Below the pieces are notes generated by a model, which saw nothing but the letters and a program-made list of their open reading frames with translations, did no database searches and was not told the origin of the DNA. The position numbers and the translations under genes are program-made. DNA of 64,000 nucleotides from Bradyrhizobium ontarionense (GTDB lineage Bacteria > Pseudomonadota > Alphaproteobacteria > Rhizobiales > Xanthobacteraceae), in assembly GCF_021088345.1 (NCBI RefSeq), contig NZ_CP088156.1, positions 6,386,001-6,450,000 on the forward strand, read 5' to 3'. Below, in pieces: positions 1 to 64,000 of the stretch (its first letter is position 1; each line of letters begins with the position of its first letter).

Positions 1-793
1 CGAAATGTTCGAATTGAACTGGCTCGAGTTGCATTAGACGAGCTCGAAATGCAGACAGTTGCTCTTCGTTGTGCGCATGGGCGGCTTCGGCGACCGTGGT
101 GCGTTTAGGCGAAGGGGCTGCAATTGGAGTGCTGTCAATAGGCGTAGAAAAGCCTTTCAACCATCGAAGACCAAGATCAGTGATCGCATAGAAGTTGCCT
201 TCTCGGGAAATTAGACCGCGCTCCACAGCCGCTATCAACCGGCGTCTGAGAGTGTCAGCGAAGGTGTTTGGAGTAGAAAATTGGGATACGGCTTTGAGAT
301 AATCTGACCATGCCGGCAAAATATCTCCGCGCTTGCAGGGTGAACGCTCGGCAACAAGCGATAGCAGTTTTGGGATGCCTTCTGCTGCGTCCAGTTCCTG
401 GAAAAGTCCTTCGTCTTGTGCTAGGAAATTTCTTCCTCGCTCGCCCAATTTGTAGATTCCATCAACTTGATCCAACAAGTTCATGCGATTTATAAACAGA
501 TAGCAGCCATTCAGGTAGCGGGGATTTAATTCCTTATTGCTGCCTTCCCATATCTTCCGTGCGAGAACTTCGAGGTCACCAGCGAGGCGCTCGGCAATCC
601 AAGAGTCTGGGGTCGACCAGTCTACGGGGTTCTGCGGGCTACCCATTTGGGCCGCGATTGCGCTGAGCATATCGCGCACCCGTTGGACGGGCTCGCCTTC
701 GAGCAGCCGAATCGCATGAGCGATTTCGGAAAAGGGCGAATATAGGGGGGCCTGAACAATGGGTTCGGGCAACGTCGGCTCGGTCATCGACAT
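1..793 (-). CDS. Mrr-like restriction endonuclease, C-terminus outside the window
   Basis: Reading the minus strand from an ATG at 793 gives 264 open codons that leave the window, so the gene is partial. An in-frame TGA at 802-800 followed by TTG and GTG limits how far upstream it can start; 787 is a second ATG. Residues 65-125 and 140-215 each read like winged-helix segments ending in a strand-turn such as GIYKLGERG and NFYAITDLG. The last visible residues, ARLMQLEPVQFEHF, resemble the opening of the Mrr-type PD-(D/E)XK nuclease domain, where a Phe-Glu pair follows a short helix. Such proteins cut modified DNA. Base composition is visibly lower in GC than the genes to the right, which fits recent acquisition. 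The catalytic residues are not in the window, so the assignment rests on the domain start only. Confidence 0.62.
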   Translation of the reverse strand, partial: MSMTEPTLPEPIVQAPLYSPFSEIAHAIRLLEGEPVQRVRDMLSAIAAQMGSPQNPVDWSTPDSWIAERLAGDLEVLARKIWEGSNKELNPRYLNGCYLFINRMNLLDQVDGIYKLGERGRNFLAQDEGLFQELDAAEGIPKLLSLVAERSPCKRGDILPAWSDYLKAVSQFSTPNTFADTLRRRLIAAVERGLISREGNFYAITDLGLRWLKGFSTPIDSTPIAAPSPKRTTVAEAAHAHNEEQLSAFRARLMQLEPVQFEHF

Positions 794-868
794 CACCAAT
801 CACGGCATCGATTGAGTTGAGGATTCGGAGCATGCCACGTCGCCTCATAAATATCTATTCGGCATATC

Positions 869-1924
869 TTACTCCTTCCGCTTGAAGCTGTTGTTTTGCA
901 TCCGGTAAGAGCTCTCGCTTGCCCGCGGCCTGCGGCCTTCGATCGGATAGGCCGGATCGTTGTAGCCAGGCGTCGAGGCGTGCCCGGTGACGACCAGACG
1001 ATCGATCAGCGCCTCGTCGTCGGCGGCAAAGGGATAGTCCAGCGCGCGGATGTAGTCGTCCCACTGCGCCTCGGTGCGCGGCCCCGCGATGACCGAGCTG
1101 ATGAAGGCCGAGTTCAGCACCCAGGCCACGGCGAACTGTCCCGGCGCAAACCCCTTGGCCTCGGCGTGGCGCTTGATCGCCTGCGCCAGCTGCAACGACT
1201 CCGGCCGCCATTCGGTCTGCATCATCCTGGTATCGTTGCGGCCGGCGCGCGTCTCCTTGTCGGGCGGTGCATCGGGGCTGTACTTCGCCGTCAGCACGCC
1301 ACGTGCCAGCGGGCTGTAGGGCACGACGCCCAGCCCGTAATAGCCGCAGGCGGGCAGATGCTCGACCTCGGGCATCCGGTTCATCGCGTTGTAATAGGGC
1401 TGGCTGACGACCGGGCGGTCGATGCCCATCGCGTCGCAGATGTTGCAGATTTCGGCGACGCGCCAGGCGCGGTAGTTGGAGACGCCGAAATAGCGGATCT
1501 TGCCGGCGCGCAGGAGATCGCCGATCGCGCGCACGGTCTCCTCCAGCGGCGTCGCGTGATCCTCCTTGTGCAGGTAGTAGATGTCGATGTGGCCGGTGCC
1601 GAGCCGTTTCAGGCTCTCGTCCGCCGCCTGCAGCACCCAGCGCCGCGACAGGCCGGCGCGGTTGGGATCATCGCCCATCGGATTGGCGAGCTTGGTCGCG
1701 ACGATCCAGCGGTCGCGTTCGCCGGCGATAGCGCGGCCGACCACCTCTTCCGATGCGCCCTTGTTGTAGGCATCGGCGGTGTCGATGAAGTTGATGCCGG
1801 CGTCGCGCGCCTTCGCGATGATGCGCCCCGAGGCCGCCTCGTCGGTGGGGCCGCCGAACATCATCGTCCCCAGGCAGATCGGGGAGACCTTCAGGCCGGA
1901 GCGGCCGAGCTGGCGATAGTTCAT
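869..1924 (-). CDS. Aldo/keto reductase
   Basis: A 351-residue NAD(P)H-dependent oxidoreductase of the TIM-barrel aldo/keto reductase family, cytoplasmic. The start at 1924 (MNYRQLGRSGLKVSP) is the classic family N-terminus; the seven codons upstream are probably untranslated. The catalytic tetrad is visible as Asp48 and Tyr53 in FIDTADAYNKG, Lys78 in ATKLANP and His119 in YYLHKED. The C-terminal half carries the GYYGLGVVPYSPLARGVL stretch typical of the family, and length is normal. The substrate cannot be read from sequence. It lies upstream of, and on the same strand as, the restriction-like gene, but the 75 bp gap and different base composition argue against a functional link. Confidence 0.92.
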   Translation of the reverse strand: MNYRQLGRSGLKVSPICLGTMMFGGPTDEAASGRIIAKARDAGINFIDTADAYNKGASEEVVGRAIAGERDRWIVATKLANPMGDDPNRAGLSRRWVLQAADESLKRLGTGHIDIYYLHKEDHATPLEETVRAIGDLLRAGKIRYFGVSNYRAWRVAEICNICDAMGIDRPVVSQPYYNAMNRMPEVEHLPACGYYGLGVVPYSPLARGVLTAKYSPDAPPDKETRAGRNDTRMMQTEWRPESLQLAQAIKRHAEAKGFAPGQFAVAWVLNSAFISSVIAGPRTEAQWDDYIRALDYPFAADDEALIDRLVVTGHASTPGYNDPAYPIEGRRPRASESSYRMQNNSFKRKE

Positions 1925-1987
1925 GAATGCCTCATTCCTGACCATATCCGCGCACGGACATGCAGGGGCACGATAGCCGTCTCAGCG

Positions 1988-2108
1988 CGTCATTGCGAGC
2001 GCAGCGACATGTCCGCCGAAGCCCGGCGGGCGAAGGCGGAAGCAATCCAGAATCGCGTCCGCGGCGGGACTTTGGATTGCTTCGTCGCTTCGCTCCTCGC
2101 AATGACGG
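1988..2108. repeat. Interspersed palindromic repeat, family A, copy 1
   Basis: An imperfect inverted repeat. The left arm starts CGTCATTGCGAGCGCAGCGA and continues to AGCAATCCA; the right arm runs TGGATTGCTTCG to CTCGCAATGACGG. The left arm carries an extra 33-bp palindromic insert (CCGCC...GGCGG) between 2008 and 2041. A second copy with the same arms is at 53328-53410. It sits between the divergent ends of the reductase and thioesterase genes. I recognise this as a multicopy intergenic element of Bradyrhizobium from memory. Confidence 0.85.
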
Positions 2109-2123
2109 CGGAGAGAGTGATGC

Positions 2124-2546
2124 CTACTCGCTCTTCAATATCTTGAACACGCCCGACGCCATCGCGATCACGCGGCTGGCGGCCGTGACCTCGGTGGTGA
2201 TGAACACCAGGCTGCGGGTGATCCGCACCACATGCGGGCGCGACACCAGGGTCTCGCCGATCTTGCCGGATTCGACGAAATGCGTGTCGAACTGCACGGT
2301 CGCCATCTGCTCCTTGCCGGAGGCGTAGCGCGCCGTCATGCCACAGCTGCGATCGGCCAGCGTCATGATCACGCCGCCCTGGACCAGGCCGCGGCGGTTA
2401 TGATGCTTGTCCTCGGTCACGAGGGCGTATTCATGGCTGTTATCGACGACGCGCTGCCACAGCGGGCCGATCAGATGCAGGAAGCCGGAGGTGTCGACGA
2501 TCTCCCAGCCGTCGGACTTCATTCTGGCCGCGGCCGATTTCGTCAT
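2124..2546 (-). CDS. PaaI-family hotdog thioesterase
   Basis: A 140-residue single hotdog-fold protein predicted to hydrolyse acyl-CoA thioesters in the cytoplasm. The start at 2546 (MTKSAAARMKSDGWEIVD) is chosen because GAAAGGTG lies just upstream; an in-frame extension to 2618 has no family character. The active-site loop is seen in NRRGLVQGGVIMTLADRSCG, where the HGG-like turn and the Asp in the long helix match PaaI and YbgC-like enzymes. The following strands (ATVQFDTHFVESGKIGETL) are typical. It is convergent with nothing and is transcribed away from the Nudix gene. Substrate unknown. Confidence 0.85.
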   Translation of the reverse strand: MTKSAAARMKSDGWEIVDTSGFLHLIGPLWQRVVDNSHEYALVTEDKHHNRRGLVQGGVIMTLADRSCGMTARYASGKEQMATVQFDTHFVESGKIGETLVSRPHVVRITRSLVFITTEVTAASRVIAMASGVFKILKSE

Positions 2547-2623
2547 AGGGTGACACCTTTCCCGTCGCCGCACGTCGGCACGCGGTCGTTTCATCCGTCG
2601 CCGGCCTGGTGTAGTCAAGCTGC

Positions 2624-3253
2624 ATGCCCATGCCGTTCGACGATGCCACCAGGCGGAAAATCGAGAGCTGCTGTGCCGGCTTCGTGCGCCTGGACGAGGC
2701 TGCGCCGACGGCGTCGCTCAAGCGGGCGGCGGTGGCCATCGCGCTGGCCCCTGATCACGACACCGGCGCCACGGCGGTGCTGCTGACCCTGCGTGCCGCG
2801 GGGTTGCGCAGTCATGGCGGGCAATGGGCGCTGCCGGGCGGGCGGTGCGATGCCGGCGAAACACCGGTCGAGGCCGCCTTGCGGGAGCTGGCGGAAGAGC
2901 TCGGGTTGATCCTGGCGCCCGACGCTGTGCTGGGCCTGCTCGACGATTACCCGACCCGGTCCGGCTATCTGATTACCCCCGTCATCGTGTGGGCGGCCAA
3001 TGGTCATACGCTCAGGCCGAATCCGGACGAGGTCACCTCGGTGCACCGGATCGGTCTGGACGCGATCACGGCGGATGATGCGTTCGACTTCACTGCGATC
3101 CGTGAGAGCAGGCGGCGCGTGATTCGTTTCCATGCCCGCGAGGGCATCATTCACGCGCCCACCGCGGCGCTGATCTATCAGTTCCGCGAGGTGCTGGCTG
3201 GTCGCGACACCCGCGTCCACAATCTGGAACAGCCGGTGTTTGCCTGGAAGTAG
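2624..3253 (+). CDS. CoA pyrophosphatase-type Nudix hydrolase
   Basis: A 209-residue Nudix hydrolase. The Nudix box is complete from Gly73 to Leu95 (GX5EX7REUXEEXGU; REL and EELGL visible). Just before it is the extra motif of CoA-diphosphatases, [15 protein letters not shown], matching the UPF0035 signature found in NudL and PCD1 proteins. The predicted reaction is cleavage of CoA or acyl-CoA to 3',5'-ADP and phosphopantetheine. Arg, Ser and Pro residues at the C-terminus ([11 protein letters not shown]) fit the family's closing helix. The gene overlaps the longest frame of the next gene but not its likely start, and it stands divergent from the PaaI thioesterase, another acyl-CoA handling enzyme. 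Confidence 0.9.
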
Positions 3254-3278
3254 CCACCGTTTCGGCTACAAGGGCAGC

Positions 3279-4460
3279 ATGCTGCATCAGCCGATTCGCA
3301 AGGTTGCCCTGATCCTCGCCTGCGTCGTCTCGGGCGCCTCGCCATCGCTCGCCGCGGAACCCGGTTCGGCCACAGCGCCGCGCGAAGCGCTGGCCCAGAT
3401 GGCCTCGCCGGATGCGATCGCTGAGTACCGGCGCAGGCTTGCCGAATACCAGCAGGCACGCGCGGAATTCGACCAGGAGGCCGGCGCCTATTGGAAGGCG
3501 ATCTCCGACAGGCGCCGTATCCGCAATGCCAAGCGCCGCGACCGGCAGCCGATCGGGCTGGACGACTATGTGCTGGAGCAGCCGCCGGTCTATACCGGGC
3601 CGAAGCGGCCGGTAAATCCCGAGCCGGAGCCTGAAGGCGAGCCGCGCGAGCGCAAATACATTCCGGTGGTCGCCGACCTCCTGAAGGCGGCGCAGGAGCA
3701 TTTCCAATGGTCGCCGCAGCGGCCAACCAACGACACCGATTTCAAGCGCGCCTATGCGCGGTTCGCCGCCGCCGCCGGGCTCACGCGTGAGCAGGCGGTG
3801 CGCGTCTATGCCTTCGAGACCGGCGGCAACGGCCGTCACGACTCGCAATCCGGCTTCAAGGGTAACCGCGCGATCTCGACCGCGATCGGCTATAATCAGC
3901 TGCTCACGACCAACACCGTCGAGCTGTTGGCCGAGCAGGGCCCGCTGTTCATCCGTCTGCTCGGCGAACGCAGCGCCCAGGCAAGCGGTCCGGGCCGCGC
4001 GGCGATGGAGCACAAGCTGGCGGTGCTGAAGAAGATGGTCGCGATCGCGCGTTCGGTGCCGGACGACTGGTCGGCGCATGAGAAGATCGGCAACACGGAG
4101 CAGGGCTGGGCCATGCATGCGATGGTGCTCGACATCGATGTCGGTCCGATGCTGCAGACCCACAAGCTGCTGACGTCGGTCGTGTTCGCGCGCACCAAGG
4201 GCTATACGCGGCCGCTCTCGGCGGCCGAGCTCGAGATGATGAATCTCACCGGCGACGGCACCGGCTACGACATGGTGACGATGCCGATGGACATGCGCGA
4301 GCAGGTGCCGACCGCGAACTTCTTCCAGCGCGGCGGCTACGAGCGCAATCCCGTCGCCGTTCGCCACAACACGGTTGCGAAGCTGCTGGCCGTGACCGAT
4401 TCCCGGATGGATTCGCTGAGCAGCCTGGCCGGTGCGAAGGAACTGGCCGCGGCGTTCTGA
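3279..4460 (+). CDS. Secreted protein with a lysozyme-like core, function unknown
   Basis: A 393-residue exported protein. The start at 3279 is preferred because it places a signal peptide (basic MLHQPIRK, hydrophobic VALILACVVSGA, cleavage after SLAA) at the N-terminus. Residues 40-95 are charged and helical, followed by a Pro/Glu-rich linker (PEPEPEGEPRERK). The middle contains VYAFETGGNGRHDSQSGF, then AISTAIGYNQLL; a Glu followed by a Gly-Tyr-Asn-Gln turn is reminiscent of the lytic transglycosylase/lysozyme fold. That is my inference, not a certain family match. The remaining 200 residues are helical with no motif I recognise. Likely periplasmic. Confidence 0.8.
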   Translation: MLHQPIRKVALILACVVSGASPSLAAEPGSATAPREALAQMASPDAIAEYRRRLAEYQQARAEFDQEAGAYWKAISDRRRIRNAKRRDRQPIGLDDYVLEQPPVYTGPKRPVNPEPEPEGEPRERKYIPVVADLLKAAQEHFQWSPQRPTNDTDFKRAYARFAAAAGLTREQAVRVYAFETGGNGRHDSQSGFKGNRAISTAIGYNQLLTTNTVELLAEQGPLFIRLLGERSAQASGPGRAAMEHKLAVLKKMVAIARSVPDDWSAHEKIGNTEQGWAMHAMVLDIDVGPMLQTHKLLTSVVFARTKGYTRPLSAAELEMMNLTGDGTGYDMVTMPMDMREQVPTANFFQRGGYERNPVAVRHNTVAKLLAVTDSRMDSLSSLAGAKELAAAF

Positions 4461-4478
4461 CAGCGCATTCGCCGGGCA

Positions 4479-4781
4479 TCACTCATCCGCGCCGAACGAG
4501 AAGTTGCCGTCGCCCTCGAGATAGGGTCCTGTCCGGATGTAGAGCTGGCCGTTCTGACCGACGAAGAACAGCGTTCCCTTCGGCACCTTCTTGGCGCCCT
4601 TCAGCAGCATGTCGGCGTTCTTCGTGCCCATCTTGTAGGCGAGCGTCTTGCCGTCCTTGCCATAGGCATAGCCCATGTCGGGTTTCAGCTCCCATGGCTC
4701 GGGCGGAGCCGCGAGTGTCACGCCGGTCAGCGCGCACAGCGCTGCGAGTGCAATACAGGCTTTCAGAACCGGGCTCTTCAT
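4479..4781 (-). CDS. Small secreted protein of unknown function
   Basis: A 100-residue protein starting at 4781, where GGAGAAGGAC sits directly before the ATG. It has a signal peptide (MKSPVLKACIALAALCALTG...TLAA) and a mature part of about 75 residues with short strands (KTLAYKMGTKN, GTLFFVGQNGQLYIRTGPY). There are no cysteines in the mature part. No family is recognised. It is transcribed toward the secreted lysozyme-like gene and away from another small secreted protein, so it has its own promoter in the 4782-4955 interval. Confidence 0.75.
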   Translation of the reverse strand: MKSPVLKACIALAALCALTGVTLAAPPEPWELKPDMGYAYGKDGKTLAYKMGTKNADMLLKGAKKVPKGTLFFVGQNGQLYIRTGPYLEGDGNFSFGADE

Positions 4782-4955
4782 GTCCTTCTCCAAAAATATC
4801 ATCGACTCTTGAACAAATCACGAACATCGTTGTGGTATCAACACCGTCCGATCGCGGGCCTGATCGTTCGGGGATTTTCCATTCGCTCATCTCGCGATTA
4901 TCGTGCAGCGTGGTCTAGAAACATACTGAAAGAAGACGCTCTGGGGATGATTCGG

Positions 4956-5435
4956 ATGAACCTCGTCACGAAGATCGGTCTGGTTTCGGCGGTGTCGCTG
5001 GTGACGTTGGCGTCCGCTGCCCGGGCCGACGAATTCAAGCTGTCCAACAACCAGCGGATCGCCTGCAGCCGTGGTCTCTCGGCCGGCAAGCTCAACACGG
5101 CCATCTGCAAATCCTATGCCTACGTCTTCAACGTCAAGACGTCGGAATATTTCCGCTGCCAGGTCTCGCTCTCGCTCACCCGGGACAACAAGGAAGTCAT
5201 CAACGTCCAGGCGGACGGCGGCTGCGCCAAGAAGCCGCGGGTGTTCGATACCGATTCGAGCTACGAGTTCGACGCCACCGAGACCGAGCCGGCAAATACC
5301 AATTCCTTCTTCGGCAATGGCGGCTATTCGATCTGGGTGGCGGACAAGACCCAGCAGAAGGTGCGAGGCTGCATCACGATCTCATCCGGGCTGGGCTCGG
5401 ACATCTCCAAATGCCTCGACATGACCTTCCAGTGA
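4956..5435 (+). CDS. Small secreted cysteine-containing protein, unknown
   Basis: A 159-residue exported protein with a clear signal peptide (MNLVTKIGLVSAVSLVTLASAARA). The ATG at 4956 has GGGG ten bases upstream; 4947 (MIR...) is an alternative. The mature protein carries six cysteines, near ACSRGL, AICKSY, FRCQVS, GCAKK, GCITIS and KCLDM, which could form three disulfides in the periplasm. Many alternating polar/hydrophobic residues suggest a beta-rich fold. I do not recognise the family. Its last codons overlap a 16-bp tandem repeat (5429-5476). Confidence 0.75.
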   Translation: MNLVTKIGLVSAVSLVTLASAARADEFKLSNNQRIACSRGLSAGKLNTAICKSYAYVFNVKTSEYFRCQVSLSLTRDNKEVINVQADGGCAKKPRVFDTDSSYEFDATETEPANTNSFFGNGGYSIWVADKTQQKVRGCITISSGLGSDISKCLDMTFQ

Positions 5436-5476
5436 GCCGCCTTGCCAGTGAGCCGCCTCGCCAGTGAGCGGCCTGC
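5429..5476. repeat. Three tandem 16-bp units across a stop codon
   Basis: CCAGTGAGCCGCCTTG is repeated three times head to tail with one or two changes per unit (5429-5444, 5445-5460, 5461-5476). The first unit contains the last codon and TGA of the upstream secreted protein, and later units repeat TGA. The arrangement looks like slipped-strand duplication just past the gene end. Confidence 0.9.
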
Positions 5477-5689
5477 CTGCGGTCGGAGGCATCAGGGGAG
5501 CGGCACCAGAGGCTGGGTGCGTTTGTCCGCGAAGCCTCTGAGGCCGTCAATGTGAAGTTGAAAGTGCGGCAGGCTTTCCGGTCCTGGCGGGTCTCTGCCC
5601 GGCGGGCGGGCATGGTCGCCAATCCTTTGGATGGGTTGACCGCGCGCCTGCATCCGTCCAATTTGCCGGCAAAATCAATGGGAGGACCA

Positions 5690-6652
5690 ATGCGTTTTTC
5701 AAAATCCTTTGGCGCTGCAACCGGGCTGATCGTGGCCGCCGCCTGCCTGCTGGCCGCCCCTGCGGCGCGGGCGCAGAGCTTCATCAACGTACTGACCGGC
5801 GGAACGTCCGGCGTCTATTATCCGCTCGGCGTCGCGATCGGGAAGATCTACGGTGACAAGATCCCCAACGTGAAGACCCAGGTGCAGGCCACCAAGGCCT
5901 CGGTCGAGAACCTGATCCTGCTGCAGCAGGGCCGCGGCGAGCTGGCGTTTGCGCTCGGCGATTCTCTCAAAGCGGCCTGGAACGGCGAGGAAGAGGCCGG
6001 CTTCAAGTCCAAGCTGGACAAGCTGCGCACCCTCGGCGCGATCTATCCGAACTACATCCAGATCGTCGCGACCGCCGAGTCCGGGATCAAGACGCTGGCG
6101 GATCTGAAGGGCAAGAGCCTGTCGGTCGGCGCGCCCAAGTCCGGCACCGAGCTCAACTCGCGCGCGATCCTCGCGGCCGCCGGCATGAGCTACAAGGATC
6201 TCGGCAAGGTCGAATATCTGCCGTTCGCCGAGTCAGTCGATCTGATGAAGAACCGGCAGCTCGGCGCGACGCTTCAGTCGGCCGGGCTCGGCGTCGCCTC
6301 GTTGAAGGATCTGTCGACGTCGTCGCCGATCACCGTGGTGTCAGTCCCGAAGGAGGTGGTCGAGAAGATCGGCGCGCCCTTCGTGGCGGCGACCATCCCG
6401 GCCAACACCTATACCGGCCAGGACAAGGACGTGCCGACCGCGGCCGTGATCAACTACCTCGTCACCAGCTCGGCCGTGTCGGATGACCTTGCCTATCAGA
6501 TGACCAAGCTGATCTTCGATTCCCTGCCCGAGCTCGCCAATGCGCATGCCGCCGGCAAGGAGATCAAGCTGGAGACGGCGGCGCAGGACAGTCCGGTGCC
6601 GCTGCATCCGGGCGCCATCCGCTATTACAAGGAAAAGGGCGTCATCAAGTAA
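5690..6652 (+). CDS. TAXI-family TRAP transporter solute-binding protein
   Basis: A 320-residue periplasmic binding protein. The start at 5690 follows a strong GGGAGGACCA site and opens a signal peptide ending APAARA. The mature N-terminus FINVLTGGTSGVYYPLG is the hallmark of the TAXI (TRAP-associated extracytoplasmic immunogenic) family, followed by QATKASVENLILLQQGRGELAF. It should bind its ligand in the periplasm and deliver it to the fused permease encoded 117 bp downstream; together with the DUF1850 gene they form one apparent operon. Ligands of TAXI systems are often dicarboxylates or amino acids, but nothing here settles which. Confidence 0.93.
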   Translation: MRFSKSFGAATGLIVAAACLLAAPAARAQSFINVLTGGTSGVYYPLGVAIGKIYGDKIPNVKTQVQATKASVENLILLQQGRGELAFALGDSLKAAWNGEEEAGFKSKLDKLRTLGAIYPNYIQIVATAESGIKTLADLKGKSLSVGAPKSGTELNSRAILAAAGMSYKDLGKVEYLPFAESVDLMKNRQLGATLQSAGLGVASLKDLSTSSPITVVSVPKEVVEKIGAPFVAATIPANTYTGQDKDVPTAAVINYLVTSSAVSDDLAYQMTKLIFDSLPELANAHAAGKEIKLETAAQDSPVPLHPGAIRYYKEKGVIK

Positions 6653-6769
6653 GGGCGCGGGCTGCGTCGTTCGCCATCGACTGCGCGGGAGACACTTCCG
6701 CGCAGCTATTGTTCAAGGTGGCTACGGCCATGGTGGGCCGTGCCTGATGGCGGCGCGTTTGGGGGGATC

Positions 6770-8884
6770 ATGACGATCGAAGCCGTGAACATGGAAACGC
6801 CTGTGAAGGTCGAGTTCGACAATTTCGAACACGGCTTTCCGGAGGGCTTCGGTCCCGGCCGCTGGGGCTATCTCGCCTACGGCATCGGGCTCGCTTTCGC
6901 CGTGTTCCAGCTCTATGTTGCCGCCTTCAACTACCTGCCGAGCCAGGTCGTACGCGGCGTCCATGTCGGCTTCCTGCTGCTGCTCACCTTCGGCCTGATC
7001 GGCAATTTCACCGCCAAGACCGATGCGGGACGCATTGCCGGCTGGGCCATCGGCGCCGTCGGCTTCCTGTGCGGGCTCTATCAGTGGATCTTCTATGCCG
7101 ACCTGATTGCGCGCGACGGTGATCCGACCCGGATCGATCTGGTGGTCGGAACACTGCTGGCCGTGCTGATCTTCGAGGGCACGCGCCGGCTGATGGGACT
7201 TGCGCTGCCGCTGATGTGCGGCGCCTGCTTGCTCTATTGGTTCTTCGGCCAATATCTGCCGGCCCCGCTCAACCATCGTGGCTATGATTTCGATCAGATT
7301 GTGACCCATCTGTCGTTCGGCACCGAAGGCTTCTACGGCGTGCCGATCTATGTCTCGGCCACCTACATCTTCCTGTTCATCCTGTTCGGCTCGTTCCTTG
7401 AACATGCCGGCATGATCCAGCTGTTCACCGACGTCTCGCTGGGTCTGTTCGGCCGCACCCGCGGCGGCCCGGCCAAGGTCGCCGTGTTCGCCTCGGGCAT
7501 GATGGGCACGATCTCGGGCTCCGGCGTCGCCAACGTCGTCACCGTCGGCCAGTTCACGATCCCGCTGATGATCAGGTTTGGCTATCGCCGCGCCTTCGCG
7601 GCCGGCGTCGAAGCGACGGCGTCGATGGGCGGCCAGATCATGCCGCCGGTGATGGGCGCGGTGGCCTTCATCATGGCCGAGACGCTCGGCGTGGATTACT
7701 CGGTCATCGTCAAGGCGGCCGTGATCCCGGCCATCCTCTATTTCGCCTCGGCCTTCTGGATGGTGCATCTGGAAGCCGGCAGGCATGGCCTGACCGGCAT
7801 GAAGCCGTCGGAGATTCCCAGCGCCTGGAAGGCGCTGATCGAGCGCTGGTACCTCGTGCTGCCGCTGGCGGCGCTGGTCTATATGCTGTTCGAAGGCTTC
7901 ACGCCGCTCTATGCGGGATCGATGGGCCTCGCGCTCACGGTGGCGCTGATCCTCGGCACCTCGATCACGATGGGCTTTTCCAACCAGGTGCTGCGCTACG
8001 TATTCTGGATCGGGCTGGCACTCGTGGTCGGCGCGCTCTCGCGCAACGGCCTGCAGATCGTGCCCGTCGCCGCCGTCGTCGTCGCGCTCGTCGTCGTCAC
8101 CGGCTTCGTGCGCGGCGGCATGGGCACGTTGCACGCCTGCCGCGATTCGCTGGCCGAGAGTGCGAAGTCGGCGCTGACGGTCGGCATGGCCTGCGCCATC
8201 GTCGGCGTCATCATCGGCATGATGACGCAGACCGGCGTCGGCTCGATCTTCGGCAGCTGGGTGATCGGCCTCGGCAAGACCAGCCTGTTCGCGGCGCTGA
8301 TCATGACGATGCTGCTGTCGATCCTGCTCGGCACCGGCATTCCGACCATCCCGACCTACATCATCACCGCGGCGCTGGCCGCACCTGCGCTCGCCAAGCT
8401 CGGCGTGCCGCTGATCGCGAGCCACATGTTCGCGTTCTACTACGGCATCATGGCCGACCTCTCGCCGCCGGTGGCGTTGGCGGCGCTGGCCGCGGCGCCG
8501 ATCGCCAAGGAGAACCCCGACAAGATCGGCTGGGAGGCGATGCGGATCGCACTCGCCGGCTATGTCATCCCCTTCCTCTTCGTTTATTCGCCGGCACTGA
8601 TGCTGCAGCCGGGGGATCCGATGGAGGCGCAGGTCGGCTTCCTCGGCGCGGTGGCGTATGCGGGCGTGAAGGCGCTCGCCTCGATTGCTCTGTTCGGCAT
8701 GGTCGCGATCGGTTTCCTGTTCACGCGCATGACCGTGATCGAGCGCCTCCTGGCGTTCGTCGCATCGGTCTGCCTGCTCGGCGAATTCCCTTACAGCGAC
8801 CTGCTGGGCTTCGTGCTGGGACTGGCGATCGTCGCCTGGCAGTGGCGTCAGCGGCCGCCGGCTGCGGTGGTGGCGTCCGCTTGA
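6770..8884 (+). CDS. TRAP transporter fused permease (4TM + 12TM)
   Basis: A 704-residue inner-membrane protein combining the small and large TRAP permease subunits (DctQ- and DctM-like) in one chain, as usual for TAXI systems. The ATG at 6770 lies six bases after GGGGGGA; an in-frame GTG at 6740 lacks such a site. The N-terminal 4TM part covers about residues 30-160, followed by the DctM part with conserved turns GTISGSGVANVVTVG, EATASMGGQIMPPVMGAVAF and LGTGIPTIPTYIITA. The family uses a sodium gradient. The last codon overlaps the DUF1850 frame by four bases, implying coupled translation. Confidence 0.94.
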   Translation: MTIEAVNMETPVKVEFDNFEHGFPEGFGPGRWGYLAYGIGLAFAVFQLYVAAFNYLPSQVVRGVHVGFLLLLTFGLIGNFTAKTDAGRIAGWAIGAVGFLCGLYQWIFYADLIARDGDPTRIDLVVGTLLAVLIFEGTRRLMGLALPLMCGACLLYWFFGQYLPAPLNHRGYDFDQIVTHLSFGTEGFYGVPIYVSATYIFLFILFGSFLEHAGMIQLFTDVSLGLFGRTRGGPAKVAVFASGMMGTISGSGVANVVTVGQFTIPLMIRFGYRRAFAAGVEATASMGGQIMPPVMGAVAFIMAETLGVDYSVIVKAAVIPAILYFASAFWMVHLEAGRHGLTGMKPSEIPSAWKALIERWYLVLPLAALVYMLFEGFTPLYAGSMGLALTVALILGTSITMGFSNQVLRYVFWIGLALVVGALSRNGLQIVPVAAVVVALVVVTGFVRGGMGTLHACRDSLAESAKSALTVGMACAIVGVIIGMMTQTGVGSIFGSWVIGLGKTSLFAALIMTMLLSILLGTGIPTIPTYIITAALAAPALAKLGVPLIASHMFAFYYGIMADLSPPVALAALAAAPIAKENPDKIGWEAMRIALAGYVIPFLFVYSPALMLQPGDPMEAQVGFLGAVAYAGVKALASIALFGMVAIGFLFTRMTVIERLLAFVASVCLLGEFPYSDLLGFVLGLAIVAWQWRQRPPAAVVASA

Positions 8885-9255
8885 GCCTCTGCCTCGCTTC
8901 CGCCGGTGTCGTGAAGGCGCTGGCCCTGGCCAGCTTCACCCTGGCCTGGAGCCATTCGGTCGAGAAGACCGCGTGGCAGGAGGACTGGCGTGTCACGCCG
9001 GATGGTCTCGAACTGGCGCAGGCGCGCGTCAAAGGCTCGGGTGCCGGCATGGAGCCGCCGCCGGAGGCGCGGCTGGTCGACGGCTGGTTCCAGTGGCAGC
9101 CGCAGCGCGCGCCGCTGTCGCGGCTCGTGCTCGCAAATTCCGGCGCGGCCGGCGAGTGGCGGGTCTGTGGCGACGGGCAATGCCGGACGCTCTCGGAGAT
9201 CTTCGGTCACGATATCGGCGTCGCGACGATCACGATGAGCGTCTGCAACGAATAA
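8881..9255 (+). CDS. DUF1850 protein, TAXI-TRAP partner
   Basis: A protein of about 124 residues whose frame enters the end of the permease gene. A TTG at 8881 overlaps the permease TGA (TTGA), which favours coupled translation; GTG at 8842 is the alternative. The core FTLAWSHSVEKTAWQEDW and the later PLSRLVLANSG match DUF1850 proteins, which are regularly found beside TAXI-TRAP permeases. A hydrophobic N-terminus (VVKALALASFTLAW) suggests export or membrane attachment. Its molecular role in transport is not established. Confidence 0.82.
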   Translation: MSLCLASAGVVKALALASFTLAWSHSVEKTAWQEDWRVTPDGLELAQARVKGSGAGMEPPPEARLVDGWFQWQPQRAPLSRLVLANSGAAGEWRVCGDGQCRTLSEIFGHDIGVATITMSVCNE

Positions 9256-9291
9256 CCAACAGATCAAAACGAACAAGTCAGGGAGGACGCG

Positions 9292-10092
9292 ATGGATCGT
9301 CTCGAGGGCAAGGTGGCGCTGGTGGTCGGCGCCGGGTCGATCGGGCCGGGCTGGGGCAACGGCAAGGCGACGGCCGTGACTTTCGCGCGGCAGGGCGCCA
9401 AGGTGTTCTGCGTCGACCGCAATGGAGAGGCGGCGGCCGAGACCGCTTCGATCATTTCAGGCGAGGGTGGGCAGGCCGAGGCGTTCACCGCCGACGTCTC
9501 CAAGGCCGCCGAGGTCGAGGCGATGGTGAAGGCCTGTCTCACGGCCTATGGCCGTGTCGACGTGCTCGACAACAATGTCGGCATCGCCGAGATGGGCAGC
9601 GTCGTCGATATCGAGGAAGCCGAGTGGGACCGCGTGTTCGCGGTCAACCTGAAGAGCGCCTATCTCGCCATGAAGCACGTCATTCCCGTGATGATCGGGC
9701 AGGGCGGCGGTTCCATCATCAACATCTCCTCGGTTGCCTCGATCCGCCAGGTCGGCATCTCCTATGTCAGCTACGGTGCCAGCAAGGCGGCGATGAACCA
9801 GATGACGCGAACCACCGCGGTCGAGTTCGCGTCGAAGCACGTGCGCGTCAATGCGATCCTGCCCGGACTGATGAAGACCCCGATGGTCGAGCATTCCGCC
9901 GGGCTCGCCGCGAGCTATGCCGAGGGCGACGTCGCGGAGATGTGGCGCAAGCGCGACGCGCAGGTACCGATGGGGCACATGGGTGACGCCTTCGACGTCG
10001 CCAATGCCGCCTTGTTCCTCGCCTCCGACGAGTCGCGCTACGTCACCGGCACCATGCTCGTGGTCGACGGCGGGCTCACGTGCCGCAGCTAG
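9292..10092 (+). CDS. SDR-family oxidoreductase
   Basis: A 266-residue classical short-chain dehydrogenase/reductase starting after AGGGAGGACGCG. The dinucleotide-binding loop is a variant, GAGSIGPGWGNG (residues 13-24), in place of TGxxxGIG. The NNVG motif (94-97), Asn119, Ser146/147, Tyr161 and Lys165 complete the catalytic set, and it ends in the usual VDGGLT. Asp42 after the second strand suggests NAD preference. It sits 36 bp after the DUF1850 gene, so it may share the TRAP transcript and could oxidise the imported compound; that is inference only. Confidence 0.92.
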   Translation: MDRLEGKVALVVGAGSIGPGWGNGKATAVTFARQGAKVFCVDRNGEAAAETASIISGEGGQAEAFTADVSKAAEVEAMVKACLTAYGRVDVLDNNVGIAEMGSVVDIEEAEWDRVFAVNLKSAYLAMKHVIPVMIGQGGGSIINISSVASIRQVGISYVSYGASKAAMNQMTRTTAVEFASKHVRVNAILPGLMKTPMVEHSAGLAASYAEGDVAEMWRKRDAQVPMGHMGDAFDVANAALFLASDESRYVTGTMLVVDGGLTCRS

Positions 10093-10162
10093 GTCGACCC
10101 AATTGCATCGCGGTGCGGCCTGCGTCATATCCGTGCGGGGGCGCTTTCATCGGGACCTGACG

Positions 10163-10933
10163 ATGCAGCAATGTCGCTTTGGGGCGGTCATCCTGGCCAT
10201 GCTGACCGCTTGGTGTGCCCTGCTCGCGGTGGAGGCGCATGCCATCGGCGCGACCGAGCCGGCAAAGGAGCCGGTGGTGGACGCCAGCGCCTGCATGGCC
10301 GCGTCCGAGGCCCGTGACGCCGACAAGGTGCTCACGGAGTGCGGGGCGCTGATCGACAACACGAAGGTTGCCAGGAGCGATCGCATCAATGCGCTGATCG
10401 CGCGGGCCTCGATCCTGATCACAAAGGGCGAGGCTGATCGCGCCATTGCCGATTACGACGTCGCGCTGCAGCTCGATCCGACGCTTGCCGACATCTTCAA
10501 CGCGCGCGGCGAGCTGCGTCGGAAGAAGGGCGATCGTCCCAGGGCGTTGGCCGACTTCGCCACGGCGCTGCGGCTCAATCCGGATCACGCCAGTGCGCGC
10601 AGCAACTATCATGCGCTCGCCGTCGAACTCGAGCGCCTCGGCGCCCAGATGGCGGTCGCCGGCCGGCCGAGCTTCAATTGCGCGACTGTGCGGCGTGCCG
10701 TCGAGAAGGCAATCTGCGCCGATCCCGAGCTCGCCAATCTCGATCGCGAGATCGACGGCTCGCAGGCTCGGGTGGTGCGTGAGGCCGGCAGCGCCGCCGC
10801 CGCCCGCGGCCTGCAGCGCGAGCAGGACGCCTTCATCGCGCGGCGCAATGCCGAATTCGGTCGCGCCGGCTACGATCTCAAGAAGGCGATGCAGGACCGC
10901 CTGCGGCGGCTGAACGGCGCGGACGGCTATTGA
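10163..10933 (+). CDS. Secreted TPR protein with LprI-like C-terminus (copy 1)
   Basis: A 256-residue exported protein. The ATG at 10163 gives a signal peptide ending in VEAHA. Residues about 40-160 form TPR-type helical pairs (ADRAIADYDVALQLDP, RPRALADFATALRLNP). The C-terminal 85 residues begin FNCATVRRAVEKAICADPEL and follow the LprI/DUF1311 pattern: Cys, Glu, Ile-Cys-Ala-Asp-Pro, Leu-Asp. Proteins with that domain include periplasmic lysozyme inhibitors. The same architecture repeats in the next gene 108 bp downstream, so the pair arose by duplication. A role in protecting or monitoring the envelope is possible but unproven. Confidence 0.85.
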   Translation: MQQCRFGAVILAMLTAWCALLAVEAHAIGATEPAKEPVVDASACMAASEARDADKVLTECGALIDNTKVARSDRINALIARASILITKGEADRAIADYDVALQLDPTLADIFNARGELRRKKGDRPRALADFATALRLNPDHASARSNYHALAVELERLGAQMAVAGRPSFNCATVRRAVEKAICADPELANLDREIDGSQARVVREAGSAAAARGLQREQDAFIARRNAEFGRAGYDLKKAMQDRLRRLNGADGY

Positions 10934-11041
10934 TCGTCGGCCGCGGGGCTTGAACCCGGTTCGGGTCGGTGACGACAACGGGAGAGAGCAGCGTTTCTCA
11001 ACCCGTACCGCTCGAAGACCCCAGCCGCAAAGTCCACGACG

Positions 11042-12436
11042 ATGCATACTTCGATCCAGTCGATTCCGACCTGCCAATCTTACCGCGCATCCGCCCGCGT
11101 GCTCCGTCTCGCAGCCGGCCTTGTCCTCGGCCTGGGAGCGTGCCCCGTCTTGGCCGCGGACACGGAATGCGCAGCCGGCAGCAAGGCGCCGCCCGCCGAG
11201 CTGATCGCCGCCTGCACGGCGGCGATCGAGCAGGCGGCGAGTTCGCCGAAGGATCAATCCGCCGCCCTGGTCGGCCGTGCCGACGCCCATGCCCGCACGT
11301 CGGGCGGTTTGACCCTGGCGCTGAAGGATCTCGACCGCGCCGTCGCGCTCGACGGCCGCAATGCGCGCGCCTATCGGCTGCGTGGCGATCTCATGCGCGA
11401 GGCGGGCGGCGACCAGGCCAAGGCGGCGGCCGATCTGAGCATGGCGATTTCGCTGAATCCGGACGATGCCGAAGCGTTCGAGCTGCGCGGCGTGGTCTAC
11501 ACCGGCCAGCGCCGGCTCGACCGCGCTGTCGCCGACTATGACCAGGCGATCCGCCTGAAACCGGATTACGCCCAGGCCTATGCCGATCGCGGCGTGGCGT
11601 TCTATCTGCGCGGAGACAACGAGAAGGCGGTGCGCGACTACGACGAAGCGATCCGGCTCGATCCCGATCGGCCGCGCACTTTCACCAACCGCGCGGCCGC
11701 CTACAAGAAGCTCGGCCAGATGGACAAGGCGCTCGCCGATGACGACGAGGCGATCCGGCGTGATCCGAAGGTGCCGGAATATTTCGACAATCGCGGCCTC
11801 ACCTATGCTGCGCTGGGCGACTACGACAAGGCGATCGCCGACTACGATCAGGCGATCAGGTTGCAGCCGCGTCCGAACTTTCTGACCAATCGCGGCGATT
11901 CCCATCAGTTCAAGAACGAGCTCGGGGCGGCGCTGAGCGACTACGATGCGGCGCTGCGCCTCGATCCGGATTTCGCGCTCACCTATAACAACCGGGCCGT
12001 GCTGTTCAAGAAGATGGGCGAGCGCGCCAAGGCGCTGGCGGATTACGAGGCCGCGCTGCGCCTCGATCCCGGCAACGAGAATGCCGCCGCCGGCCGCCGC
12101 GTCATGCTGGCCGAGATCAAGAAGTTCGGCGCCCAGATGCCGCAGCCGCTGAATGCGCCTTCGGAGAGGAGCGGCCCGTCGTTCGATTGCGCCACGGCTG
12201 CGCGCGAGGTTGAGAAGGTAATCTGTGCCGATCCACAGCTCGCGGTGCTCGATCTCGCCGTCGCCGAGAGCTATGGCCGCTTGCTGAAGTCGTCCCGTGG
12301 CCGCGCCGCCGCGGAGCTGCGCAGCACGCAGCGCGATTTCGTCGCCGCGCGCAACGCCACGTTCGGCAAGCCGGGCTACGACCTTCGTCTAGCCCTGCAG
12401 CGCCGCTTGGACACGCTGCGCGACGCAGCGCATTGA
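11042..12436 (+). CDS. Secreted TPR protein with LprI-like C-terminus (copy 2)
   Basis: A 464-residue paralogue of the preceding gene. After a signal peptide (VLRLAAGLVLGLGACPVLAA) come about eight TPR units, each with the recurring pattern Ala-x-x-Asp-Tyr-Asp-x-Ala-Ile-Arg-Leu-Asp-Pro (for example RAVADYDQAIRLKP, KAVRDYDEAIRLDP). The tail starts FDCATAAREVEKVICADPQL and matches the LprI/DUF1311 Cys pattern with LDLAVAESYGRLL. It has roughly twice the TPR units of copy 1, so the repeat array expanded after duplication. Predicted periplasmic. No motif shows an enzymatic activity. Confidence 0.87.
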   Translation: MHTSIQSIPTCQSYRASARVLRLAAGLVLGLGACPVLAADTECAAGSKAPPAELIAACTAAIEQAASSPKDQSAALVGRADAHARTSGGLTLALKDLDRAVALDGRNARAYRLRGDLMREAGGDQAKAAADLSMAISLNPDDAEAFELRGVVYTGQRRLDRAVADYDQAIRLKPDYAQAYADRGVAFYLRGDNEKAVRDYDEAIRLDPDRPRTFTNRAAAYKKLGQMDKALADDDEAIRRDPKVPEYFDNRGLTYAALGDYDKAIADYDQAIRLQPRPNFLTNRGDSHQFKNELGAALSDYDAALRLDPDFALTYNNRAVLFKKMGERAKALADYEAALRLDPGNENAAAGRRVMLAEIKKFGAQMPQPLNAPSERSGPSFDCATAAREVEKVICADPQLAVLDLAVAESYGRLLKSSRGRAAAELRSTQRDFVAARNATFGKPGYDLRLALQRRLDTLRDAAH

Positions 12437-12471
12437 TCCGGCCTGGAAAATGGCCGGGCCCAAGGTCGCTC

Positions 12472-12485
12472 CTGATCTGGATCAA
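12472..12485 (+). promoter_or_regulatory. FNR/FixK-like box upstream of the propionyl-CoA synthetase gene
   Basis: CTGAT-CTGG-ATCAA matches the TTGAT-N4-ATCAA consensus of FNR/FixK-family activators at nine of ten positions. It lies 74 bp before the synthetase ATG, a distance compatible with activation. No transcription start was determined. Confidence 0.5.
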
Positions 12486-12558
12486 TTCATGACGGCTTGA
12501 ACTGTCGCTTTGTCCCGTGACAATAGTCGGGAATAAACACAGATCTTGGGGAAACGTC

Positions 12559-14463
12559 ATGAGCGCTGCGAGCAGCTATCACGAGGTCCATGCACGGTCG
12601 CTGCGGGACCCTGAGGGGTTCTGGGCCGAGGCCGCGCGCGCGATCGACTGGATCGAGCCAGCCAAAAAGATATTCGATCCCACGATGGGCGCGTATGGCC
12701 GCTGGTTCGTCGGTGGCGTCGTCAACACCTGCTACAATGCGCTCGATCGTCATGTGGCTGCCGGCCGCGGCGCGCAGCTGGCGTTGATCCACGATTCGCC
12801 GCTCACCAACACCGTCACCCGGCTTACCTATGCCGAGATGCTGAAGGAGGTGCAGACGCTCGCCGCGATCATGCAGGATTTCGGCGTCGTCAAGGGCGAT
12901 CGCGTCGTCCTCTATATGCCGATGGTGCCCGAAGCGATGGTCGCGATGCTGGCCTGCGCGCGCATCGGCGCCGTGCATTCGGTTGTGTTCGGCGGCTTCG
13001 CCGCCAAGGAGCTCGCGACCCGCATCGACGACGCGACGCCGAAGCTGGTGCTGTCGGCGAGCTGCGGCATCGAGCCCGGCCGCATCGTGCAGTACAAGCC
13101 GCTGCTCGACCAGGCGATCGAGCTCTCGGACAAGCGCCCGCAGGCCTGCATCATCCTGCAGCGGCCCGAGCATGTCTGCGAGCTGAAGCCCGGCCGCGAC
13201 TACGACTGGGCAGCGCTGCGCAAATCCGCGCTCGCCAACGGCAAGCTCGCGCCCTGCGTGCCGGTGCTGGCGACCGATCCGCTCTACATCCTCTACACCT
13301 CCGGCACGACCGGCCTGCCGAAGGGCGTGGTGCGCGACAATGGCGGTCATCTCGTCGCGCTGAAATGGTCGATGGAAAATCTCTACGGCATCAAGCCGGG
13401 CGAGGTCTGGTGGTGCGGCTCGGACATCGGCTGGGTGGTCGGCCACAGCTACATCATCTACGGCCCGCTGATCCACGGCGCGACATCGCTGATGTATGAG
13501 GGCAAGCCGGTCGGCACGCCCGATGCCGGCGCGTTCTGGCGCGTCATCGCCGAGCACAAGGCGGTGGCGCTGTTCACGGCGCCGACGGCGTTTCGTGCCA
13601 TCCGCAAGGAGGACCCCGAAGGCACCTTGCTGCGCAAGTATGATCTGTCGCAGTTCCGCACGCTGTTCCTGGCCGGCGAGCGCGCCGATCCGCCGACGGT
13701 GGAATGGGCCGAGCAGCAGCTCAAGGTGCCGGTGATCGATCATTGGTGGCAGACCGAGACCGGCTGGTGCATCGCCGGCAATCCGGTCGGCCTCGGGTTG
13801 CTGCCGGTCAAGCATGGCTCGCCGACGGTGCCGATGCCGGGTTATCAGGTCGATATCGTCGACGAGGCCGCCAGGCCCGTTCCGGTCAACACGATGGGCT
13901 CGATCGTGATCAAGCTGCCGATGCCGCCGGGCTGCCTGCCGACCCTGTGGCAGCAGGAGGATCGCTTCAAGGACTCCTATCTCAGCGAATTCCCCGGCTA
14001 CTACAAGACATCGGACGCCGGCTACAAGGACGAGGACGGCTACGTCTTCGTGATGGGCCGCACCGACGACATCATCAATGTCGCGGGCCACAGGCTCTCG
14101 ACCGGCGGCATGGAGGAGATCCTCGCCTCGCACCCCGACGTCGCCGAATGCGCCGTGCTCGGCATCAAGGATGCGATCAAGGGCGAGGTGCCCTGCGGCT
14201 TCCTCGTGCTCAAGGCCGGCGTGTCGCGCAGTCCCTCGACGATCGAGAAGGAGATCGTGGCGCTGGTGCGTGACAAGCTCGGTCCCGTCGCCGCGTTCAA
14301 GCTGGCGATCACGGTCGGCCGGCTGCCGAAGACGCGGTCGGGCAAGATCCTGCGCGGCACGATCAAGAAGATCGCCGACGGCGAGCAATGGAGCATGCCG
14401 GCCACGATCGAGGATCCCAAGGTGCTCGACGAGATCGGCGAGGCGCTGAAGAGCCGCGTCTGA
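12559..14463 (+). CDS. prpE: Propionyl-CoA synthetase / short-chain acyl-CoA synthetase
   Basis: A 634-residue AMP-forming ligase. The ATG at 12559 follows TTGGGGAAACGTC. The N-terminus (YHEVHARSLRDPEGFWAEAA) is that of the acetyl-/propionyl-CoA synthetase group. The phosphate loop is YTSGTTGLPKG; WWQTETGW is the A5 motif, and the C-terminal lysine loop reads PKTRSGKILRG. VVRDNGGHLVALKWSM follows the loop as in PrpE. It makes propionyl-CoA (or acetyl-CoA) from the free acid, ATP and CoA, feeding the methylmalonyl or methylcitrate route. The possible FixK-type box upstream suggests control by oxygen supply. Confidence 0.88.
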   Translation: MSAASSYHEVHARSLRDPEGFWAEAARAIDWIEPAKKIFDPTMGAYGRWFVGGVVNTCYNALDRHVAAGRGAQLALIHDSPLTNTVTRLTYAEMLKEVQTLAAIMQDFGVVKGDRVVLYMPMVPEAMVAMLACARIGAVHSVVFGGFAAKELATRIDDATPKLVLSASCGIEPGRIVQYKPLLDQAIELSDKRPQACIILQRPEHVCELKPGRDYDWAALRKSALANGKLAPCVPVLATDPLYILYTSGTTGLPKGVVRDNGGHLVALKWSMENLYGIKPGEVWWCGSDIGWVVGHSYIIYGPLIHGATSLMYEGKPVGTPDAGAFWRVIAEHKAVALFTAPTAFRAIRKEDPEGTLLRKYDLSQFRTLFLAGERADPPTVEWAEQQLKVPVIDHWWQTETGWCIAGNPVGLGLLPVKHGSPTVPMPGYQVDIVDEAARPVPVNTMGSIVIKLPMPPGCLPTLWQQEDRFKDSYLSEFPGYYKTSDAGYKDEDGYVFVMGRTDDIINVAGHRLSTGGMEEILASHPDVAECAVLGIKDAIKGEVPCGFLVLKAGVSRSPSTIEKEIVALVRDKLGPVAAFKLAITVGRLPKTRSGKILRGTIKKIADGEQWSMPATIEDPKVLDEIGEALKSRV

Positions 14464-14563
14464 CGCGCGGGGCACAAGGTATGGGCGCGCCCGGTCTTGA
14501 CCCGGGCCTCCATTATCGTCAAGCAACGGCTGAGAAAGCCTGTATGACGAAATGGAACCTGTG

Positions 14564-14836
14564 ATGCGACAGACCTCCGCCCGCCTCGCTTTGGTGCTGA
14601 CGGCCGTGCTTTCGCTCACGGCCTGCGCCGCCCGCAACCAGGCGCCGGCGGTGGCGGTTGGCGACAATGACGACGATGCCGTCTGCCGGGCCGGAGGCAA
14701 GACCGCGCCGGGCTCGGCGGAGTATGTCGCCTGTCGCAAGGATCGCGACGTGCAGCGGCAACGCGCCGAAGCGCGCGCCGATCGCAGGCAGCGCGACCTC
14801 GGCGAATTCATGCTCAATCACCCCGATAGGCCCTGA
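14564..14836 (+). CDS. Small putative lipoprotein
   Basis: A 90-residue protein. The signal peptide ends in a lipobox, LSLTAC, with the cysteine at about residue 21, so the mature protein should be lipid-anchored. The rest is charged (DVQRQRAEARADRRQRDLGEF), probably helical, with a pair of cysteines in AVCRAGG and YVACRKD. An ATG at 14552 would add four residues. No family is recognised. It stands between the acyl-CoA synthetase and OmpW genes on the same strand. Confidence 0.7.
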   Translation: MRQTSARLALVLTAVLSLTACAARNQAPAVAVGDNDDDAVCRAGGKTAPGSAEYVACRKDRDVQRQRAEARADRRQRDLGEFMLNHPDRP

Positions 14837-14913
14837 GCGCTCCTGCAACCGCATCTCATCGAACGTGGCTTCAGTGCAACAGTCGCGTGACATCGGTGCT
14901 GCAACCGTGCCGA

Positions 14914-14927
14914 TTGATTGAGATCAA
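14914..14927 (+). promoter_or_regulatory. Perfect FNR/FixK-type box upstream of ompW
   Basis: TTGAT-TGAG-ATCAA is an exact match to the TTGAT-N4-ATCAA dyad bound by FNR, FixK and related CRP-fold regulators. Its centre lies about 102 bp before the ompW ATG, leaving room for a promoter and leader. OmpW of enterics is oxygen-controlled through FNR/ArcA, which makes the site plausible. Confidence 0.65.
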
Positions 14928-15022
14928 ATCCAAGCGGATGGCGTCCCTGCCACACCTGTGACCGCAAGGCGCGGCTGTTGCCCGCGCGCAAGTGAAGCTC
15001 AAGGGTGGTTATGGGGACCTCG

Positions 15023-15754
15023 ATGAACAGAATGCTGAAACTCTCGTCGTCGCTGCTGGTGCTGGCGGCGGTCTGCGGAGCCATGGGCTCTGCGCAAGCA
15101 GCCGATCTGCAGGCGGCGCCGGTCTACACCAAGGCGCCCGTGGTTGAGGCCTGGAATCCCTGGATGATCCGCGTCCGCGCGCTTGGCGTGCTGCCGGATG
15201 CGGGCGGCTCCACCGTGAACGTCGCCGGCGTGCCGGCGCTGTCGTCGCCGAATTCGGGCCTGAAGATCTCCAACACGGTCGTGCCGGAGCTCGACATCAG
15301 CTACTTCTTCACCAAGAACATCGCGGCCGAACTGATTCTCGGGGTCACCCGCCACTCGATCAGCGGCACGGGCACGCTGGACGGCCTCAATGTCGGCAAG
15401 GCCTGGCTGCTGCCGCCGACCTTGACGCTGCAATATCACTTCACCGATTTCGGCGCCTTCAAGCCGTATGTCGGCGCCGGCGTGAACTACACGGTCTTCT
15501 TCAGCCAGAGCGCATCCAATCAGGTGTTCAACGGTCTCGCGGTGACCAACCTGCACATCTCGAACCAGTGGGGCGCCGCCGTCCAGTTCGGCTTCGACTA
15601 CATGCTCGACCGGCATTGGGGTCTGAACGTCGACGTCAAGAAGTTGTGGCTGCAGCCGAACTATTCGGCGACCGTCAACGGCGCCATTCCCATCACGGGC
15701 CGCGCCAACATCGACCCCTGGCTGGTCGGCGCCGGCGTCACCTACAAGTTCTGA
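15023..15754 (+). CDS. ompW: OmpW-family outer membrane protein
   Basis: A 243-residue eight-strand beta-barrel protein. The ATG at 15023 has GGGGAC six bases upstream; a GTG at 15005 is less likely. The signal peptide ends MGSAQAAD. Family marks are the early WMIRVRALGVLPD strand, VPELDISYFFTKNIAAELILG, the TLTLQYHF strand, FKPYVGAGVNYT, and the C-terminal DPWLVGAGVTYKF with terminal Phe needed for barrel assembly. OmpW proteins form narrow hydrophobic channels and respond to oxygen, iron and stress. The FNR-type box upstream fits. Confidence 0.92.
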   Translation: MNRMLKLSSSLLVLAAVCGAMGSAQAADLQAAPVYTKAPVVEAWNPWMIRVRALGVLPDAGGSTVNVAGVPALSSPNSGLKISNTVVPELDISYFFTKNIAAELILGVTRHSISGTGTLDGLNVGKAWLLPPTLTLQYHFTDFGAFKPYVGAGVNYTVFFSQSASNQVFNGLAVTNLHISNQWGAAVQFGFDYMLDRHWGLNVDVKKLWLQPNYSATVNGAIPITGRANIDPWLVGAGVTYKF

Positions 15755-15777
15755 CCGGCGTTTTCTCCCGAGACTGC

Positions 15778-15808
15778 ATGGCGCCGGCATCCCCGGCGCC
15801 ATTTTTTT
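15778..15808 (+). terminator. Rho-independent terminator after ompW
   Basis: A 10-bp perfect stem (ATGGCGCCGG / CCGGCGCCAT) with a five-base loop, followed by six T residues, starts 24 bp after the ompW stop. Confidence 0.9.
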
Positions 15809-15882
15809 GAGGGAGCTATCTGTCCCGGCTCGAGGCCGGGGCAATGGGGCGTGACGAGCGCGTCTCGCGCCTCCTCACCGCT

Positions 15883-16007
15883 GTCGTCCCGGCGAACGCC
15901 GGGACCCATACGCTGCAGCGGGAGTAGGGAACGGAAGGCTTAGTCACAGCCAGCTCTGGCTCCAATGCGATCCTGTGGCTATGGGTCCCCGCGTTCGCGG
16001 GGACGAC
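15883..16007. repeat. Interspersed palindromic repeat, family B, copy 1
   Basis: GTCGTCCCGGCGAACGCCGG at the left and CGCGTTCGCGGGGACGAC at the right form an inverted repeat around about 80 bp that includes CCTGTGGCTATGGGTCCC. A diverged copy is at 53136-53264 and a fragment at 48583-48618. I recognise the family from Bradyrhizobium intergenic DNA. It lies between convergent ompW and trcR, in 300 bp that otherwise hold only the ompW terminator. Confidence 0.85.
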
Positions 16008-16062
16008 ACCGAGTTGTCTCGCGCACCGGTGACGATCGAGAGAGATGGACGAGGAGCGAGGA

Positions 16063-16755
16063 CTACTCCTCGTCGTCGTGCTTCTTGCCGCCGATGGTCT
16101 TGAGCTTGGCGAACACGGCGTCGACGTTGAGGTCGTCGTGGTCGCGTCCCGCCGGCTCGTACTCGTCCTTGCGGGTGGTCTCGGAGGCCGGCAGCAGGGT
16201 GGCGCCGCTGTACTGGGCGTCGAGCGGCTTTTCCTTGGCGGCCCGCTGCACCTCGAAGTCGAGCTCGATCTGCGAGCACAGGCCGAGCGTCACCGGATCC
16301 ATCGGCGTCAGCGTCTGCGCGTTCCAGTGGGTGCGGTCGCGCACGCTGGCGATCGTGCTCTTGGTGGTGCCGACGAGGCGCATGATCGAGGCGTCCTTCA
16401 GCTCGGGATGGTTGCGCACCAGCCAGAGGATGGCGCTCGGGCGCTCGTGGCGGCGCGACACCGGGGTGTAGCGGGGGCCCTTGCGCTTGGCCTGCGCCGG
16501 CAGCACGACCTTGCTCTCCTGCAGCCTCAGCCGGTAATTCGGGTCGCGCTCGCCCTTTTCGATCTCCTCACGGGTGAGCTGTCCGGTCGAAATCGGGTCC
16601 ATCCCCTTGATGCCCTGGGCAGCGTCGCCGTCGGCAATCGCGCGCACTTCGAGCGGGTGCATCTTGGTAAAATCGGCGACCTGGTCGAAGCTCAGCGCGG
16701 TATTGTCGACCAGCCACACGGCAGTTGCCTTCGGCATCAGCGGGGCGTTGCTCAT
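16063..16755 (-). CDS. trcR: Cell-cycle transcriptional regulator TrcR (DUF1013)
   Basis: A 230-residue cytoplasmic protein starting after AAGGAGATTTGCC. The sequence MPKATAVWLVDNTALSFDQVADF and the central block SAILWLVRNHPELKDASIMRL are those of DUF1013, conserved in Alphaproteobacteria. In Caulobacter the family member TrcR associates with RNA polymerase and cell-cycle promoters. A helix-turn-helix-like segment is seen at KDASIMRLVGTTKSTIASVR. The acidic/basic tail KTIGGKKHDDEE is normal for the family. It is divergent from ispH with 270 bp between start codons. Confidence 0.9.
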   Translation of the reverse strand: MSNAPLMPKATAVWLVDNTALSFDQVADFTKMHPLEVRAIADGDAAQGIKGMDPISTGQLTREEIEKGERDPNYRLRLQESKVVLPAQAKRKGPRYTPVSRRHERPSAILWLVRNHPELKDASIMRLVGTTKSTIASVRDRTHWNAQTLTPMDPVTLGLCSQIELDFEVQRAAKEKPLDAQYSGATLLPASETTRKDEYEPAGRDHDDLNVDAVFAKLKTIGGKKHDDEE

Positions 16756-17025
16756 GGCAAATCTCCTTTGTGCTCCGCCCCTCTGCCTTGGAGGCGAAAC
16801 CTGCGGTCATCGACGATGACGGGAATTGGCCCTATATAAGCCGCCCGGGGGGCGTGGCGCAATGGCCTCAAGAAACGGCCTTGACAGCGCTCGAAAGCAG
16901 TCCCAAGTCCTATCCAAACGGGTCCTACGGAAACCAGTCCTGGCCCTGAGCCATCGCGTATCGACCACCCCCACTTGCCGGCTAGGGGGTCTCAGGTCGC
17001 CGAAACAGCCGCACAGATCAGCTTC

Positions 17026-17994
17026 ATGGCAGCCAAACCAGACCTCAAAATCGTGCTTTGCTCGCCGCGCGGCTTCTGCGCCGGCGTGGTGCGTGCCATC
17101 GACACCGTGGAACGGGCGCTCGCCATCTACGGCGCCCCGGTCTATGTCCGCCACGAGATCGTGCACAACCGCTACGTCGTGGACAGCCTCAAGACCAAAG
17201 GCGCCATCTTCGTCGAGGAATTGGCGGAAATTCCCGACAGTACCAACGCACCGGTGGTATTTTCCGCCCATGGCGTGCCGAAATCGGTTCCGGCCGAGGC
17301 CCAGTCTCGCAACTTCTTCTCCCTGGACGCGACCTGCCCGCTGGTGACTAAGGTCCACCGCGAGGCGGCCATCCACTTCAAGCGTGGCCGTGAGATCCTG
17401 CTGATCGGCCATTCGCACCACCCGGAGGTGGTCGGCACCGTCGGCCAGCTGCCGCCGGGCGCCGTGACCCTGATCGAGACCGCCGACGACGCCTCGACCT
17501 TCACGCCGAAGGACCCTAACAACCTCGCTTTCGTCACCCAGACCACGCTGTCGATCGACGACACCAAGGATATCGTTGCGATCCTCAAGGGCCGTTTTCC
17601 GAACATCTCGGGCCCGCACAAGGAAGACATCTGCTACGCCACCACCAACCGCCAGCTGGCGGTGAAGAAGGTGGCACCGGTGGTCGATGCCCTGATCGTG
17701 GTCGGCGCGCCGAACTCGTCCAATTCGCAGCGGCTGCGCGAAGTCGCCGAGCGCGAGGGCTGTCCCATTGCGGTCTTGGCCCAACGTGCCAGCGATATCG
17801 ACTGGGCGCGTTTCGAGGGCATCAAGAGCCTTGGCATCACCGCCGGCGCCTCGGCGCCCGAGGTGATCGTCGAGGAGATCATGGGCGCCTTCGCCGAGCG
17901 CTACGTGCTCCACGTCGAGACGGTCTCGGCGGCGGAGGAGAACGAGTTCTTCCCGCTGCCGCGCTCGCTGCGGCCGGAAGCGGCGGCCGAATAG
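17026..17994 (+). CDS. ispH: 4-hydroxy-3-methylbut-2-enyl diphosphate reductase (IspH/LytB)
   Basis: A 322-residue [4Fe-4S] enzyme catalysing the last step of the MEP isoprenoid pathway, giving IPP and DMAPP. The three cluster cysteines are Cys18 (SPRGFCAGV), Cys104 (DATCPLV) and Cys203 ([11 protein letters not shown]). The ligand-binding histidines lie in AHGVPK and [12 protein letters not shown]. The ATG at 17026 begins [20 protein letters not shown], directly at the first strand; the frame extends 17 codons further but without family similarity. Normal length. Confidence 0.97.
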
Positions 17995-18150
17995 GCATCC
18001 TGCCCGCCGTCCTCGCGACTGCGGGGGCGGCCGTTCCATATGCCCCCTTGCGCGGCCGGTCCGCATGCGCGAGGAAGTAGGCGCCGTTCCCGAGTCTGAA
18101 GTTCGAAGGGAGCGGTTCGGGCCAGCGAACTTCGACAATCAGGACAGGGC

Positions 18151-19125
18151 ATGGCGGTCTACACCGACGTCGCCGCCGACGAGCTCGCGGACTTCCTCAA
18201 GACCTACGACATCGGCGATCTGCTCTCCTACAAGGGCATCGCCGAAGGTGTCGAGAACTCCAACTTCCTGCTGCACACGACCAGGGGCTCCTTCATCCTC
18301 ACGCTCTACGAGAAGCGCGTGGCGGTGGACGATCTGCCATATTTCCTGGGGCTGATGGCCCACCTTGCCGAGCGTGGAGTGAGCTGTCCGCAGCCGGCGC
18401 GCAATCGCGACGGCGCCGTCTATTCCAGCCTGGCCGGCCGGCCGGCGGCGATCATCAACTTCCTGGAAGGCATGTGGCCGCGCAAGCCGAGCGTCACGCA
18501 CTGCGCCGGTGTTGGCGAAGCGCTGGCGCGGATGCATCTGGCCGGACGCGACTTCCCGCTGGTGCGCAGGAATCCTCTCTCGGTCTCCGGCTGGCGGTCG
18601 TTGTTCGCCCAGGCGGCCGCGCGGGCCGATACGGTGCAGGCCGGCCTTGCGGCGCTGTTGTCGGCAGAGCTCGACGCGCTCGAGCGCGCATGGCCGACGC
18701 AGCTGCCGGAAGGAGTCATTCATGCCGACCTGTTTCCGGACAACGTGTTCTTTCTCGGCGACAAGCTGTCGGGCCTGATCGACTTTCCGTTCTCCTGCAA
18801 CGACATCCTCGCCTACGATGTCGCGATCTGCCTGAATGCGTGGTGCTTCGAGGCGGACCATTCTCTCAACGTCACCAAGGCGCGCGCCTTCTTCAATGCC
18901 TATGGCCGTGCGCGGCCGCTGTCGGAAGCGGAGCTGGAGGCGTTGCCTTTGCTGGCGCGCGGGGCTGCGATCCGCTTCCTGCTGACGCGCCTCGTGGACT
19001 GGCTCAACGTGCCGCCGGGCGCGCTGGTCAAGCCCAAGGACCCGCTCGAATATGTCCGCAAGCTGCGCTTCCACCAGAACGTCGCGAGCGTGCGCGACTA
19101 CGGCATCGGCGGAGCTGCGGCGTGA
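18151..19125 (+). CDS. thrB: Homoserine kinase (APH-fold ThrB)
   Basis: A 324-residue kinase of the aminoglycoside-phosphotransferase fold, the ThrB type used by rhizobia and pseudomonads rather than the GHMP type of E. coli. It opens [20 protein letters not shown], followed by [26 protein letters not shown]. The catalytic loop is [14 protein letters not shown] and the metal-binding segment [21 protein letters not shown]. It phosphorylates homoserine in threonine synthesis. AGGACAGGGC precedes the ATG. The stop overlaps the GTG of rnhA by four bases, so the two are translationally coupled. Confidence 0.95.
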
Positions 19126-19586
19126 GTGAGCATCCGGTCGTCAGCATCTACACCGATGGCGCCTGCTCGGGGAATCCCGGGCCCGGCGGCTGGGGCGCGA
19201 TCCTGCGCTTCGGCGACAAGGAAAAAGAGCTCAAGGGCGGCGAGCCGCACACGACCAACAACCGCATGGAGCTGATGGCGGCGATCTCGGCGCTCGAAGC
19301 GCTGAAGAAGTCGTGCCAGGTCGAGCTCTATACCGACAGCCAATATGTCCGGCAGGGCATCACCAGCTGGATTCACGGCTGGAAGCGCAACGGCTGGAAG
19401 ACCGCGGACAAGAAGCCGGTCAAGAATGCCGAGCTATGGCAGCGGCTGGATGCGGCGCTGAAGCCGCACAAGGTGAACTGGCACTGGGTCAAGGGCCATG
19501 CGGGCCACGCCGAGAACGAACGTGCCGATCAGCTCGCGCGCGATGGCGTCGCCATGGCCAGAATGCAGAAGAACGTGCGCGGCTGA
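19122..19586 (+). CDS. rnhA: Ribonuclease HI
   Basis: A 154-residue RNase HI starting with GTG inside the thrB stop (GTGA). Active-site residues are Asp12 ([17 protein letters not shown]), Glu50 (NNRMELMAA), Asp72 (YTDSQYV) and the C-terminal Asp in [11 protein letters not shown]; the basic protrusion [19 protein letters not shown] is present, as in the E. coli enzyme. It removes RNA from RNA-DNA hybrids. The thrB-rnhA pair is a common alphaproteobacterial arrangement. Confidence 0.97.
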
Positions 19587-19631
19587 GGAGTCCGCCAGGA
19601 ATGCGGACGCTCTCGCGCTTTGCTGGTTTGG

Positions 19632-19937
19632 TCAGTACGGGTAGCGCCATTTCAGCGTTCGGCGAACCCACAGGGTCGCGATGATCAGTACAAGCTCCGC
19701 TGCCCAGAACCAGCCTCCCGCGCCTGTGAAGCCCGAGTGCTCATGCGCCATGTACATCGCCAGACCAAGCACAATCAGCGCCATCGTACTACCGACCCAA
19801 TAGAGAGGGTCGCGGGCCAATCCGCTCGCAAGATGCTCCGCAGCATCCTCCTGGGCGCGCCGCAGCCGCCACAGCAAAAATGCGATCCCAGCGCAGATAA
19901 TCAGAATCGCCGTCATAAGAGCTCTCATCTTGCCCAA
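19632..19937 (-). CDS. Small inner-membrane protein, unknown
   Basis: A 101-residue protein with three hydrophobic stretches: ALMTAILIICAGIAFLLW near the N-terminus, VGSTMALIVLGLAMYM in the middle and WFWAAELVLIIATLW near the end. Basic residues (RRLRRAQED-like RLRRAQ) after the first helix suggest cytoplasmic orientation of that loop. The frame can also start at 19928. No family is recognised. It is convergent with rnhA and lies upstream of the same-strand intergenic terminator region. Confidence 0.6.
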   Translation of the reverse strand: MGKMRALMTAILIICAGIAFLLWRLRRAQEDAAEHLASGLARDPLYWVGSTMALIVLGLAMYMAHEHSGFTGAGGWFWAAELVLIIATLWVRRTLKWRYPY

Positions 19938-20000
19938 TGGAGGCTATCGACAGGAGCTTGAAGATCGTCGCTCTGGTCTCATAAAATTCGAATGAAACAG

Positions 20001-20034
20001 AAAAGCAAAAGGCCCGCGGATTAGCGCGGGCCTT
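20001..20034 (-). terminator. Rho-independent terminator after the peroxiredoxin gene
   Basis: A 10-bp perfect stem (20009-20018 with 20025-20034, AAGGCCCGCG) and six-base loop; read on the minus strand it is followed by TTTTGCTTTT. It lies 25 bp past the peroxiredoxin stop. Confidence 0.85.
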
Positions 20035-20058
20035 CGTATTTGGATCGAGCCTGCAGGA

Positions 20059-20544
20059 TCACAGTTGCCCGAGCAGCGTGTCGCCGCCGGAGACCTCGAC
20101 CTTGCCAGGTGCCGCTTCGAGGTTGAGCTTCGTCACCACGCCGTCCTCGACGAGCATCGAATAGCGCTTGGAACGGATGCCGAGGCCGGCGCCGGAGGCG
20201 TCGAGCTCCATGCCGATCGCCTTGGTGAAATCGGCATTGCCGTCGGCAAGGAACACCGCCTCGTCGCGCTGGTCGGTGTCGCGCTTCCAGGCGTTCATGA
20301 CGAAGGCGTCGTTGACCGAGACGATGCCGATGGTGTCGACGCCCTTGTCCTTGATGGCGTAGGCGTTCAGGAAGATGCTGGGCAGATGCATCTTGTGGCA
20401 GGTGCCGGTGTAGGCGCCGGGCACCGCGAACAGCGCGACCTTCTTGCCCTTGAAGATGTCATCGGTGGTTTTGACCTGCGGCCCTTCCTCGGTCATCACG
20501 CGGAATTGGCCCTGCGGCAGCTTGTCGCCAATCTGGATGGTCAT
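20059..20544 (-). CDS. Peroxiredoxin, Prx5 type with a single cysteine
   Basis: A 161-residue thiol peroxidase. The peroxidatic Cys49 lies in VPGAYTGTCHKMHLPS, the Prx5/AhpE-like P-x3-T/S-x2-C signature. It is the only cysteine in the protein, so the resolving thiol must come from another molecule such as glutathione or glutaredoxin. KDKGVDTIGIVSVNDAFVMNAW is the family's second conserved block. It reduces peroxides in the cytoplasm. The start at 20544 follows GGAAGGAGTTTTCGAA on the coding strand, and a clean terminator follows the stop. Confidence 0.94.
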   Translation of the reverse strand: MTIQIGDKLPQGQFRVMTEEGPQVKTTDDIFKGKKVALFAVPGAYTGTCHKMHLPSIFLNAYAIKDKGVDTIGIVSVNDAFVMNAWKRDTDQRDEAVFLADGNADFTKAIGMELDASGAGLGIRSKRYSMLVEDGVVTKLNLEAAPGKVEVSGGDTLLGQL

Positions 20545-20687
20545 TTCGAAAACTCCTTCCCCTGGATGTGTCTTGCGAATGTGTCTTGCGCGGTGCGCGC
20601 TACCTTATTCGGCGGCCCTGAAACGGCAACGGGCCGCCGTGATCACGTGTCCGTCATCGCACAGCACTTGCTTCGGCGCCAAGCGGC

Positions 20688-22379
20688 TCAGGCGGCCGCT
20701 GCCGGCTTCTTCTTCTCGTCGCGCAGCTGGCGGCGCAGGATCTTGCCGACGTTGGTCTTCGGCAGCTCGGTCCTGAACTCGATCTGCTTCGGCACCTTGT
20801 AGTTGGTCAGCTGCTCGTGGCAGTGCTTGATGATGTCCTCGGGCGTGAGGTTCGGGTCCTTCCTGACCACGAACGCCTTCACGATCTCGCCCGACTTCTC
20901 GTCAGGCAGGCCGATCACGGCGGTCTCCAGCACGCCTGGGTGCATCGCGATCACTTCCTCGACCTCGTTCGGGTAGACGTTGAAGCCGGAGACGAGGATC
21001 ATGTCCTTCTTGCGGTCGACGATCCTGATCGAGCCGTCTTCGGCCATGATGCCGATGTCGCCGGTGCGGAAGAAGCCGTCCGCCGTCATCACCTTTGCGG
21101 TCTCGTCGGGACGATTCCAGTAGCCCGCCATGACCTGCGGACCCTTGGCGCAGATCTCGCCGGCCTGGCCGAGCGGCACTTCGTTGCCGTCATCGTCGCG
21201 GATCGACAGCCAGGTCGACGGCAACGGCAGGCCGATGGTGCCGGTGAACTCCGTCGAGGTCGGCGGATTGCAGGTCAGCACCGGCGCAGTTTCCGACAGG
21301 CCATAGCCTTCGGCGATGCTGCAGCCGGTCACCTGCTTCCACTGCTCGGCGACAGCGCGCTGCACCGCCATGCCGCCGCCATTGGAGATCTTCAGCTTGG
21401 AGAAGTCGACCTTCCTGAAGTCGGGATGGTGCAAGAGACCGTTGTAGAGTGTGTTGACGGCCGGGAAGTTGTTGACCTGATACTTCATCAGCTCCTTGAT
21501 GAAGCCGGCGATATCGCGCGGATTGGGGATCAGGAGATTGGCGCCGCCGGCGCGCACGGCCAGCAGGAAGCAGCAGGTCAGCGCGAAGATGTGGTAGAGC
21601 GGCAGCGCGCACACGAGCAGCAGCTGCTCGACATGCGGCGGCCGGTCCAGCGCCGGCTGCAGCCAGGCATCGTTCTGCAGCACGTTGGCGATGATGTTGC
21701 GATGAAGCAGCGTGGCGCCCTTGGAGACGCCGGTGGTGCCGCCGGTATATTGCAGGAAGGCGACGTCGTCGGGCCCGATGGCCGGCTTCTGGAAACGCTT
21801 GCCGCGTCCGGCCGCGAGCGCGTCGTTGAACGACACAGCGCCGGGCAGCGAGAACGCCGGCACCATCTTCTTGAGCCTGCGCACGACGAGATTGACGATC
21901 ACGCCCTTGAAGCCGAGCAGATCGCCCATGCTGGCGATCACGATGTGCTTGACCTGGGTGTGGCCCACCACCTGCTGGACGGTGTGGGCGAAGTTCTCCA
22001 GCACGATGATCGCCTCGGCGCCGGAATCCTTGAGCTGATGCTCGAGCTCGCGCGGCGTGTACAGCGGATTGACGTTGACGACCGTGTAGCCGGCCCGCAG
22101 CACCGCCGCGATCGCGATCGGATATTGCAGCACGTTCGGCATCATCAGCGCGACCCGCGCGCCTTTCACCAGCCCCAGGCCCTGCAGATAGGCACCCATC
22201 GCGACCGACATGTCGTCGAGCTCGCGATAGCTGATCGCCTTGTCCATGCAGATGAAGGCCCGACGGTCGGCGAACTTCTTGAAGCTCTCCTCCAGCAGCT
22301 CGACCAGCGATTGGTACTTGCCGGTATCGATATCGGCGGGAACGCCGGCCGGATAGTGCTTGAGCCAGATGCGCTCCAT
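20688..22379 (-). CDS. fadD: Long-chain fatty acid-CoA ligase
   Basis: A 563-residue AMP-forming acyl-CoA ligase. The start at 22379 (MERIWLKHYPAGVPADID) is the typical FadD N-terminus; the upstream open frame overlaps the next gene out of frame and is not coding. Motifs: YTGGTTGVSKGATLLHRN (phosphate loop), AEGYGLSETAPV (A5), TGDIGIMAEDG (A7), DRKKDMILVSGFNVYPNEVE (FACS signature) and the C-terminal Lys in PKTNVGKILRR. It activates fatty acids for beta-oxidation at the inner face of the membrane. Confidence 0.95.
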   Translation of the reverse strand: MERIWLKHYPAGVPADIDTGKYQSLVELLEESFKKFADRRAFICMDKAISYRELDDMSVAMGAYLQGLGLVKGARVALMMPNVLQYPIAIAAVLRAGYTVVNVNPLYTPRELEHQLKDSGAEAIIVLENFAHTVQQVVGHTQVKHIVIASMGDLLGFKGVIVNLVVRRLKKMVPAFSLPGAVSFNDALAAGRGKRFQKPAIGPDDVAFLQYTGGTTGVSKGATLLHRNIIANVLQNDAWLQPALDRPPHVEQLLLVCALPLYHIFALTCCFLLAVRAGGANLLIPNPRDIAGFIKELMKYQVNNFPAVNTLYNGLLHHPDFRKVDFSKLKISNGGGMAVQRAVAEQWKQVTGCSIAEGYGLSETAPVLTCNPPTSTEFTGTIGLPLPSTWLSIRDDDGNEVPLGQAGEICAKGPQVMAGYWNRPDETAKVMTADGFFRTGDIGIMAEDGSIRIVDRKKDMILVSGFNVYPNEVEEVIAMHPGVLETAVIGLPDEKSGEIVKAFVVRKDPNLTPEDIIKHCHEQLTNYKVPKQIEFRTELPKTNVGKILRRQLRDEKKKPAAAA

Positions 22380-22572
22380 GAAGCTTCCTCTCTGATCGTC
22401 TCTTATGGTCGTTGATGCGGCGCCGGTCATCTCCGGGCAGCATTTCGACGGCCAATATCGAATCTCCGGCCGAGCAAGGCAAGCGGCCGAGGTGTAGACG
22501 AAAGAGGCAGAGTAAAGGCAGCCGGGGCCGACGTCGGCGAGGGGCGGCTTTGGCCGCGCGTGCGGCGCGAGA

Positions 22573-24021
22573 TCAGCCGTCCTTGGGGGCCGGCTTGCCT
22601 TCGGTTTTCGGCTTTGCGGCCGCTTTGCGCTTGGCGGGCTTGGCGGCGGCGTCGGAGCCGGGCTTTTCCGCGGATTTTGCGCCGGCCTCGTGCTTGGCCG
22701 CGACGCGGCGTGCCGCTGCCGGCTTCGCTTCGGACGTCTTGCTGTCCGACTTGGCTGCCGCCTTCGTGTCCCCGTCGATCCTGGCCGCCGCGGTCCGACT
22801 CGCCTTCCTGGCGGCCGCCTGCGCCTTCTTGCCGCGGTGCCTGGGCGGGGTCTGTGCGTCGGCGTCGGCGGCAACTGCCGCGATCAGGGCCGCGCCGGTG
22901 CGCGTCGGGCCGGTATAGACCAGGATCGGTTCCGAGGGGGCCGGGGTTGCCGCGAGGAGTTCCGATGGCTTCATCGTCGGCGTCTGCAACCCTGCGAGCA
23001 AGGTGCCGCCGGTCGCTTCGCCCTCGGCGCCCGCGACCGTGTCCTCGTCGTCGTCGCTCGCGGGGCGGTGGCGCCGGCCGCTGCACATTTCGTCGCGCAG
23101 GTTGGGTGGGGTGGCGTCGACCGGCACCAGCTGCTCGACATTGCCCAGCGGAGCCTTCAGCCAGCTGAGCTGGTTGCCGTTGAAGCCGCGGTCGAGCATC
23201 TGGATTGCACGCACCGCGCGCATCTGTCCCGACGAGGCGCCGAGCACGACGGCGATCAGGCGCTTGCCGTTGCGGGTCGCGGACGCCACCAGATTGTAGC
23301 CCGACGCGCAGATGAAGCCGGTCTTGAAGCCGTCGGCGCCGGGATAGCGCCCGATCAGCCGGTTGAAGTTCTGCACGATGCGGCGGCCGTAGCGGATCGA
23401 GGGGATGTGCACGAAATACTCGTATTCCGGCAGGTCGCGGATGATGGCTCGCGCGAGGATCGCGAGGTCCCGCGCCGAGGTGATCTGGCCGTCGGCGGGC
23501 AGACCGTTCGGATTGACGTAGCTCGTCTGCGTCATGCCGAGCTTCTGCGCGGTCTCGTTCATCATCACCGAGAAGCCGTCGATCGAGCCGCCGACGCCCT
23601 CGGCCAGCACCACCGCCATGTCGTTGGCGGACTTCACCAGCATCATCTTCAGCGCGTTGTCGACAGTCAGCTGCGTACCCGGCCGATACCCCATCTTCGA
23701 CGGCGATTGCGAAGCTGCCGTGGGAGAGACCGTTACCAGCGTGTCGAGCGAGATCTTGCCGTCCTTGACCGCCTTGAGCGTGACGTAGGCGGTCATCAGC
23801 TTGGTGACCGACGCCGGGTACCACGGATAGGTGGCGTTCTGCGCTTCCAGCACTTTGCCGCTGTCGGCTTCGACGAGCAGCAGCGCCTCTGCGTCGGCCG
23901 ATCGAGGCGTCAGCACGAGCGCAGTGGCAACGAGAAGGATGCAGAGTGGGGTGTGGCGGAACAACAGGCGAAGCGTCTGCACTGGTCTGGTCCGGTCCTT
24001 TGAGAACCCGCCTCGCGACAT
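22573..24021 (-). CDS. D-alanyl-D-alanine carboxypeptidase with Lys/Ala-rich tail
   Basis: A 482-residue penicillin-binding protein of the low-molecular-weight S11 family. A hydrophobic segment (TPLCILLVATALVL) is a signal peptide. The catalytic motifs are Ser71-x-x-Lys74 (PASVTKLM), Ser131-Ala-Asn133 and Lys233-Thr-Gly235 (DGFKTGF). It trims the terminal D-Ala of peptidoglycan side chains in the periplasm. After about residue 300 the usual domain is followed by a long low-complexity region; the last 90 residues are Lys/Ala/Pro-rich, like histone H1 or HU tails. The start is uncertain: ATG 24021, GTG 24069 or a GTG nearer the signal sequence. Confidence 0.92.
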   Translation of the reverse strand: MSRGGFSKDRTRPVQTLRLLFRHTPLCILLVATALVLTPRSADAEALLLVEADSGKVLEAQNATYPWYPASVTKLMTAYVTLKAVKDGKISLDTLVTVSPTAASQSPSKMGYRPGTQLTVDNALKMMLVKSANDMAVVLAEGVGGSIDGFSVMMNETAQKLGMTQTSYVNPNGLPADGQITSARDLAILARAIIRDLPEYEYFVHIPSIRYGRRIVQNFNRLIGRYPGADGFKTGFICASGYNLVASATRNGKRLIAVVLGASSGQMRAVRAIQMLDRGFNGNQLSWLKAPLGNVEQLVPVDATPPNLRDEMCSGRRHRPASDDDEDTVAGAEGEATGGTLLAGLQTPTMKPSELLAATPAPSEPILVYTGPTRTGAALIAAVAADADAQTPPRHRGKKAQAAARKASRTAAARIDGDTKAAAKSDSKTSEAKPAAARRVAAKHEAGAKSAEKPGSDAAAKPAKRKAAAKPKTEGKPAPKDG

Positions 24022-24155
24022 GAGGTGGGCAAACGGGCTTTCGGGTTTCAAGCGTGTCCGGCGCCGCACCGGGGCGGCAGGCCGCGAACCTATACCGGCT
24101 CGTCGCTGGCGAACAGAGGCCAGCCATTCAATTCCACGATGAAAGCCTCCCGCTA

Positions 24156-25958
24156 TCAGGCCTTGACGATGGAGTCGTCACTCTCGGGCGCCGCGAGAGT
24201 CGCGCGTGGGTTCACGCTTGCGTTCTCCTGCACCATGAACTGGGCTTTCGCGAGTTCCGCGAAGTGGCCGCCTTTCGCGACGAGTTCATCGAACGTTCCG
24301 CTTTCGATCACGCGTCCGTTCTCGAACACCAGGATCCGGGTCGCATTGCGGATGGTCGAGAGCCGGTGCGCGATCACGAAGGTCGTGCGTCCCTTCATCA
24401 CCTCGTCCAGCGCCGCATTGAGCTTGGCCTCGGTCACGGCATCGAGCGCGCTGGTCGCCTCGTCGAGAATCAGGATCGGCGGGTCCTTCAACAATGCGCG
24501 AGCGATCGACAGCCGCTGGCGCTCGCCGCCGGACAGCATGCGGCCGCGCTCGCCGGCATTGGTATCGAAGCCCTGCTCGGCGCGGTCGATGAAGTCGAGC
24601 GCCTGGGCGCGGGCAGCGGCGGTGCGCAGCTCCTCGTCGGTCGCATCGGGCTTGCCGACCAGCAGGTTCTCGCGAATCGAGCGGTTGAACAGCAGCGCCT
24701 CCTGGAACACGACGCCGATGTTCCGGCGCAGCGCCGCGAGCTTCAGGCCGCGCACATCCATGCCGTCGATCTTGATGAATCCGGATTGCGGATCGAACGC
24801 ACGATGCAGCAGCGCGATCGCGGTCGACTTGCCGGCGCCGGTCGGCCCGACCAGCGCGATGGTCTGGCCGGGCAGCGCGGTGAAGGTGAGGTCCTCGACC
24901 GCCGGGCGCTTGCCGTCATAGGAGAACGACACGTCGTTGAATTCAACGAGGCCCGAGAGACGGCCGATCTCGATCGCGTCAGGGCGGTCGCGCACCGCCG
25001 GCACGGCATCGAGCACGGTGAAGAACTCGGCCAGGCGCGGCGCTTCCATGAAGACGTTGTTGATGAAGGACACGACCTGCTCGAGCTTCTGGATCAGCAT
25101 GGTCGCGAACGACACGAACATCACGATTTCGCCGACCGAGGTCAGCCCCGCCTGATGCAGCGTGATGCCGAACGTAAAGATCGCGAGCACCGTGATGGTC
25201 GTGGAGGCGCGCGTGATCACCGTCACCAGCGCCCACCAGCCGAGCACCGGCATCTGCACCGACAGCAATTGGCCGGCGACATTGCGCAGGCCCTGGACCT
25301 CGGCGTCGATGCGCACGAAGCTCTGCACCAGCGCGACGTTGCCGAGCGCGTCGGAGGCGCGCGCCGACAGATCGCTGTAGTGCTCCTCGACCTCGCTCTG
25401 CATGCCGTAGGTCTTGCGCACGACCAGGGTCGTCAGCACCGTGAACACGACGCACAGCACGAACAGCAGGATCGCGAGCCGCCAGTTCAGGTACAGCGAC
25501 AGCGGCAGCAGCACGAGCACCGACATGATCGCCGCGAAATGCTCGCGGAAGAACGACAGCCACAGCTTCCACAGCGCATCGGTGCCGTTGATCATCACCT
25601 TCATCAGCCGGCCGGAATGCGTGCCGGAATGGAACGTCAGCGGCAGCTGCAGGATGTGCTCGAAATAGCCCGTCAGCACCGCGTGGCGCTGGCGGTGGGC
25701 GAGCCGGTCGGCCTGCAGTGCGACCCAGGCGCTGGCGAGAATCGTGAACAGCCCGAAGCCGGCCCAGGCCGCGAGCAGCGGCCAGGCCGTGCTGGTCGAC
25801 GCGTTGCCGGAGAGCGAGTCGACAATGCGTCCGAACAGCACCGGCTCGGCGAACTGGGCGACGGCGAGTGCGAGGTTCGCGATGGCCAGGATCCAGCCCA
25901 GCCGCGCCTCCTTTCCGAGCAGGTGAAGCACGCGGGCGTAGATGCGGAGCAGGGACAT
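24156..25958 (-). CDS. ndvA: Glucan exporter, ABC transporter NdvA/ChvA type
   Basis: A 600-residue half-transporter with an N-terminal six-helix domain (about 15-310) and a C-terminal ATPase. Walker A is GPTGAGKST, the signature [16 protein letters not shown], Walker [15 protein letters not shown] and the H-loop VIAHRLSTI. The opening [14 protein letters not shown] and the block LFGRIVDSL match NdvA/ChvA, which export cyclic beta-glucans to the periplasm; Bradyrhizobium makes the beta-(1,3)/(1,6) type. No glucan synthase gene is in the window, so the substrate is taken from family knowledge. An ATG at 25982 is an alternative start. Confidence 0.85.
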
Positions 25959-26049
25959 GGGCGAGGCACTTTGCGCAGGCATTCGGGGCAGCCGCGCCGG
26001 GCGGCGCGCTGCTGCATGTTAGCAAGGGATGGGCTGTTGCGGCGAGCGC

Positions 26050-27096
26050 TCAGTTGACGAGACGGCTGTCGGCCGGTGGCAGGAAGCTGTCGTCGAAGAT
26101 GTCGGCCGGCGCAGGGCGCTTGTGGTGGAATTTGCCGTCCTCGGCGATCTGGTCGAGGGCGCGTTCGAAGCGGGCGGGATCGATACCGCCGATACCGTCG
26201 CGGCGAACGTCCGATGTCAGCACATTGTCGGCCAGCACGGTCTGCAGGCGCTCGAGCTCGAGCTCGCGCGAGGCGTCGTCCATCCGGCTGATCACGTCGG
26301 TGACGGCCGCGGCTGGATCCTTGATTGCGAGTTGCAGTCCTGATGTCAGCGCCCGCAGGACGCCCTTCACGGCGGCCGGCTGTTTGGCTGCAAAGTCCGG
26401 ATTGACGATCACGGCGTGGCCATAGGCCTCACAGCCGAAATCGGCGAAGCGCAGCACGGCGAGATCGGCGGCCGGCACGCCGCGGTCGCGCAGATTGAGC
26501 GCGGAGAGATAGGAGAAGCCGCTGACGGCATCGACCTGGCCGGCCGACAGGATCGGCTCGCGCACGGCCGCGCCGACGCGCGACAGCTTGATCGTCTCGG
26601 TCCTGAGATGGTTGTGGTGCGCCACCGCCGGCCACAGCCGGATCGAGAGATCCCCCTCGGCCACGCCGAGCGTCTTGCCCTCGATGTCGGCGAGCCCGTG
26701 GATGCCGCGGCTCTTGCGGGCGATGATGGCGTAGGGCGCCGTGTTGAACAGCACGAACACGGCCTTGATCGGCTGGCTGCCGGACGTGTCGCGATAGCGG
26801 ATCAGCTCGTTGATGTCGGCGAGCGCCATGTCGGTCTCGCCTGCGGCCACGCGCGCGATCGCATCGGGCGAGCCCTTGGCCGTGGTCATGGTGACGGTCG
26901 CGCCCTCGGCGCTGAACAGGCCGCGGGTGGCCGCGAGCACCAGCGGCGCCATGCTGCCGTCGAGCGGACGATCCAGCGCGAACATGACGGCGACCGGGCG
27001 CTTCGTCTCTTCCGCGCGCACGGCGCTCTGACCCGCGAGCACGCATGTCGCAAGAATGGCGAGGGCAAGAGAGACGAGGAGCCGTTGCATACGCAT
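26050..27096 (-). CDS. Orphan ABC-type substrate-binding protein (NMT1/SsuA-like)
   Basis: A 348-residue periplasmic binding protein of the NMT1/THI5-like or SsuA/TauA class. The signal peptide (LLVSLALAILATCVLAGQ...VRA) follows ATG 27096, and 27090 is an alternative. Landmarks are FALDRPLDGSMAPLVLAATRG, then GSPDAIARVAAGETDMALADIN, and the KSRGIHGLADIEGKTLGV block, as in nitrate-, sulfonate- and pyrimidine-binding proteins. No permease or ATPase gene is adjacent, so its partner lies elsewhere or it acts as a sensor. Ligand unknown. Confidence 0.85.
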   Translation of the reverse strand: MRMQRLLVSLALAILATCVLAGQSAVRAEETKRPVAVMFALDRPLDGSMAPLVLAATRGLFSAEGATVTMTTAKGSPDAIARVAAGETDMALADINELIRYRDTSGSQPIKAVFVLFNTAPYAIIARKSRGIHGLADIEGKTLGVAEGDLSIRLWPAVAHHNHLRTETIKLSRVGAAVREPILSAGQVDAVSGFSYLSALNLRDRGVPAADLAVLRFADFGCEAYGHAVIVNPDFAAKQPAAVKGVLRALTSGLQLAIKDPAAAVTDVISRMDDASRELELERLQTVLADNVLTSDVRRDGIGGIDPARFERALDQIAEDGKFHHKRPAPADIFDDSFLPPADSRLVN

Positions 27097-27321
27097 GACA
27101 TCACGCCGGTATCGGAATGGGCTCGCTCGGCCGCACCTGCGGATATGTCCGTTTCGTGACAGCGCCGCTTCGCCCGGCGGGCACCTAATCATGTCTGATC
27201 GAATCTGAACGGTCCATGAGCAAGGCCTGCGGCGATTTGCGGCTTCGACTTATGGTTTCGCGAGGGGAACTGTGGCCCGGTCCGTGAGTTGCCTCGCGAG
27301 ATTGATCACATGGAGGATCAC

Positions 27322-27732
27322 ATGATCACACAGCGCGGGACTTTTTCGCGTCTAGGGCGTGCCACTGTCATGGCGACAGTCGCCGCGGTCGCCTTGACGG
27401 CAATCCAGCCGACGCTCGCCTTTGCCGGCGCAGCGCGGGCTGGCAACGGTGTTTCGGCCAGCGCGGCCAAGGACGGCGGACTGACCGACGTCAGCGCGCG
27501 TCGTCGTTATTATCGTGGCGGCGGAGGCGGCGCGGCCGCTGCGGCGGCCTTCGCCGGCATCGTCGGCACGGGTCTCGCCATTGCGGCGACCCAGAATCGC
27601 CGTGCCGATTATGACGACTACTATGGCCGTCCGGCCTACTACGGCTACGGGCCGGGCTATCAGTCCTATGGCGGCGGCCCCTATTATGGCGGCTATGGCG
27701 GCGGCTACCCTCACCACCATTACGGCTGGTGA
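27322..27732 (+). CDS. Secreted Gly/Tyr-rich protein
   Basis: A 136-residue protein. The ATG at 27322 has TGGAGGATCAC upstream. A signal peptide (ATVMATVAAVALTAIQPTLA) precedes an Ala-rich stretch (GGAAAAAAFAGIVGTGLAIA) that could be a membrane helix and then a tail built of Gly, Tyr and Pro (YYGRPAYYGYGPGYQSYGG) ending in a His cluster, PHHHYGW. Such tails are frequent in rhizobial envelope proteins of unknown role. The His and Tyr residues could bind metal; that is speculation. Confidence 0.75.
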   Translation: MITQRGTFSRLGRATVMATVAAVALTAIQPTLAFAGAARAGNGVSASAAKDGGLTDVSARRRYYRGGGGGAAAAAAFAGIVGTGLAIAATQNRRADYDDYYGRPAYYGYGPGYQSYGGGPYYGGYGGGYPHHHYGW

Positions 27733-27748
27733 TCGACCGACCAGACCA

Positions 27749-27777
27749 ATCCGCCGGCGCGTCGCCGGCGGATTTTT
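27749..27777 (+). terminator. Rho-independent terminator after the Gly/Tyr-rich gene
   Basis: An 11-bp perfect stem (ATCCGCCGGCG / CGCCGGCGGAT) with a three-base loop followed by TTTTT, 16 bp past the stop codon. Confidence 0.92.
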
Positions 27778-27832
27778 CATGCCTGCCGCAAACGTTAACA
27801 TGCCTGCCACCGAATTTAACTAATGTGGCCGG

Positions 27833-28234
27833 ATGACCGATTCGATCGAGCGTCTGTATCGCGCTGTTCTGGCTGCACGGGATCTGGATCCGGCGCGCTC
27901 GCGCACGGCCAAGCTGATGCAGCAGGGCACGGGCAAGATGGCCAAGAAGCTCGCTGAAGAGGCCATCGAGGTCGCGATCGATGCGGTCAGCGGCGACGCC
28001 CAGGCCGTGGTGCGGGAAAGCGCCGATCTCCTCTACAATCTGGCGGTGCTGTGGGCCGAGCTCGGTGTCGAGCCCGAGGACGTCTGGCGCGAGATGGAGC
28101 GGCGCGAGCTGATGCTCGGCATCGCCGAGAAGCTGCCGAAATCGCCGGTAAAGGTCGCCAAGGCTGCACCCCCGCGGGTGTCGGGGCGACCGATCGTCGC
28201 GGTCGAAGGTCGGACGATCCGCAAGCGGCATTAG
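27833..28234 (+). CDS. HisE-like phosphoribosyl-ATP pyrophosphatase
   Basis: A 133-residue all-alpha NTP pyrophosphatase of the MazG/HisE superfamily. The EExxE...ExxD metal motif appears as KKLAEEAIEVAIDAVSGD followed by VVRESADLLYNLAVLW. The family converts phosphoribosyl-ATP to phosphoribosyl-AMP in histidine synthesis. No other his gene is near, and HisE in related organisms lies in the his cluster, so this may be a second copy or a house-cleaning pyrophosphatase. It has about 25 extra residues, ending in RTIRKRH, relative to short HisE proteins. Confidence 0.8.
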   Translation: MTDSIERLYRAVLAARDLDPARSRTAKLMQQGTGKMAKKLAEEAIEVAIDAVSGDAQAVVRESADLLYNLAVLWAELGVEPEDVWREMERRELMLGIAEKLPKSPVKVAKAAPPRVSGRPIVAVEGRTIRKRH

Positions 28235-28296
28235 CTTCGGCGGGACGGGCACATCGCCCATGGACAAACCCTGCCCGGTTTGCTTCATCGCGAACC

Positions 28297-28878
28297 ATGC
28301 TCAGACGGATCTATGACTGGTGTATCGACGCCGCACACAAGCCGCATGCCCTGTGGATCATGGCCGCGGTTGCCTTCGCTGAAAGCTCGTTCTTTCCGGT
28401 GCCGCCGGATGTGATGCTGATCCCGATGTCGCTGGCCAAGCCGCAGCGGGCCTGGCTGTTCGCGGGCGTCTGTACCGCGGCCTCGGTCGCAGGCGGCATG
28501 GTCGGCTACGCGATCGGCGCGCTGCTCTACGATTCGCTCGGCCAATGGCTGATCCATCTCTACGGCCTTGGCGACAAGGTCGAGGCGTTCCGCGCCTCCT
28601 ACGCCGAATGGGGCGCGGTCATCATCCTGCTGAAGGGATTGACGCCAATCCCCTACAAGCTCGTCACGATCACGTCGGGCTTTGCCGGCTACAACCTGTT
28701 CCTGTTCTTTCTCTGCTCGGTCGTGGCGCGCGGCGGCCGCTTCTTCATCGCCGCGATCCTGCTCAACCGCTACGGTGAATGGATCAGGGTGCGGATCGAA
28801 AAGCATCTCGGCCTCTGGGTGGCGCTCGGCGCGGCCGTTCTGGTTGCGGGCTTCGTCGTCGCGGTGAAGCTGATCTGA
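28297..28878 (+). CDS. YqaA/DedA-family membrane protein
   Basis: A 193-residue inner-membrane protein of the SNARE-associated/VTT (DedA-like) family. The start at 28297 (MLRRIYDWCID) begins at the family N-terminus. Marks include AFAESSFFPVPPDVMLIPM, AGGMVGYAIGALLYDSLG, and WGAVIILLKGLTPIPYKLVT with the conserved Gly-Leu-Thr-Pro-x-Pro and Lys. Four or five helices are visible. DedA proteins act in lipid carrier or phospholipid translocation and envelope homeostasis. Confidence 0.88.
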   Translation: MLRRIYDWCIDAAHKPHALWIMAAVAFAESSFFPVPPDVMLIPMSLAKPQRAWLFAGVCTAASVAGGMVGYAIGALLYDSLGQWLIHLYGLGDKVEAFRASYAEWGAVIILLKGLTPIPYKLVTITSGFAGYNLFLFFLCSVVARGGRFFIAAILLNRYGEWIRVRIEKHLGLWVALGAAVLVAGFVVAVKLI

Positions 28879-28933
28879 GGCGATGCGCTGCCGGCGCTCT
28901 GCTGGTGGTGGTGGGAGGAGGTAGACTGCCGTC

Positions 28934-29593
28934 ATGCTGCTCCTGACCGGTCAACGGCCTGCGACACTGCGACGGTCACGGCTGCTCGCGAGCTTGGTGT
29001 CGATCGCCTTCGCGTTCTCGGCTGTTGCGGCCTGGGCCCAATCGGCGCCCGCGATCGGCCTGCGCGAGTCCCCTCCACCGCAGCAGGCGCCGGCGGTCGA
29101 CGTTGCGCCGCCTCGCTCCAACCCGGGGTTGGTGGAGGAGCTCGGCAAGCTGTTCGACAAGATGTCGATCATCCCGCTGAAGCGCCCGGGCGAGACGAGC
29201 CTGGCGCCGCCCGCGGGCGCGCCAGGTGACACGGCCGGTCCCCGGGACGATGCTGCCGACCGGCCGGCCGGGACGACCGACAAGCCGGCCGAGCCGAGCG
29301 CGGGCGAGGGCAGCAAGGGGGTGCTGAAGGAGACCGGCGATGCGCTGTCGCGACTGGCCAAGCCCTCCAGCATGATCTCGGGTCGCTCCGTCTGTCCGGT
29401 CGCGACCAACGGCACGCCGGATTGCAAGCTCGGGGCCGACAGGCTGTGCCAGGGCAAGGGCTATAAGGAAGGCAAGAGCCTCAACACCGATTCCGCGGAG
29501 AGCTGCTCGGCCAAGGTGCTGATCCCCGGCCGCCAGCGCAAGCCGGGCGACTGCCGCACCGACACGTTCGTGACATCAGCGCTCTGCCAATAG
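28934..29593 (+). CDS. Secreted protein with Pro-rich middle and Cys-containing C-terminus, unknown
   Basis: A 219-residue exported protein. The signal peptide covers about 36 residues (LLASLVSIAFAFSAVAAWAQ). Residues 40-140 are Pro/Ala/Asp-rich and probably disordered, with an amphipathic helix VEELGKLFDKMSIIPL. The last 80 residues carry six cysteines (SVCPVA, DCKLG, RLCQGKGY, ESCSAK, GDCRTD, ALCQ), which suggests a disulfide-stabilised domain. The family is not recognised by name. It is on the same strand as the DedA-like gene, 55 bp downstream. Confidence 0.75.
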   Translation: MLLLTGQRPATLRRSRLLASLVSIAFAFSAVAAWAQSAPAIGLRESPPPQQAPAVDVAPPRSNPGLVEELGKLFDKMSIIPLKRPGETSLAPPAGAPGDTAGPRDDAADRPAGTTDKPAEPSAGEGSKGVLKETGDALSRLAKPSSMISGRSVCPVATNGTPDCKLGADRLCQGKGYKEGKSLNTDSAESCSAKVLIPGRQRKPGDCRTDTFVTSALCQ

Positions 29594-29762
29594 GGCTCCA
29601 ACAAGGCTGGCGGGCCAGCGTTGCACCTTCGGTCAGCGCCTCAACGCAAGACCCTTCACGGGCTTTTCCGGTCCCTCTGCGGACGAATTGCCATCACGGC
29701 ATGATGTCGGGCATGCTCGTGATTACGAGCTGTCCGCATTTCACGAAGAGGAATTCTGATCC

Positions 29763-30731
29763 ATGTCCATGCCCGCCTTGTTCAAGGGGCGCCTGTCGAT
29801 CCCCGTGATCGGCTCGCCTTTGTTCATCATCTCCGTGCCCGATCTGGTGATCGCGCAATGCAAGGCCGGTGTCGTGGGCTCGTTTCCGGCGCTGAACGCG
29901 CGGCCGCCGGAATTGCTCGACGAATGGCTGGCGCGCATCACCGAGGAGCTCGCCGCCTACGACCGGGCGCATCCGGAAGCCCCGTCGGCGCCGTTCGCCG
30001 TCAACCAGATCGTGCATCGCTCCAACAATCGTCTCGAGCACGATCTTAAGCTGTGCGAGAAGTACAAGGTGCCGATGGTCATCACGTCGCTCGGCGCGCG
30101 CGAGGAGCTCAATCAGGCGGCGCATCGTTGGGGCGGCATCGTCTTCCACGACGTGATCAACCAGACCTTCGCTCACAAGGCGATCGAGAAGGGCGCCGAC
30201 GGTCTGATCCTGGTCGCGGCCGGCGCGGGCGGCCACGCCGGCACCATCTCGCCGTTCGCCTTCGTCGCTGAGACGCGGAGCTGGTTCGACGGACCGATTG
30301 CGCTCTCGGGCGCCATCGGCAACGGCCGCGCCATCCGCGCCGCGCGCATTCTCGGCGCCGACTTCGCCTATGTCGGCTCGGCCTTCATCGCCACCAAGGA
30401 GGCCAATGCGGCCGAGGCCTACAAGGCCATGATCACGAGTTCGGGCGCCGACGACATCGTCTATTCGAACCTGTTCACCGGCGTGCACGGCAACTATCTG
30501 AAGCCGTCGATCGTCGCGGCCGGCCTCGATCCCGAAAAGCTGCCGACCTCCGATCCCACGAAGATGAGCTTCGGCACAGACGAGTCGGGCGAGCGCGCCA
30601 GGCCGAAGGCCTGGAAGGAGATCTGGGGCTCGGGTCAGGGCATCGGCGCCATCAAGGACGTGCTGCCTGCAGCCGAGCTGATCGCGCGCTTCAAGAAGGA
30701 ATACGACGAGGCGATCGATCCGCCGCTGTGA
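29763..30731 (+). CDS. Nitronate monooxygenase / 2-nitropropane dioxygenase-like
   Basis: A 322-residue FMN-dependent TIM-barrel enzyme. The N-terminus RLSIPVIGSPLFIISVPDL is the family's first strand. VAAGAGGHAGTISPFAFV holds the catalytic histidine in a Gly-Gly-His-x-Gly turn, and GAIGNGRAIRAARILGADFAYVGSAFIAT is the phosphate-binding part. It oxidises nitronates to carbonyl compounds and nitrite. A paralogue lies at 55846-56829 in which this histidine is replaced by Gln. Physiological substrate unknown. Confidence 0.9.
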   Translation: MSMPALFKGRLSIPVIGSPLFIISVPDLVIAQCKAGVVGSFPALNARPPELLDEWLARITEELAAYDRAHPEAPSAPFAVNQIVHRSNNRLEHDLKLCEKYKVPMVITSLGAREELNQAAHRWGGIVFHDVINQTFAHKAIEKGADGLILVAAGAGGHAGTISPFAFVAETRSWFDGPIALSGAIGNGRAIRAARILGADFAYVGSAFIATKEANAAEAYKAMITSSGADDIVYSNLFTGVHGNYLKPSIVAAGLDPEKLPTSDPTKMSFGTDESGERARPKAWKEIWGSGQGIGAIKDVLPAAELIARFKKEYDEAIDPPL

Positions 30732-31153
30732 GGTGATGGGTCTTCGCCTCGGGCCGCTTGGGGCACGCCGAACGGGCCGGGTATTTCGGCTTGGGCCCAT
30801 CTTCTTCAGCGTCGTCATGGCCGGGCTTCGTCCCGGCCATCCAAGTCTTCGTCACCAGCGCGCTGCCGGACCCGGAGACAACTTCCGCGGACCGTGACGG
30901 AGCTGGTGTCGCCGCTATTCCAGGCTCGCCTGCGCCGTGGTGACAACGGTGAAATCCGCTTTAGCGGCGGTTTTGGCCGACGCGAGCCTGATATCTCCAT
31001 CGAGCGGGACATGACGTCCGCTCTCGCGGGTGGATGAGCCTTCGTGGCGTCCGGTGATTGGACTGCTTGTGTAACCCGCGGCAGACATTGGTGTGCTGAA
31101 AGCTGGCAACCGCCGCTTACCCGAAGCGGAAGCTTGCCCGGAAGAATAGAAGA
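30732..31153. other. Intergenic region with one short hairpin repeat
   Basis: About 420 bp without a supported gene. A 9-bp perfect stem (ATGGCCGGG / CCCGGCCAT) at 30817-30840 resembles a common short palindrome of this genus and may act as a weak transcription stop for the nitronate monooxygenase gene. Small open frames on both strands here have no start signal or family likeness. Nothing else is seen. Confidence 0.6.
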
Positions 31154-31306
31154 TCAGAAAAAGCCGGGGCTCAGATCTATCCCGTAGCTCAGCGCCAACA
31201 TCAACACGAACAATCCGGAGGCACAGAACAGCACCAGATGTTTGAGCAACGCGTCCTTCGTACCATCCGATGACTCAGAAAAAGCCCTAGAAAAAACTTT
31301 GGCCAT
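31154..31306 (-). CDS. Possible small single-pass membrane protein
   Basis: A 50-residue frame starting at the ATG at 31306. A polar N-terminus (AKVFSRAFSESSDGTKDALL) is followed by one hydrophobic helix, HLVLFCASGLFVLMLALSYG, and a short polar end. AGGTAGAGG upstream is a modest ribosome-binding site. A 121-residue extension to 31519 has no coding character. No family is recognised; codon choice and the clean helix argue for a real small protein. Confidence 0.45.
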   Translation of the reverse strand: MAKVFSRAFSESSDGTKDALLKHLVLFCASGLFVLMLALSYGIDLSPGFF

Positions 31307-31589
31307 AATAGTCGCGACCTCTACCTTACCCTGCCCCTGAAGTAGGTCAGTCGGCGAAGTAGAAAGGTTCAGCTCAGTACGGGGGGCACTGCCCCGCAGC
31401 AGGTGCGAAAACGCTTCGGGGCGAGAACCGCTTCTGGCCCCATTAGGGCGTTCCGGCTCGAACGCGATGGCGTCCGGTTGGCCGACCTGACCGGAAACAT
31501 ACCAAGCGACATCGCGCACTCGCCGGCCAGCGGTCTGCCTGCATTCGATCCAAATCGTTCGGCAGCATGAAACCCGGCCGAAAATGAAA

Positions 31590-31616
31590 GACGCGGCAGC
31601 CGGTGGCTGCCGCGTC
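31590..31616 (-). terminator. Terminator of the binding-protein array
   Basis: A 12-bp perfect stem (GACGCGGCAGCC / GGCTGCCGCGTC) with a three-base loop, just past the stop of the last binding-protein gene. On the minus strand it is followed by TTTCATTTT. Confidence 0.85.
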
Positions 31617-31646
31617 CATTTGTCAAAGGTCAGACCGAGCGCGAGG

Positions 31647-33218
31647 CTATTCCAGCTCGATCGCCTGGAACTTGCCGCGCTCGTCCAGCGCCGTACCCCA
31701 GATCTTGTGCGAAGCTTGGTGTTCGGCGCGGCCGAAGCCGAGCTTGGCGCCGAGGCCGAGATCGATGTCGCGCATGTTCTCCAGCGTGTCGATCAACGCC
31801 TCGCTGTCGAGCTGCGGGCCGACCCGACGCATCGCCTGAACCAGGACGTTGGCCGCGATATAGCCTTCGAACGACACGTAGGACGGTGCTTCGCCCGGGA
31901 AGTACTTCTCGAGCGCGCTCTTGTATTCGAGCACGGCGCTCGAATAGCCACCGACCGCCGGCACCACCTGGGTGACGATGACGCCGCTGGCATAGCGCGG
32001 ACCGAGCAGCATCAGTTCGTCGGACAGTTCGGTCGAGCCCACGAACGACACGTTGGTATAGATCATGCTCGGATAGAGATCGCGCGTCTTCTCGATGAAC
32101 TTCGCGGCCGCCCGGTAGGTCGCGACCATGACGATCGCCTTGGGCGGATTCTTCATCGCCCGCAGCTGGTTGACCGCCTCATCGACGTCCACCGTGTTGC
32201 GCTTGTAGTTGAAGCGGACGATGGACGTATCGGCGAGGCCGAGCGACCGGAAGGCCTTGGCCACACCGGAGAAGCCGGCATCGCCGTAGGCATCCTGTTG
32301 CGCGAACACGGCGATGTCCCTGGGCTGCAGGCGGCGCAGCTTGACGAGATAACGCACGACGGTGTCGGTCTCTTCCGCGTAGCTGGCGCGGTAGTTGAAT
32401 ACGTAGCGATCCGGCGGATCGTTGCGCAGGATGTTGGCGCCGGTGAACGCACCGTAGAACAGGACCCGGCGCTGCAGCGCGAAGGGCATGGCCACGGCCG
32501 AGGTCGGCGTGCCGACATTGCCGATGAAGCCGAACACCTTGTCCTTCTCGTAGAGCTGCTTCATCGCATCCAGCGTGCGCGCCGGCTCGTAGCCGTCGTC
32601 AGCCGAATACAGGCGCAGCGACCGCCCGGCGACACCGCCGCCGTCGTTGGCGCGGTTGAAGGCGGCCTCGATGCCAAGCTTCATCTGCCGGCCGAGCTCC
32701 TTCGACGCACCCGAGAACGGCGCGGCGATGCCGAAGCGGATCTCGTTGGCGGTCACCCCCTGGACGTTGCTGTTGGTCGGGGGCGGAAGCGTCGCCGTCG
32801 GCACCGTGGCGGCGACAGCCGCGGACGGGGCGATCACCCCGGCGAGGCTGGTGGCCGTCTGGCTCGGCGCGGCCTGCCCGAGCGAACGCTCGAGCTCGGC
32901 CAGCTGGCGGCCTGCGGCGTTGCAGTCCGTCTGCGCTGCACCGACGCGGTTGCGGCCGTCCGCGACGTAGCCGTTGAAGACGCGGGTGAGTTCGTCGCGA
33001 TCCGAGCCGCCCGTGGAGGCCTCCCGGATCACCTCGCGAAACTTGTCGACGATGGCCTGAACGCGGCCCTGGTCGATCGCCTGACAGGCGGATGCTGCTC
33101 CCACGATCGGCCCAACCCGGCTCGCAAGATTACGCACCACATCCGCATTGGTGCCCGCCGCGCTGGCGGGCGTTGCGAGCAATGCCGCAACCAAGAACAC
33201 GCTAGAACGAAAGCTCAT
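31647..33218 (-). CDS. Fusion protein: helical two-Cys domain + LivJ-type binding domain (array copy 1)
   Basis: A 523-residue exported protein, last of three tandem paralogues. Signal peptide ends PASAAG. Residues 25-115 form a helical domain with two conserved cysteines (Cys45 in ASACQAID, Cys99 in QTDCNAAGRQLAEL) and the blocks ASRVGPIVG and RDELTRVFNGYVADGR. After a Pro/Ala/Thr linker (116-155) comes a branched-chain amino-acid-type periplasmic binding domain: IRFGIAAPFSGASKELGRQ, LYSADDGYEPARTLDAM, FGFIGNVGTPTSAVAMPFAL, ending HQASHKIWGTALDERG. No permease or ATPase is near. ATG 33218 preferred; GTG 33224 possible. The N-terminal domain is not one I can name. Confidence 0.87.
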   Translation of the reverse strand: MSFRSSVFLVAALLATPASAAGTNADVVRNLASRVGPIVGAASACQAIDQGRVQAIVDKFREVIREASTGGSDRDELTRVFNGYVADGRNRVGAAQTDCNAAGRQLAELERSLGQAAPSQTATSLAGVIAPSAAVAATVPTATLPPPTNSNVQGVTANEIRFGIAAPFSGASKELGRQMKLGIEAAFNRANDGGGVAGRSLRLYSADDGYEPARTLDAMKQLYEKDKVFGFIGNVGTPTSAVAMPFALQRRVLFYGAFTGANILRNDPPDRYVFNYRASYAEETDTVVRYLVKLRRLQPRDIAVFAQQDAYGDAGFSGVAKAFRSLGLADTSIVRFNYKRNTVDVDEAVNQLRAMKNPPKAIVMVATYRAAAKFIEKTRDLYPSMIYTNVSFVGSTELSDELMLLGPRYASGVIVTQVVPAVGGYSSAVLEYKSALEKYFPGEAPSYVSFEGYIAANVLVQAMRRVGPQLDSEALIDTLENMRDIDLGLGAKLGFGRAEHQASHKIWGTALDERGKFQAIELE

Positions 33219-33430
33219 TGCCACTATCCCACTATGGACCCCATCCAGGTCTTCCGCCTGGTGATTTGACGCTTTGTCTGCGACGGAGAAGATTTATGAC
33301 CGCCACCATGCACAGACTAGCCTTTCCTAAGAGCATGACCATTTCGGTAACCCGGCACGGCTATCTCTGATCATGCTTTAGAACTTGCTAATGCGTCGTC
33401 TTCAACCAGTTCTTTTCCTTGCAGCTAAGT

Positions 33431-34960
33431 CTAGTCAAGTTCGATTGGCTGGTACGTGCCGGTTTCGTCGAGTGCAGTGCCCCAGATCTTGTGTGACGCC
33501 TGGTGCTCTGCGCGTCCAAATGCGAGTGGAGCGCCGAGGCCGAGATCGAGGCTGCGCATCGATTCGAGCGTGTCGACCAGTCGCTCGGTGTCGAGCGGAT
33601 CGGTCTGCTTCAGCGCCTGGATCAGGATCGTGGCCGCGATGTAGCCTTCGAGCGACGTGTAATCCGGCGCCTCACCGGGAGAATACTTGGCCAGTGCAGT
33701 CTTGTAGTCGAGCACGAGGCTCGAATACCCAGAAACAGCCGGCACGCCCTGCGTCACGATGACGCCATTGGTGAAGCGCGGACCGAGCAGTTTCAGCTCG
33801 GTCGCGAGCGACGTCGAGCCGACGGCGGATACGTTGGCGTAGATCAGGCCCGGCACCGCATCGCGCGTCTTCTCGATGAACTTCGCGGCCGCGCGATCGG
33901 TGGCCACCATGATGACCGCCTTGAGCTGAGGTTTGTAGGCCTTGACCTGGTTGACCGCCTCCTCGACATCCATCGTCGCGCGCGGATAGGTGAAACGCAC
34001 CACGGGATCGCTGACGTTCAGCTGCCGGTAGGCCTTCCCGACGCCGGCGAAACCGTCGTCGCCAAAGGCGTCCTGCTGGGTGAACACCGCGATCTGGCGC
34101 GGCGGAATCCGCTTCATCTTGACGAGATAGCGCACCAGCGCGGCCGTCTCCTCCGCGTAGCTGGCGCGGTAGTTGAAGACGTAGCGATCGGGCGGATCGC
34201 GCCTCACCACGAGCGCGCCGGAATTCGGTGCGAAATACAGCGCGCGCCGCTCCAGCGCGTAGGGAATGGCCACCTGCGAGTTCGCCGTGCCGATATTGCC
34301 GATGAAGCCGAACACCTGCTCCTTGTCGTAGAGCTGGCCCATCGCCGCTAGCGTCCGGTTCGGATCGTAGCCGTCATCGGCGGCGACGAGCCGAAGCGTG
34401 CGCCCGCCGACACCGCCGGCATCATTGGCGCGGGCGAAGGCGGCCTCGATGCCCTGTTTCATCTGGCGCCCGGTTTCCTTGCGGATGCCGGAGAACGGCA
34501 TGACGATACCAAAGCGGATCTCGCGCTCGGTGACGCCGCGCACCGCCGCTGCGGCCACGGCTCCCGTCGTCGCTTCCGCTGGAGAGGGCGCGCTCGGGCC
34601 GGCGGCGGCCGGCTGGCTCAGCGAGCGCTCCAACTCGGTCAATTGCCGCTCTGCGGTCGCGCAGTTCGCCTGCGAGGTGCCCGTGCGGCTGCGGCCTTCG
34701 GCGATGTAGCCGTTGAAGCTGCGGGTCAGCTGATCACGTTCGCCGTCGTCGGTCGTCGACTGACGAATGGCCTCGCGAAATCTGTCGACGATGGTCTGGA
34801 CGCGCCCCTGCGCGATGTCCGTGCAGGCCGACGCCTGGCCCACGATCGGCCCCACCCGGCCGGCGAGATCCCTGACCATGTCGGACGCCGCCGCGAATGC
34901 GGGCGTGAGGGGAGCACCGAACAGGCTCCCGATGATCAAGGCGGACCAACGAACCGTCAT
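33431..34960 (-). CDS. Fusion protein: helical two-Cys domain + LivJ-type binding domain (array copy 2)
   Basis: The middle paralogue, 509 residues. Signal peptide MTVRWSALIIGSLFGAPLTPAFA. The helical domain keeps GRVGPIVGQASACTDIAQGR, RDQLTRSFNGYIAEGRSRTG and the second cysteine in QANCATAERQLTEL. The binding domain starts IRFGIVMPFSGIRKETGRQ and ends HQASHKIWGTALDETG. In the ligand cleft region it differs from its neighbours (APNSGALVVRRDPPDRY against FYGAFTGANILRNDPPDRY), so ligands may differ. It lies 212 bp upstream of copy 1 and downstream of copy 3. GTG 34972 is an alternative start. Confidence 0.87.
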   Translation of the reverse strand: MTVRWSALIIGSLFGAPLTPAFAAASDMVRDLAGRVGPIVGQASACTDIAQGRVQTIVDRFREAIRQSTTDDGERDQLTRSFNGYIAEGRSRTGTSQANCATAERQLTELERSLSQPAAAGPSAPSPAEATTGAVAAAAVRGVTEREIRFGIVMPFSGIRKETGRQMKQGIEAAFARANDAGGVGGRTLRLVAADDGYDPNRTLAAMGQLYDKEQVFGFIGNIGTANSQVAIPYALERRALYFAPNSGALVVRRDPPDRYVFNYRASYAEETAALVRYLVKMKRIPPRQIAVFTQQDAFGDDGFAGVGKAYRQLNVSDPVVRFTYPRATMDVEEAVNQVKAYKPQLKAVIMVATDRAAAKFIEKTRDAVPGLIYANVSAVGSTSLATELKLLGPRFTNGVIVTQGVPAVSGYSSLVLDYKTALAKYSPGEAPDYTSLEGYIAATILIQALKQTDPLDTERLVDTLESMRSLDLGLGAPLAFGRAEHQASHKIWGTALDETGTYQPIELD

Positions 34961-35091
34961 CGAATTATCCACTCGCTCCGTGAGCTGCTGACCTCATCAC
35001 TCTGCTATTCGTGGCATTTCGAATTAATGTCGGGTTTCTCTGTCGCGTTTTTATCCGTGTTGGCGGGGGCTAACTGCCCGCCAGCGGTATT

Positions 35092-36717
35092 CTATTCAAG
35101 TTCGATGGGCTGGTAGGCGCCGCTGTCGTTCAGAGCCGTGCCCCAGATCTTGTGAGATGCCTGGTGTTCGGCGCGTTCGAAGCCGAGCTGGGCGCCGAGG
35201 CCGAGATCGACGTTGCGCATCGTCTCGAGCGTGTCGACCAGCTGCTCGGTGTCGAAACTGGGGCCGGCGCGCTTCAATCCCTCGATGAGGACGCTCGCCG
35301 ATATATAGCCTTCCAGCGAGGTATAATCCGCCGGTTCGCCGGGGAAGTACTTCGCAAGCGCGTTCTTGTACTCCAGCACCAGGCTCGAATAGCCGGAGAC
35401 GCCGGGGACGGTTTGCGTGACGATGACGCCATCGGCGTAGCGCGGACCAAGCAGCATCAATTCGCTGGCAAGCGCGGAGCCGCCGACCGCGGAGATGTTG
35501 GCGAAGATCGCGCCCGGGAAGACATCGTGCGCCTTCTCGATGAACTTGGCTGCGGCCCGGGTCGTTGCCAGCATGACCACGGCCCGGACCGGCGTCTTCA
35601 GCAGCTTCAGCTGGTTGATGGCGTCGTCCACATCCACCGTGTTGCGCGGATAGTTGACCCGGGCGATCGCATTGTCATTGGCGCCGAGCGCGCGAAACGC
35701 CTTGGCGACACCCGCAAAGCCGGCATCGCCGAACGCGTCGTTCTGCGCGAACACGACGATCTGGCGCGGCTGCAGCTTGCGGAGCTTGACCAGATACCGG
35801 ACGATCGCGTCGGTTTCCTCGGCATAGCTCGGTCGGTAGTTGAAGACGTAGCGGTCGGGCGGATCGTGGCGCACCACATTGGCGCCGGTGTAGGGCGCGA
35901 AAAACAGCGCGCGCCGCTCCAGCGCATAGGGGATCGCAACCGCGGCGGTCGCCGAGCCGAAATTGCAGATGAAGCCGAACACCTGCTCCTTTTCATGGAG
36001 CTGCTTCATCGCATCGAGCGTGCGCGCCGGATCATAGCCGTCGTCGGCGGTCACGAGCTTCAGCACGCGGCCGTTGATGCCGCCCGCTTCATTGGTGCGA
36101 TTGAACGCCGCCTCGACGCCGATCTTCAGCAGCCGCCCGCTTTCCTTCACCGGGCCGCCATAGGGGATGACCATGCCGAACTTCATGTCGCTCTGCGTGA
36201 TGCCGCGGACGGCGCCCGCAGGCGGCAGGATCTGCGCCGGCGCGGTTGCGGCCTGCGCGCTCGATGGTCCGATCGTCACCACGGGCAGGTTGGATCGCGC
36301 TTGTGTCGGCGTGGCGAGCGACTGTTCGAGCTCGCCAAGCTGGCGATCCGCGCCGCGGCAATCCAGGCGACCGCCGGTGACGAGGCCGCGGCCTTCGGCG
36401 ACATAGCGGTCGAGCAGGCGTGTCAATTCGTCGCGATCGGCCTCGCTCGAAGCGGCCTCGCGGATGACCATCTGAAACTTCTCGATGATCGCCTGAATAC
36501 GCGGCCGCGCGATGTCGCGGCATGCGAGCGCCGAGCCGATGATCGGGCCGACGCGGCTACCGAGCTGGCGCGCCACGCCGACATTGTCGCCGGGCGCAGC
36601 CATGACGCCGCTCGTCGCAGCATCGCTGGTCGCGATGATGCCGAGCAGGGCGGCTGCCATACGGGCGTGAGCCCGCGGACGGCGTGCTGCCGCTTTCTGC
36701 GGTAGGACGTCGATCAT
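35092..36717 (-). CDS. Fusion protein: helical two-Cys domain + LivJ-type binding domain (array copy 3)
   Basis: The first of the three in transcription order, 541 residues. The N-terminus is longer and more basic (ARRPRAHARMAAALLGIIA) before the export signal. The helical domain keeps GSRVGPIIGSALACRDIARP, RDELTRLLDRYVAEGRG and the second cysteine in RLDCRGADRQLGELEQSL. The binding domain begins MKFGMVIPYGGPVKESGRL and ends HQASHKIWGTALNDSG. An extra Cys sits in FGFICNFGSATAAVAI. It follows the membrane-protein gene by 45 bp, so these two at least are likely cotranscribed. Ligand unknown. Confidence 0.87.
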   Translation of the reverse strand: MIDVLPQKAAARRPRAHARMAAALLGIIATSDAATSGVMAAPGDNVGVARQLGSRVGPIIGSALACRDIARPRIQAIIEKFQMVIREAASSEADRDELTRLLDRYVAEGRGLVTGGRLDCRGADRQLGELEQSLATPTQARSNLPVVTIGPSSAQAATAPAQILPPAGAVRGITQSDMKFGMVIPYGGPVKESGRLLKIGVEAAFNRTNEAGGINGRVLKLVTADDGYDPARTLDAMKQLHEKEQVFGFICNFGSATAAVAIPYALERRALFFAPYTGANVVRHDPPDRYVFNYRPSYAEETDAIVRYLVKLRKLQPRQIVVFAQNDAFGDAGFAGVAKAFRALGANDNAIARVNYPRNTVDVDDAINQLKLLKTPVRAVVMLATTRAAAKFIEKAHDVFPGAIFANISAVGGSALASELMLLGPRYADGVIVTQTVPGVSGYSSLVLEYKNALAKYFPGEPADYTSLEGYISASVLIEGLKRAGPSFDTEQLVDTLETMRNVDLGLGAQLGFERAEHQASHKIWGTALNDSGAYQPIELE

Positions 36718-36762
36718 TGTCGCCTTATGGGATGCTTTTGAATTCGGATCAGAGCAAGCGGG

Positions 36763-37401
36763 TTAGCGAACCCGCTCCATCTGTCCCGTCTTCTGGTTCC
36801 ACTGCATGAACTGCTGCAGCATGGGCTTTTCGGGAGTCTCCGCCTCGGCGGTCGGCGCCGGAGCATCCGTGGCCAGCAGGGACTTGAACTGCGACAGCGC
36901 CGGGACCGGGGCTTCGGCCCGCTCCGGCAGCGAACTGGTCTGGTCCGCCTTGGCGTCGTCCGCATCGGCAGCCACGGCCGGCAGCGTCTTCATCGACTGC
37001 ACGGCGGCGACGAATGATGAGCTCGCATCGGGCTGGCGCCACACCGGAACGATGTTGACGAAGAACAGCGCGACGACGGCAGCCACACCGGTTGCCGCGG
37101 CGAAGCGCCCGGCGATCTTGAACACGACCGAGCGGCGGTCGCGCTCACGCTCGAGATCCGGGGGCTCGCGCATGACTTGCGGGTTCAGCGACTGGCGAAG
37201 GGATTCGAACACGGCGGTCTCCAAGCGAGCATCGAGCGGTCCTTGCTGTCCCGAAGCGGGACGCTCGGCCGCCTCCGCTGCCTTGGCGTTGTCACCAACA
37301 AGAGATAGACGTGCTGCCTCCGGGCGTTCGCGCAGCCAGCGCGGCGCGTAGTGCAGCGGGTCTTGTGGGTTCATCGGATTCTGTTCACTCAACGAACTCA
37401 T
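36763..37401 (-). CDS. Single-pass membrane protein heading the binding-protein array
   Basis: A 212-residue protein starting at 37401 with AGAGGAG seven bases upstream. Residues 1-110 are polar and cytoplasmic-looking (YAPRWLRERPEAARLSL, DLERERDRRSVVFKI), one helix follows (FAAATGVAAVVALFFVNIVP), then about 85 residues with a Pro/Ala/Asp-rich stretch and a short conserved-looking end, MLQQFMQWNQKTGQMERVR. With positive residues before the helix, the C-terminal part should be periplasmic. No family is recognised. Position and spacing suggest it works with the three secreted binding proteins. Confidence 0.75.
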   Translation of the reverse strand: MSSLSEQNPMNPQDPLHYAPRWLRERPEAARLSLVGDNAKAAEAAERPASGQQGPLDARLETAVFESLRQSLNPQVMREPPDLERERDRRSVVFKIAGRFAAATGVAAVVALFFVNIVPVWRQPDASSSFVAAVQSMKTLPAVAADADDAKADQTSSLPERAEAPVPALSQFKSLLATDAPAPTAEAETPEKPMLQQFMQWNQKTGQMERVR

Positions 37402-37919
37402 ACGCTACTCCTCTGACGCTCGATTCCGGTAAACTGATACGCTACTGCCCTGGTCGTATGAGACGAATTTCAAACGAAGAGCGGGAGCGGTTCTGCCACC
37501 TCAGTCCACACGGAATCCTGTGCAGAATCAGACGTTTCGCGTCGATCACCGATCGCACGCCAGCGGTCCTTTCCTGCAAGGCGCCGCGGCACGTTACGTA
37601 TGCCTTTGGCGCCTGTTTCGATTCCATGCCCCGCCCCCTGACGAGTGTCAATTGATCGGAACCGCTTAAAGCCGTCGGCTCCGCATTATATGTACGTTAA
37701 AGTTATCATCATGATGTGATTAAAATGAGGCGTGTCAGGTCTTGACGCAGATGCTCGGGATTTGCGTCGCAATCGTGCCAAGATTGTGCCTTGATTCGAT
37801 CATCATCGAACTATGTCGGGCGGGCCGCGGTCGATTTTCGAGCGGCTTAGCGTCGATTTAACCATCCGTTAACCATCTGGCGCCGACAGTTAACCAATCA
37901 CTAAGAAGGGTTGGGTCGG
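37402..37919. other. Divergent intergenic region between the binding-protein array and minC
   Basis: About 520 bp with no supported gene. The part from 37670 to 37900 is AT-rich for this genome (TTATATGTACGTTAAAG, ATCATCATGATGTGATT) and probably carries promoters for both directions. It contains the TTAA-N7-TTAA box described separately and another TTAACC at 37890-37895. Small frames at 37442-37655 look non-coding. Confidence 0.6.
37858..37872 (+). promoter_or_regulatory. CtrA-type box upstream of minCDE
   Basis: TTAA-CCATCCG-TTAA followed by CC is an exact match to the alphaproteobacterial CtrA consensus TTAA-N7-TTAAC. It ends 47 bp before the minC ATG. CtrA control of division-site genes is known in other rhizobia. 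Confidence 0.65.
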
Positions 37920-38615
37920 ATGATCATGAGTGCAGGCGCTGAAACGGTACGTCCGCTTATTCGTCTGCGCGGGCGCTCCTATGTCGCCTTCGTCTTTTCG
38001 CCGGTCGTGCCGATTGCCGATTGGCTCAGCGAGCTCGACGCGACGCTGGCGGGCTCGCCGGGTTTCTTCGTCGGCAAGCCGATCGTGCTCGATCTCTCCG
38101 CAGTGGATCTGAGCCCGCTCGCGATCACCCACCTGATCAAGAGCATCGAGTCGCGCAACATCCGCGTGCTCGGGCTCGAAGGCGTGGAGCAGGCGCGGCT
38201 GTCGCTCGGCATGCCGCCATTGTTGTCCGGCGGCCGTCACTGCGCCGTGCAGGAGATCGAGCCCGAGAAGCCACAGCTGCAGCAGCCGACATCGCTGCTG
38301 CTCGATCAGCCCGTCCGCTCCGGCCAGTCGATCGTGTTTCCCGACGGCGACGTCACCGTGCTCGGCGCGGTGTCGTCGGGCGCCGAGATCGTCGCCGGCG
38401 GCTCCATTCATGTCTATGGCGCGCTGCGCGGCCGGGCGATGGCCGGCGTCAACGGCAATTCGGCGGCGCGGATCTATTGCCAGAAGATCGAGGCAGAGCT
38501 CGTCGCGATCGACGGTTACTACCAGACCGCGGAGCAGATCGACGCCGCGTTGCGCGGCCGGGCGGCGCAGGCCCGGCTCGAAGGTCATTCCATGAAGATC
38601 GTACCATTGAACTGA
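37920..38615 (+). CDS. minC: Septum site-determining protein MinC
   Basis: A 231-residue inhibitor of FtsZ assembly. Residues 1-100 are the N-terminal FtsZ-binding domain (IRLRGRSYVAFVFSPVVP, GFFVGKPIVLDLSAVDLS). A linker rich in Gln/Pro leads to the C-terminal beta-helix (about 125-231) with VRSGQSIVFPDGDVTVLGAV, GAEIVAGGSIHVYGALRGRA and ARIYCQKIEAELVAIDGYY, the MinD-binding and dimer surface. ATG 37920 is chosen; TTG 37911 and ATG 37926 are also open. It starts the minC-minD-minE operon. Confidence 0.95.
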   Translation: MIMSAGAETVRPLIRLRGRSYVAFVFSPVVPIADWLSELDATLAGSPGFFVGKPIVLDLSAVDLSPLAITHLIKSIESRNIRVLGLEGVEQARLSLGMPPLLSGGRHCAVQEIEPEKPQLQQPTSLLLDQPVRSGQSIVFPDGDVTVLGAVSSGAEIVAGGSIHVYGALRGRAMAGVNGNSAARIYCQKIEAELVAIDGYYQTAEQIDAALRGRAAQARLEGHSMKIVPLN

Positions 38616-38635
38616 GTAGCAGGAGGGTTTGAGAG

Positions 38636-39451
38636 ATGGCGAAAGTACTTGTAGTGACGTCGGGCAAGGGTGGCGTCGGAAAGACCACCACGACGGCGGC
38701 CATGGGCGCTGCGCTGGCGCAGGCCGGCGAGAAGGTCGTCGTGGTCGATTTCGACGTCGGCCTGCGCAATCTCGATCTCGTCATGGGCGCGGAGCGGCGC
38801 GTCGTGTTCGATCTCATCAACGTCGTGCACGGCGTCGCCAAGCTGCCGCAGGCGCTGATCCGCGACAAGCGGCTGGAAAATCTCTGGCTGCTGCCGGCCT
38901 CGCAGACCAAGGACAAGGACGCGCTGACCGAGGACGGCGTCGGCCGCATCATCGCGGAGTTGCGCAAGACCTTCGACTGGGTGGTGTGCGACAGCCCCGC
39001 CGGCATCGAGCGCGGCGCAATGCTCGCGATGCGCTATGCCGACGAGGCGATCATCGTCACCAATCCCGAAGTGTCCTCGGTGCGCGATTCCGACCGCATC
39101 ATCGGCATGCTGGATTCGAAGACGGTGCGCGCCGAGAACGGCGAACGCGTCGAGAAGCACATCCTGATCACGCGCTATGATGCAGGCCGCGCCGCGCGCG
39201 GCGAGATGCTGTCGATCGACGACGTGCTGGAGATCCTGGCGACGCCGCTGCTCGGCATCGTGCCGGAGAGCCAGGACGTGCTGCGCGCCTCCAATGTCGG
39301 CTGCCCCGTCACCTTGAACAGCCCGGCCAGCGCGCCGGCCCGCGCCTATCACGACGCGATGCGCCGCCTGCTCGGCGAGGAGGTCGAGATGCAGATCCCG
39401 AGCGAGCGCAAGGGTCTCATGAACCTGCTGTTGGGACGGAGGGCTGCATGA
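38636..39451 (+). CDS. minD: Septum site-determining ATPase MinD
   Basis: A 271-residue membrane-cycling ATPase. The deviant Walker A motif is GKGGVGKTTT with both signature lysines (residues 11 and 16), followed by VVVDFDVGLRNLDLVMG and VVCDSPAGIERGAML (Walker B). The C-terminal amphipathic helix RKGLMNLLLGRRAA is the membrane-targeting sequence. It recruits MinC to the membrane and oscillates under MinE control. AGGAGGG precedes the ATG. Its ATG-A stop overlap with minE (39448-39451) couples their translation. Confidence 0.97.
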   Translation: MAKVLVVTSGKGGVGKTTTTAAMGAALAQAGEKVVVVDFDVGLRNLDLVMGAERRVVFDLINVVHGVAKLPQALIRDKRLENLWLLPASQTKDKDALTEDGVGRIIAELRKTFDWVVCDSPAGIERGAMLAMRYADEAIIVTNPEVSSVRDSDRIIGMLDSKTVRAENGERVEKHILITRYDAGRAARGEMLSIDDVLEILATPLLGIVPESQDVLRASNVGCPVTLNSPASAPARAYHDAMRRLLGEEVEMQIPSERKGLMNLLLGRRAA

Positions 39452-39723
39452 GCGTGTTGCGGCTCTTTACGGGGCGTACGGCCTCTGCGCCGGTCGCGCG
39501 GGAGCGGCTGCAGATCCTGCTCGCGCATGAGCGGAGCCTGCGCGGCCAGCCCGATCTCCTGATGCAGCTGCGCGAGGAAATCCTCGCCGTGGTTTCGCGC
39601 CATGTGGTACTCGATCCGGACAAGGTCATCGTCCGTATGGACCGGGGGAAGCATGTCTCGACGCTCGAGGTCGACATCGAACTGCCCAACGGCGCCGATC
39701 GCGCCTTTGCCAGCGCGGGCTGA
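39448..39723 (+). CDS. minE: Cell division topological specificity factor MinE
   Basis: A 91-residue protein overlapping the minD stop by four bases. The N-terminal basic helix MSVLRLFTGRTASAPVARERLQ anchors it, the anti-MinCD segment RLQILLAHERSLRGQPDL follows, and the dimerising strand region includes LREEILAVVSRHV and DKVIVRMDRG. It stimulates MinD ATPase to set the pole-to-pole pattern. Length is normal for the family. Confidence 0.95.
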   Translation: MSVLRLFTGRTASAPVARERLQILLAHERSLRGQPDLLMQLREEILAVVSRHVVLDPDKVIVRMDRGKHVSTLEVDIELPNGADRAFASAG

Positions 39724-39726
39724 CGC

Positions 39727-40518
39727 GTGGCGAGGCGCGCGCTGATGCGGCCGATCTTCCGCGTCGCGGACAATCAGGTCACCGTCAGTCCCGACGCCGC
39801 GGGTCCCTGGGATCCGACGATGCAACACGGCTCCGCGCCGTCGGCGCTGGCGGTGTGGGCGGCCGAACGCATCGCGACGAAGTCGCCGATGCGCATCGCC
39901 CGCGTCACCATCGACCTGATGCGGCCGGTGCCGCTCGCCGAGCTCACGGTCGAGACCGAGGTGCTGCGCGAAGGCCGCAAGATCCAGCTCTGCGCGGTGC
40001 GCTTGCGCGCCGGCGATACGGCCGTGGTCACCGCGACCGTGCTCAAGATCAGGCAGGATGCGGTGCCGTTGCCGGACGACGTCCGCGAGCTGCCGGTCGA
40101 TCTCGCAGGACCGGCCGATGCGCAGCCGGAGCCGGCGGATTTCTCGACCAGTCCCTTCGTCCGCGGCGTGACCCTGCGCGCCGCGCGCGGCCGTTTCGGC
40201 GTCAAGGGCCCGGGCGCGATCTGGTACCGCGTCGACTGGCCGCTGGTCGAGGGACACGCGGTCTCGCAGGCGATGCGCGCGGTGGTCGCGAGCGATTTCT
40301 GCAACGGCACCGCGGCCGCGCTCGACTTCCACAGCTACACGTTCCTCAATGCCGATCTCACCGTGAGCATGGCGCGCGAGCCGGTCGGCGACTGGATCCT
40401 GCTCGACGCCGAGAGCTGGATCGGCCCCGAAGGCGCCGGCCTCGCGATGGCACGGCTCGGCGACGTCAGAGGCTATTTCGGCCGCGTGGTGCAGAGCCTC
40501 GTCATCGAGAAGCGGTGA
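39727..40518 (+). CDS. Acyl-CoA thioesterase, double-hotdog type
   Basis: A 263-residue protein of the TesB-like/thioesterase-family type with two hotdog halves. The first contains TMQHGSAPSALAVWAAER, with the long helix after an His-Gly turn, and the strand MRIARVTIDLMRPVPLAELTVETEVLREGR. The second has FCNGTAAALDFHSYTFLNADLTVSMAREP, where Asp and Thr/Ser resemble the TesB active site. It begins with GTG three bases after the minE stop (ATG 39745 possible), so it is probably expressed with the Min operon. Why a thioesterase rides with MinCDE is not known. Confidence 0.82.
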   Translation: MARRALMRPIFRVADNQVTVSPDAAGPWDPTMQHGSAPSALAVWAAERIATKSPMRIARVTIDLMRPVPLAELTVETEVLREGRKIQLCAVRLRAGDTAVVTATVLKIRQDAVPLPDDVRELPVDLAGPADAQPEPADFSTSPFVRGVTLRAARGRFGVKGPGAIWYRVDWPLVEGHAVSQAMRAVVASDFCNGTAAALDFHSYTFLNADLTVSMAREPVGDWILLDAESWIGPEGAGLAMARLGDVRGYFGRVVQSLVIEKR

Positions 40519-40647
40519 ACGCGAGCGACTTGTTCTTGCGGTAATAAAGTGGGCTGCAGCCGCGGCGATGGTCCGGCTCGCGCAACGTCGACAGGCGCCG
40601 GCTCACAAGTTGTTCGATGCTCTGAGACGCGCCGCTTGCGCCCAAGC

Positions 40648-41472
40648 TCATATAGCGCTTCGCGGGCCGCCTCTGCCAGGATGCGATCGATCGGCCGGAT
40701 CGGCGCGCAGCGCCTCCCGGCATCGGTCTGCGAATGCCGTCAGATATGCGCCGATCTCGGCGGCGAGAGCTTCAGTCGGCTCGATGTCCTGCATGCTCAT
40801 GTTGAGCGCGTAGACCGGCAGGCCGTCCACAGCGATCGGCGTTGCGACGGCGAGCACACCTGGTTGCCACGACACCGCACAGTAGCCGTCCCGCCGGACC
40901 GAGCCGATCGATGTCTGGATGTCGGCGATCAGGGCCCTGGTGGCGGCCGCACTGCGGCGCCTGAACTGAACCATCAGCTTCGCCCGATCGCCTTCTGCGA
41001 TGCCCGCGAGATAGGCGCGGCCGAGCGAGGTCAACTCCATCGGGACCTGCTGGCCGGCGACGATGCTGCGCAGAGTCGGGCGGGGATTGTAGCGAATGGA
41101 TTCCAGGTACACCATCATGGTGCGATCGGCGGTCGCGAGACCGACATTGAGCCGGCGTCGCGTCGATTCGGCCCGCATCAGCGGACCAAGCACATTGAGC
41201 ACCGGCGATCCCATGCGAACGGAGTGGCCGAAGCTGAGAACCGCCGCGGCAAGCCGGTAGCCTCGCTCGGCCCTGATGTCGTCAAGCATGCCGAACGCGA
41301 CCAGCGTTTTGGTCAGGCGGCTGACCGTGGAGCGCGGCAGGCCGGTGCGCTCGGCGATCTCGCCATTGCCGAGCGTATCGACGCCCGGCCGAAAGGCACG
41401 CAGGATGTCGATGCCCCTCTCCAGCGAACGGTTGCCGTTTGCGCCGCCGGCATAACGTCTCGGTGCAGCCAC
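40648..41472 (-). CDS. IclR-family transcriptional regulator
   Basis: A 274-residue regulator. GTG at 41472 has an AGGAGG site seven bases upstream. The N-terminal winged helix (residues 15-85) reads RSLERGIDILRAF, then NGEIAERTGLPRSTVSRLTKTLVAFGML, the IclR helix-turn-helix. The C-terminal effector domain (about 95-260) includes LATADRTMMVYLESI and PMELTSLGRAYLAG. A 29-bp palindrome overlaps its ribosome-binding site, implying autoregulation. It is divergent from the enoyl-CoA hydratase gene and probably controls that operon in response to an aromatic or carboxylic acid metabolite. Confidence 0.92.
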   Translation of the reverse strand: MAAPRRYAGGANGNRSLERGIDILRAFRPGVDTLGNGEIAERTGLPRSTVSRLTKTLVAFGMLDDIRAERGYRLAAAVLSFGHSVRMGSPVLNVLGPLMRAESTRRRLNVGLATADRTMMVYLESIRYNPRPTLRSIVAGQQVPMELTSLGRAYLAGIAEGDRAKLMVQFRRRSAAATRALIADIQTSIGSVRRDGYCAVSWQPGVLAVATPIAVDGLPVYALNMSMQDIEPTEALAAEIGAYLTAFADRCREALRADPADRSHPGRGGPRSAI

Positions 41473-41480
41473 CGCGTTGC

Positions 41481-41509
41481 CTCCTCATTCCACTAAGTGG
41501 AATGAGGAG
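41481..41509. promoter_or_regulatory. 29-bp perfect palindrome, likely IclR operator
   Basis: CTCCTCATTCCACT and its exact complement AGTGGAATGAGGAG flank one central A. It begins nine bases before the IclR GTG and contains the Shine-Dalgarno of that gene. The inner core ACTnAGTGGAAT recurs at 48428-48444, in front of the ModA-like gene. Confidence 0.75.
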
Positions 41510-41808
41510 TATACCCTCTTTCGTGCCGATCCGGTATAGAGGCAGACAAATAAGCAAACGCAAAACATGCCGGGAGCACGAAACGCAATGTCTGACATTC
41601 CAGGTGGCTAGCTCCGGCTTCGTCCGGTCCGTTGACGATCACCCGACGGACGGCCGGTATAAATCATCACATCGCTGATCGCTCGGCCGAGGGTGCCCGA
41701 GATGCCCGGCCGGTCTCAACCGGCTGTCGGAGCGTCGTGCCGCGTATGTGCGCACGCAATGAAGGCCTTCGCACACCGTCAATCCCGTTCAAACACCGAG
41801 GCTCGCTC

Positions 41809-42600
41809 ATGACCTATCAGTTCATCGAATTCTCAGTTCATGCCGGCGTCGCAACCCTCGCGCTGAACCGGCCGGACCGCCGGAATGCCATGAGCGACGA
41901 CATGCGCGCGGAGTTCGTCGCCGCGCTGCAGACCGTCGCGAGCGACAAGGCGATCAAGGCCCTGGTGCTCACGGGCCGCGGCAGCGCGTTCTGCGCCGGC
42001 GGCGACATCGCCGGCATGAAGCAGCGCCTCGAGGCCCCGCAGGGAGAGGTCGCGTTCAACGGCTGGAGCAGGCAGCAGGGCGTGCACCGGGCGCAGGCGC
42101 TGCTGTTGAACCTCCCCAAGCCGACGGTCGCGGCGGTCAACGGCGCGGCAGCCGGGCTCGGCGCCGACACCGCGCTCGCGTGCGATTTTCTGATCGGCTC
42201 GGAACGCTCGCAATTCACGTGGTCCTATATCAAGCGCGGACTGATCCCGGACGGCGGCGGCCTGTACTTTCTCCCGCGCCGCGTCGGCTTGGCCAAGGCA
42301 AAGCAGCTGATCTTCACGGGGCGCATGGTCGAAGCCGGCGAAGCTGTTGCGCTCGGCATTCTCGACCGCAAGGTGCCGTCCGACGAGCTGCTGTCGGCCG
42401 CGCAGGGCTGGGCGGCCGAACTCGCGCAGGGCTCGCCGACGGCGCTCGCACTGGGCAAGAAAATTCTCAACGAGAGCTTCGAGCGCTCGGCCCACGAGAT
42501 CTTCGATCTCGGCAGCCAGGCGCAAGCCATCTGCTACACCAGCGCCGAGCACCGCGAAGCGGTCACGGCGTTCCTCGCTCGCTCGTCCGCGAAGGAGTGA
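41809..42600 (+). CDS. Enoyl-CoA hydratase/isomerase family protein
   Basis: A 263-residue crotonase-fold enzyme. The start at 41809 (MTYQFIEFSVHAGVATLALNRP) is the usual N-terminus; the frame upstream is not conserved-looking. The oxyanion-hole blocks are GSAFCAGGDIAGMK and AVNGAAAGLGADTALACDF. In the hydratase positions, ERSQFTWSYIKRGLIPDGGG shows Pro-Asp-Gly-Gly instead of the usual Glu-Gly-Gly-x-x-x; isomerases and other crotonases differ at this site, so hydration itself is not certain. It is four bases upstream of the acyl-CoA synthetase gene, in one operon. Confidence 0.9.
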   Translation: MTYQFIEFSVHAGVATLALNRPDRRNAMSDDMRAEFVAALQTVASDKAIKALVLTGRGSAFCAGGDIAGMKQRLEAPQGEVAFNGWSRQQGVHRAQALLLNLPKPTVAAVNGAAAGLGADTALACDFLIGSERSQFTWSYIKRGLIPDGGGLYFLPRRVGLAKAKQLIFTGRMVEAGEAVALGILDRKVPSDELLSAAQGWAAELAQGSPTALALGKKILNESFERSAHEIFDLGSQAQAICYTSAEHREAVTAFLARSSAKE

Positions 42601-42604
42601 TCTC

Positions 42605-44701
42605 ATGAACGCCATCGCACGGCTGATCCGGCCGCGTAGCATTGCCGTCATCGGTGCGTCGGCCGATCCGGGCAAGACCTCGGGGCGGCCGGTGTCATTC
42701 CTGCAGAAGCACGGCTTCGCGGGCGAGATCTACCCCGTCAATCCGAAGGTCGACCGCATCGGCGATCTCATTTGCTATCCGGATATCGCGGCGCTGCCCG
42801 CCGTGCCGGATGTCGGGCTCGTGCTATTGGGCGCGGAGCGCGCGCACGTGGCGGTGCGCGAGCTTGCCAGGCGGGGTGCCGCCGCCGCCATCGTCCTCGC
42901 CAGCGGCTATGCGGAAAACGGCGAAGAGGGGGGGCGGCGACAGCACGAGCTTCTGGAAGCTGCCGGCGCGATGCGCATTCTCGGCCCCAATACGATCGGC
43001 CTCGTCAATCTGACCGACAAGATCGTGCTCTCGGCCTCGGGCGCACTGGCGACGGATCACCTCCCGGCCGGTCCGGTCGGGCTGGTCTCGCAGAGCGGCG
43101 GCATTCTCGGCGCGCTGCTGTCTCGCGCGGCGGCGCGCGGCATCGGGCTGTCGAAGCTCATCTCCACCAGCAACGAAGCCGATCTCGAGCTCTCGGATTT
43201 CATCGAATATCTTGCGGCTGACGACGCCACCAAGGTGATCGCCCTCTATGTCGAGGCGATCCGGCATCCGGACCGCTTTCGCGAGGCGGTGCAAAAGGCG
43301 CGTCAGGCCGGCAAGCCGGTGGTGGCCTTCAAGATCGGCCGGTCGGAGGCGGGCGCCCAGGCGGCCGTTTCCCACACCGGCGCGCTGGCTGGCTCGGACC
43401 GCATGTACGACGCGCTGTTCCGGCAGCTCGGTGTCATCCGCGCCAGGACGTTCGAGGAGCTGCTCGACATTCCCGCGGCGCTGGCGGCCGGGCGAAAGCT
43501 CGGCGGCAAGCGGGTGGCGATCCTGACGTCGACGGGCGGCGCTGGAACGATCGTCTCCGACAGCCTTGGCGTTGCCGGATTCGAGACGCCGGCGCCCGAC
43601 GCGGAGACCGCGGCTCAGCTCAGGTCGTTGCAATCGGGCTTCCATGCCAACCTCGATCGCAATCCGATCGATCTGACGCTGGCCGGCCTGCAGCCGGAGA
43701 TCCTGCGTGGTGCGATCCGCACCTTGCTGGCCAGCTCGTCCTATGACGCCCTGATCATCATCGCGGGATCGTCGGCGGTCGGCACGCCCGCGCTGCTCGC
43801 CGATGCCATCCGTGACTGCCTGGCGATGTCCGACAAGCCCGTCATCGCCTATGTCAGCCCGCATGCGCCGGAGGTCGGCGCCGTGCTCACCGCGCGTGGC
43901 GTGCCGGCCTATACGTCGGCGGAGAGCTGCGCGTCCGCGCTCTCCGGGCTGCTTCAGGCCGCCGAGTCGCCGCCGAGCGATATGGCCACATGCGCCGAGC
44001 GGCAGGTCGACACCAGCGATCTCCCGACGGGCTCGCTCGACGAGTCCAAGGCCAAGGCGCTGTTCGCGCGGTTCGGCATTCCCGCGGCCGCGGAGCGGAT
44101 CGTCGAAACCGCGGCGCAGGCCGAGGCGGCTGCGCGTGCGCTTGGCGGCAGGTTGGTGCTGAAGATTCTGTCCGCTGAGATCACGCATAAGAGCGACATC
44201 GGCGGTGTCGCCGTCAATCTGACGCCGGAGACGATCGGCGACCGGCTGACCACGATGGCGATCGACGTGGAAGCCGCAACCGGCCGGCGGCCGCGGCGCT
44301 TCCTCGTGCAGGCGATGGTGTCGGGCGGCACGGAGCTGATCCTGGGGCTGCATCGCGATCCGCTCGGGACTGCGGTTCTGCTCGGCATGGGCGGTGTCAC
44401 CGCGGAGCTCTTCAACGATACGACCATGCGCCTGCTGCCGCCGACGGGCGGGCTGAGCCGGGCCGAGGCCCGTGCGATGCTGCATGACCTGATCACCTGG
44501 CCGCTGCTGGACGGATTTCGGGGGCGCCCGAAAGCCGACGTGGAGGCCCTCGTCTCGGCCATCGTGGATTTCTCCTTCATGGCGGCGCAGCTCGGCGACC
44601 GCCTGATCGAGGCCGAGATCAACCCGGTCTTCGTCCTGCCGGAAGGCCAGGGGGTCTGCGCGGCGGATGGCGTCGTGGTGCTGGCGTCCGCCGGCGGCTG
44701 A
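42605..44701 (+). CDS. NDP-forming acyl-CoA synthetase (acetate-CoA ligase type)
   Basis: A 698-residue fusion with the domain order CoA-binding (1-130, SIAVIGASADPGKTSGRP), ligase-CoA domains (150-460, GPVGLVSQSGGILGALL and GGKRVAILTSTGGAGTIVSD) and ATP-grasp (480-698, LDESKAKALFARFGIP and LVLKILSAEITHKSDIGG). The phosphorylated histidine is likely His in AAVSHTGALAGS. Such enzymes interconvert acyl-CoA and acid plus ATP without pyrophosphate release. The frame upstream overlaps the hydratase gene; ATG 42605 follows that stop by four bases. It likely activates, or recovers energy from, the product of the pathway. Confidence 0.92.
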   Translation: MNAIARLIRPRSIAVIGASADPGKTSGRPVSFLQKHGFAGEIYPVNPKVDRIGDLICYPDIAALPAVPDVGLVLLGAERAHVAVRELARRGAAAAIVLASGYAENGEEGGRRQHELLEAAGAMRILGPNTIGLVNLTDKIVLSASGALATDHLPAGPVGLVSQSGGILGALLSRAAARGIGLSKLISTSNEADLELSDFIEYLAADDATKVIALYVEAIRHPDRFREAVQKARQAGKPVVAFKIGRSEAGAQAAVSHTGALAGSDRMYDALFRQLGVIRARTFEELLDIPAALAAGRKLGGKRVAILTSTGGAGTIVSDSLGVAGFETPAPDAETAAQLRSLQSGFHANLDRNPIDLTLAGLQPEILRGAIRTLLASSSYDALIIIAGSSAVGTPALLADAIRDCLAMSDKPVIAYVSPHAPEVGAVLTARGVPAYTSAESCASALSGLLQAAESPPSDMATCAERQVDTSDLPTGSLDESKAKALFARFGIPAAAERIVETAAQAEAAARALGGRLVLKILSAEITHKSDIGGVAVNLTPETIGDRLTTMAIDVEAATGRRPRRFLVQAMVSGGTELILGLHRDPLGTAVLLGMGGVTAELFNDTTMRLLPPTGGLSRAEARAMLHDLITWPLLDGFRGRPKADVEALVSAIVDFSFMAAQLGDRLIEAEINPVFVLPEGQGVCAADGVVVLASAGG

Positions 44702-44835
44702 GCAGACTGGATCGCTTCTCGGCGGCGGCACTGAAGGTCGCGAATGAGAACAGGAATCCGACGATCGCCGACAAAAGCCGGCCGGTCGTCGGCAATCAAA
44801 CAAACAAGATCAAATAACCAAAATGGAGGATACGC

Positions 44836-46332
44836 ATGTCGACGCTGGTTCATGCTGCGTCCGAAACAACAGGGGCTTCCACCAGGAAACTTCTGACCGT
44901 GCTGATCGGTCTCGCCATCATGGCGGCCATCGTCTTGGCGCCGGCGCCGGCGGGCCTGTCGCCGGCAGGCCAGCGCGTCATCGCGGTGATGACCTTCGTG
45001 GTGCTGATGTGGATCACCGAGGCGATCCCCTACGGCGTCAGCGCGGTCGCGCTGGTGCTGCTGCTGATCCTCGCACTCGGCTTCTCGCCGGCCGGAAGCG
45101 ACCCGGGGGCCATTCTTGGAACAGCAAAGGCCATACCCCTTGCGCTCAGCGGCTTTTCCAACGGCGGCTGGCTGTTCGTTGCGGCAGGTCTGGCGATGGC
45201 TGCAGCGATCACGAGCACGGGGCTGGAGAAGCGCGTGGCCTATCTGATCTTGAGGCTCGTCGGCGCAAACACCCACGCCATCATGCTCGGCATCATTCTC
45301 ACCGCCTTCGCGCTGACGTTCTTCATCCCGTCTGTGATCGCGCGTGCGGCAACCCTGGTTCCGATCGTGATCGGCCTGATCGAGGCATTCGGTCTGCCGC
45401 GCGATAGCCAGATCGGCAAGGCGATGCTTCTTCTCGCCGGCATCCTTCCATCGGTGACCGGCGTCGGCGTTCTCACCGGCGCGGCGCCCAATCCCGTGAT
45501 GGTCAATTTCCTGACCGGAGCCGGTCAGCCGCAGCTCGGCTATCTCGACTGGCTGATCGATCTGTTTCCCTACACGGTGGTGTTTTCCGTCGGCCTGTAC
45601 GTCCTGGCCACGCGGCTGTTCAAGTTCGAGTTCTCGGAAATGCCCGGAGGCAGCGGCTACATCGCGGCCCGTCTCGCCGAGCTGGGGCCGATGTCGACGG
45701 CCGAGAAGAGGGCGTCGGTCATCATGACGCTGACGATCGTGCTTTGGGCAACGGACAAGATCCATCACGTCGAGGCGTCCGCCATCTCGGCGCTCTGCGT
45801 CCTGCTGCTCGTCATGCCGGGGGTCGGGGTCACTACCTGCAACGATCTCTACAAGCGGATCGACTGGAACTCGATCCTTCTGTTCGGTGCAGGAATTTCG
45901 ATGGCTGAGATGTTGACCAGGACCGGCGGAGCGGCGTGGCTCGCCAAGGTCGCCTTCGTCGAGTCCGGAATGGGAGGCTTGTCGGTGACGGCGCTGGCGA
46001 TCATGATCTACGTCGTCGTGTTCTTCGTGCGCTTCTGCTTCACCAGCATCACGTCGTGCCTCACGGCAATCACGCCCGCGATCATCGGCTTCCTGGTGTC
46101 TCTGCACAATCCGGATATTCCCATCACCGGGATCGTTCTTGGTGTTGCCCTCATTGCCCAATGCCTGGCCATCATTCCAGTGACGTCTGCCCCCGCCATG
46201 ATCGCCTACGGCACCGGAGGCTTCACGACCCGCGACATGATGCGGCTCGGACTCCCGCTCGCCGTGATCATGTACGGCCTGATCGTGCTGTTCATGTTCA
46301 CTTACTGGCCGCTGGTGGGTCTCTGGAAGTGA
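44836..46332 (+). CDS. SLC13/DASS-family anion (dicarboxylate) transporter
   Basis: A 498-residue inner-membrane protein with about eleven helices and a good site (TGGAGGATACGC). Family landmarks are FVVLMWITEAIPYGVSAVAL, the first re-entrant segment LSGFSNGGWLFVAAGLAM, GVLTGAAPNPVMVNF, which resembles the Ser-Asn-Thr ligand motif in altered form, and FTSITSCLTAITPAIIGFL in the second half. The family takes up dicarboxylates, citrate or sulfate with sodium. Here it is the uptake gene of the IclR module. The altered ligand motifs leave its substrate open. Confidence 0.85.
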   Translation: MSTLVHAASETTGASTRKLLTVLIGLAIMAAIVLAPAPAGLSPAGQRVIAVMTFVVLMWITEAIPYGVSAVALVLLLILALGFSPAGSDPGAILGTAKAIPLALSGFSNGGWLFVAAGLAMAAAITSTGLEKRVAYLILRLVGANTHAIMLGIILTAFALTFFIPSVIARAATLVPIVIGLIEAFGLPRDSQIGKAMLLLAGILPSVTGVGVLTGAAPNPVMVNFLTGAGQPQLGYLDWLIDLFPYTVVFSVGLYVLATRLFKFEFSEMPGGSGYIAARLAELGPMSTAEKRASVIMTLTIVLWATDKIHHVEASAISALCVLLLVMPGVGVTTCNDLYKRIDWNSILLFGAGISMAEMLTRTGGAAWLAKVAFVESGMGGLSVTALAIMIYVVVFFVRFCFTSITSCLTAITPAIIGFLVSLHNPDIPITGIVLGVALIAQCLAIIPVTSAPAMIAYGTGGFTTRDMMRLGLPLAVIMYGLIVLFMFTYWPLVGLWK

Positions 46333-46389
46333 AGGGCGCGGGGCAATATGATCTGTAGCTTGCGCCCGAGCAGATAGAGGAAGCTCAAC

Positions 46390-47523
46390 ATGAGAAGAAT
46401 TTCGTTGATCGCGACCGGCTCGTGGCTGCTCGCCTTCGCATCACTTGCGCTGGCGCAGGCCCCAGTCAGGCTTCCGACCGTGGCCGCCGAGCGCGCCTTC
46501 TTCTATGTCGGCGGCCGCTACGTTGGGGAGCCCGGCAAGGAGCTCATGCGGGGCCAGATGTATGTGGAGTATCTGGCGCCGAAGACGATCACGCAGAAAT
46601 ACCCGCTGGTCCTGATTCACGGCGCAATGCAGACGGCGACCAACTGGATGATGACTCCGGACGGCCGGGAGGGCTGGGCGGAGTATTTCCTCGAGCAAGG
46701 CTACGCCGTCTACCTGGTCGATCAACCCGCGCGTGGCCGTTCGGCCTGGCATCCGAACGTTGACGGCGCCTTGCGGAACTTCACTGCCTCGCAGCTGGAG
46801 CGGCAATTCACAGCGTCCGAACGCTTCAACCAGTGGCCGCAGGCGACCAAGCACACGCAGTGGCCGGGTTCGGGCGAGGGCAAGGGGCGCATGGGCGATC
46901 CCATCTTCGATGCGTTCTATGCCACTCAGGTCGACTCGCTGGCGAGTGACGAGGAGACGCAGAGCCTGATGCAATCTGCCGGCGCCGCACTGCTCGACCG
47001 GATCGGTCCGGCGATCCTGCTGACCCATTCGCAGGCCGGGCCGCTCGGCTGGGCCATCGCGGAGGCGCGGCCGGCCCTGGTCAAGGCGATCGTCGCCGTC
47101 GAGCCAAGCGGTCCTCCGTTCGAGAACGCCGTGACCAGCACCAACAAGGCGAGAGCATGGGGCGTGACCGACATTCCCATGACCTACGATCCTCCGATCT
47201 CCGCCGCGTCCGAGCTACGCACCGTGAAGCAGCCGCAGCCCGATGCTCCCGATCTCACGGCTTGCATCCTGCAGGCGGAGCCGGCGCGAAAATTGAAGAA
47301 CCTGATGGGGCGGCCGACGCTCGTCGTCACCGCCGAAGCGTCCTACCACGCGGTGTACGACCAATGCACGGCGGGATATCTGGAGCAGGCCGGTGTCTCC
47401 GTTCAGACCATGCGGCTGGGGGATCGTGGCATCCACGGCAATGGCCACATGGTGATGCTTGAGCTCAACAATCTCGACATCGCGGCCGCATTGGCGGCCT
47501 GGTTGAGGGAGAACGTGAAATAG
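46390..47523 (+). CDS. Secreted alpha/beta hydrolase
   Basis: A 377-residue exported esterase-like protein. The signal peptide MRRISLIATGSWLLAFASLALA is clear. VLIHGAMQTATNWMMTPDGREGW forms the oxyanion region; VYLVDQPARGRSAWH is the second strand; the nucleophile is Ser in LLTHSQAGPLGWA, with Thr-His in place of Gly at the elbow's first positions. The catalytic histidine is probably in GDRGIHGNGHMVML. It likely cleaves an ester in the periplasm, producing an acid that the upstream transporter could import. That order of events is inference. Confidence 0.87.
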   Translation: MRRISLIATGSWLLAFASLALAQAPVRLPTVAAERAFFYVGGRYVGEPGKELMRGQMYVEYLAPKTITQKYPLVLIHGAMQTATNWMMTPDGREGWAEYFLEQGYAVYLVDQPARGRSAWHPNVDGALRNFTASQLERQFTASERFNQWPQATKHTQWPGSGEGKGRMGDPIFDAFYATQVDSLASDEETQSLMQSAGAALLDRIGPAILLTHSQAGPLGWAIAEARPALVKAIVAVEPSGPPFENAVTSTNKARAWGVTDIPMTYDPPISAASELRTVKQPQPDAPDLTACILQAEPARKLKNLMGRPTLVVTAEASYHAVYDQCTAGYLEQAGVSVQTMRLGDRGIHGNGHMVMLELNNLDIAAALAAWLRENVK

Positions 47524-47575
47524 CGCCCGCCGCCGTCCCGGGTGGATCTGTCCGGCGACGACGATCGTCGCTGTG

Positions 47576-48352
47576 CTACGGCAGGTCCAGCCCGCTCTTC
47601 TGCATCGACTCCGTCGCAGCTGGTGACGTCAGATAGGCAAGAAATTGCTTTGCGACGTCCACGCTGGCCGCTTTGGACGACACGGCGGCTGACACGACGC
47701 TCTTCTTCTGCAGATCGTCGGGCAGCGGTCCAACGACAATGATTCCCGGCTCCAGCCGCAGCTCGCTGATCTGCTGGAGACCGAGCTCGACCTCGCCGCT
47801 GGCGATGGCTTCTCCAACAAACTTGCGGCCCAGTATGACGTGGCTCTTGCCCGCAACCTGGTCGGCGATGCCGAGCTTCTTGAGCAGGACATTGGCAACA
47901 TACGTCCCGCTGGCTCCCTCGGAATAGCCGATCGACGTCGCATCGAGGAGTGCCTGGCGAAGCGCTGCTTCCGTCGAGATGTCCGGTAGCCTGTGCCCGG
48001 CTTTCACCGCAACGCCGATCTTGGACACGGCGACGTCCTTGCGCTCGACCGGGGCGAAGTATCCGCCCTTGATCAACTCATCCATCCCGGTGTTGACCAT
48101 GATCAGCACGTCGACATGCTCGCCGTTCTTCACACGGACCTGGCTGGCTTCGGGGGAATTGCCTGATGACGGTCCCCAGGACATCGTGATCCTGTGACCG
48201 GTCTCGCGCTCGAAGCTGCTCGCGATCTCTGTGAACGATCCTTTCAGGATGCCGGTGGTCAGGATCTTGAGCTCGTCGGCATCAGCCGTCGCCATTGGCA
48301 TCGACAGCAGCGCAGCGCACGCGAGCGCACGGACCGCAAATGAATGGATCAT
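47576..48352 (-). CDS. ModA-like periplasmic substrate-binding protein
   Basis: A 258-residue extracellular binding protein of the molybdate/tungstate-binding (ModA, PBP II) class with signal peptide ending TADA. It shows LKILTTGILKGSFTEIASSFERETGH, then HVDVLIMVNTGMDELIKGGYF, SIGYSEGASGTYVANVLLKKLG and VELGLQQISELRLEPGIIVVGPLP. Oxyanion residues of true ModA (Ser in the first loop) are replaced by Thr-Gly, so an organic ligand is possible. No permease or ATPase is adjacent. It converges on the hydrolase gene, and a half-palindrome like the IclR operator lies 76 bp upstream. Confidence 0.85.
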   Translation of the reverse strand: MIHSFAVRALACAALLSMPMATADADELKILTTGILKGSFTEIASSFERETGHRITMSWGPSSGNSPEASQVRVKNGEHVDVLIMVNTGMDELIKGGYFAPVERKDVAVSKIGVAVKAGHRLPDISTEAALRQALLDATSIGYSEGASGTYVANVLLKKLGIADQVAGKSHVILGRKFVGEAIASGEVELGLQQISELRLEPGIIVVGPLPDDLQKKSVVSAAVSSKAASVDVAKQFLAYLTSPAATESMQKSGLDLP

Positions 48353-48427
48353 GAGTGTTGTACCTCCCCGGTTCAGTTATCTCTTTGCCGGGAGGTTACC
48401 AGGGTGCCCGAAATTGTAACGGGGCAA

Positions 48428-48444
48428 TTTTCACTTAGTGGAAT
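48428..48444. promoter_or_regulatory. Second copy of the IclR-type palindrome core
   Basis: TTTTCACT-T-AGTGGAAT. The right arm is identical to the inner right arm of the palindrome at 41481-41509 and the left arm matches at six of eight positions. It lies 76-92 bp upstream of the ModA-like start, in the position of an operator. Confidence 0.55.
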
Positions 48445-48621
48445 TTTGTCAAAGGGTGTCGTGAGTCTAATTGGTAGAGCAACAGCTACGAAGCGTCACA
48501 GCGGCTTCGGTGGCTGCGACGTCGCGGGATCCGTGCTCACTTTCGCGCTGGCTCGAGCCGGGGCGCGCGATGGCGCGGCGCGGCGTCGATCCGGGATCCA
48601 TAACCACAGGATGACGTGGTT

Positions 48622-48811
48622 AGCGTCGATCGCGACGGCGCTTCTGTCGTCGAGCCACGACGGAAGCCGCCGATCGAGCCATTTGGGGTATTCGTGAAAA
48701 ATCATTGAGAAGAAGCCGACGACTGGGGGAGAGGCAGCCCAAGGCAATGCCACTGAGTAGGCATTCGCTGCGTAGCTCTCCAAAAAGCCCGGCGAGGCGC
48801 TCGGGCCGAAG
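48622..48811 (-). pseudogene. Broken N-terminal copy of the 49168 gene family
   Basis: On the minus strand PERLAGLF (48805-48782) continues after a frameshift near 48783 as SVALPWAASPPVVGFFSMIF and LPSWLDDRSAVAIDA. These align with residues 57-113 of the intact gene at 49168-50007 (PERLVGLW, ASPWSVFPPAIGFFSVVF, LPSWLDDRSAVAIDA). After the last matching codon the frame enters a fragment of repeat family B (CATCCTGTGGTTATGGATCC) instead of the rest of the gene. So this is a decayed fragment in inverted orientation, truncated at both ends. Confidence 0.75.
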
Positions 48812-48838
48812 CGTGGCCGCGCCGACTCTCACCACAGC

Positions 48839-48997
48839 TGTACGGCGCTGCCCGACCCTGCAGGTATCTTCTCCGGCCTCGACGGCAACACGCGCCGCGC
48901 GATCGACATTCACGCGGGTGACGAGATCGACGCGGCCACATTCAAGGCATTGATCCTGGCCGCAGTGGCGCTACACATGGCGAAGGTGAAGCGGTAG
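48839..48997 (+). pseudogene. Possible remnant of a DUF1801-like gene
   Basis: A frame without its own start runs PAGIFSGLDGNTRRAIDIHA, GDEIDAATFKALILAAVALH and MAKVKR to a stop at 48995. The pattern of a basic strand followed by Asp-Ala-Ala-x-Leu-Lys-Ala-Leu-Ile resembles the C-terminal end of DUF1801-type small proteins. Only about 50 residues remain, and nothing upstream completes the gene. Confidence 0.3.
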
Positions 48998-49167
48998 CCC
49001 GAGCTATCGCGATGGCGTCGAGGGTGACCTCGTCCGCTTCAACGGCGTGGAGATGATTTTTCACGGAGGCCAGGCCGTATACGGGCTGCACCAAGGTGGA
49101 GGCGTGATAGAGCGGGGCGCCTGCGCGGATCTCTGCTGCAGCTCATGAGGAAGTCCGAGGGGGCGTC

Positions 49168-50007
49168 GTGATCAACATTGCTGTCCTGGTCTTGATCCTT
49201 GCCGTTGTGATGGTCTTCATCTGGCGTCGGCCGATCGGCCAGCTTCCTGCCTCGAAGTCGGAAGATCGCGTCCTGGAGTCCGTCGCGGCAGCGGAAGACG
49301 ACGAGCTGATGCTGTTCTACCACAAGGACCCCCAGCCCGAGCGTCTCGTTGGGCTTTGGGCCAGATGGGCCGGACATGCCTACAAAGCCGCATCGCCCTG
49401 GAGCGTTTTCCCGCCGGCGATCGGCTTCTTCTCGGTCGTCTTTCGCGAGCATCCAGAATGGATCGAACGCCTGCTTCCGTCCTGGCTCGACGACAGGAGC
49501 GCCGTCGCAATTGATGCGGCTCTGGCGCTCTCAGGGAACTCCGCGATCCGACAGCAGATGCAGGCGCGTTTCGCGAAGTCCGGCGCGAACCAGATGTTGA
49601 AGGACGAACTGGGTGCGTTGCCGTCGGAGGCGTTGGATATCCAGATCGCAACGCCGACGCATCTCGACATCTTATGGGGCGCATTTTTTGCCAGCGGCGA
49701 CGAGCGCTACGTTCGACGAATCATCGAATTTCTGGCTCAGACCGCCGACCGCTCCGAGCTGATTGCCATCGACATTGCCAATGTTAACCTCGCAATGGCG
49801 GGCGGTCCAAACGAGATCATAGGCCAGTTGAAGGAGAAGTATGCTCAGTCGTTCGCCGGCACGATCGCATACGCAGCAACCGCCGCCTGGGCGCTCGGAG
49901 CCAACGCAACGCGTCACGAAAAAGTAGCCCATGCCATAGAGGCCTACATGTCCGAGCACCCTGCTACACACACGACGAAGGTCTTGTCGGTGATCGGGCC
50001 TCGCTAG
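49168..50007 (+). CDS. Intact member of an unnamed membrane-anchored family
   Basis: A 279-residue protein with GTG start and GAGGGGG upstream. One N-terminal helix (INIAVLVLILAVVMVFIW) anchors it; the rest is helical and soluble. Recognisable blocks are PERLVGLWARWAGHAYKAAS, GFFSVVFREHPEWIERLLPS, HLDILWGAFFASGDERYVRR and ATAAWALGANATRHEKVAHA. The WGAFFASGD segment recurs in hypothetical proteins I remember from several proteobacteria, but without a function. Two fragments of the same family lie at 48622-48811 and 51618-51893, so this 3-kb stretch has seen duplication and loss. Confidence 0.8.
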   Translation: MINIAVLVLILAVVMVFIWRRPIGQLPASKSEDRVLESVAAAEDDELMLFYHKDPQPERLVGLWARWAGHAYKAASPWSVFPPAIGFFSVVFREHPEWIERLLPSWLDDRSAVAIDAALALSGNSAIRQQMQARFAKSGANQMLKDELGALPSEALDIQIATPTHLDILWGAFFASGDERYVRRIIEFLAQTADRSELIAIDIANVNLAMAGGPNEIIGQLKEKYAQSFAGTIAYAATAAWALGANATRHEKVAHAIEAYMSEHPATHTTKVLSVIGPR

Positions 50008-50231
50008 CGTAAAGATCGTTGGTCGGTTGCGCTTCGCCGGGAAACAGGATAGGTAGCTCCTTCCCAACTTCAACACAGGAGGCGACGATGTCCAGACTCA
50101 CGCGCTTCCCGGGCTCGCTGCGCGATCATTGACGCGGCCGACCGGGATGATTGTCCCGGATACGATTTGACACTTTCCCCTCTCGTCGAAAAGCCCGCGG
50201 CCCTCGTGGCCTGCGCCTGAACCGTCGTGTC

Positions 50232-51362
50232 ATGACATCAAATCTCTTGCTGACTCCCCGCCGGGAGCCGGAGCGTTTCGACCTGCACGAACGCCGGCTG
50301 CGGCGCTACACGTGTCGTTTCCAATCCCGCGTGCGCGCGCTGGCCATGCGCCACTCGCACATCGCGGATCTGGCTCTCAGCTTTCCGGCGCTATTGTTCG
50401 CGCTCGCGGCGCCGCGGCGCGGGTTCGATCCCGAACCGGTGCTCGCTTGCGTGATCGCAGGCCGTCCACTTGCGGAGGCGGCGGCCGCGGCGGGCTTGCC
50501 GATGTGGTTGCGCAAGCTGCCGCCGGAGGCGTTCGTCCGTCCGATCGATCCACTGCCGGACGGCGAGCTGTTCCGGCGGCAGATCGGCAACCATCTGCCG
50601 CGCTCGCCGAAGCTGATGCCGAGGTGGCTGCAGCTCGTTTCCGAAATGGCTGCGCTTGCGCATGAGCCGGCCGCCGTGTGGATCGCCCGTGAGTTTGTTG
50701 GCGCGCCGCGAGCGCCGAAGCTCGCTCGCATGCATCTGCTGGGTCTGTGGATCTGGTTCTCCAGTCAGCCTACCACATCGGCCTACGAACTCGTCGAAAA
50801 ACCGTGGACGCCGGACATGAAGCTCGACGCCGCCGTCGCGGCAGCGGGCGCCTGGCGAGAAATGGCCGAGCTGCATCTCAATCTTGGCCGGCAGCCGATC
50901 CGCGACATGTGGCTCAATCCGGGTCGTGTCGGCGACTATGAGTTCCGGCCGATCGATGGCATGCCTGCGGTCAAGGAGGAGGCGGCGGCCATGCGCAATT
51001 GTGTCCGCCTCTACGGTGAGGACATCGCCCTCAACCGCTCGCGGCTATGGAGTGTTCGGCGCGGCGGCGAACGCGTCGCGACGCTCGAGGTCGCCGTCCG
51101 CCGTCGTGATCCCTTGTTGAACATCGTCCAGCTCGAGGCCGCTGGGAACAAGGCCGTCTCGCGCGAGCTGTGGTGGGTCGCGCGGCGCTGGCTGCACCTG
51201 CACGATCTGCCGCGCATCGAGACGGGCGAGGTGCGCTGGGACAAGGCGCCTTTCGACGGCGCCACTTGGCGTGGGCTGTGGCGGCCCTATTGGCTCGCCA
51301 AGCGCCGCATTCCCAAGTGGCTCCCGCTCGCGCCATCGCGTAGGGCGCTGGAGGCATTGTGA
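50232..51362 (+). CDS. PcfJ-like protein
   Basis: A 376-residue protein starting at ATG 50232; the frame is open to TTG 50151. The N-terminal 240 residues are helical and Arg/Trp-rich. Residues about 255-330 carry the PcfJ pattern: EAAAMRNCVRLYGEDIALNR, LWSVRRGGERVATLEVAVRR and NIVQLEAAGNKAVSRELWWV, that is a Met-x-x-Cys-Val turn followed by paired strands and Gln-x-x-Gly-x-x-Asn. PcfJ was named on an enterococcal conjugative plasmid, and homologues occur on phages and plasmids; its biochemistry is unclear. No conjugation genes are near, so it is an isolated gene in an accessory region. Confidence 0.7.
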   Translation: MTSNLLLTPRREPERFDLHERRLRRYTCRFQSRVRALAMRHSHIADLALSFPALLFALAAPRRGFDPEPVLACVIAGRPLAEAAAAAGLPMWLRKLPPEAFVRPIDPLPDGELFRRQIGNHLPRSPKLMPRWLQLVSEMAALAHEPAAVWIAREFVGAPRAPKLARMHLLGLWIWFSSQPTTSAYELVEKPWTPDMKLDAAVAAAGAWREMAELHLNLGRQPIRDMWLNPGRVGDYEFRPIDGMPAVKEEAAAMRNCVRLYGEDIALNRSRLWSVRRGGERVATLEVAVRRRDPLLNIVQLEAAGNKAVSRELWWVARRWLHLHDLPRIETGEVRWDKAPFDGATWRGLWRPYWLAKRRIPKWLPLAPSRRALEAL

Positions 51363-51617
51363 CGTGGTTGGTTCGTGCTTAGACCCTTGCGCGGCAGTCT
51401 CGGTGTCGTGCTCGCCAAGCGCCGACCCGCAGACGGACGATGCGCACATAACTGACGTTAGCAGTTATTCGCCAGCGATCGAGTTTGGAGTGTGTACGCT
51501 GGCAGTGTCATTTTGGTTGTGTGTCTGCTCGGTTGCTACCGCGCGTGCGTTGGCGATTGCCGCCTAGGAGACGCTTAGAAGGTCGTGATCGAGCGTCACT
51601 CCGGCTCATCTCGACCT

Positions 51618-51893
51618 CTCTTGGAGTGAATTCTTCCGGCGACGACGAGCGCGACGTGCTGTGGATCATGGTGACGACGTCGGGGGCCGGTGGACATCTA
51701 CAATCAACTGAGCGGCGCGTATGGACACGCGCTCGGCGTGGAGATTATCTTCGCCGCGACCGCAGGCTGGGGTCTTGAAACCGACGCCAAGCGCCACGAA
51801 AAACTGGCTCAGGCGATGACCGGCTACGTTTCCGAACACCCTGTGTTCTACACGATCAAGCTATTGTCGGGCCTCGGGCCACGCTCGGCTTGA
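51618..51893 (+). pseudogene. Broken C-terminal copy of the 49168 gene family
   Basis: From 51690 the frame DIYNQLSGAYGHALGVEII, FAATAGWGLETDAKRHEKLA and YVSEHPVFYTIKLLSGLGPR aligns with the last 65 residues of the gene at 49168 (ATAAWALGANATRHEKVAHA, YMSEHPATHTTKVLSVIGPR). Just upstream, in another frame, NSSGDDERDVLWIM recalls FFASGDERYVRRII, so a frameshift lies near 51685. The N-terminal two thirds are missing. The ATG at 51690 could still give a 67-residue product, but it would be a partial domain. Confidence 0.72.
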
Positions 51894-51918
51894 TGAGCTT
51901 TCAGGGGGAGCCTTGGCG

Positions 51919-52305
51919 ATGTGGTGGAAGATTATCGCGTTTCTATACGCACTATTATTTGTGTGGGCTGCCTTTGACGCTGTGCATTCCGCGAATGCAC
52001 TTACGATGATCACGAGCGCAATCCTGTTGCCCGCCGTGTGGAGCCTCTTTTTGTTCGCCTTCGACAAGCGCCTTCTGCCAAGATCGCTTTGGAAGGCCTA
52101 CGCGATCATGTTTCTCGCCTATTGGACTTTCCCATTGGTACTCGGGGCTAAGATGCTGATCAACGAGAGCGGCGCCTTGGTTTACGCGATCATCATCGCC
52201 GCCTGCGCGCTCTTTCTGTTGCCGGTGGTGCGCAGCCTATGGTGGCTTTCCTTTGCGCGCACTGAAGGCGGCCCTCCAGAGTCGAGTGAAATTTCTGCTT
52301 CCTGA
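51919..52305 (+). CDS. Small four-helix membrane protein, unknown
   Basis: A 128-residue protein starting at ATG 51919 (AGGGGGAG upstream; TTG 51913 possible). Four hydrophobic helices are visible: IIAFLYALLFVWAAF, MITSAILLPAVWSLFLF, AIMFLAYWTFPLVLGA and LVYAIIIAACALFLLPVV. The C-terminal tail (ARTEGGPPESSEISAS) is polar. Base composition is lower in GC than the housekeeping genes. It follows the broken C-terminal copy by 25 bp, and may once have been the partner of that gene. No family is recognised. Confidence 0.65.
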   Translation: MWWKIIAFLYALLFVWAAFDAVHSANALTMITSAILLPAVWSLFLFAFDKRLLPRSLWKAYAIMFLAYWTFPLVLGAKMLINESGALVYAIIIAACALFLLPVVRSLWWLSFARTEGGPPESSEISAS

Positions 52306-52599
52306 GGCGTGGGCTCCCGGTCAGGCATCCCGTTGTGTTGCGCGGCCACACCGGAGTCTTCGCAATGCAGCCATCGTGTTGACCTCGGTGAGCGCGGCAG
52401 AACTTCGCGGACTGCCAGGCCTGCCTGGAGACGTTGCGAGACGGCGCGGTGATTTGCCCGACGGGTACGTCCCTGCCTGGACTATTGCGCGTTCGCATCG
52501 ATGATGCCCGCGCTAACGCGCGCGCGGAAAAGCGAAATTCGCGAGCCGCTTCAAGCTGATTTGGCCTGTCCAGATGATCAGCGAAAAATATTTCACTTT

Positions 52600-53090
52600 G
52601 CATTTTCCGAAATCGATGCTTTCCTCCTCGCATCCCGCCTCATTGAAGAGGGGCGCAGCGCGAACGTCACGAGGCGTTGGGTGCGGGATGCGATGGCCGC
52701 GATGTGGCGCAGCGTGCTTGGGCACGCCGACGTACGCCATGCCGCGGACGGTGAAGTCGCAGGGTCCTGGCCTCCCGACGCTGAGGTCAAGTTTCGCGAG
52801 GCGTGCAATGCGCATCTTGCGAGACGACGGTGGCAAACAAGCCCGGTCGCCGGGGAGACTGCGTATAAGCCGTAAAGCCGTTGCGCAGGGAGGGCCGGGT
52901 CGTCCGGCTGACCTGTGGTTCTGCCGCGTGCTTTTTTGCTGCACGCGGACCGCAGGCCTCAGCCGAGGCCTGGCCTTCCCTGCACCCTCCGTCGATGGAG
53001 GGGCCGACGCTTCAGCAAGACTCGGACGCGAATGCGCCGCGAGACGGTGGCGCCATGTTTGCAACTCGCGCAACAACTTCTGTGCTGTCC
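52600..53090. repeat. Large structured intergenic repeat, family C
   Basis: The core at 52883-52983 has nested hairpins: outer arms GCAGGGAGGGCC (52885-52896) and GGCCTTCCCTGC (52972-52983) and an inner 8-bp stem CCGCGTGC / GCACGCGG around a T-rich loop (52924-52948). The flanks read as the long intergenic sequence I remember as multicopy in Bradyrhizobium. Outer limits are approximate, and there is a single copy in this window. Confidence 0.65.
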
Positions 53091-53135
53091 GGTGGGCGGT
53101 GGAATGCCTGGCGAGGATCGCGCGATACAAAGATT

Positions 53136-53264
53136 GTCGTCCTCGCGAAAGCGGGGACCATAGCCACAGGCCGATGGTCGAGGCACGCGCGTCGACCCAC
53201 CTGCGCTCACCACGCCGTCCTGTGGTTATGGATCCCGGGGCGCGCTTCGCTTGCCCGGGACGAC
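53136..53264. repeat. Interspersed palindromic repeat, family B, copy 2
   Basis: Arms GTCGTCCTCGCGAAAGCGGG and GGGGCGCGCTTCGCTTGCCC...GACGAC enclose CCATAGCCACAGG and CCTGTGGTTATGGATCC, which are themselves complementary. It is a diverged relative of the copy at 15883-16007. Confidence 0.8.
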
Positions 53265-53327
53265 AGCGCGGGTGACATTGCGTGTTGGGCTGACGGAAAG
53301 GTTTGCGCGGCCGTGTCTCTCATTCTC

Positions 53328-53410
53328 CGTCATTGCGAGCGCAGCGAAGCAATCCAGGGCCACGCATGCCGCTCTGGATTGCTTTGGCGCAAGGGCGCCT
53401 CGCAATGACG
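53328..53410. repeat. Interspersed palindromic repeat, family A, copy 2
   Basis: Arms CGTCATTGCGAGCGCAGCGA...AGCAATCCAG and CTGGATTGCTT...CTCGCAATGACG. It is shorter than copy 1 at 1988-2108, because the 33-bp insert in the left arm is absent. Confidence 0.85.
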
Positions 53411-53439
53411 GAGCACGATCGAGGGAGCTGATCGTGCGG

Positions 53440-55002
53440 CTACCCCACCATCCGATCGCGCCCTTCCCAATACCGCGCGCGCAGCACCTTCTTGTCGACC
53501 TTGCCGACGCCGGTCACCGGCAGTTCCTTGACGAACTCGACGTGCTTAGGGGCATGGGCGGAGCCCTTGCGCGCCTTGACCAACGCGATCAGCTCGTTCG
53601 CGTCGATCTGCGCGCCCGCGCGCGGCACCACGATCGCGGTGACGGCCTCGCCCCATTTGTCGTCGGGCACGCCGACCACGGCGCACATCGCGACGTCGGC
53701 ATGCTGGGTCAGCACATCCTCGATCTCGCGCGGAAAAATGTTGAAACCGCCGGAGACGATCATGTCCTTCTTGCGGTCGAGGATGTACAGGTAGCCGCGC
53801 TCGTCGCGGCGGGCGATGTCGCCGGTGTGCAGCCAGCCGTTCTTCAAGGTCTCGGCCGTGATGTCCGGCCGCTTCCAGTACTCCGCCATCACGTGCGGCG
53901 CGCGCACGCAGATCTCACCGGCCTCGCCCTGCGCCACCTCCTGATCATCGTCGTCGAGAATCTTGGCGTCGCAGGCCGCGATCGGGAAGCCGCAGGACAG
54001 GAACAGCTCCTGCTGCTTCGGATCGTGATCGGCCTTGCGCAGCACCGAGACCGGATAGCACTCGGTCTGGCCGTAGAGCTGCGAGAACACCGGGCCGATG
54101 CGCGCGATGCCTTCGACCAGCCGCGTCGGCGACATCGCCGAGGCGCCATACAGCACGAGCTCGAGCGAGGACAGGTCGGTCCGGTCGAGCGCGGGGTGAT
54201 CGAGCAGCACGTAGATCATGGTCGGCACGAACAGCGTGAAGTTGATGCGCTCGCGCGCGATCGTCGAAAGCACGGCCTCCGGATCGAAGCCTTTGAGCAT
54301 GTGCACGGTGCCGCCGCGCATCAGGGTCGGCAGCACCTTGGTGCCGGCGACATGGCTGATCGGCGCCACCGTCAGATAGCGTGCCTGATCGGGGATCTCG
54401 AAATCAGCCAGGATCGCGGTGGCGAAGCCGCCATATTCCTGATGCCGGCGCAGCGCGCCCTTCGACTTGCCGGTGGTGCCGCCGGTGTAGTTCAAGGTCG
54501 CGAGATCATCGGGCGTCGCGAAATTGCGCGCGCTGGCGTGGCCGGCGCGGTCGATCGCGGCCAACAGGTCGATGCCGTAGTCGGCCGGCCCCAGCGTGAA
54601 CACATGGCGGACGCCGTCGGCCCGCGAAGCCAGCTCGCCGCCGCGGTCGCGGAACGCGGCCGTATCGACCACCAGCACCTGCGACTCGGAATCCGCGAGC
54701 TGGAACAGTTGATCCTCCAGCGATCCCAGCGGATGCAGCCAGGTGATCGCGAGCCGCGACAGCTGCGCGGCGATGCCGGCGCACCACGTATCGGCGCGAT
54801 TGGCCGTGAGCAGGGCGACGCGTGTTCCCGGCGGCAGCGCCAGATGCATGAACACGCTCTGCAGGCGGCCGATCAGGTCGATCGCGCCCTGATAGGACAG
54901 CGATCCGCCCGGCCAGCTGAAGGCGGTGCGCTGCGGGTAGCGCGACAGCGTCAGCAGGGTCTGCTCGCAGACCACGGGGAACGAATGGAGCTGATGGCTC
55001 AT
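53440..55002 (-). CDS. AMP-dependent acyl-CoA synthetase
   Basis: A 520-residue adenylate-forming ligase starting after GGGAGGCCGACGC. Motifs: LNYTGGTTGKSKGALRRHQE (phosphate loop), YGQTECYPV (A5), LHTGDIARRDERGYLYILDR (A7), MIVSGGFNIFPREIEDVL and the terminal Lys in PVTGVGKVDKKVLR. It belongs to the medium-chain or aromatic acid-CoA ligase branch rather than long-chain FadD. It converges with nothing on its left except repeats and is divergent from the next gene. Substrate unknown; a nitronate monooxygenase-like gene 0.8 kb away is the only other enzyme nearby. Confidence 0.92.
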   Translation of the reverse strand: MSHQLHSFPVVCEQTLLTLSRYPQRTAFSWPGGSLSYQGAIDLIGRLQSVFMHLALPPGTRVALLTANRADTWCAGIAAQLSRLAITWLHPLGSLEDQLFQLADSESQVLVVDTAAFRDRGGELASRADGVRHVFTLGPADYGIDLLAAIDRAGHASARNFATPDDLATLNYTGGTTGKSKGALRRHQEYGGFATAILADFEIPDQARYLTVAPISHVAGTKVLPTLMRGGTVHMLKGFDPEAVLSTIARERINFTLFVPTMIYVLLDHPALDRTDLSSLELVLYGASAMSPTRLVEGIARIGPVFSQLYGQTECYPVSVLRKADHDPKQQELFLSCGFPIAACDAKILDDDDQEVAQGEAGEICVRAPHVMAEYWKRPDITAETLKNGWLHTGDIARRDERGYLYILDRKKDMIVSGGFNIFPREIEDVLTQHADVAMCAVVGVPDDKWGEAVTAIVVPRAGAQIDANELIALVKARKGSAHAPKHVEFVKELPVTGVGKVDKKVLRARYWEGRDRMVG

Positions 55003-55165
55003 GCGTCGGCCTCCCAGGATGCCCCGATCATTGTCGAATTGCAGGGCTTGGAACGAAGGCTACCAGAATGCCGGTCGCGCTCAAGCCGGCGCGATGTCAC
55101 TTCTGCGGAATGCCGGAACATCGTCGCGTGCGGGACGTTGCCGCCCCAGCATAAGGAGCAAGGCC

Positions 55166-55789
55166 ATGCGCAGTTCGACGGCTTTTTTCACGGGGGTTGG
55201 AACGGTTACCATCGCCGTCGCAGCCGGGATCGGCGGCGGACTTCTGATCGGCGAGAGCATGAATCCGAAGACGCGCCCGCTGGAATCGACCAGGCTCGAA
55301 CGACCGGCGCCGGATACGCCCTCACCGAGTCCGGCCGTGAGCTCGTATCTCGCCGCGACGCAGGGCGCCACCACCGCTCCGATCAGGGTGGCTCCCGCGC
55401 CGGAGCAGACGTCGGTCGCGGTGCCGGCTGCGGCCGATGCATCACCGCAGCCGTCGTCGGCGATGGCTACGACACCGGCATCCGCCGCGCCTGGTTCCGC
55501 CAACGAACCCGTCGCTGCGTCCGAGGGCGCGCAGGCCAAGGCCCAAGAGAACAAGGCCCAGGAGAAGCAGGATGCCGATCTCAAGGTCCGCGACGCCGAG
55601 CGCAAGCGCAGTGCGGAACGGCACAGCGCCGAGCGGCGGCGGCAGTTCGCCGAACGTCGCCGCCAGCAGCGCGAGCAGGATCTGCGCGCGGTCGAGCAGG
55701 CGGTGCGCGACGATGCGGGCTCGCGCGTCTACGCCGCCCAGCCGGTCGCCATGGACACGCCGCGCTTCCGCTTCTTCGGCCAGGATTGA
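55166..55789 (+). CDS. Membrane-anchored Ala/Pro-rich protein with basic coiled-coil end
   Basis: A 207-residue protein. ATG 55166 follows AAGGAGCAAGGCC. An N-terminal hydrophobic helix (AFFTGVGTVTIAVAAGIGGG) is likely an uncleaved anchor. Residues 40-130 are Ala/Pro/Ser-rich and probably disordered; residues 130-190 are a highly charged helix (KQDADLKVRDAERKRSAERH, RRQFAERRRQQREQDLRAVE). It ends PRFRFFGQD. No family is recognised. The mix of a membrane anchor, flexible spacer and charged helix suggests a periplasm-spanning structural role, which is inference only. Confidence 0.75.
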   Translation: MRSSTAFFTGVGTVTIAVAAGIGGGLLIGESMNPKTRPLESTRLERPAPDTPSPSPAVSSYLAATQGATTAPIRVAPAPEQTSVAVPAAADASPQPSSAMATTPASAAPGSANEPVAASEGAQAKAQENKAQEKQDADLKVRDAERKRSAERHSAERRRQFAERRRQQREQDLRAVEQAVRDDAGSRVYAAQPVAMDTPRFRFFGQD

Positions 55790-55845
55790 AGGCCGGCGCC
55801 GGCGTCGCTATCCCTGAGCCAAGCAATGGATCAGGGAGCGGACAC

Positions 55846-56829
55846 GTGGCGCAACAGACGACATTGGCCGGCCTACGGGCGCGACTACGCCTGCCGCTGA
55901 TCGCAGCGCCGATGTTCCTGGTGTCGGGAATCGAGCTGGTGAGCACGGCCTGTGCGAACGGCGTCATCGGCGCTTTTCCGACCGTCAACTGCCGGACACC
56001 CGACGAGCTCGACGGCTGGCTGCGCGAGATCGAGGCGCGGCTGGCCCGCGTGGCAGAGGCCACGGGCGAGGCGGTCGCGCCGGTCTGCCCGAACCTGATC
56101 GTGCATCGCTCCAATGCAAGGCTGCAGGATGATCTCGCCGTGCTGCTGCGGCACCGACCGGAGCTCGTGATCACCTCGGTCGGCTCACCTGCGCCGGTGA
56201 TCCGGCCGCTGCATGATGCCGGTGCGATCGTGCTCGCCGATGTCGCCTCGATCCGCCACGCCGAGCGCGCCGTCGAGGCCGGCGCCGATGGTCTCGTGCT
56301 GCTGACGGCCGGCGCTGGCGGCCAGACCGGCTGGCTCAACCCGTTCGCCTTCGTGCGCGCGGTTAGGAGCTTCTTCGCCGGTCCGATCGTGCTCGCCGGC
56401 GGCATCAGCGACGGCGTGGCGTTGCGCGCCGCCGAGGTGCTCGGCTGCGATCTCGCCTACATGGGCACGAAATTCATCGCCACGCGCGAGAGCGTGGCCG
56501 ACGATCGCTACAAGGCGATGCTGGTCGACAGCTCGGCCGACGACATTCTGCTGACCTCGGCCTTCACCGGCCTGCCGACCAGCATGTTGAAGCCGTCCGT
56601 TGTCGCAGCCGGGCTCGATCCGGAGGCTTTGCCGGCGCGCGGCGCAATCGAGATCGGCAGCGACATCGACATCGGCGCGCGCGAGGCGCGGCCGAAGCGC
56701 TGGCGCGACGTCTGGAGTGCCGGACACGCGACGTCGGGGGTCACCGACATTCCCACTGTGGCGGCGCTGATCGCGCGCACCGTGGATGAGTACCGCCGCG
56801 CCGGTCAGCCGAGCGGGGCTGCGCGATGA
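55846..56829 (+). CDS. Nitronate monooxygenase-like protein, His replaced by Gln
   Basis: A 327-residue FMN-binding TIM barrel, paralogous to 29763-30731. GTG 55846 has AGGGAGCGG upstream and begins MAQQTTLAGLRARLRLPLIA. Shared blocks are PMFLVSGIELVSTACANGVI, GAFPTVNCRTPDELDGWLRE, NLIVHRSNARLQDDLAVLL and AYMGTKFIATRESVADDRYK. Where the paralogue has AGAGGHAG, this one has AGAGGQTGWLNPFAFV, so the usual catalytic His is Gln. It may therefore act on a different substrate or by a different mechanism. Confidence 0.88.
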   Translation: MAQQTTLAGLRARLRLPLIAAPMFLVSGIELVSTACANGVIGAFPTVNCRTPDELDGWLREIEARLARVAEATGEAVAPVCPNLIVHRSNARLQDDLAVLLRHRPELVITSVGSPAPVIRPLHDAGAIVLADVASIRHAERAVEAGADGLVLLTAGAGGQTGWLNPFAFVRAVRSFFAGPIVLAGGISDGVALRAAEVLGCDLAYMGTKFIATRESVADDRYKAMLVDSSADDILLTSAFTGLPTSMLKPSVVAAGLDPEALPARGAIEIGSDIDIGAREARPKRWRDVWSAGHATSGVTDIPTVAALIARTVDEYRRAGQPSGAAR

Positions 56830-56850
56830 GGCGAAAGACGGCCCGGTGCC

Positions 56851-56865
56851 TTAAGCCGCCATTAA
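56851..56865 (+). promoter_or_regulatory. Second CtrA-type box
   Basis: TTAA-GCCGCCA-TTAA followed by CC, an exact TTAA-N7-TTAACC match, 84 bp upstream of the start of the 88-residue gene at 56950. It lies 21 bp past the stop of the upstream gene, so it is intergenic. Confidence 0.55.
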
Positions 56866-56949
56866 CCATCCCGTCCCACAATCGGCTGATGGTGGTTCTC
56901 CGTGTCGTGCTTGCGGAAACCCGCAGGGCCGAATGGACGGGGATGCGCG

Positions 56950-57216
56950 ATGGGCATCGGGACGGGGCAGGGCAAGGAGCGCGCGACGCTCGAGGAGATC
57001 CGGATCCGGGTCGGGCATGCCCTGCAGCGGCATCCGCTATGCCGCGGCGTCCAGTTCGACATCATGAGCGTGCCGCGCACCGCTCGCGGCGGGAACTGGA
57101 CCATCAGCCTTCGTTCCGTCGAGCCGGCCGCCCTGTGGGAGGCCTCCGACATCATCGCCGACATCCAGGCCGCCTACGATCTGCAGACGGCGGCCGAGCT
57201 CTCGTCCGCGGCCTAG
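56950..57216 (+). CDS. Small cytoplasmic protein of unknown function
   Basis: An 88-residue protein starting MGIGTGQGKERATLEEIRIR; the frame is open to 56902 but the CtrA-type box and spacing favour 56950. There is no signal peptide or membrane helix. The pattern of a helix (ERATLEEIRIRVGHALQRHP), two strands (VQFDIMSVPR, GNWTISLRSV) and a final helix (ALWEASDIIADIQAAYDL) suggests a compact alpha/beta fold. No family is recognised. It stands alone on its strand with its own promoter region. Confidence 0.7.
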   Translation: MGIGTGQGKERATLEEIRIRVGHALQRHPLCRGVQFDIMSVPRTARGGNWTISLRSVEPAALWEASDIIADIQAAYDLQTAAELSSAA

Positions 57217-57359
57217 CAGTCGTTCGCGGTCGCAAAAAAATATCCGCCATGTTGACAGGGCAGAATGGTGGCTCATGTGTTTCTGTGGCATCGTAAAGCC
57301 TTAATTAACTCCCAGTTTTCGGCAAAGTGCGGTCTTTCCGCCGGGATACGGAGATTTGC

Positions 57360-58049
57360 GTGACGAAGTCGATCGCTTTTGTCGCTTTGCTGGGCGTGCT
57401 GATCGCCGGTGCGGCCGTGACGAGCGTGCTGATGCGGGACAGCGTTCCCTCGGCCGGTGCGATGATGCCGGCGGTGGTGGCGAAGAGCCCGATCTCGAAC
57501 CGCGAAGCCAAGGCTGACCGCCTCGCCGTCGTCACACTTGCGGCTGCCGAAGAGCAGCAGCCGAGCGCGGCGAAGAAGGATCCGCTGCGCCAGGCCTTTG
57601 CCTATGCCCCGGCCGAGCCCGAGATGCCGAAGGCGTCGGCCGCTGCGGCCGTTGTCGCCGAGCCGGCTCTGCCGAAGTCCAGGATCGTCGCCAGGAGCGA
57701 GCCCGCGCTCGCGCCTGCCCCGCTGAAGCCCGAGGTGCAGAAGGCCTATTCGCTGCTGTCCGACGGCCAGATCGCCGGCATCAAGGAGCGGCTGCGGCTG
57801 TCGGCAAGTCAGGAATATTATTGGCCCGCCGTGGAGAGCGCGCTGCGCGCCGTCGCCCGCAAGGTGCACACGGCGCGGCAGGGTGCCGCCAAGCCGGGCG
57901 CGGTGGCGATCGATCCGGATTCGGACGAGGTGCAGCAGCTGAAATCCGCAGCGATGCCGCTGCTGTGGCAGCTGCGCGACGACCAGAAGGATGAGGTGCG
58001 CCGGCTCGCCCGCACCATCGGCCTCGACAAGGTCGCCGCCGCGATCTGA
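57360..58049 (+). CDS. Membrane-anchored protein with LTXXQ-like C-terminal domain
   Basis: A 229-residue protein starting with GTG 57360, eight bases after CGGAG. An N-terminal helix (SIAFVALLGVLIAGAAVTSV) is a signal or anchor. A long Ala/Pro-rich spacer follows, then about 110 residues of helix: YSLLSDGQIAGIKERLRLSA, QEYYWPAVESALRAVARKV and DDQKDEVRRLARTIGLDKVA. The repeated Leu-Ser-x-x-Gln pattern recalls the LTXXQ motifs of Spy/CpxP envelope-stress chaperones, but similarity is weak. AAGCCTTAATTAAC lies upstream. Confidence 0.7.
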   Translation: MTKSIAFVALLGVLIAGAAVTSVLMRDSVPSAGAMMPAVVAKSPISNREAKADRLAVVTLAAAEEQQPSAAKKDPLRQAFAYAPAEPEMPKASAAAAVVAEPALPKSRIVARSEPALAPAPLKPEVQKAYSLLSDGQIAGIKERLRLSASQEYYWPAVESALRAVARKVHTARQGAAKPGAVAIDPDSDEVQQLKSAAMPLLWQLRDDQKDEVRRLARTIGLDKVAAAI

Positions 58050-58104
58050 TCGGGGGCGATCTCGGCGCGCGCGCCTCGTGAAAAAAGACGCGCGAAAATA
58101 AGAA

Positions 58105-58126
58105 AAGGCCGCGCATGCGCGGCCTT
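58105..58126. terminator. Bidirectional terminator hairpin
   Basis: AAGGCCGCGC followed by its exact complement GCGCGGCCTT around a 2-bp centre (58105-58126), with A-rich sequence on its left (AATAAGAAAA), between convergent genes. On the minus strand that A-run becomes TTTTCTTATTTT, so it stops the leftward gene best. Confidence 0.8.
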
Positions 58127-58149
58127 CGTGGTTCTTGAGGCAGCCGGTT

Positions 58150-58638
58150 TTACCGCGCCGGAGGGTTGGCCTCCGGATGCCCCCCACTCTCGGGGCCCGC
58201 GCCGGTCGGAGACGACGCCGGGGCGGTGCGCAGATCGGGGCCCGGCCTGGCCGGCTGGGTCATGGTCGGGGCTTCCGGCGGGGTGATCGCCGCGCCTGCG
58301 CCCACCGTGGTGCCGCGGTCGGTATTGGTCGGGGCGGTCGGCACCGGCGTCGGCTTGGAGCCGCCGGCGACATGCGTAGCGCCGCCGCTCTGGTAGCCTG
58401 CCACCAGCAGGCCGCCGACGACGAGGGCGAGCACCAACAGGCCGCCGAGCTCGGGGAGGGCGCCTGACGGCGCGATTCCGCGGCCGCGCCCGTCGCCTTC
58501 GAGCGCCACCGCTGCGATCTCGCGATTGTGCCGCGAGCGCAGGAACGCCAGGAACGCGCCAGCGGCAATGATGATGGTGGCTGCGAGCGTGAAGAACATC
58601 AGCCAGCTGATGGGTTGATCGCCTTGCATGTCGAACAT
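58150..58638 (-). CDS. Two-helix membrane protein with Pro-rich tail
   Basis: A 162-residue protein starting MFDMQGDQPISWLMFF. Two hydrophobic helices are seen, SWLMFFTLAATIIIAAGAFL and LGGLLVLALVVGGLLVAGY, separated by a charged loop (RSRHNREIAAVALEGDGRGR). The last 75 residues are Pro/Thr/Gly/Ala-rich without a fold signal. No family is recognised. It converges on the LTXXQ-like gene through the shared terminator and lies 115 bp from the epimerase gene on the same strand. Confidence 0.6.
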   Translation of the reverse strand: MFDMQGDQPISWLMFFTLAATIIIAAGAFLAFLRSRHNREIAAVALEGDGRGRGIAPSGALPELGGLLVLALVVGGLLVAGYQSGGATHVAGGSKPTPVPTAPTNTDRGTTVGAGAAITPPEAPTMTQPARPGPDLRTAPASSPTGAGPESGGHPEANPPAR

Positions 58639-58753
58639 CCTGTGTGTGAGGGCTGCGCGACGTGCAGTCGCGTCAGGCCCGCATGACAATTTCTGTTCGT
58701 GGCAATCACCGGTGGCGCGAAAGGTTTCCTGCCTTGCGCCAAAATCTCGCGTT

Positions 58754-59605
58754 TCAGCGGCCCTCGCCCGCCGCCCATAGCGCGTCAAGCCCGGCGCGAT
58801 AGGTCGGATAGGCGACGACGAGGCCGAGATCGCGCTTGGCGCTGATGTTCCGGATGCGCCGGTTGCTGGCGTAGAAGCTCCTCGCCATCGGCGACAGATC
58901 GGCGCTGTCGAACGGCAGCTCCGGCGGCGGATCGATCTCCATCAGCGCGGCGGCGTAGCCGATGACGTCCTGCGGCGGCGCCGGCTCGTCGTCGACGATA
59001 TTCCAGGCACCGCCCTGCGCGCGGCGGATCGCGCCCATGATCGCAGCGGCCGCGTCATCGACATGGATGCGATTGAATACCTGGCCCGGCTTGACGATGC
59101 GGCGCGCACGGCCCGCACGCAGCTCGACCAGCGCATTGCGGCCGGGGCCGTAGATGCCACCCAGCCTGAGCACGGCGAGCCGGTCGCCGATCCGACCGCG
59201 CCACGCCTCCTCGACCTGGACGCGCGCGCGCACCCGGTCGTGCTCGGGTGCGAGCGGGGTGTCCTCGTCGATCCAGGCGCCCTTGTGGTCGCCATAGACG
59301 CCGACGGTGGAGAGATAGACCACGCGCCGCGCCCGTCCTGCCGTGGTTGCATCTCCGAACGCCGCCAGCACCGGATCGAGGCCGGGTCCGGGCGGCACCG
59401 AGATCAGCACGACGTCCGCCGCTGCCGCCTTCGCCAGCGTCGCGGCCCCGGGCGTCGTGCCGTCGAACAGATCGACGTCGAATGGCGCCAGCTGCGCGCG
59501 CTTGTCCTCACTGCGCGTGGTGCCAGCGATGCCTGCGAAGGCGTTGCCGTACAATTCGACGAAGCGCTGCGCCGTATAGCCGAGGCCGATGACGAACAGG
59601 TTCAT
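58754..59605 (-). CDS. NAD(P)-binding epimerase-like SDR (YeeZ type)
   Basis: A 283-residue atypical short-chain dehydrogenase. ATG 59605 starts MNLFVIGLGYTAQRFVELYG, the nucleotide-binding GxGxxA-like turn. STVGVYGDHKGAWIDEDTPL holds the Tyr of a reduced YxxxK motif, and RLGGIYGPGRNALVELRAGR and FNRIHVDDAAAAIMGAI are characteristic of nucleoside-sugar epimerase-like proteins such as YeeZ. The function of YeeZ-type proteins is not firmly known. It may follow the beta-lactamase-like gene on one transcript (54 bp gap). Confidence 0.88.
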   Translation of the reverse strand: MNLFVIGLGYTAQRFVELYGNAFAGIAGTTRSEDKRAQLAPFDVDLFDGTTPGAATLAKAAAADVVLISVPPGPGLDPVLAAFGDATTAGRARRVVYLSTVGVYGDHKGAWIDEDTPLAPEHDRVRARVQVEEAWRGRIGDRLAVLRLGGIYGPGRNALVELRAGRARRIVKPGQVFNRIHVDDAAAAIMGAIRRAQGGAWNIVDDEPAPPQDVIGYAAALMEIDPPPELPFDSADLSPMARSFYASNRRIRNISAKRDLGLVVAYPTYRAGLDALWAAGEGR

Positions 59606-59659
59606 GCGCAACTGAGACCCCGGATGATGAGCTGGCGTTCGCCGGACGCCGCGGCGGCG

Positions 59660-60958
59660 TCAATTGGGTGCGGTAAAGGCGTCATAGACCAGTTTCTTGA
59701 ACGCTGCCGTGATACGTCCGCGCTCGTTCTGGGTCTGCTCCAACAAGATGTAGATCATGTCGAGCTTGGGATCGATGCCGAAATAGGTGCCGCTGCCCGA
59801 ATCCCATTTCAGTTCGCCGATCGAGCCGGGCGGCGGTGGCCTGGCGTCGCCCGGCTCGACGCGCACCGCAAGTCCGTAGCCATAGCCGAAGCCGTCGCCC
59901 GGAAAATAGAAGTAGTCGCGCTCGACACCCGAGCCCGGGCCGATATGATCGGTCGTCATGTCCTTGAAGGCTGCCGGGCTGAGATAGCGCTTGCCGTCGA
60001 GTTCACCGCCGTTGAGCAGCATCTGTGCAAAACGCGCATAGTCGGTGATATCGGAAACCAGACCGCCGCCGCCGGATTCCCATTCGGGGTGCGAGCGTCG
60101 GCCGCGCTCTGCCGCGACCAGGATCGGATCGCTGGGCAGCGGTTCGGCCATGCGCGCCCGCTCTTCCGGCGTTGTCAGCAGGAACTTGGTGCTGGTCATT
60201 CCCTGTGGATCGAGAATGTTCTGCTTCTCGAACTGATAGAGCGTTTGCCCCGACACGATTTCGATCACGCGCCCCAGCACGTCGGTCGAATGGCCGTAGC
60301 GCCACAAGGTGCCGGGCTGGCGCGCCAGGGGCAGCGCGGCGATCCTGTCGGCGAATTCGGCGTTGTCGAAGCGGCCGCCGAAGAGGTGCGCCGCCATGTA
60401 GGCGTGCTCGATCAGCGTACCGCCGATATATTCGTAGGTGATGCCGGAGCTGTGGCGCAGCAGATCCATGATCGTGACCGGCCGCACCGGCGGGACCAGC
60501 TTGAGCACGCGCGAGCCGTCGACCCCGGTGGCCTCGACGCCGACCATCATGTCGGCGAAGGCGGGAATGTACTTTGCGGCGGGATCGGTGAGCGACAGCT
60601 TGCCCTGGTCGATCAGCATCATCGCTGCCAGGCTCGTGATCGGCTTGGTCATCGAATGCAGAGCGAAGATCGTATCCAGCGTCATCGGCAGGCCGGTCTT
60701 GGCGTCACGCAGGCCGAAGCATTTGAGGTAGACCGGCCGGCCGTGCTGCTGGATCAGAACGACGGCACCCGGCAGGCGGCCGCTCGTCACCTCGCTGTCA
60801 AAGAGCCGGGTTATGCGTTCCAGTTTTTCGGGATATGGCGAAAGCGCATCCGCAGCCAAGGCGGGCGCGCCGAGCAGCATGGTGCCGGCAAGCAGCCGTG
60901 CGAGCCAGGCGCGTGCCGCGCCGGCCCGGGCTGCGGAAAGATACCTTCTCGCGGTCAA
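59660..60958 (-). CDS. Serine hydrolase of the beta-lactamase/class C fold
   Basis: A 432-residue protein if it starts at TTG 60958 (GGAG four bases upstream); the frame continues to a GTG at 61093 and the true start is uncertain. A signal sequence (WLARLLAGTMLLGAPALA) precedes the fold. The active site is Ser in LHSMTKPITS (SxxK), with Tyr-Gly-His in WRYGHSTDVLG instead of the usual YxN. The block VTIMDLLRHSSGITYEY is typical. Related proteins are esterases or D-amino peptidases rather than true beta-lactamases. It is divergent from nadE. Confidence 0.85.
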   Translation of the reverse strand: MTARRYLSAARAGAARAWLARLLAGTMLLGAPALAADALSPYPEKLERITRLFDSEVTSGRLPGAVVLIQQHGRPVYLKCFGLRDAKTGLPMTLDTIFALHSMTKPITSLAAMMLIDQGKLSLTDPAAKYIPAFADMMVGVEATGVDGSRVLKLVPPVRPVTIMDLLRHSSGITYEYIGGTLIEHAYMAAHLFGGRFDNAEFADRIAALPLARQPGTLWRYGHSTDVLGRVIEIVSGQTLYQFEKQNILDPQGMTSTKFLLTTPEERARMAEPLPSDPILVAAERGRRSHPEWESGGGGLVSDITDYARFAQMLLNGGELDGKRYLSPAAFKDMTTDHIGPGSGVERDYFYFPGDGFGYGYGLAVRVEPGDARPPPPGSIGELKWDSGSGTYFGIDPKLDMIYILLEQTQNERGRITAAFKKLVYDAFTAPN

Positions 60959-61142
60959 CGCGCTCCGTCGCCGACGGTCGCTCGTTGCCGCCCTTGGTAT
61001 ATTCGGCGGGCGCGAGCGGCAAATCACATATGCGATTGACGCGCCCGGCCGGCGCCCGGCTCTGCGCAGAGCGCGGCGTCCTTGCCCTGGCACATGCCGT
61101 GCGCCATGTCATATAAGGACGAAAAGGGAGACGGCTCGCGCG

Positions 61143-63182
61143 ATGAACTTCCATTCGATCTACCGGCACGGCTTTGCCCGCGTCGCGGCCTGCGTCACGG
61201 CCTCCAGCGTCGCCAACCCCAGCGCCAATGCGGCGGCGATCCTGGCCGCCGCGCGGGCCTGCCACGACCAGGGGGCGGCGGTCGCGGTGTTTCCGGAGCT
61301 CTGCTTGTCAGGATATGCGATCGAAGATCTCGTCAAGCAGGACCCGCTGCTGGACGCGGTCCAGCGCGGACTCCTGACGCTGGTCGAAGCCTCGCACGAC
61401 CTGATGCCGGTCCTGATCGTCGGCGCGCCGCTGCGCTTTGCCCATCGCGTCTACAACTGCGCGGTCCTGATCCATCGCGGCGAGGTGCTCGGCGTCGTGC
61501 CGAAGATCTATCTGCCGACCTATCGCGAGTTCTATGAAGGCCGCCACTTCGCCTCCGGCGCCGGCATTCGCGGCGAGATGATCGAGGTCGCCGAGACCAT
61601 GGCGCCGTTCGGCACGGATCTGTTGTTTGCCGCGGCCGACGTCGCCGGTCTCGTCATCGGTGTCGAGATCTGCGAGGACATGTGGATCCCGGTGACACCC
61701 GCCTCCGAGCTCGCGCTTGCCGGGGCCACTGTGCTCGCCAATCTCTCGGGCAGCCCGATCACGGTCGGCCGCGCCGAGTCCCGCTCGCTGTTGTGCCGTT
61801 CGACCTCGGCGCGCTGCCTCGCAGCCTATATCTATGCGGCCGCGGGCGTCGGCGAATCCACCACCGATCTCGCCTGGGACGGCCAGACCTCGATCTTCGA
61901 GAATGGCGTGCTGCTGGCCGAGAGCGAGCGCTTCCGCCAGACCGGCCAGACCATCTTCGCCGATGTCGATCTCGACCTGTCGCGCCAGGAGCGGGCGCTG
62001 ATGGGCACGTTCGATGACAACGCGCGCGCGCAAAACGCCGGCGTGCATTATCGCCGGATCGGCTTCGAGCTGCAGCCGACCCAGGACAACATCGGCTTCA
62101 TGCGTACGGTCGAGCGCTTCCCGTTCGTGCCGAGCGACGCGGCGCGGCTCGATCAGGACTGCTACGAGGCCTACAACATCCAGGTCGCGGGGCTGACGCA
62201 GCGGCTGCGCGCCACCGGCACCAAGCGCATCGTGATCGGGGTCTCCGGCGGCCTCGACTCGACGCATGCGCTGATCGTTGCGGCGAAAGCGATGGACCTG
62301 CTCGGCCTGCCGCGGACCAACATCCTGGCCTATACGATGCCGGGCTTCGCGACGGGCGCGCAGAGCAAGTCCTACGCGCATGCGCTGATGGCCTCGCTTC
62401 AAGTCAGCGCTGCCGAGCTCGACATCCGTCCCGCAGCGACGCAGATGCTGAAGGACATCGGCCATCCGTTCGGGCGCGGCGATGCGGTGTACGATGTCAC
62501 CTTCGAGAACGTACAGGCGGGGCTGCGCACCGACTATTTGTTCCGTCTCGCCAATGATCGCGGCGGCCTCGTGCTCGGCACCGGCGATCTCTCCGAGCTC
62601 GCACTCGGCTGGTGCACCTATGGCGTCGGCGATCAGATGGCGCACTACAACGTCAATGCCGGCGTACCGAAGACGCTGATCCAGCATCTGATCCGCTGGG
62701 TCATCGCCTCGCATCAGTTCTCGGCCGACGTCGACCGCACCTTGGAAGCGGTGCTGTCCGCGGAGATCTCGCCGGAGCTCGTGCCGGTGAAGGAGGGTGA
62801 GACGCCGCAGAGCACCGAGGCCGCGATCGGCCCCTATGAGCTGCAGGACTTCAATCTGTTCTACACGCTGCGTTACGGCATGCGTCCGTCGAAGATCGCC
62901 TTCATGGCGCATCACGCCTGGAAAGATGCTGCCGAGGGTGCCTGGCCGCCGGGCTTTCCCGCCGACAAGCGCCGCGCCTATGCGCTCGGCGATATCCGGA
63001 AGTGGCTGGAGGTGTTCCTCAAGCGCTTCTTCGCCTTCAGCCAGTTCAAGCGCTCGGCGATGCCGAACGGGCCGAAGGTCGTGGCCGGCGGCTCGCTGTC
63101 GCCGCGCGGCGACTGGCGCGCGCCGTCCGACGGCAATGCCACGGCCTGGCTCGAGGATCTCGATCGCAACGTGCCGAAGTGA
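61143..63182 (+). CDS. nadE: Glutamine-dependent NAD+ synthetase
   Basis: A 679-residue two-domain enzyme. Residues 1-300 are a nitrilase-fold glutaminase with Glu52 (VFPELCLSG), Lys121 (VVPKIYLPTYREFYE) and Cys177 (GVEICEDMW). The rest is the ATP-dependent synthetase: VIGVSGGLDSTHALI is the PP-loop, followed by the LGTGDLSELALGWCTYG block. It makes NAD+ from deamido-NAD+, glutamine and ATP. ATG 61143 gives the standard N-terminus MNFHSIYRHGFARVAACVT. The length is that of the long actinobacterial/rhizobial type. Confidence 0.96.
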   Translation: MNFHSIYRHGFARVAACVTASSVANPSANAAAILAAARACHDQGAAVAVFPELCLSGYAIEDLVKQDPLLDAVQRGLLTLVEASHDLMPVLIVGAPLRFAHRVYNCAVLIHRGEVLGVVPKIYLPTYREFYEGRHFASGAGIRGEMIEVAETMAPFGTDLLFAAADVAGLVIGVEICEDMWIPVTPASELALAGATVLANLSGSPITVGRAESRSLLCRSTSARCLAAYIYAAAGVGESTTDLAWDGQTSIFENGVLLAESERFRQTGQTIFADVDLDLSRQERALMGTFDDNARAQNAGVHYRRIGFELQPTQDNIGFMRTVERFPFVPSDAARLDQDCYEAYNIQVAGLTQRLRATGTKRIVIGVSGGLDSTHALIVAAKAMDLLGLPRTNILAYTMPGFATGAQSKSYAHALMASLQVSAAELDIRPAATQMLKDIGHPFGRGDAVYDVTFENVQAGLRTDYLFRLANDRGGLVLGTGDLSELALGWCTYGVGDQMAHYNVNAGVPKTLIQHLIRWVIASHQFSADVDRTLEAVLSAEISPELVPVKEGETPQSTEAAIGPYELQDFNLFYTLRYGMRPSKIAFMAHHAWKDAAEGAWPPGFPADKRRAYALGDIRKWLEVFLKRFFAFSQFKRSAMPNGPKVVAGGSLSPRGDWRAPSDGNATAWLEDLDRNVPK

Positions 63183-63282
63183 GGGCAGCTTGCTCCGCTG
63201 CCCCGCTTGCAATATCCGGAGAGACGATCGTGGTGACGCGTGGTGCGGCGCGCTACGCAAACCTCGCTGAACGGAGCAGACC

Positions 63283-63972
63283 ATGAGCGTGACCGCCGCT
63301 GGCATTTCCTCGATGGCGACCCGGCAGATCCTCTCAGAGCTCGCAGCCGCCTATGAGGAGGCGACCGGCGAGGTGATCACGATCGAATCCGTCGGCGGCG
63401 TCGATGCTGCCAAACGCATCCGCGCTGGCGAGGCGTTCGACTTCGCGGTGCTGGCGTCCGACGCGCTGCAGAAGCTCGAGGCCGACGGTCATCTCGTGCC
63501 CGGCAGCATCATCGAGATCGCGGAATCACCGATGGCGATGGCGGTGCGCGCCGGCAGTCCGAAGCCTGATCCGCTCGACGAGGCCGCTGTGCGCAAGGCC
63601 ATGGAGAGCGCCAAGGCGATCGGCATCTCGACCGGGCCGAGCGGCACCCACGTGCAGAAATTGGCGCGCGACTGGGGTTTGGAGAGCGAGGGCGTCTCGC
63701 GCCTGGTCCAGGCCAAGCCCGGCATTCCCGTCGCAAAACTGCTTGCTGAGGGCGAGGTCGAGGTCGGCTTCCAGCAGCTCAGCGAAATGCTGGGCGCGCC
63801 CGGCATCGAGATCGTCGGCCTGTTGCCGGAGTCACTGCAGCCGGGGACTGTGTTTGCCGCGGCACTCTGCAAGGCGGCCGTCAATCAGGACGCGGCCCGC
63901 GCCTTCATCGAATATCTCGTCTCCGAGGAGACCGCCGAGACCAAACGCCAGCACGGCATGACGCCGCTGTGA
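63283..63972 (+). CDS. ModA-like binding protein without signal peptide
   Basis: A 229-residue protein related to the ModA-like gene at 47576-48352. It begins MSVTAAGISSMATRQILSEL with AACGGAGCAGACC upstream. Unlike its relative it has no export signal, so it should stay in the cytoplasm. Shared blocks are FDFAVLASDALQKLEADGHL, GISTGPSGTHVQKLARDWGL and GEVEVGFQQLSEMLGAPGIE. No transport genes follow up to the window edge. A cytoplasmic ligand-sensing or storage role is possible, or a missed upstream exon-like start with a signal peptide; the 100 bp upstream shows none. Confidence 0.82.
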   Translation: MSVTAAGISSMATRQILSELAAAYEEATGEVITIESVGGVDAAKRIRAGEAFDFAVLASDALQKLEADGHLVPGSIIEIAESPMAMAVRAGSPKPDPLDEAAVRKAMESAKAIGISTGPSGTHVQKLARDWGLESEGVSRLVQAKPGIPVAKLLAEGEVEVGFQQLSEMLGAPGIEIVGLLPESLQPGTVFAAALCKAAVNQDAARAFIEYLVSEETAETKRQHGMTPL

Positions 63973-64000
63973 GGCGAACGAGAAGCTTTCTCTTCGAGGC

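Follow-up and report, generated by a model that had tools for sequence, protein, structure and literature searches.

Rhizobia and their relatives carry many solute-binding proteins without an adjoining transporter, and the role of these proteins is largely open. In the LivJFGHM importer, permease and ATPase genes accompany the binding protein. BP0403 of Bordetella pertussis is a lipoprotein with extra domains, of which the helical one dimerises, that is paired with GltS and has no TRAP membrane gene (PMC12344293). The locus described here lies in a stretch of 64,000 nucleotides (the window; bases 6386001 to 6450000 of an 8.4-Mb one-contig genome). Its products are TM, a single-pass membrane protein, and three fusions, S1 to S3, of a two-cysteine helical domain to a LivJ-type binding domain. 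As in BP0403-GltS, the binding protein carries an additional helical domain and lacks a classical membrane partner; in contrast, the TAXI domain, the lipoprotein and the multi-pass glutamate symporter partner of that system (PMC12344293) have no counterpart in the array. From ordinary LivJ/HAAT-type proteins (PF13458) the fusions differ in their N-terminal domain and paired membrane protein, in the lack of an adjoining permease or ATPase gene, and in that the residue aligned with the ligand-amine Glu of 4n0q is not acidic. Among open-licence papers, we found none on the TM/fusion pair or on the TAXI/Sel1-type module described below. What is new here is the near-strict pairing of TM with the fusion and the link, via the TM family, to TAXI-type modules.

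Four ORFs on the minus strand span window positions 31647 to 37401 in the order TM, S3, S2, S1, where the first-pass annotation had placed them (Table 1). The gap of 45 bp that it gave between TM and the first fusion is exact; the S3-S2 and S2-S1 gaps are 119 and 206 bp. Its description of three same-strand genes with a shared fusion architecture is borne out by the ORFs, the Pfam matches and the mutual identity of the proteins (identity to S1, 64% for S2 and 61% for S3). Of the strong terminator that it saw at the array end, a terminator-like hairpin with a 13-pair stem (31617-31589) stands, but the total yield of the terminator scan exceeded that of shuffled sequence only slightly (8 found versus 4.8 ± 2.4). 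Orthologous arrays are present in other Bradyrhizobium, and the closest named matches to S2 are from Bradyrhizobium sp. SRS-191 (88%) and BTAi1 (87%). Whole-gene dN/dS against the orthologues in L035, L034 and L044 was 0.06-0.10 for S1, 0.06-0.09 for TM, 0.11-0.15 for S2 and 0.17-0.20 for S3. Given the orthologous arrays and dN/dS of 0.06-0.20, the array does not consist of chance ORFs. S1, S2 and S3 fall into three separate clades of the tree, each with its own orthologues; a further copy in the same genome, at 713096, groups with the sister group of S2. minC and minD (Pfam) are divergent from TM, as is a gene that reads by eye as minE. At two loci, L036 (from 11558) and L044 (from 11762), S1 is separated from the conserved gene that comes next by two additional called genes, one of them about 1000 aa long. 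Elsewhere in the window, 47579-48352 (-) and 63283-63969 (+) look, by eye, like lone molybdate-type binding-protein genes.

Table 1. Features of the array, in window coordinates
Feature	Position	Strand	Description	Basis
TM	36763..37401	-	212-aa single-pass membrane protein, head of the array	ORF list, hydropathy, co-inheritance with fusion
S3	35092..36717	-	Two-Cys/Peripla_BP_6 fusion, 541 aa	ORF list, Pfam, alignment
S2	33431..34972	-	Two-Cys/Peripla_BP_6 fusion, 513 aa	ORF list, Pfam, alignment
S1	31647..33224	-	Two-Cys/Peripla_BP_6 fusion, 525 aa, most conserved copy	ORF list, Pfam, dN/dS
Two-Cys domain of S1	32877..33149	-	Predicted four-helix domain, residues 26-116	Structure models, dN/dS 0-0.02
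Peripla_BP_6 domain of S1	31650..32759	-	Residues 156-525	Pfam match, structure model
YAPR motif region of TM	37324..37368	-	Residues 12-26, probably cytoplasmic	Conservation; topology from charge, by eye
Membrane helix of TM	37042..37104	-	Residues 100-120	Hydropathy peak at residue 100; conservation 0.67
C-terminal tail of TM	36799..36822	-	MLQQFMQW, residues 194-201	Conservation 0.85; homologue pattern
Hairpin 3' of S1	31589..31617	-	Terminator-like	Consensus scan

By eye, each fusion begins with a signal-like sequence, and we infer that all three are exported; ~90 residues without a known family follow, and a linker joins them to a complete Peripla_BP_6 domain. Peripla_BP_6 (PF13458, the LivJ fold) was matched over nearly its whole length in all three (E = 4.3e-58, 1.8e-61 and 1.5e-63), with scores of 198, 209 and 216 bits that place them well inside the family (Pfam curated cut-off, 31.7). 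The NCBIfam matches also fall inside the binding domain, and no NMT1_3 (TAXI, PF16868) domain was found by Pfam. In an AlphaFold2 model of S1 (mean pLDDT, 81.7; 28 sequences), residues 26-45, 52-69, 73-95 and 101-116 form helices, and a linker of low confidence (118-151) connects them to the binding domain. The C termini of the fusions read IELE or IELD and lack the tail motif. Where 4n0q has its ligand-amine Glu and 4obb has N280, the alignment puts Ser or Thr in S1 to S3 in either register. Since there is no acidic residue where leucine-bound relatives have one, our best guess from the sequence is that the ligand would be a small organic or keto acid.

The N-terminal domain carries two conserved cysteines 54 residues apart: C47 and C101 in S1 (from its GTG start), C50 and C104 in S2, and C66 and C120 in S3. 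The first-pass annotation had recognised both in S1 but, counting from an ATG two codons on, numbered them Cys45 and Cys99. Both are present in all 55 aligned rows with a complete domain, a count that drops rows without the domain (for example, L032, L066 and L071-L073); in a 63-row alignment, the second is invariant and the first is conserved in at least 90% of rows. Pfam profile searches with the first ~120 residues of S1 to S3 gave no significant match to a known family. DUF2385/TIGR02301 (PF09539), on which we found no open-licence paper, is likewise a short exported alphaproteobacterial protein with two similarly placed cysteines (by eye), but its sequence relation to the two-Cys domain is not significant. 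One weak Pfam match had E = 0.11, the best E value was 0.05 in one of 15 members, as for chance families, and the hhalign probability was 3% with a shallow and 0.6% with a deeper alignment (decoys, up to 0.65%). Hence, we rejected DUF2385 as the parent of the domain. All 68 full-length matches with the two-Cys domain carry PF13458, so the helical domain appears to be confined to this binding-protein family. A stand-alone form was also rejected: short matches resemble fusion starts in the four that were inspected. Of 352 short matches, the 120 listed are 111-165 aa long, and the named ones are mostly "binding protein" or hypothetical.

A separate model of the two-Cys domain (63 sequences; pLDDT, 76.5) agrees with the model of S1. 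C47 comes just after helix 1 and C101 at the start of helix 4; in an up-down bundle, both cysteines would lie at one end, and we expect a C47-C101 disulphide. A comparison with solved folds gave no clear structural match, which is no proof of a new fold. The two-Cys domain of S1 is nearly frozen, with a dN/dS of 0-0.02 (0.06-0.10 for its binding domain), and the copies in S2 (0.12-0.20) and S3 (0.14-0.20) are less constrained; these values come from ninety codons, which is few, and the three pairs compared share one sequence.

In an alignment of 17 sequences, TM has three conserved islands, the YAPR region (0.67), the helix (0.67) and the tail (0.85), separated by linkers with values of 0.45 and 0.36. 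The first value is the mean for residues 10-28, among which A19 and P20 are invariant. Positive charges precede the helix (by eye), which puts the N terminus inside. The strict tail pattern (LLQQFMQW type) is found in 115 of the 120 homologues listed (of 451), and the other five keep F and W. No recognised signalling domain was found in TM with Pfam or NCBIfam; weak matches to SAP130_C and GlnX (E = 0.004-0.03) were taken as chance. The first-pass view of TM as a membrane protein of no recognised family has to be given up, since TM does have relatives, which are longer proteins with a Sel1-like end. We coined the name "YAP/Sel1-type membrane protein family" for them. The family profile matches TM with E = 1.2e-12 over positions 7-156 of 408, corresponding to a shared N terminus and membrane helix. 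The match ends there, and TM ends in its tail motif, with no Sel1-like periplasmic end. A search with a profile of the TM alignment retrieves the Sel1-type members, whose Sel1 matches are below the Pfam cut-off. Four TM-family proteins were found in the same genome, TM included, and each adjoins a binding-protein gene. A second tail-bearing YAPR-type protein, without an adjoining fusion, is encoded at L113:5697-6272 (-) and L211:6383-6937 (-), and several genomes of the genus have extra YAPR-type matches of that kind.

The genes for TM and the two-Cys/LivJ fusion lie side by side and are inherited together near-strictly. We surveyed 146 genomes of the genus with thresholds of 1e-20 (TM type) and 1e-180 (fusion), scoring the best candidates per genome, so that absences are not final. 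A TM-type match was present in 42 genomes and a fusion match in 41; 41 genomes had both, one had the TM type only (G212), none had the fusion only, and 104 had neither. TM is directly upstream of the fusion on the same strand in 40 of the 41, and in the exception (G416) the TM match is 460 bases away from the end of a contig, on the side expected to hold the fusion. These counts support the tie between membrane protein and fusion that the first-pass annotation had suggested. The three-copy array that it described is a local expansion: 31 of the 41 genomes have one fusion match, seven have two and three have five or six (matches without the two-Cys part included). The two-Cys part is seen in 39 genomes; the sole fusion matches of G416 and G486 miss the start of the profile. 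In 198 genomes of the family, full-length fusion matches and TM matches below 1e-50 occur in the same five, and two genomes (G002 and G131) have close binding-domain matches that begin after the two-Cys part.

Genome contigs searched with S2 yielded 41 loci; TM is directly upstream of the first fusion in 27. The other 14 comprise three at contig ends (L037, L065 and L067), seven scattered paralogues (L038-L041, L055, L060 and L066) and four distant relatives, of which L071-L073 show no two-Cys domain, and nor does L074, which is outside the alignment. minC and minD are also present in 21 of the 27 TM-fusion loci. Four others (L042, L046, L057 and L058) have the pair without minC or minD despite ample upstream sequence, which indicates that the pair travels as a unit; we read minCDE as synteny rather than as a functional partner. 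Tandem relatives occur in Myxococcales (L071:993-3723 and L072:7797-10311), the first with a hydrophobic N-terminal segment, and those of L071 adjoin acid-metabolism genes.

Several of the longer TM relatives with a Sel1-like end directly adjoin TAXI-family binding proteins (NMT1_3, PF16868). All of eight TAXI proteins compared (31-36% identity to the first one) end in LFxxF(L/I)xW. These orphan TAXI/Sel1-type pairs resemble the window pair in the N terminus and helix of the membrane partner and in a similar C-terminal tail. They differ in that the binding protein is of another superfamily and bears the tail itself, when there is one, and in that the membrane partner ends Sel1-like. In the same genome as the window, where 9 of 58 first-look candidates were scored, seven TAXI proteins were found, all seven ending in L[FY]xx[FY]xxW and three lying beside a Sel1-type protein. 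Two of those three are double binding proteins, in which a TAXI-type domain bearing the tail motif comes after a LivJ-type domain; their genes, L202:4303-6711 (-) and L199:5166-7535 (+), lie near 7.84 and 3.09 Mb, and the second had its domains assigned by alignment and eye. Across 199 genomes of the order, 51 of 97 TAXI places have a Sel1-type match within 3.5 kb among the 95 strongest such matches. By genome, 44 have both, 8 TAXI only, 14 Sel1 type only and 133 neither, the Sel1-type profile matching mainly via its C-terminal part, so that some matches may be other Sel1 proteins. We conclude that the array is a lineage-specific variant of a wider module consisting of a membrane protein and a transporter-less binding protein.

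Sel1-type neighbours are as common where the TAXI match includes the tail (31 of 62) as where it stops short of it (20 of 35). In 20 regions fetched for tail-less TAXI/Sel1 pairs, neither protein carries a tail in any of the 20, so that the tail has not been swapped onto the partners of tail-less TAXI proteins there. Another 20 regions were chosen for tail-bearing TAXI proteins; 19 have the tail by pattern, and one (L251) has LFARFTKF. A Sel1-type neighbour is present in 19 of these 20 (not L232), and none of the 19 neighbours has a tail. Thus, the tail is not needed for TAXI/Sel1 pairing and was never found on both partners in the fetched regions; in the window, it is on TM. These results speak against a simple docking story. 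Among 575 called genes at the examined loci, 18 have the tail in their last 30 residues versus 0.6 expected from interior rates, and 16 of the 18 belong to the TM or TAXI families, the rows being largely orthologues. The tail failed as a genome-wide DNA motif, with two hits in the same genome versus two in the reversed control and nine places in 25 genomes.

The reading that we favour, plausible but tentative, is a transporter-less, membrane-linked solute-binding module, in which fusions tethered by TM would serve in sensing or capture. TM would hold the fusions at the membrane, and its periplasmic tail would touch either the two-Cys domain or a third protein that they share. Ligand binding might be reported inwards through the YAPR end of TM to a cytoplasmic partner; alternatively, the complex may simply concentrate ligand at the membrane. 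In the window version, the Sel1-like end is gone, the tail is on the membrane protein, and the binding protein has gained a helical domain; triplication in the photosynthetic clade and the differing cleft loops may allow several ligands to share one membrane partner. In favour of the module we count the strict pairing, the three islands of TM, the position of TM-family proteins beside binding proteins and the similar TAXI tail. Further hints are the frozen two-Cys domain of S1, a paralogue (L032) whose binding domain is joined to its own hydrophobic segment, and the chemoreceptor genes before two paralogues (L055 and L066). Against it we count the tail-less TAXI/Sel1 pairs, the two-Cys paralogues without TM, the weaker constraint on S2 and S3, the transporter genes at one locus (L061) and the lack of a recognised signalling domain in TM.

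The main rival, which we consider somewhat unlikely, is that these are ordinary orphan binding proteins working for a transporter, of the LivHMGF type or another, whose genes lie elsewhere; TM would then be an anchor or assembly factor that does not signal. The binding domain is an ordinary PF13458 domain, and with 28 LivJ-type matches in the genome in all, transporters to share are likely. However, a motif scan and gene calls found neither a permease nor an ATPase gene beside the window array, as the first-pass annotation had stated; the gene set of a LivJFGHM importer is therefore lacking at the array. In a crude motif scan of the window and L030-L078, transporter genes adjoin an array only at L061, although ABC ATPase-like genes occur in some of the loci. 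At L061:5911-8609 (-), two BPD_transp_2 permeases (LivH/M type) and an ABC ATPase (Pfam) are convergent with the fusion. This single case is far from the constant association of homologues with LivFGHM genes that would have told against the first-pass interpretation. Moreover, transport alone leaves the strict TM pairing and the extra domain unexplained.

It is quite improbable that the two-Cys domain dimerises the binding proteins and that the array works with a secondary transporter, by analogy with the TAXI protein BP0403, whose helical domain is responsible for dimerisation and which is paired with GltS (PMC12344293). In the models, the two-Cys domain is a small helical addition too, but TM is single-pass, and no gene for a secondary transporter was recognised next to the pair.

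Scattered fusion paralogues with the two-Cys domain and without TM alongside (L030, L031, L038-L041, L055 and L060) speak clearly neither for nor against tethering. In L055 (6077-9542) and L066 (6435-9176), an sCache_2 chemoreceptor gene lies ~70 bp upstream of the paralogue on the same strand; L066 has four chemoreceptor genes around its paralogue, three of them after it, and in L031 an sCache_2 receptor gene is the second gene after the fusion copy. The position of the paralogue behind a chemoreceptor gene in two relatives leans towards sensing. That the fusions act as remote co-receptors of chemotaxis receptors, with TM only tethering them, would fit these neighbourhoods but is very improbable: near the window array no chemoreceptor gene was seen, the two-Cys domain is missing from the L066 copy, and sCache receptors usually bind ligand themselves.

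In the boldest reading, a YAPR single-pass protein could couple periplasmic binding proteins from two unrelated superfamilies, TAXI and LivJ type, to a cytoplasmic partner, which would amount to a new solute-sensing class in Hyphomicrobiales with an interchangeable LFxxFLxW-type tail, placed on the binding protein in one version and, in the other, on the membrane protein facing the two-Cys domain. We now hold this to be distinctly unlikely, having lowered our estimate from somewhat unlikely because the tail-swap test found no tail on the partners. What the locus offers is a compact, almost always co-inherited pair with candidate parts, namely, two cysteines, a helical domain, an eight-residue tail and the YAPR motif. 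Finding out whether such a protein senses or feeds a transporter may also inform on the TAXI/Sel1-type pairs, which were found across many families of the order.
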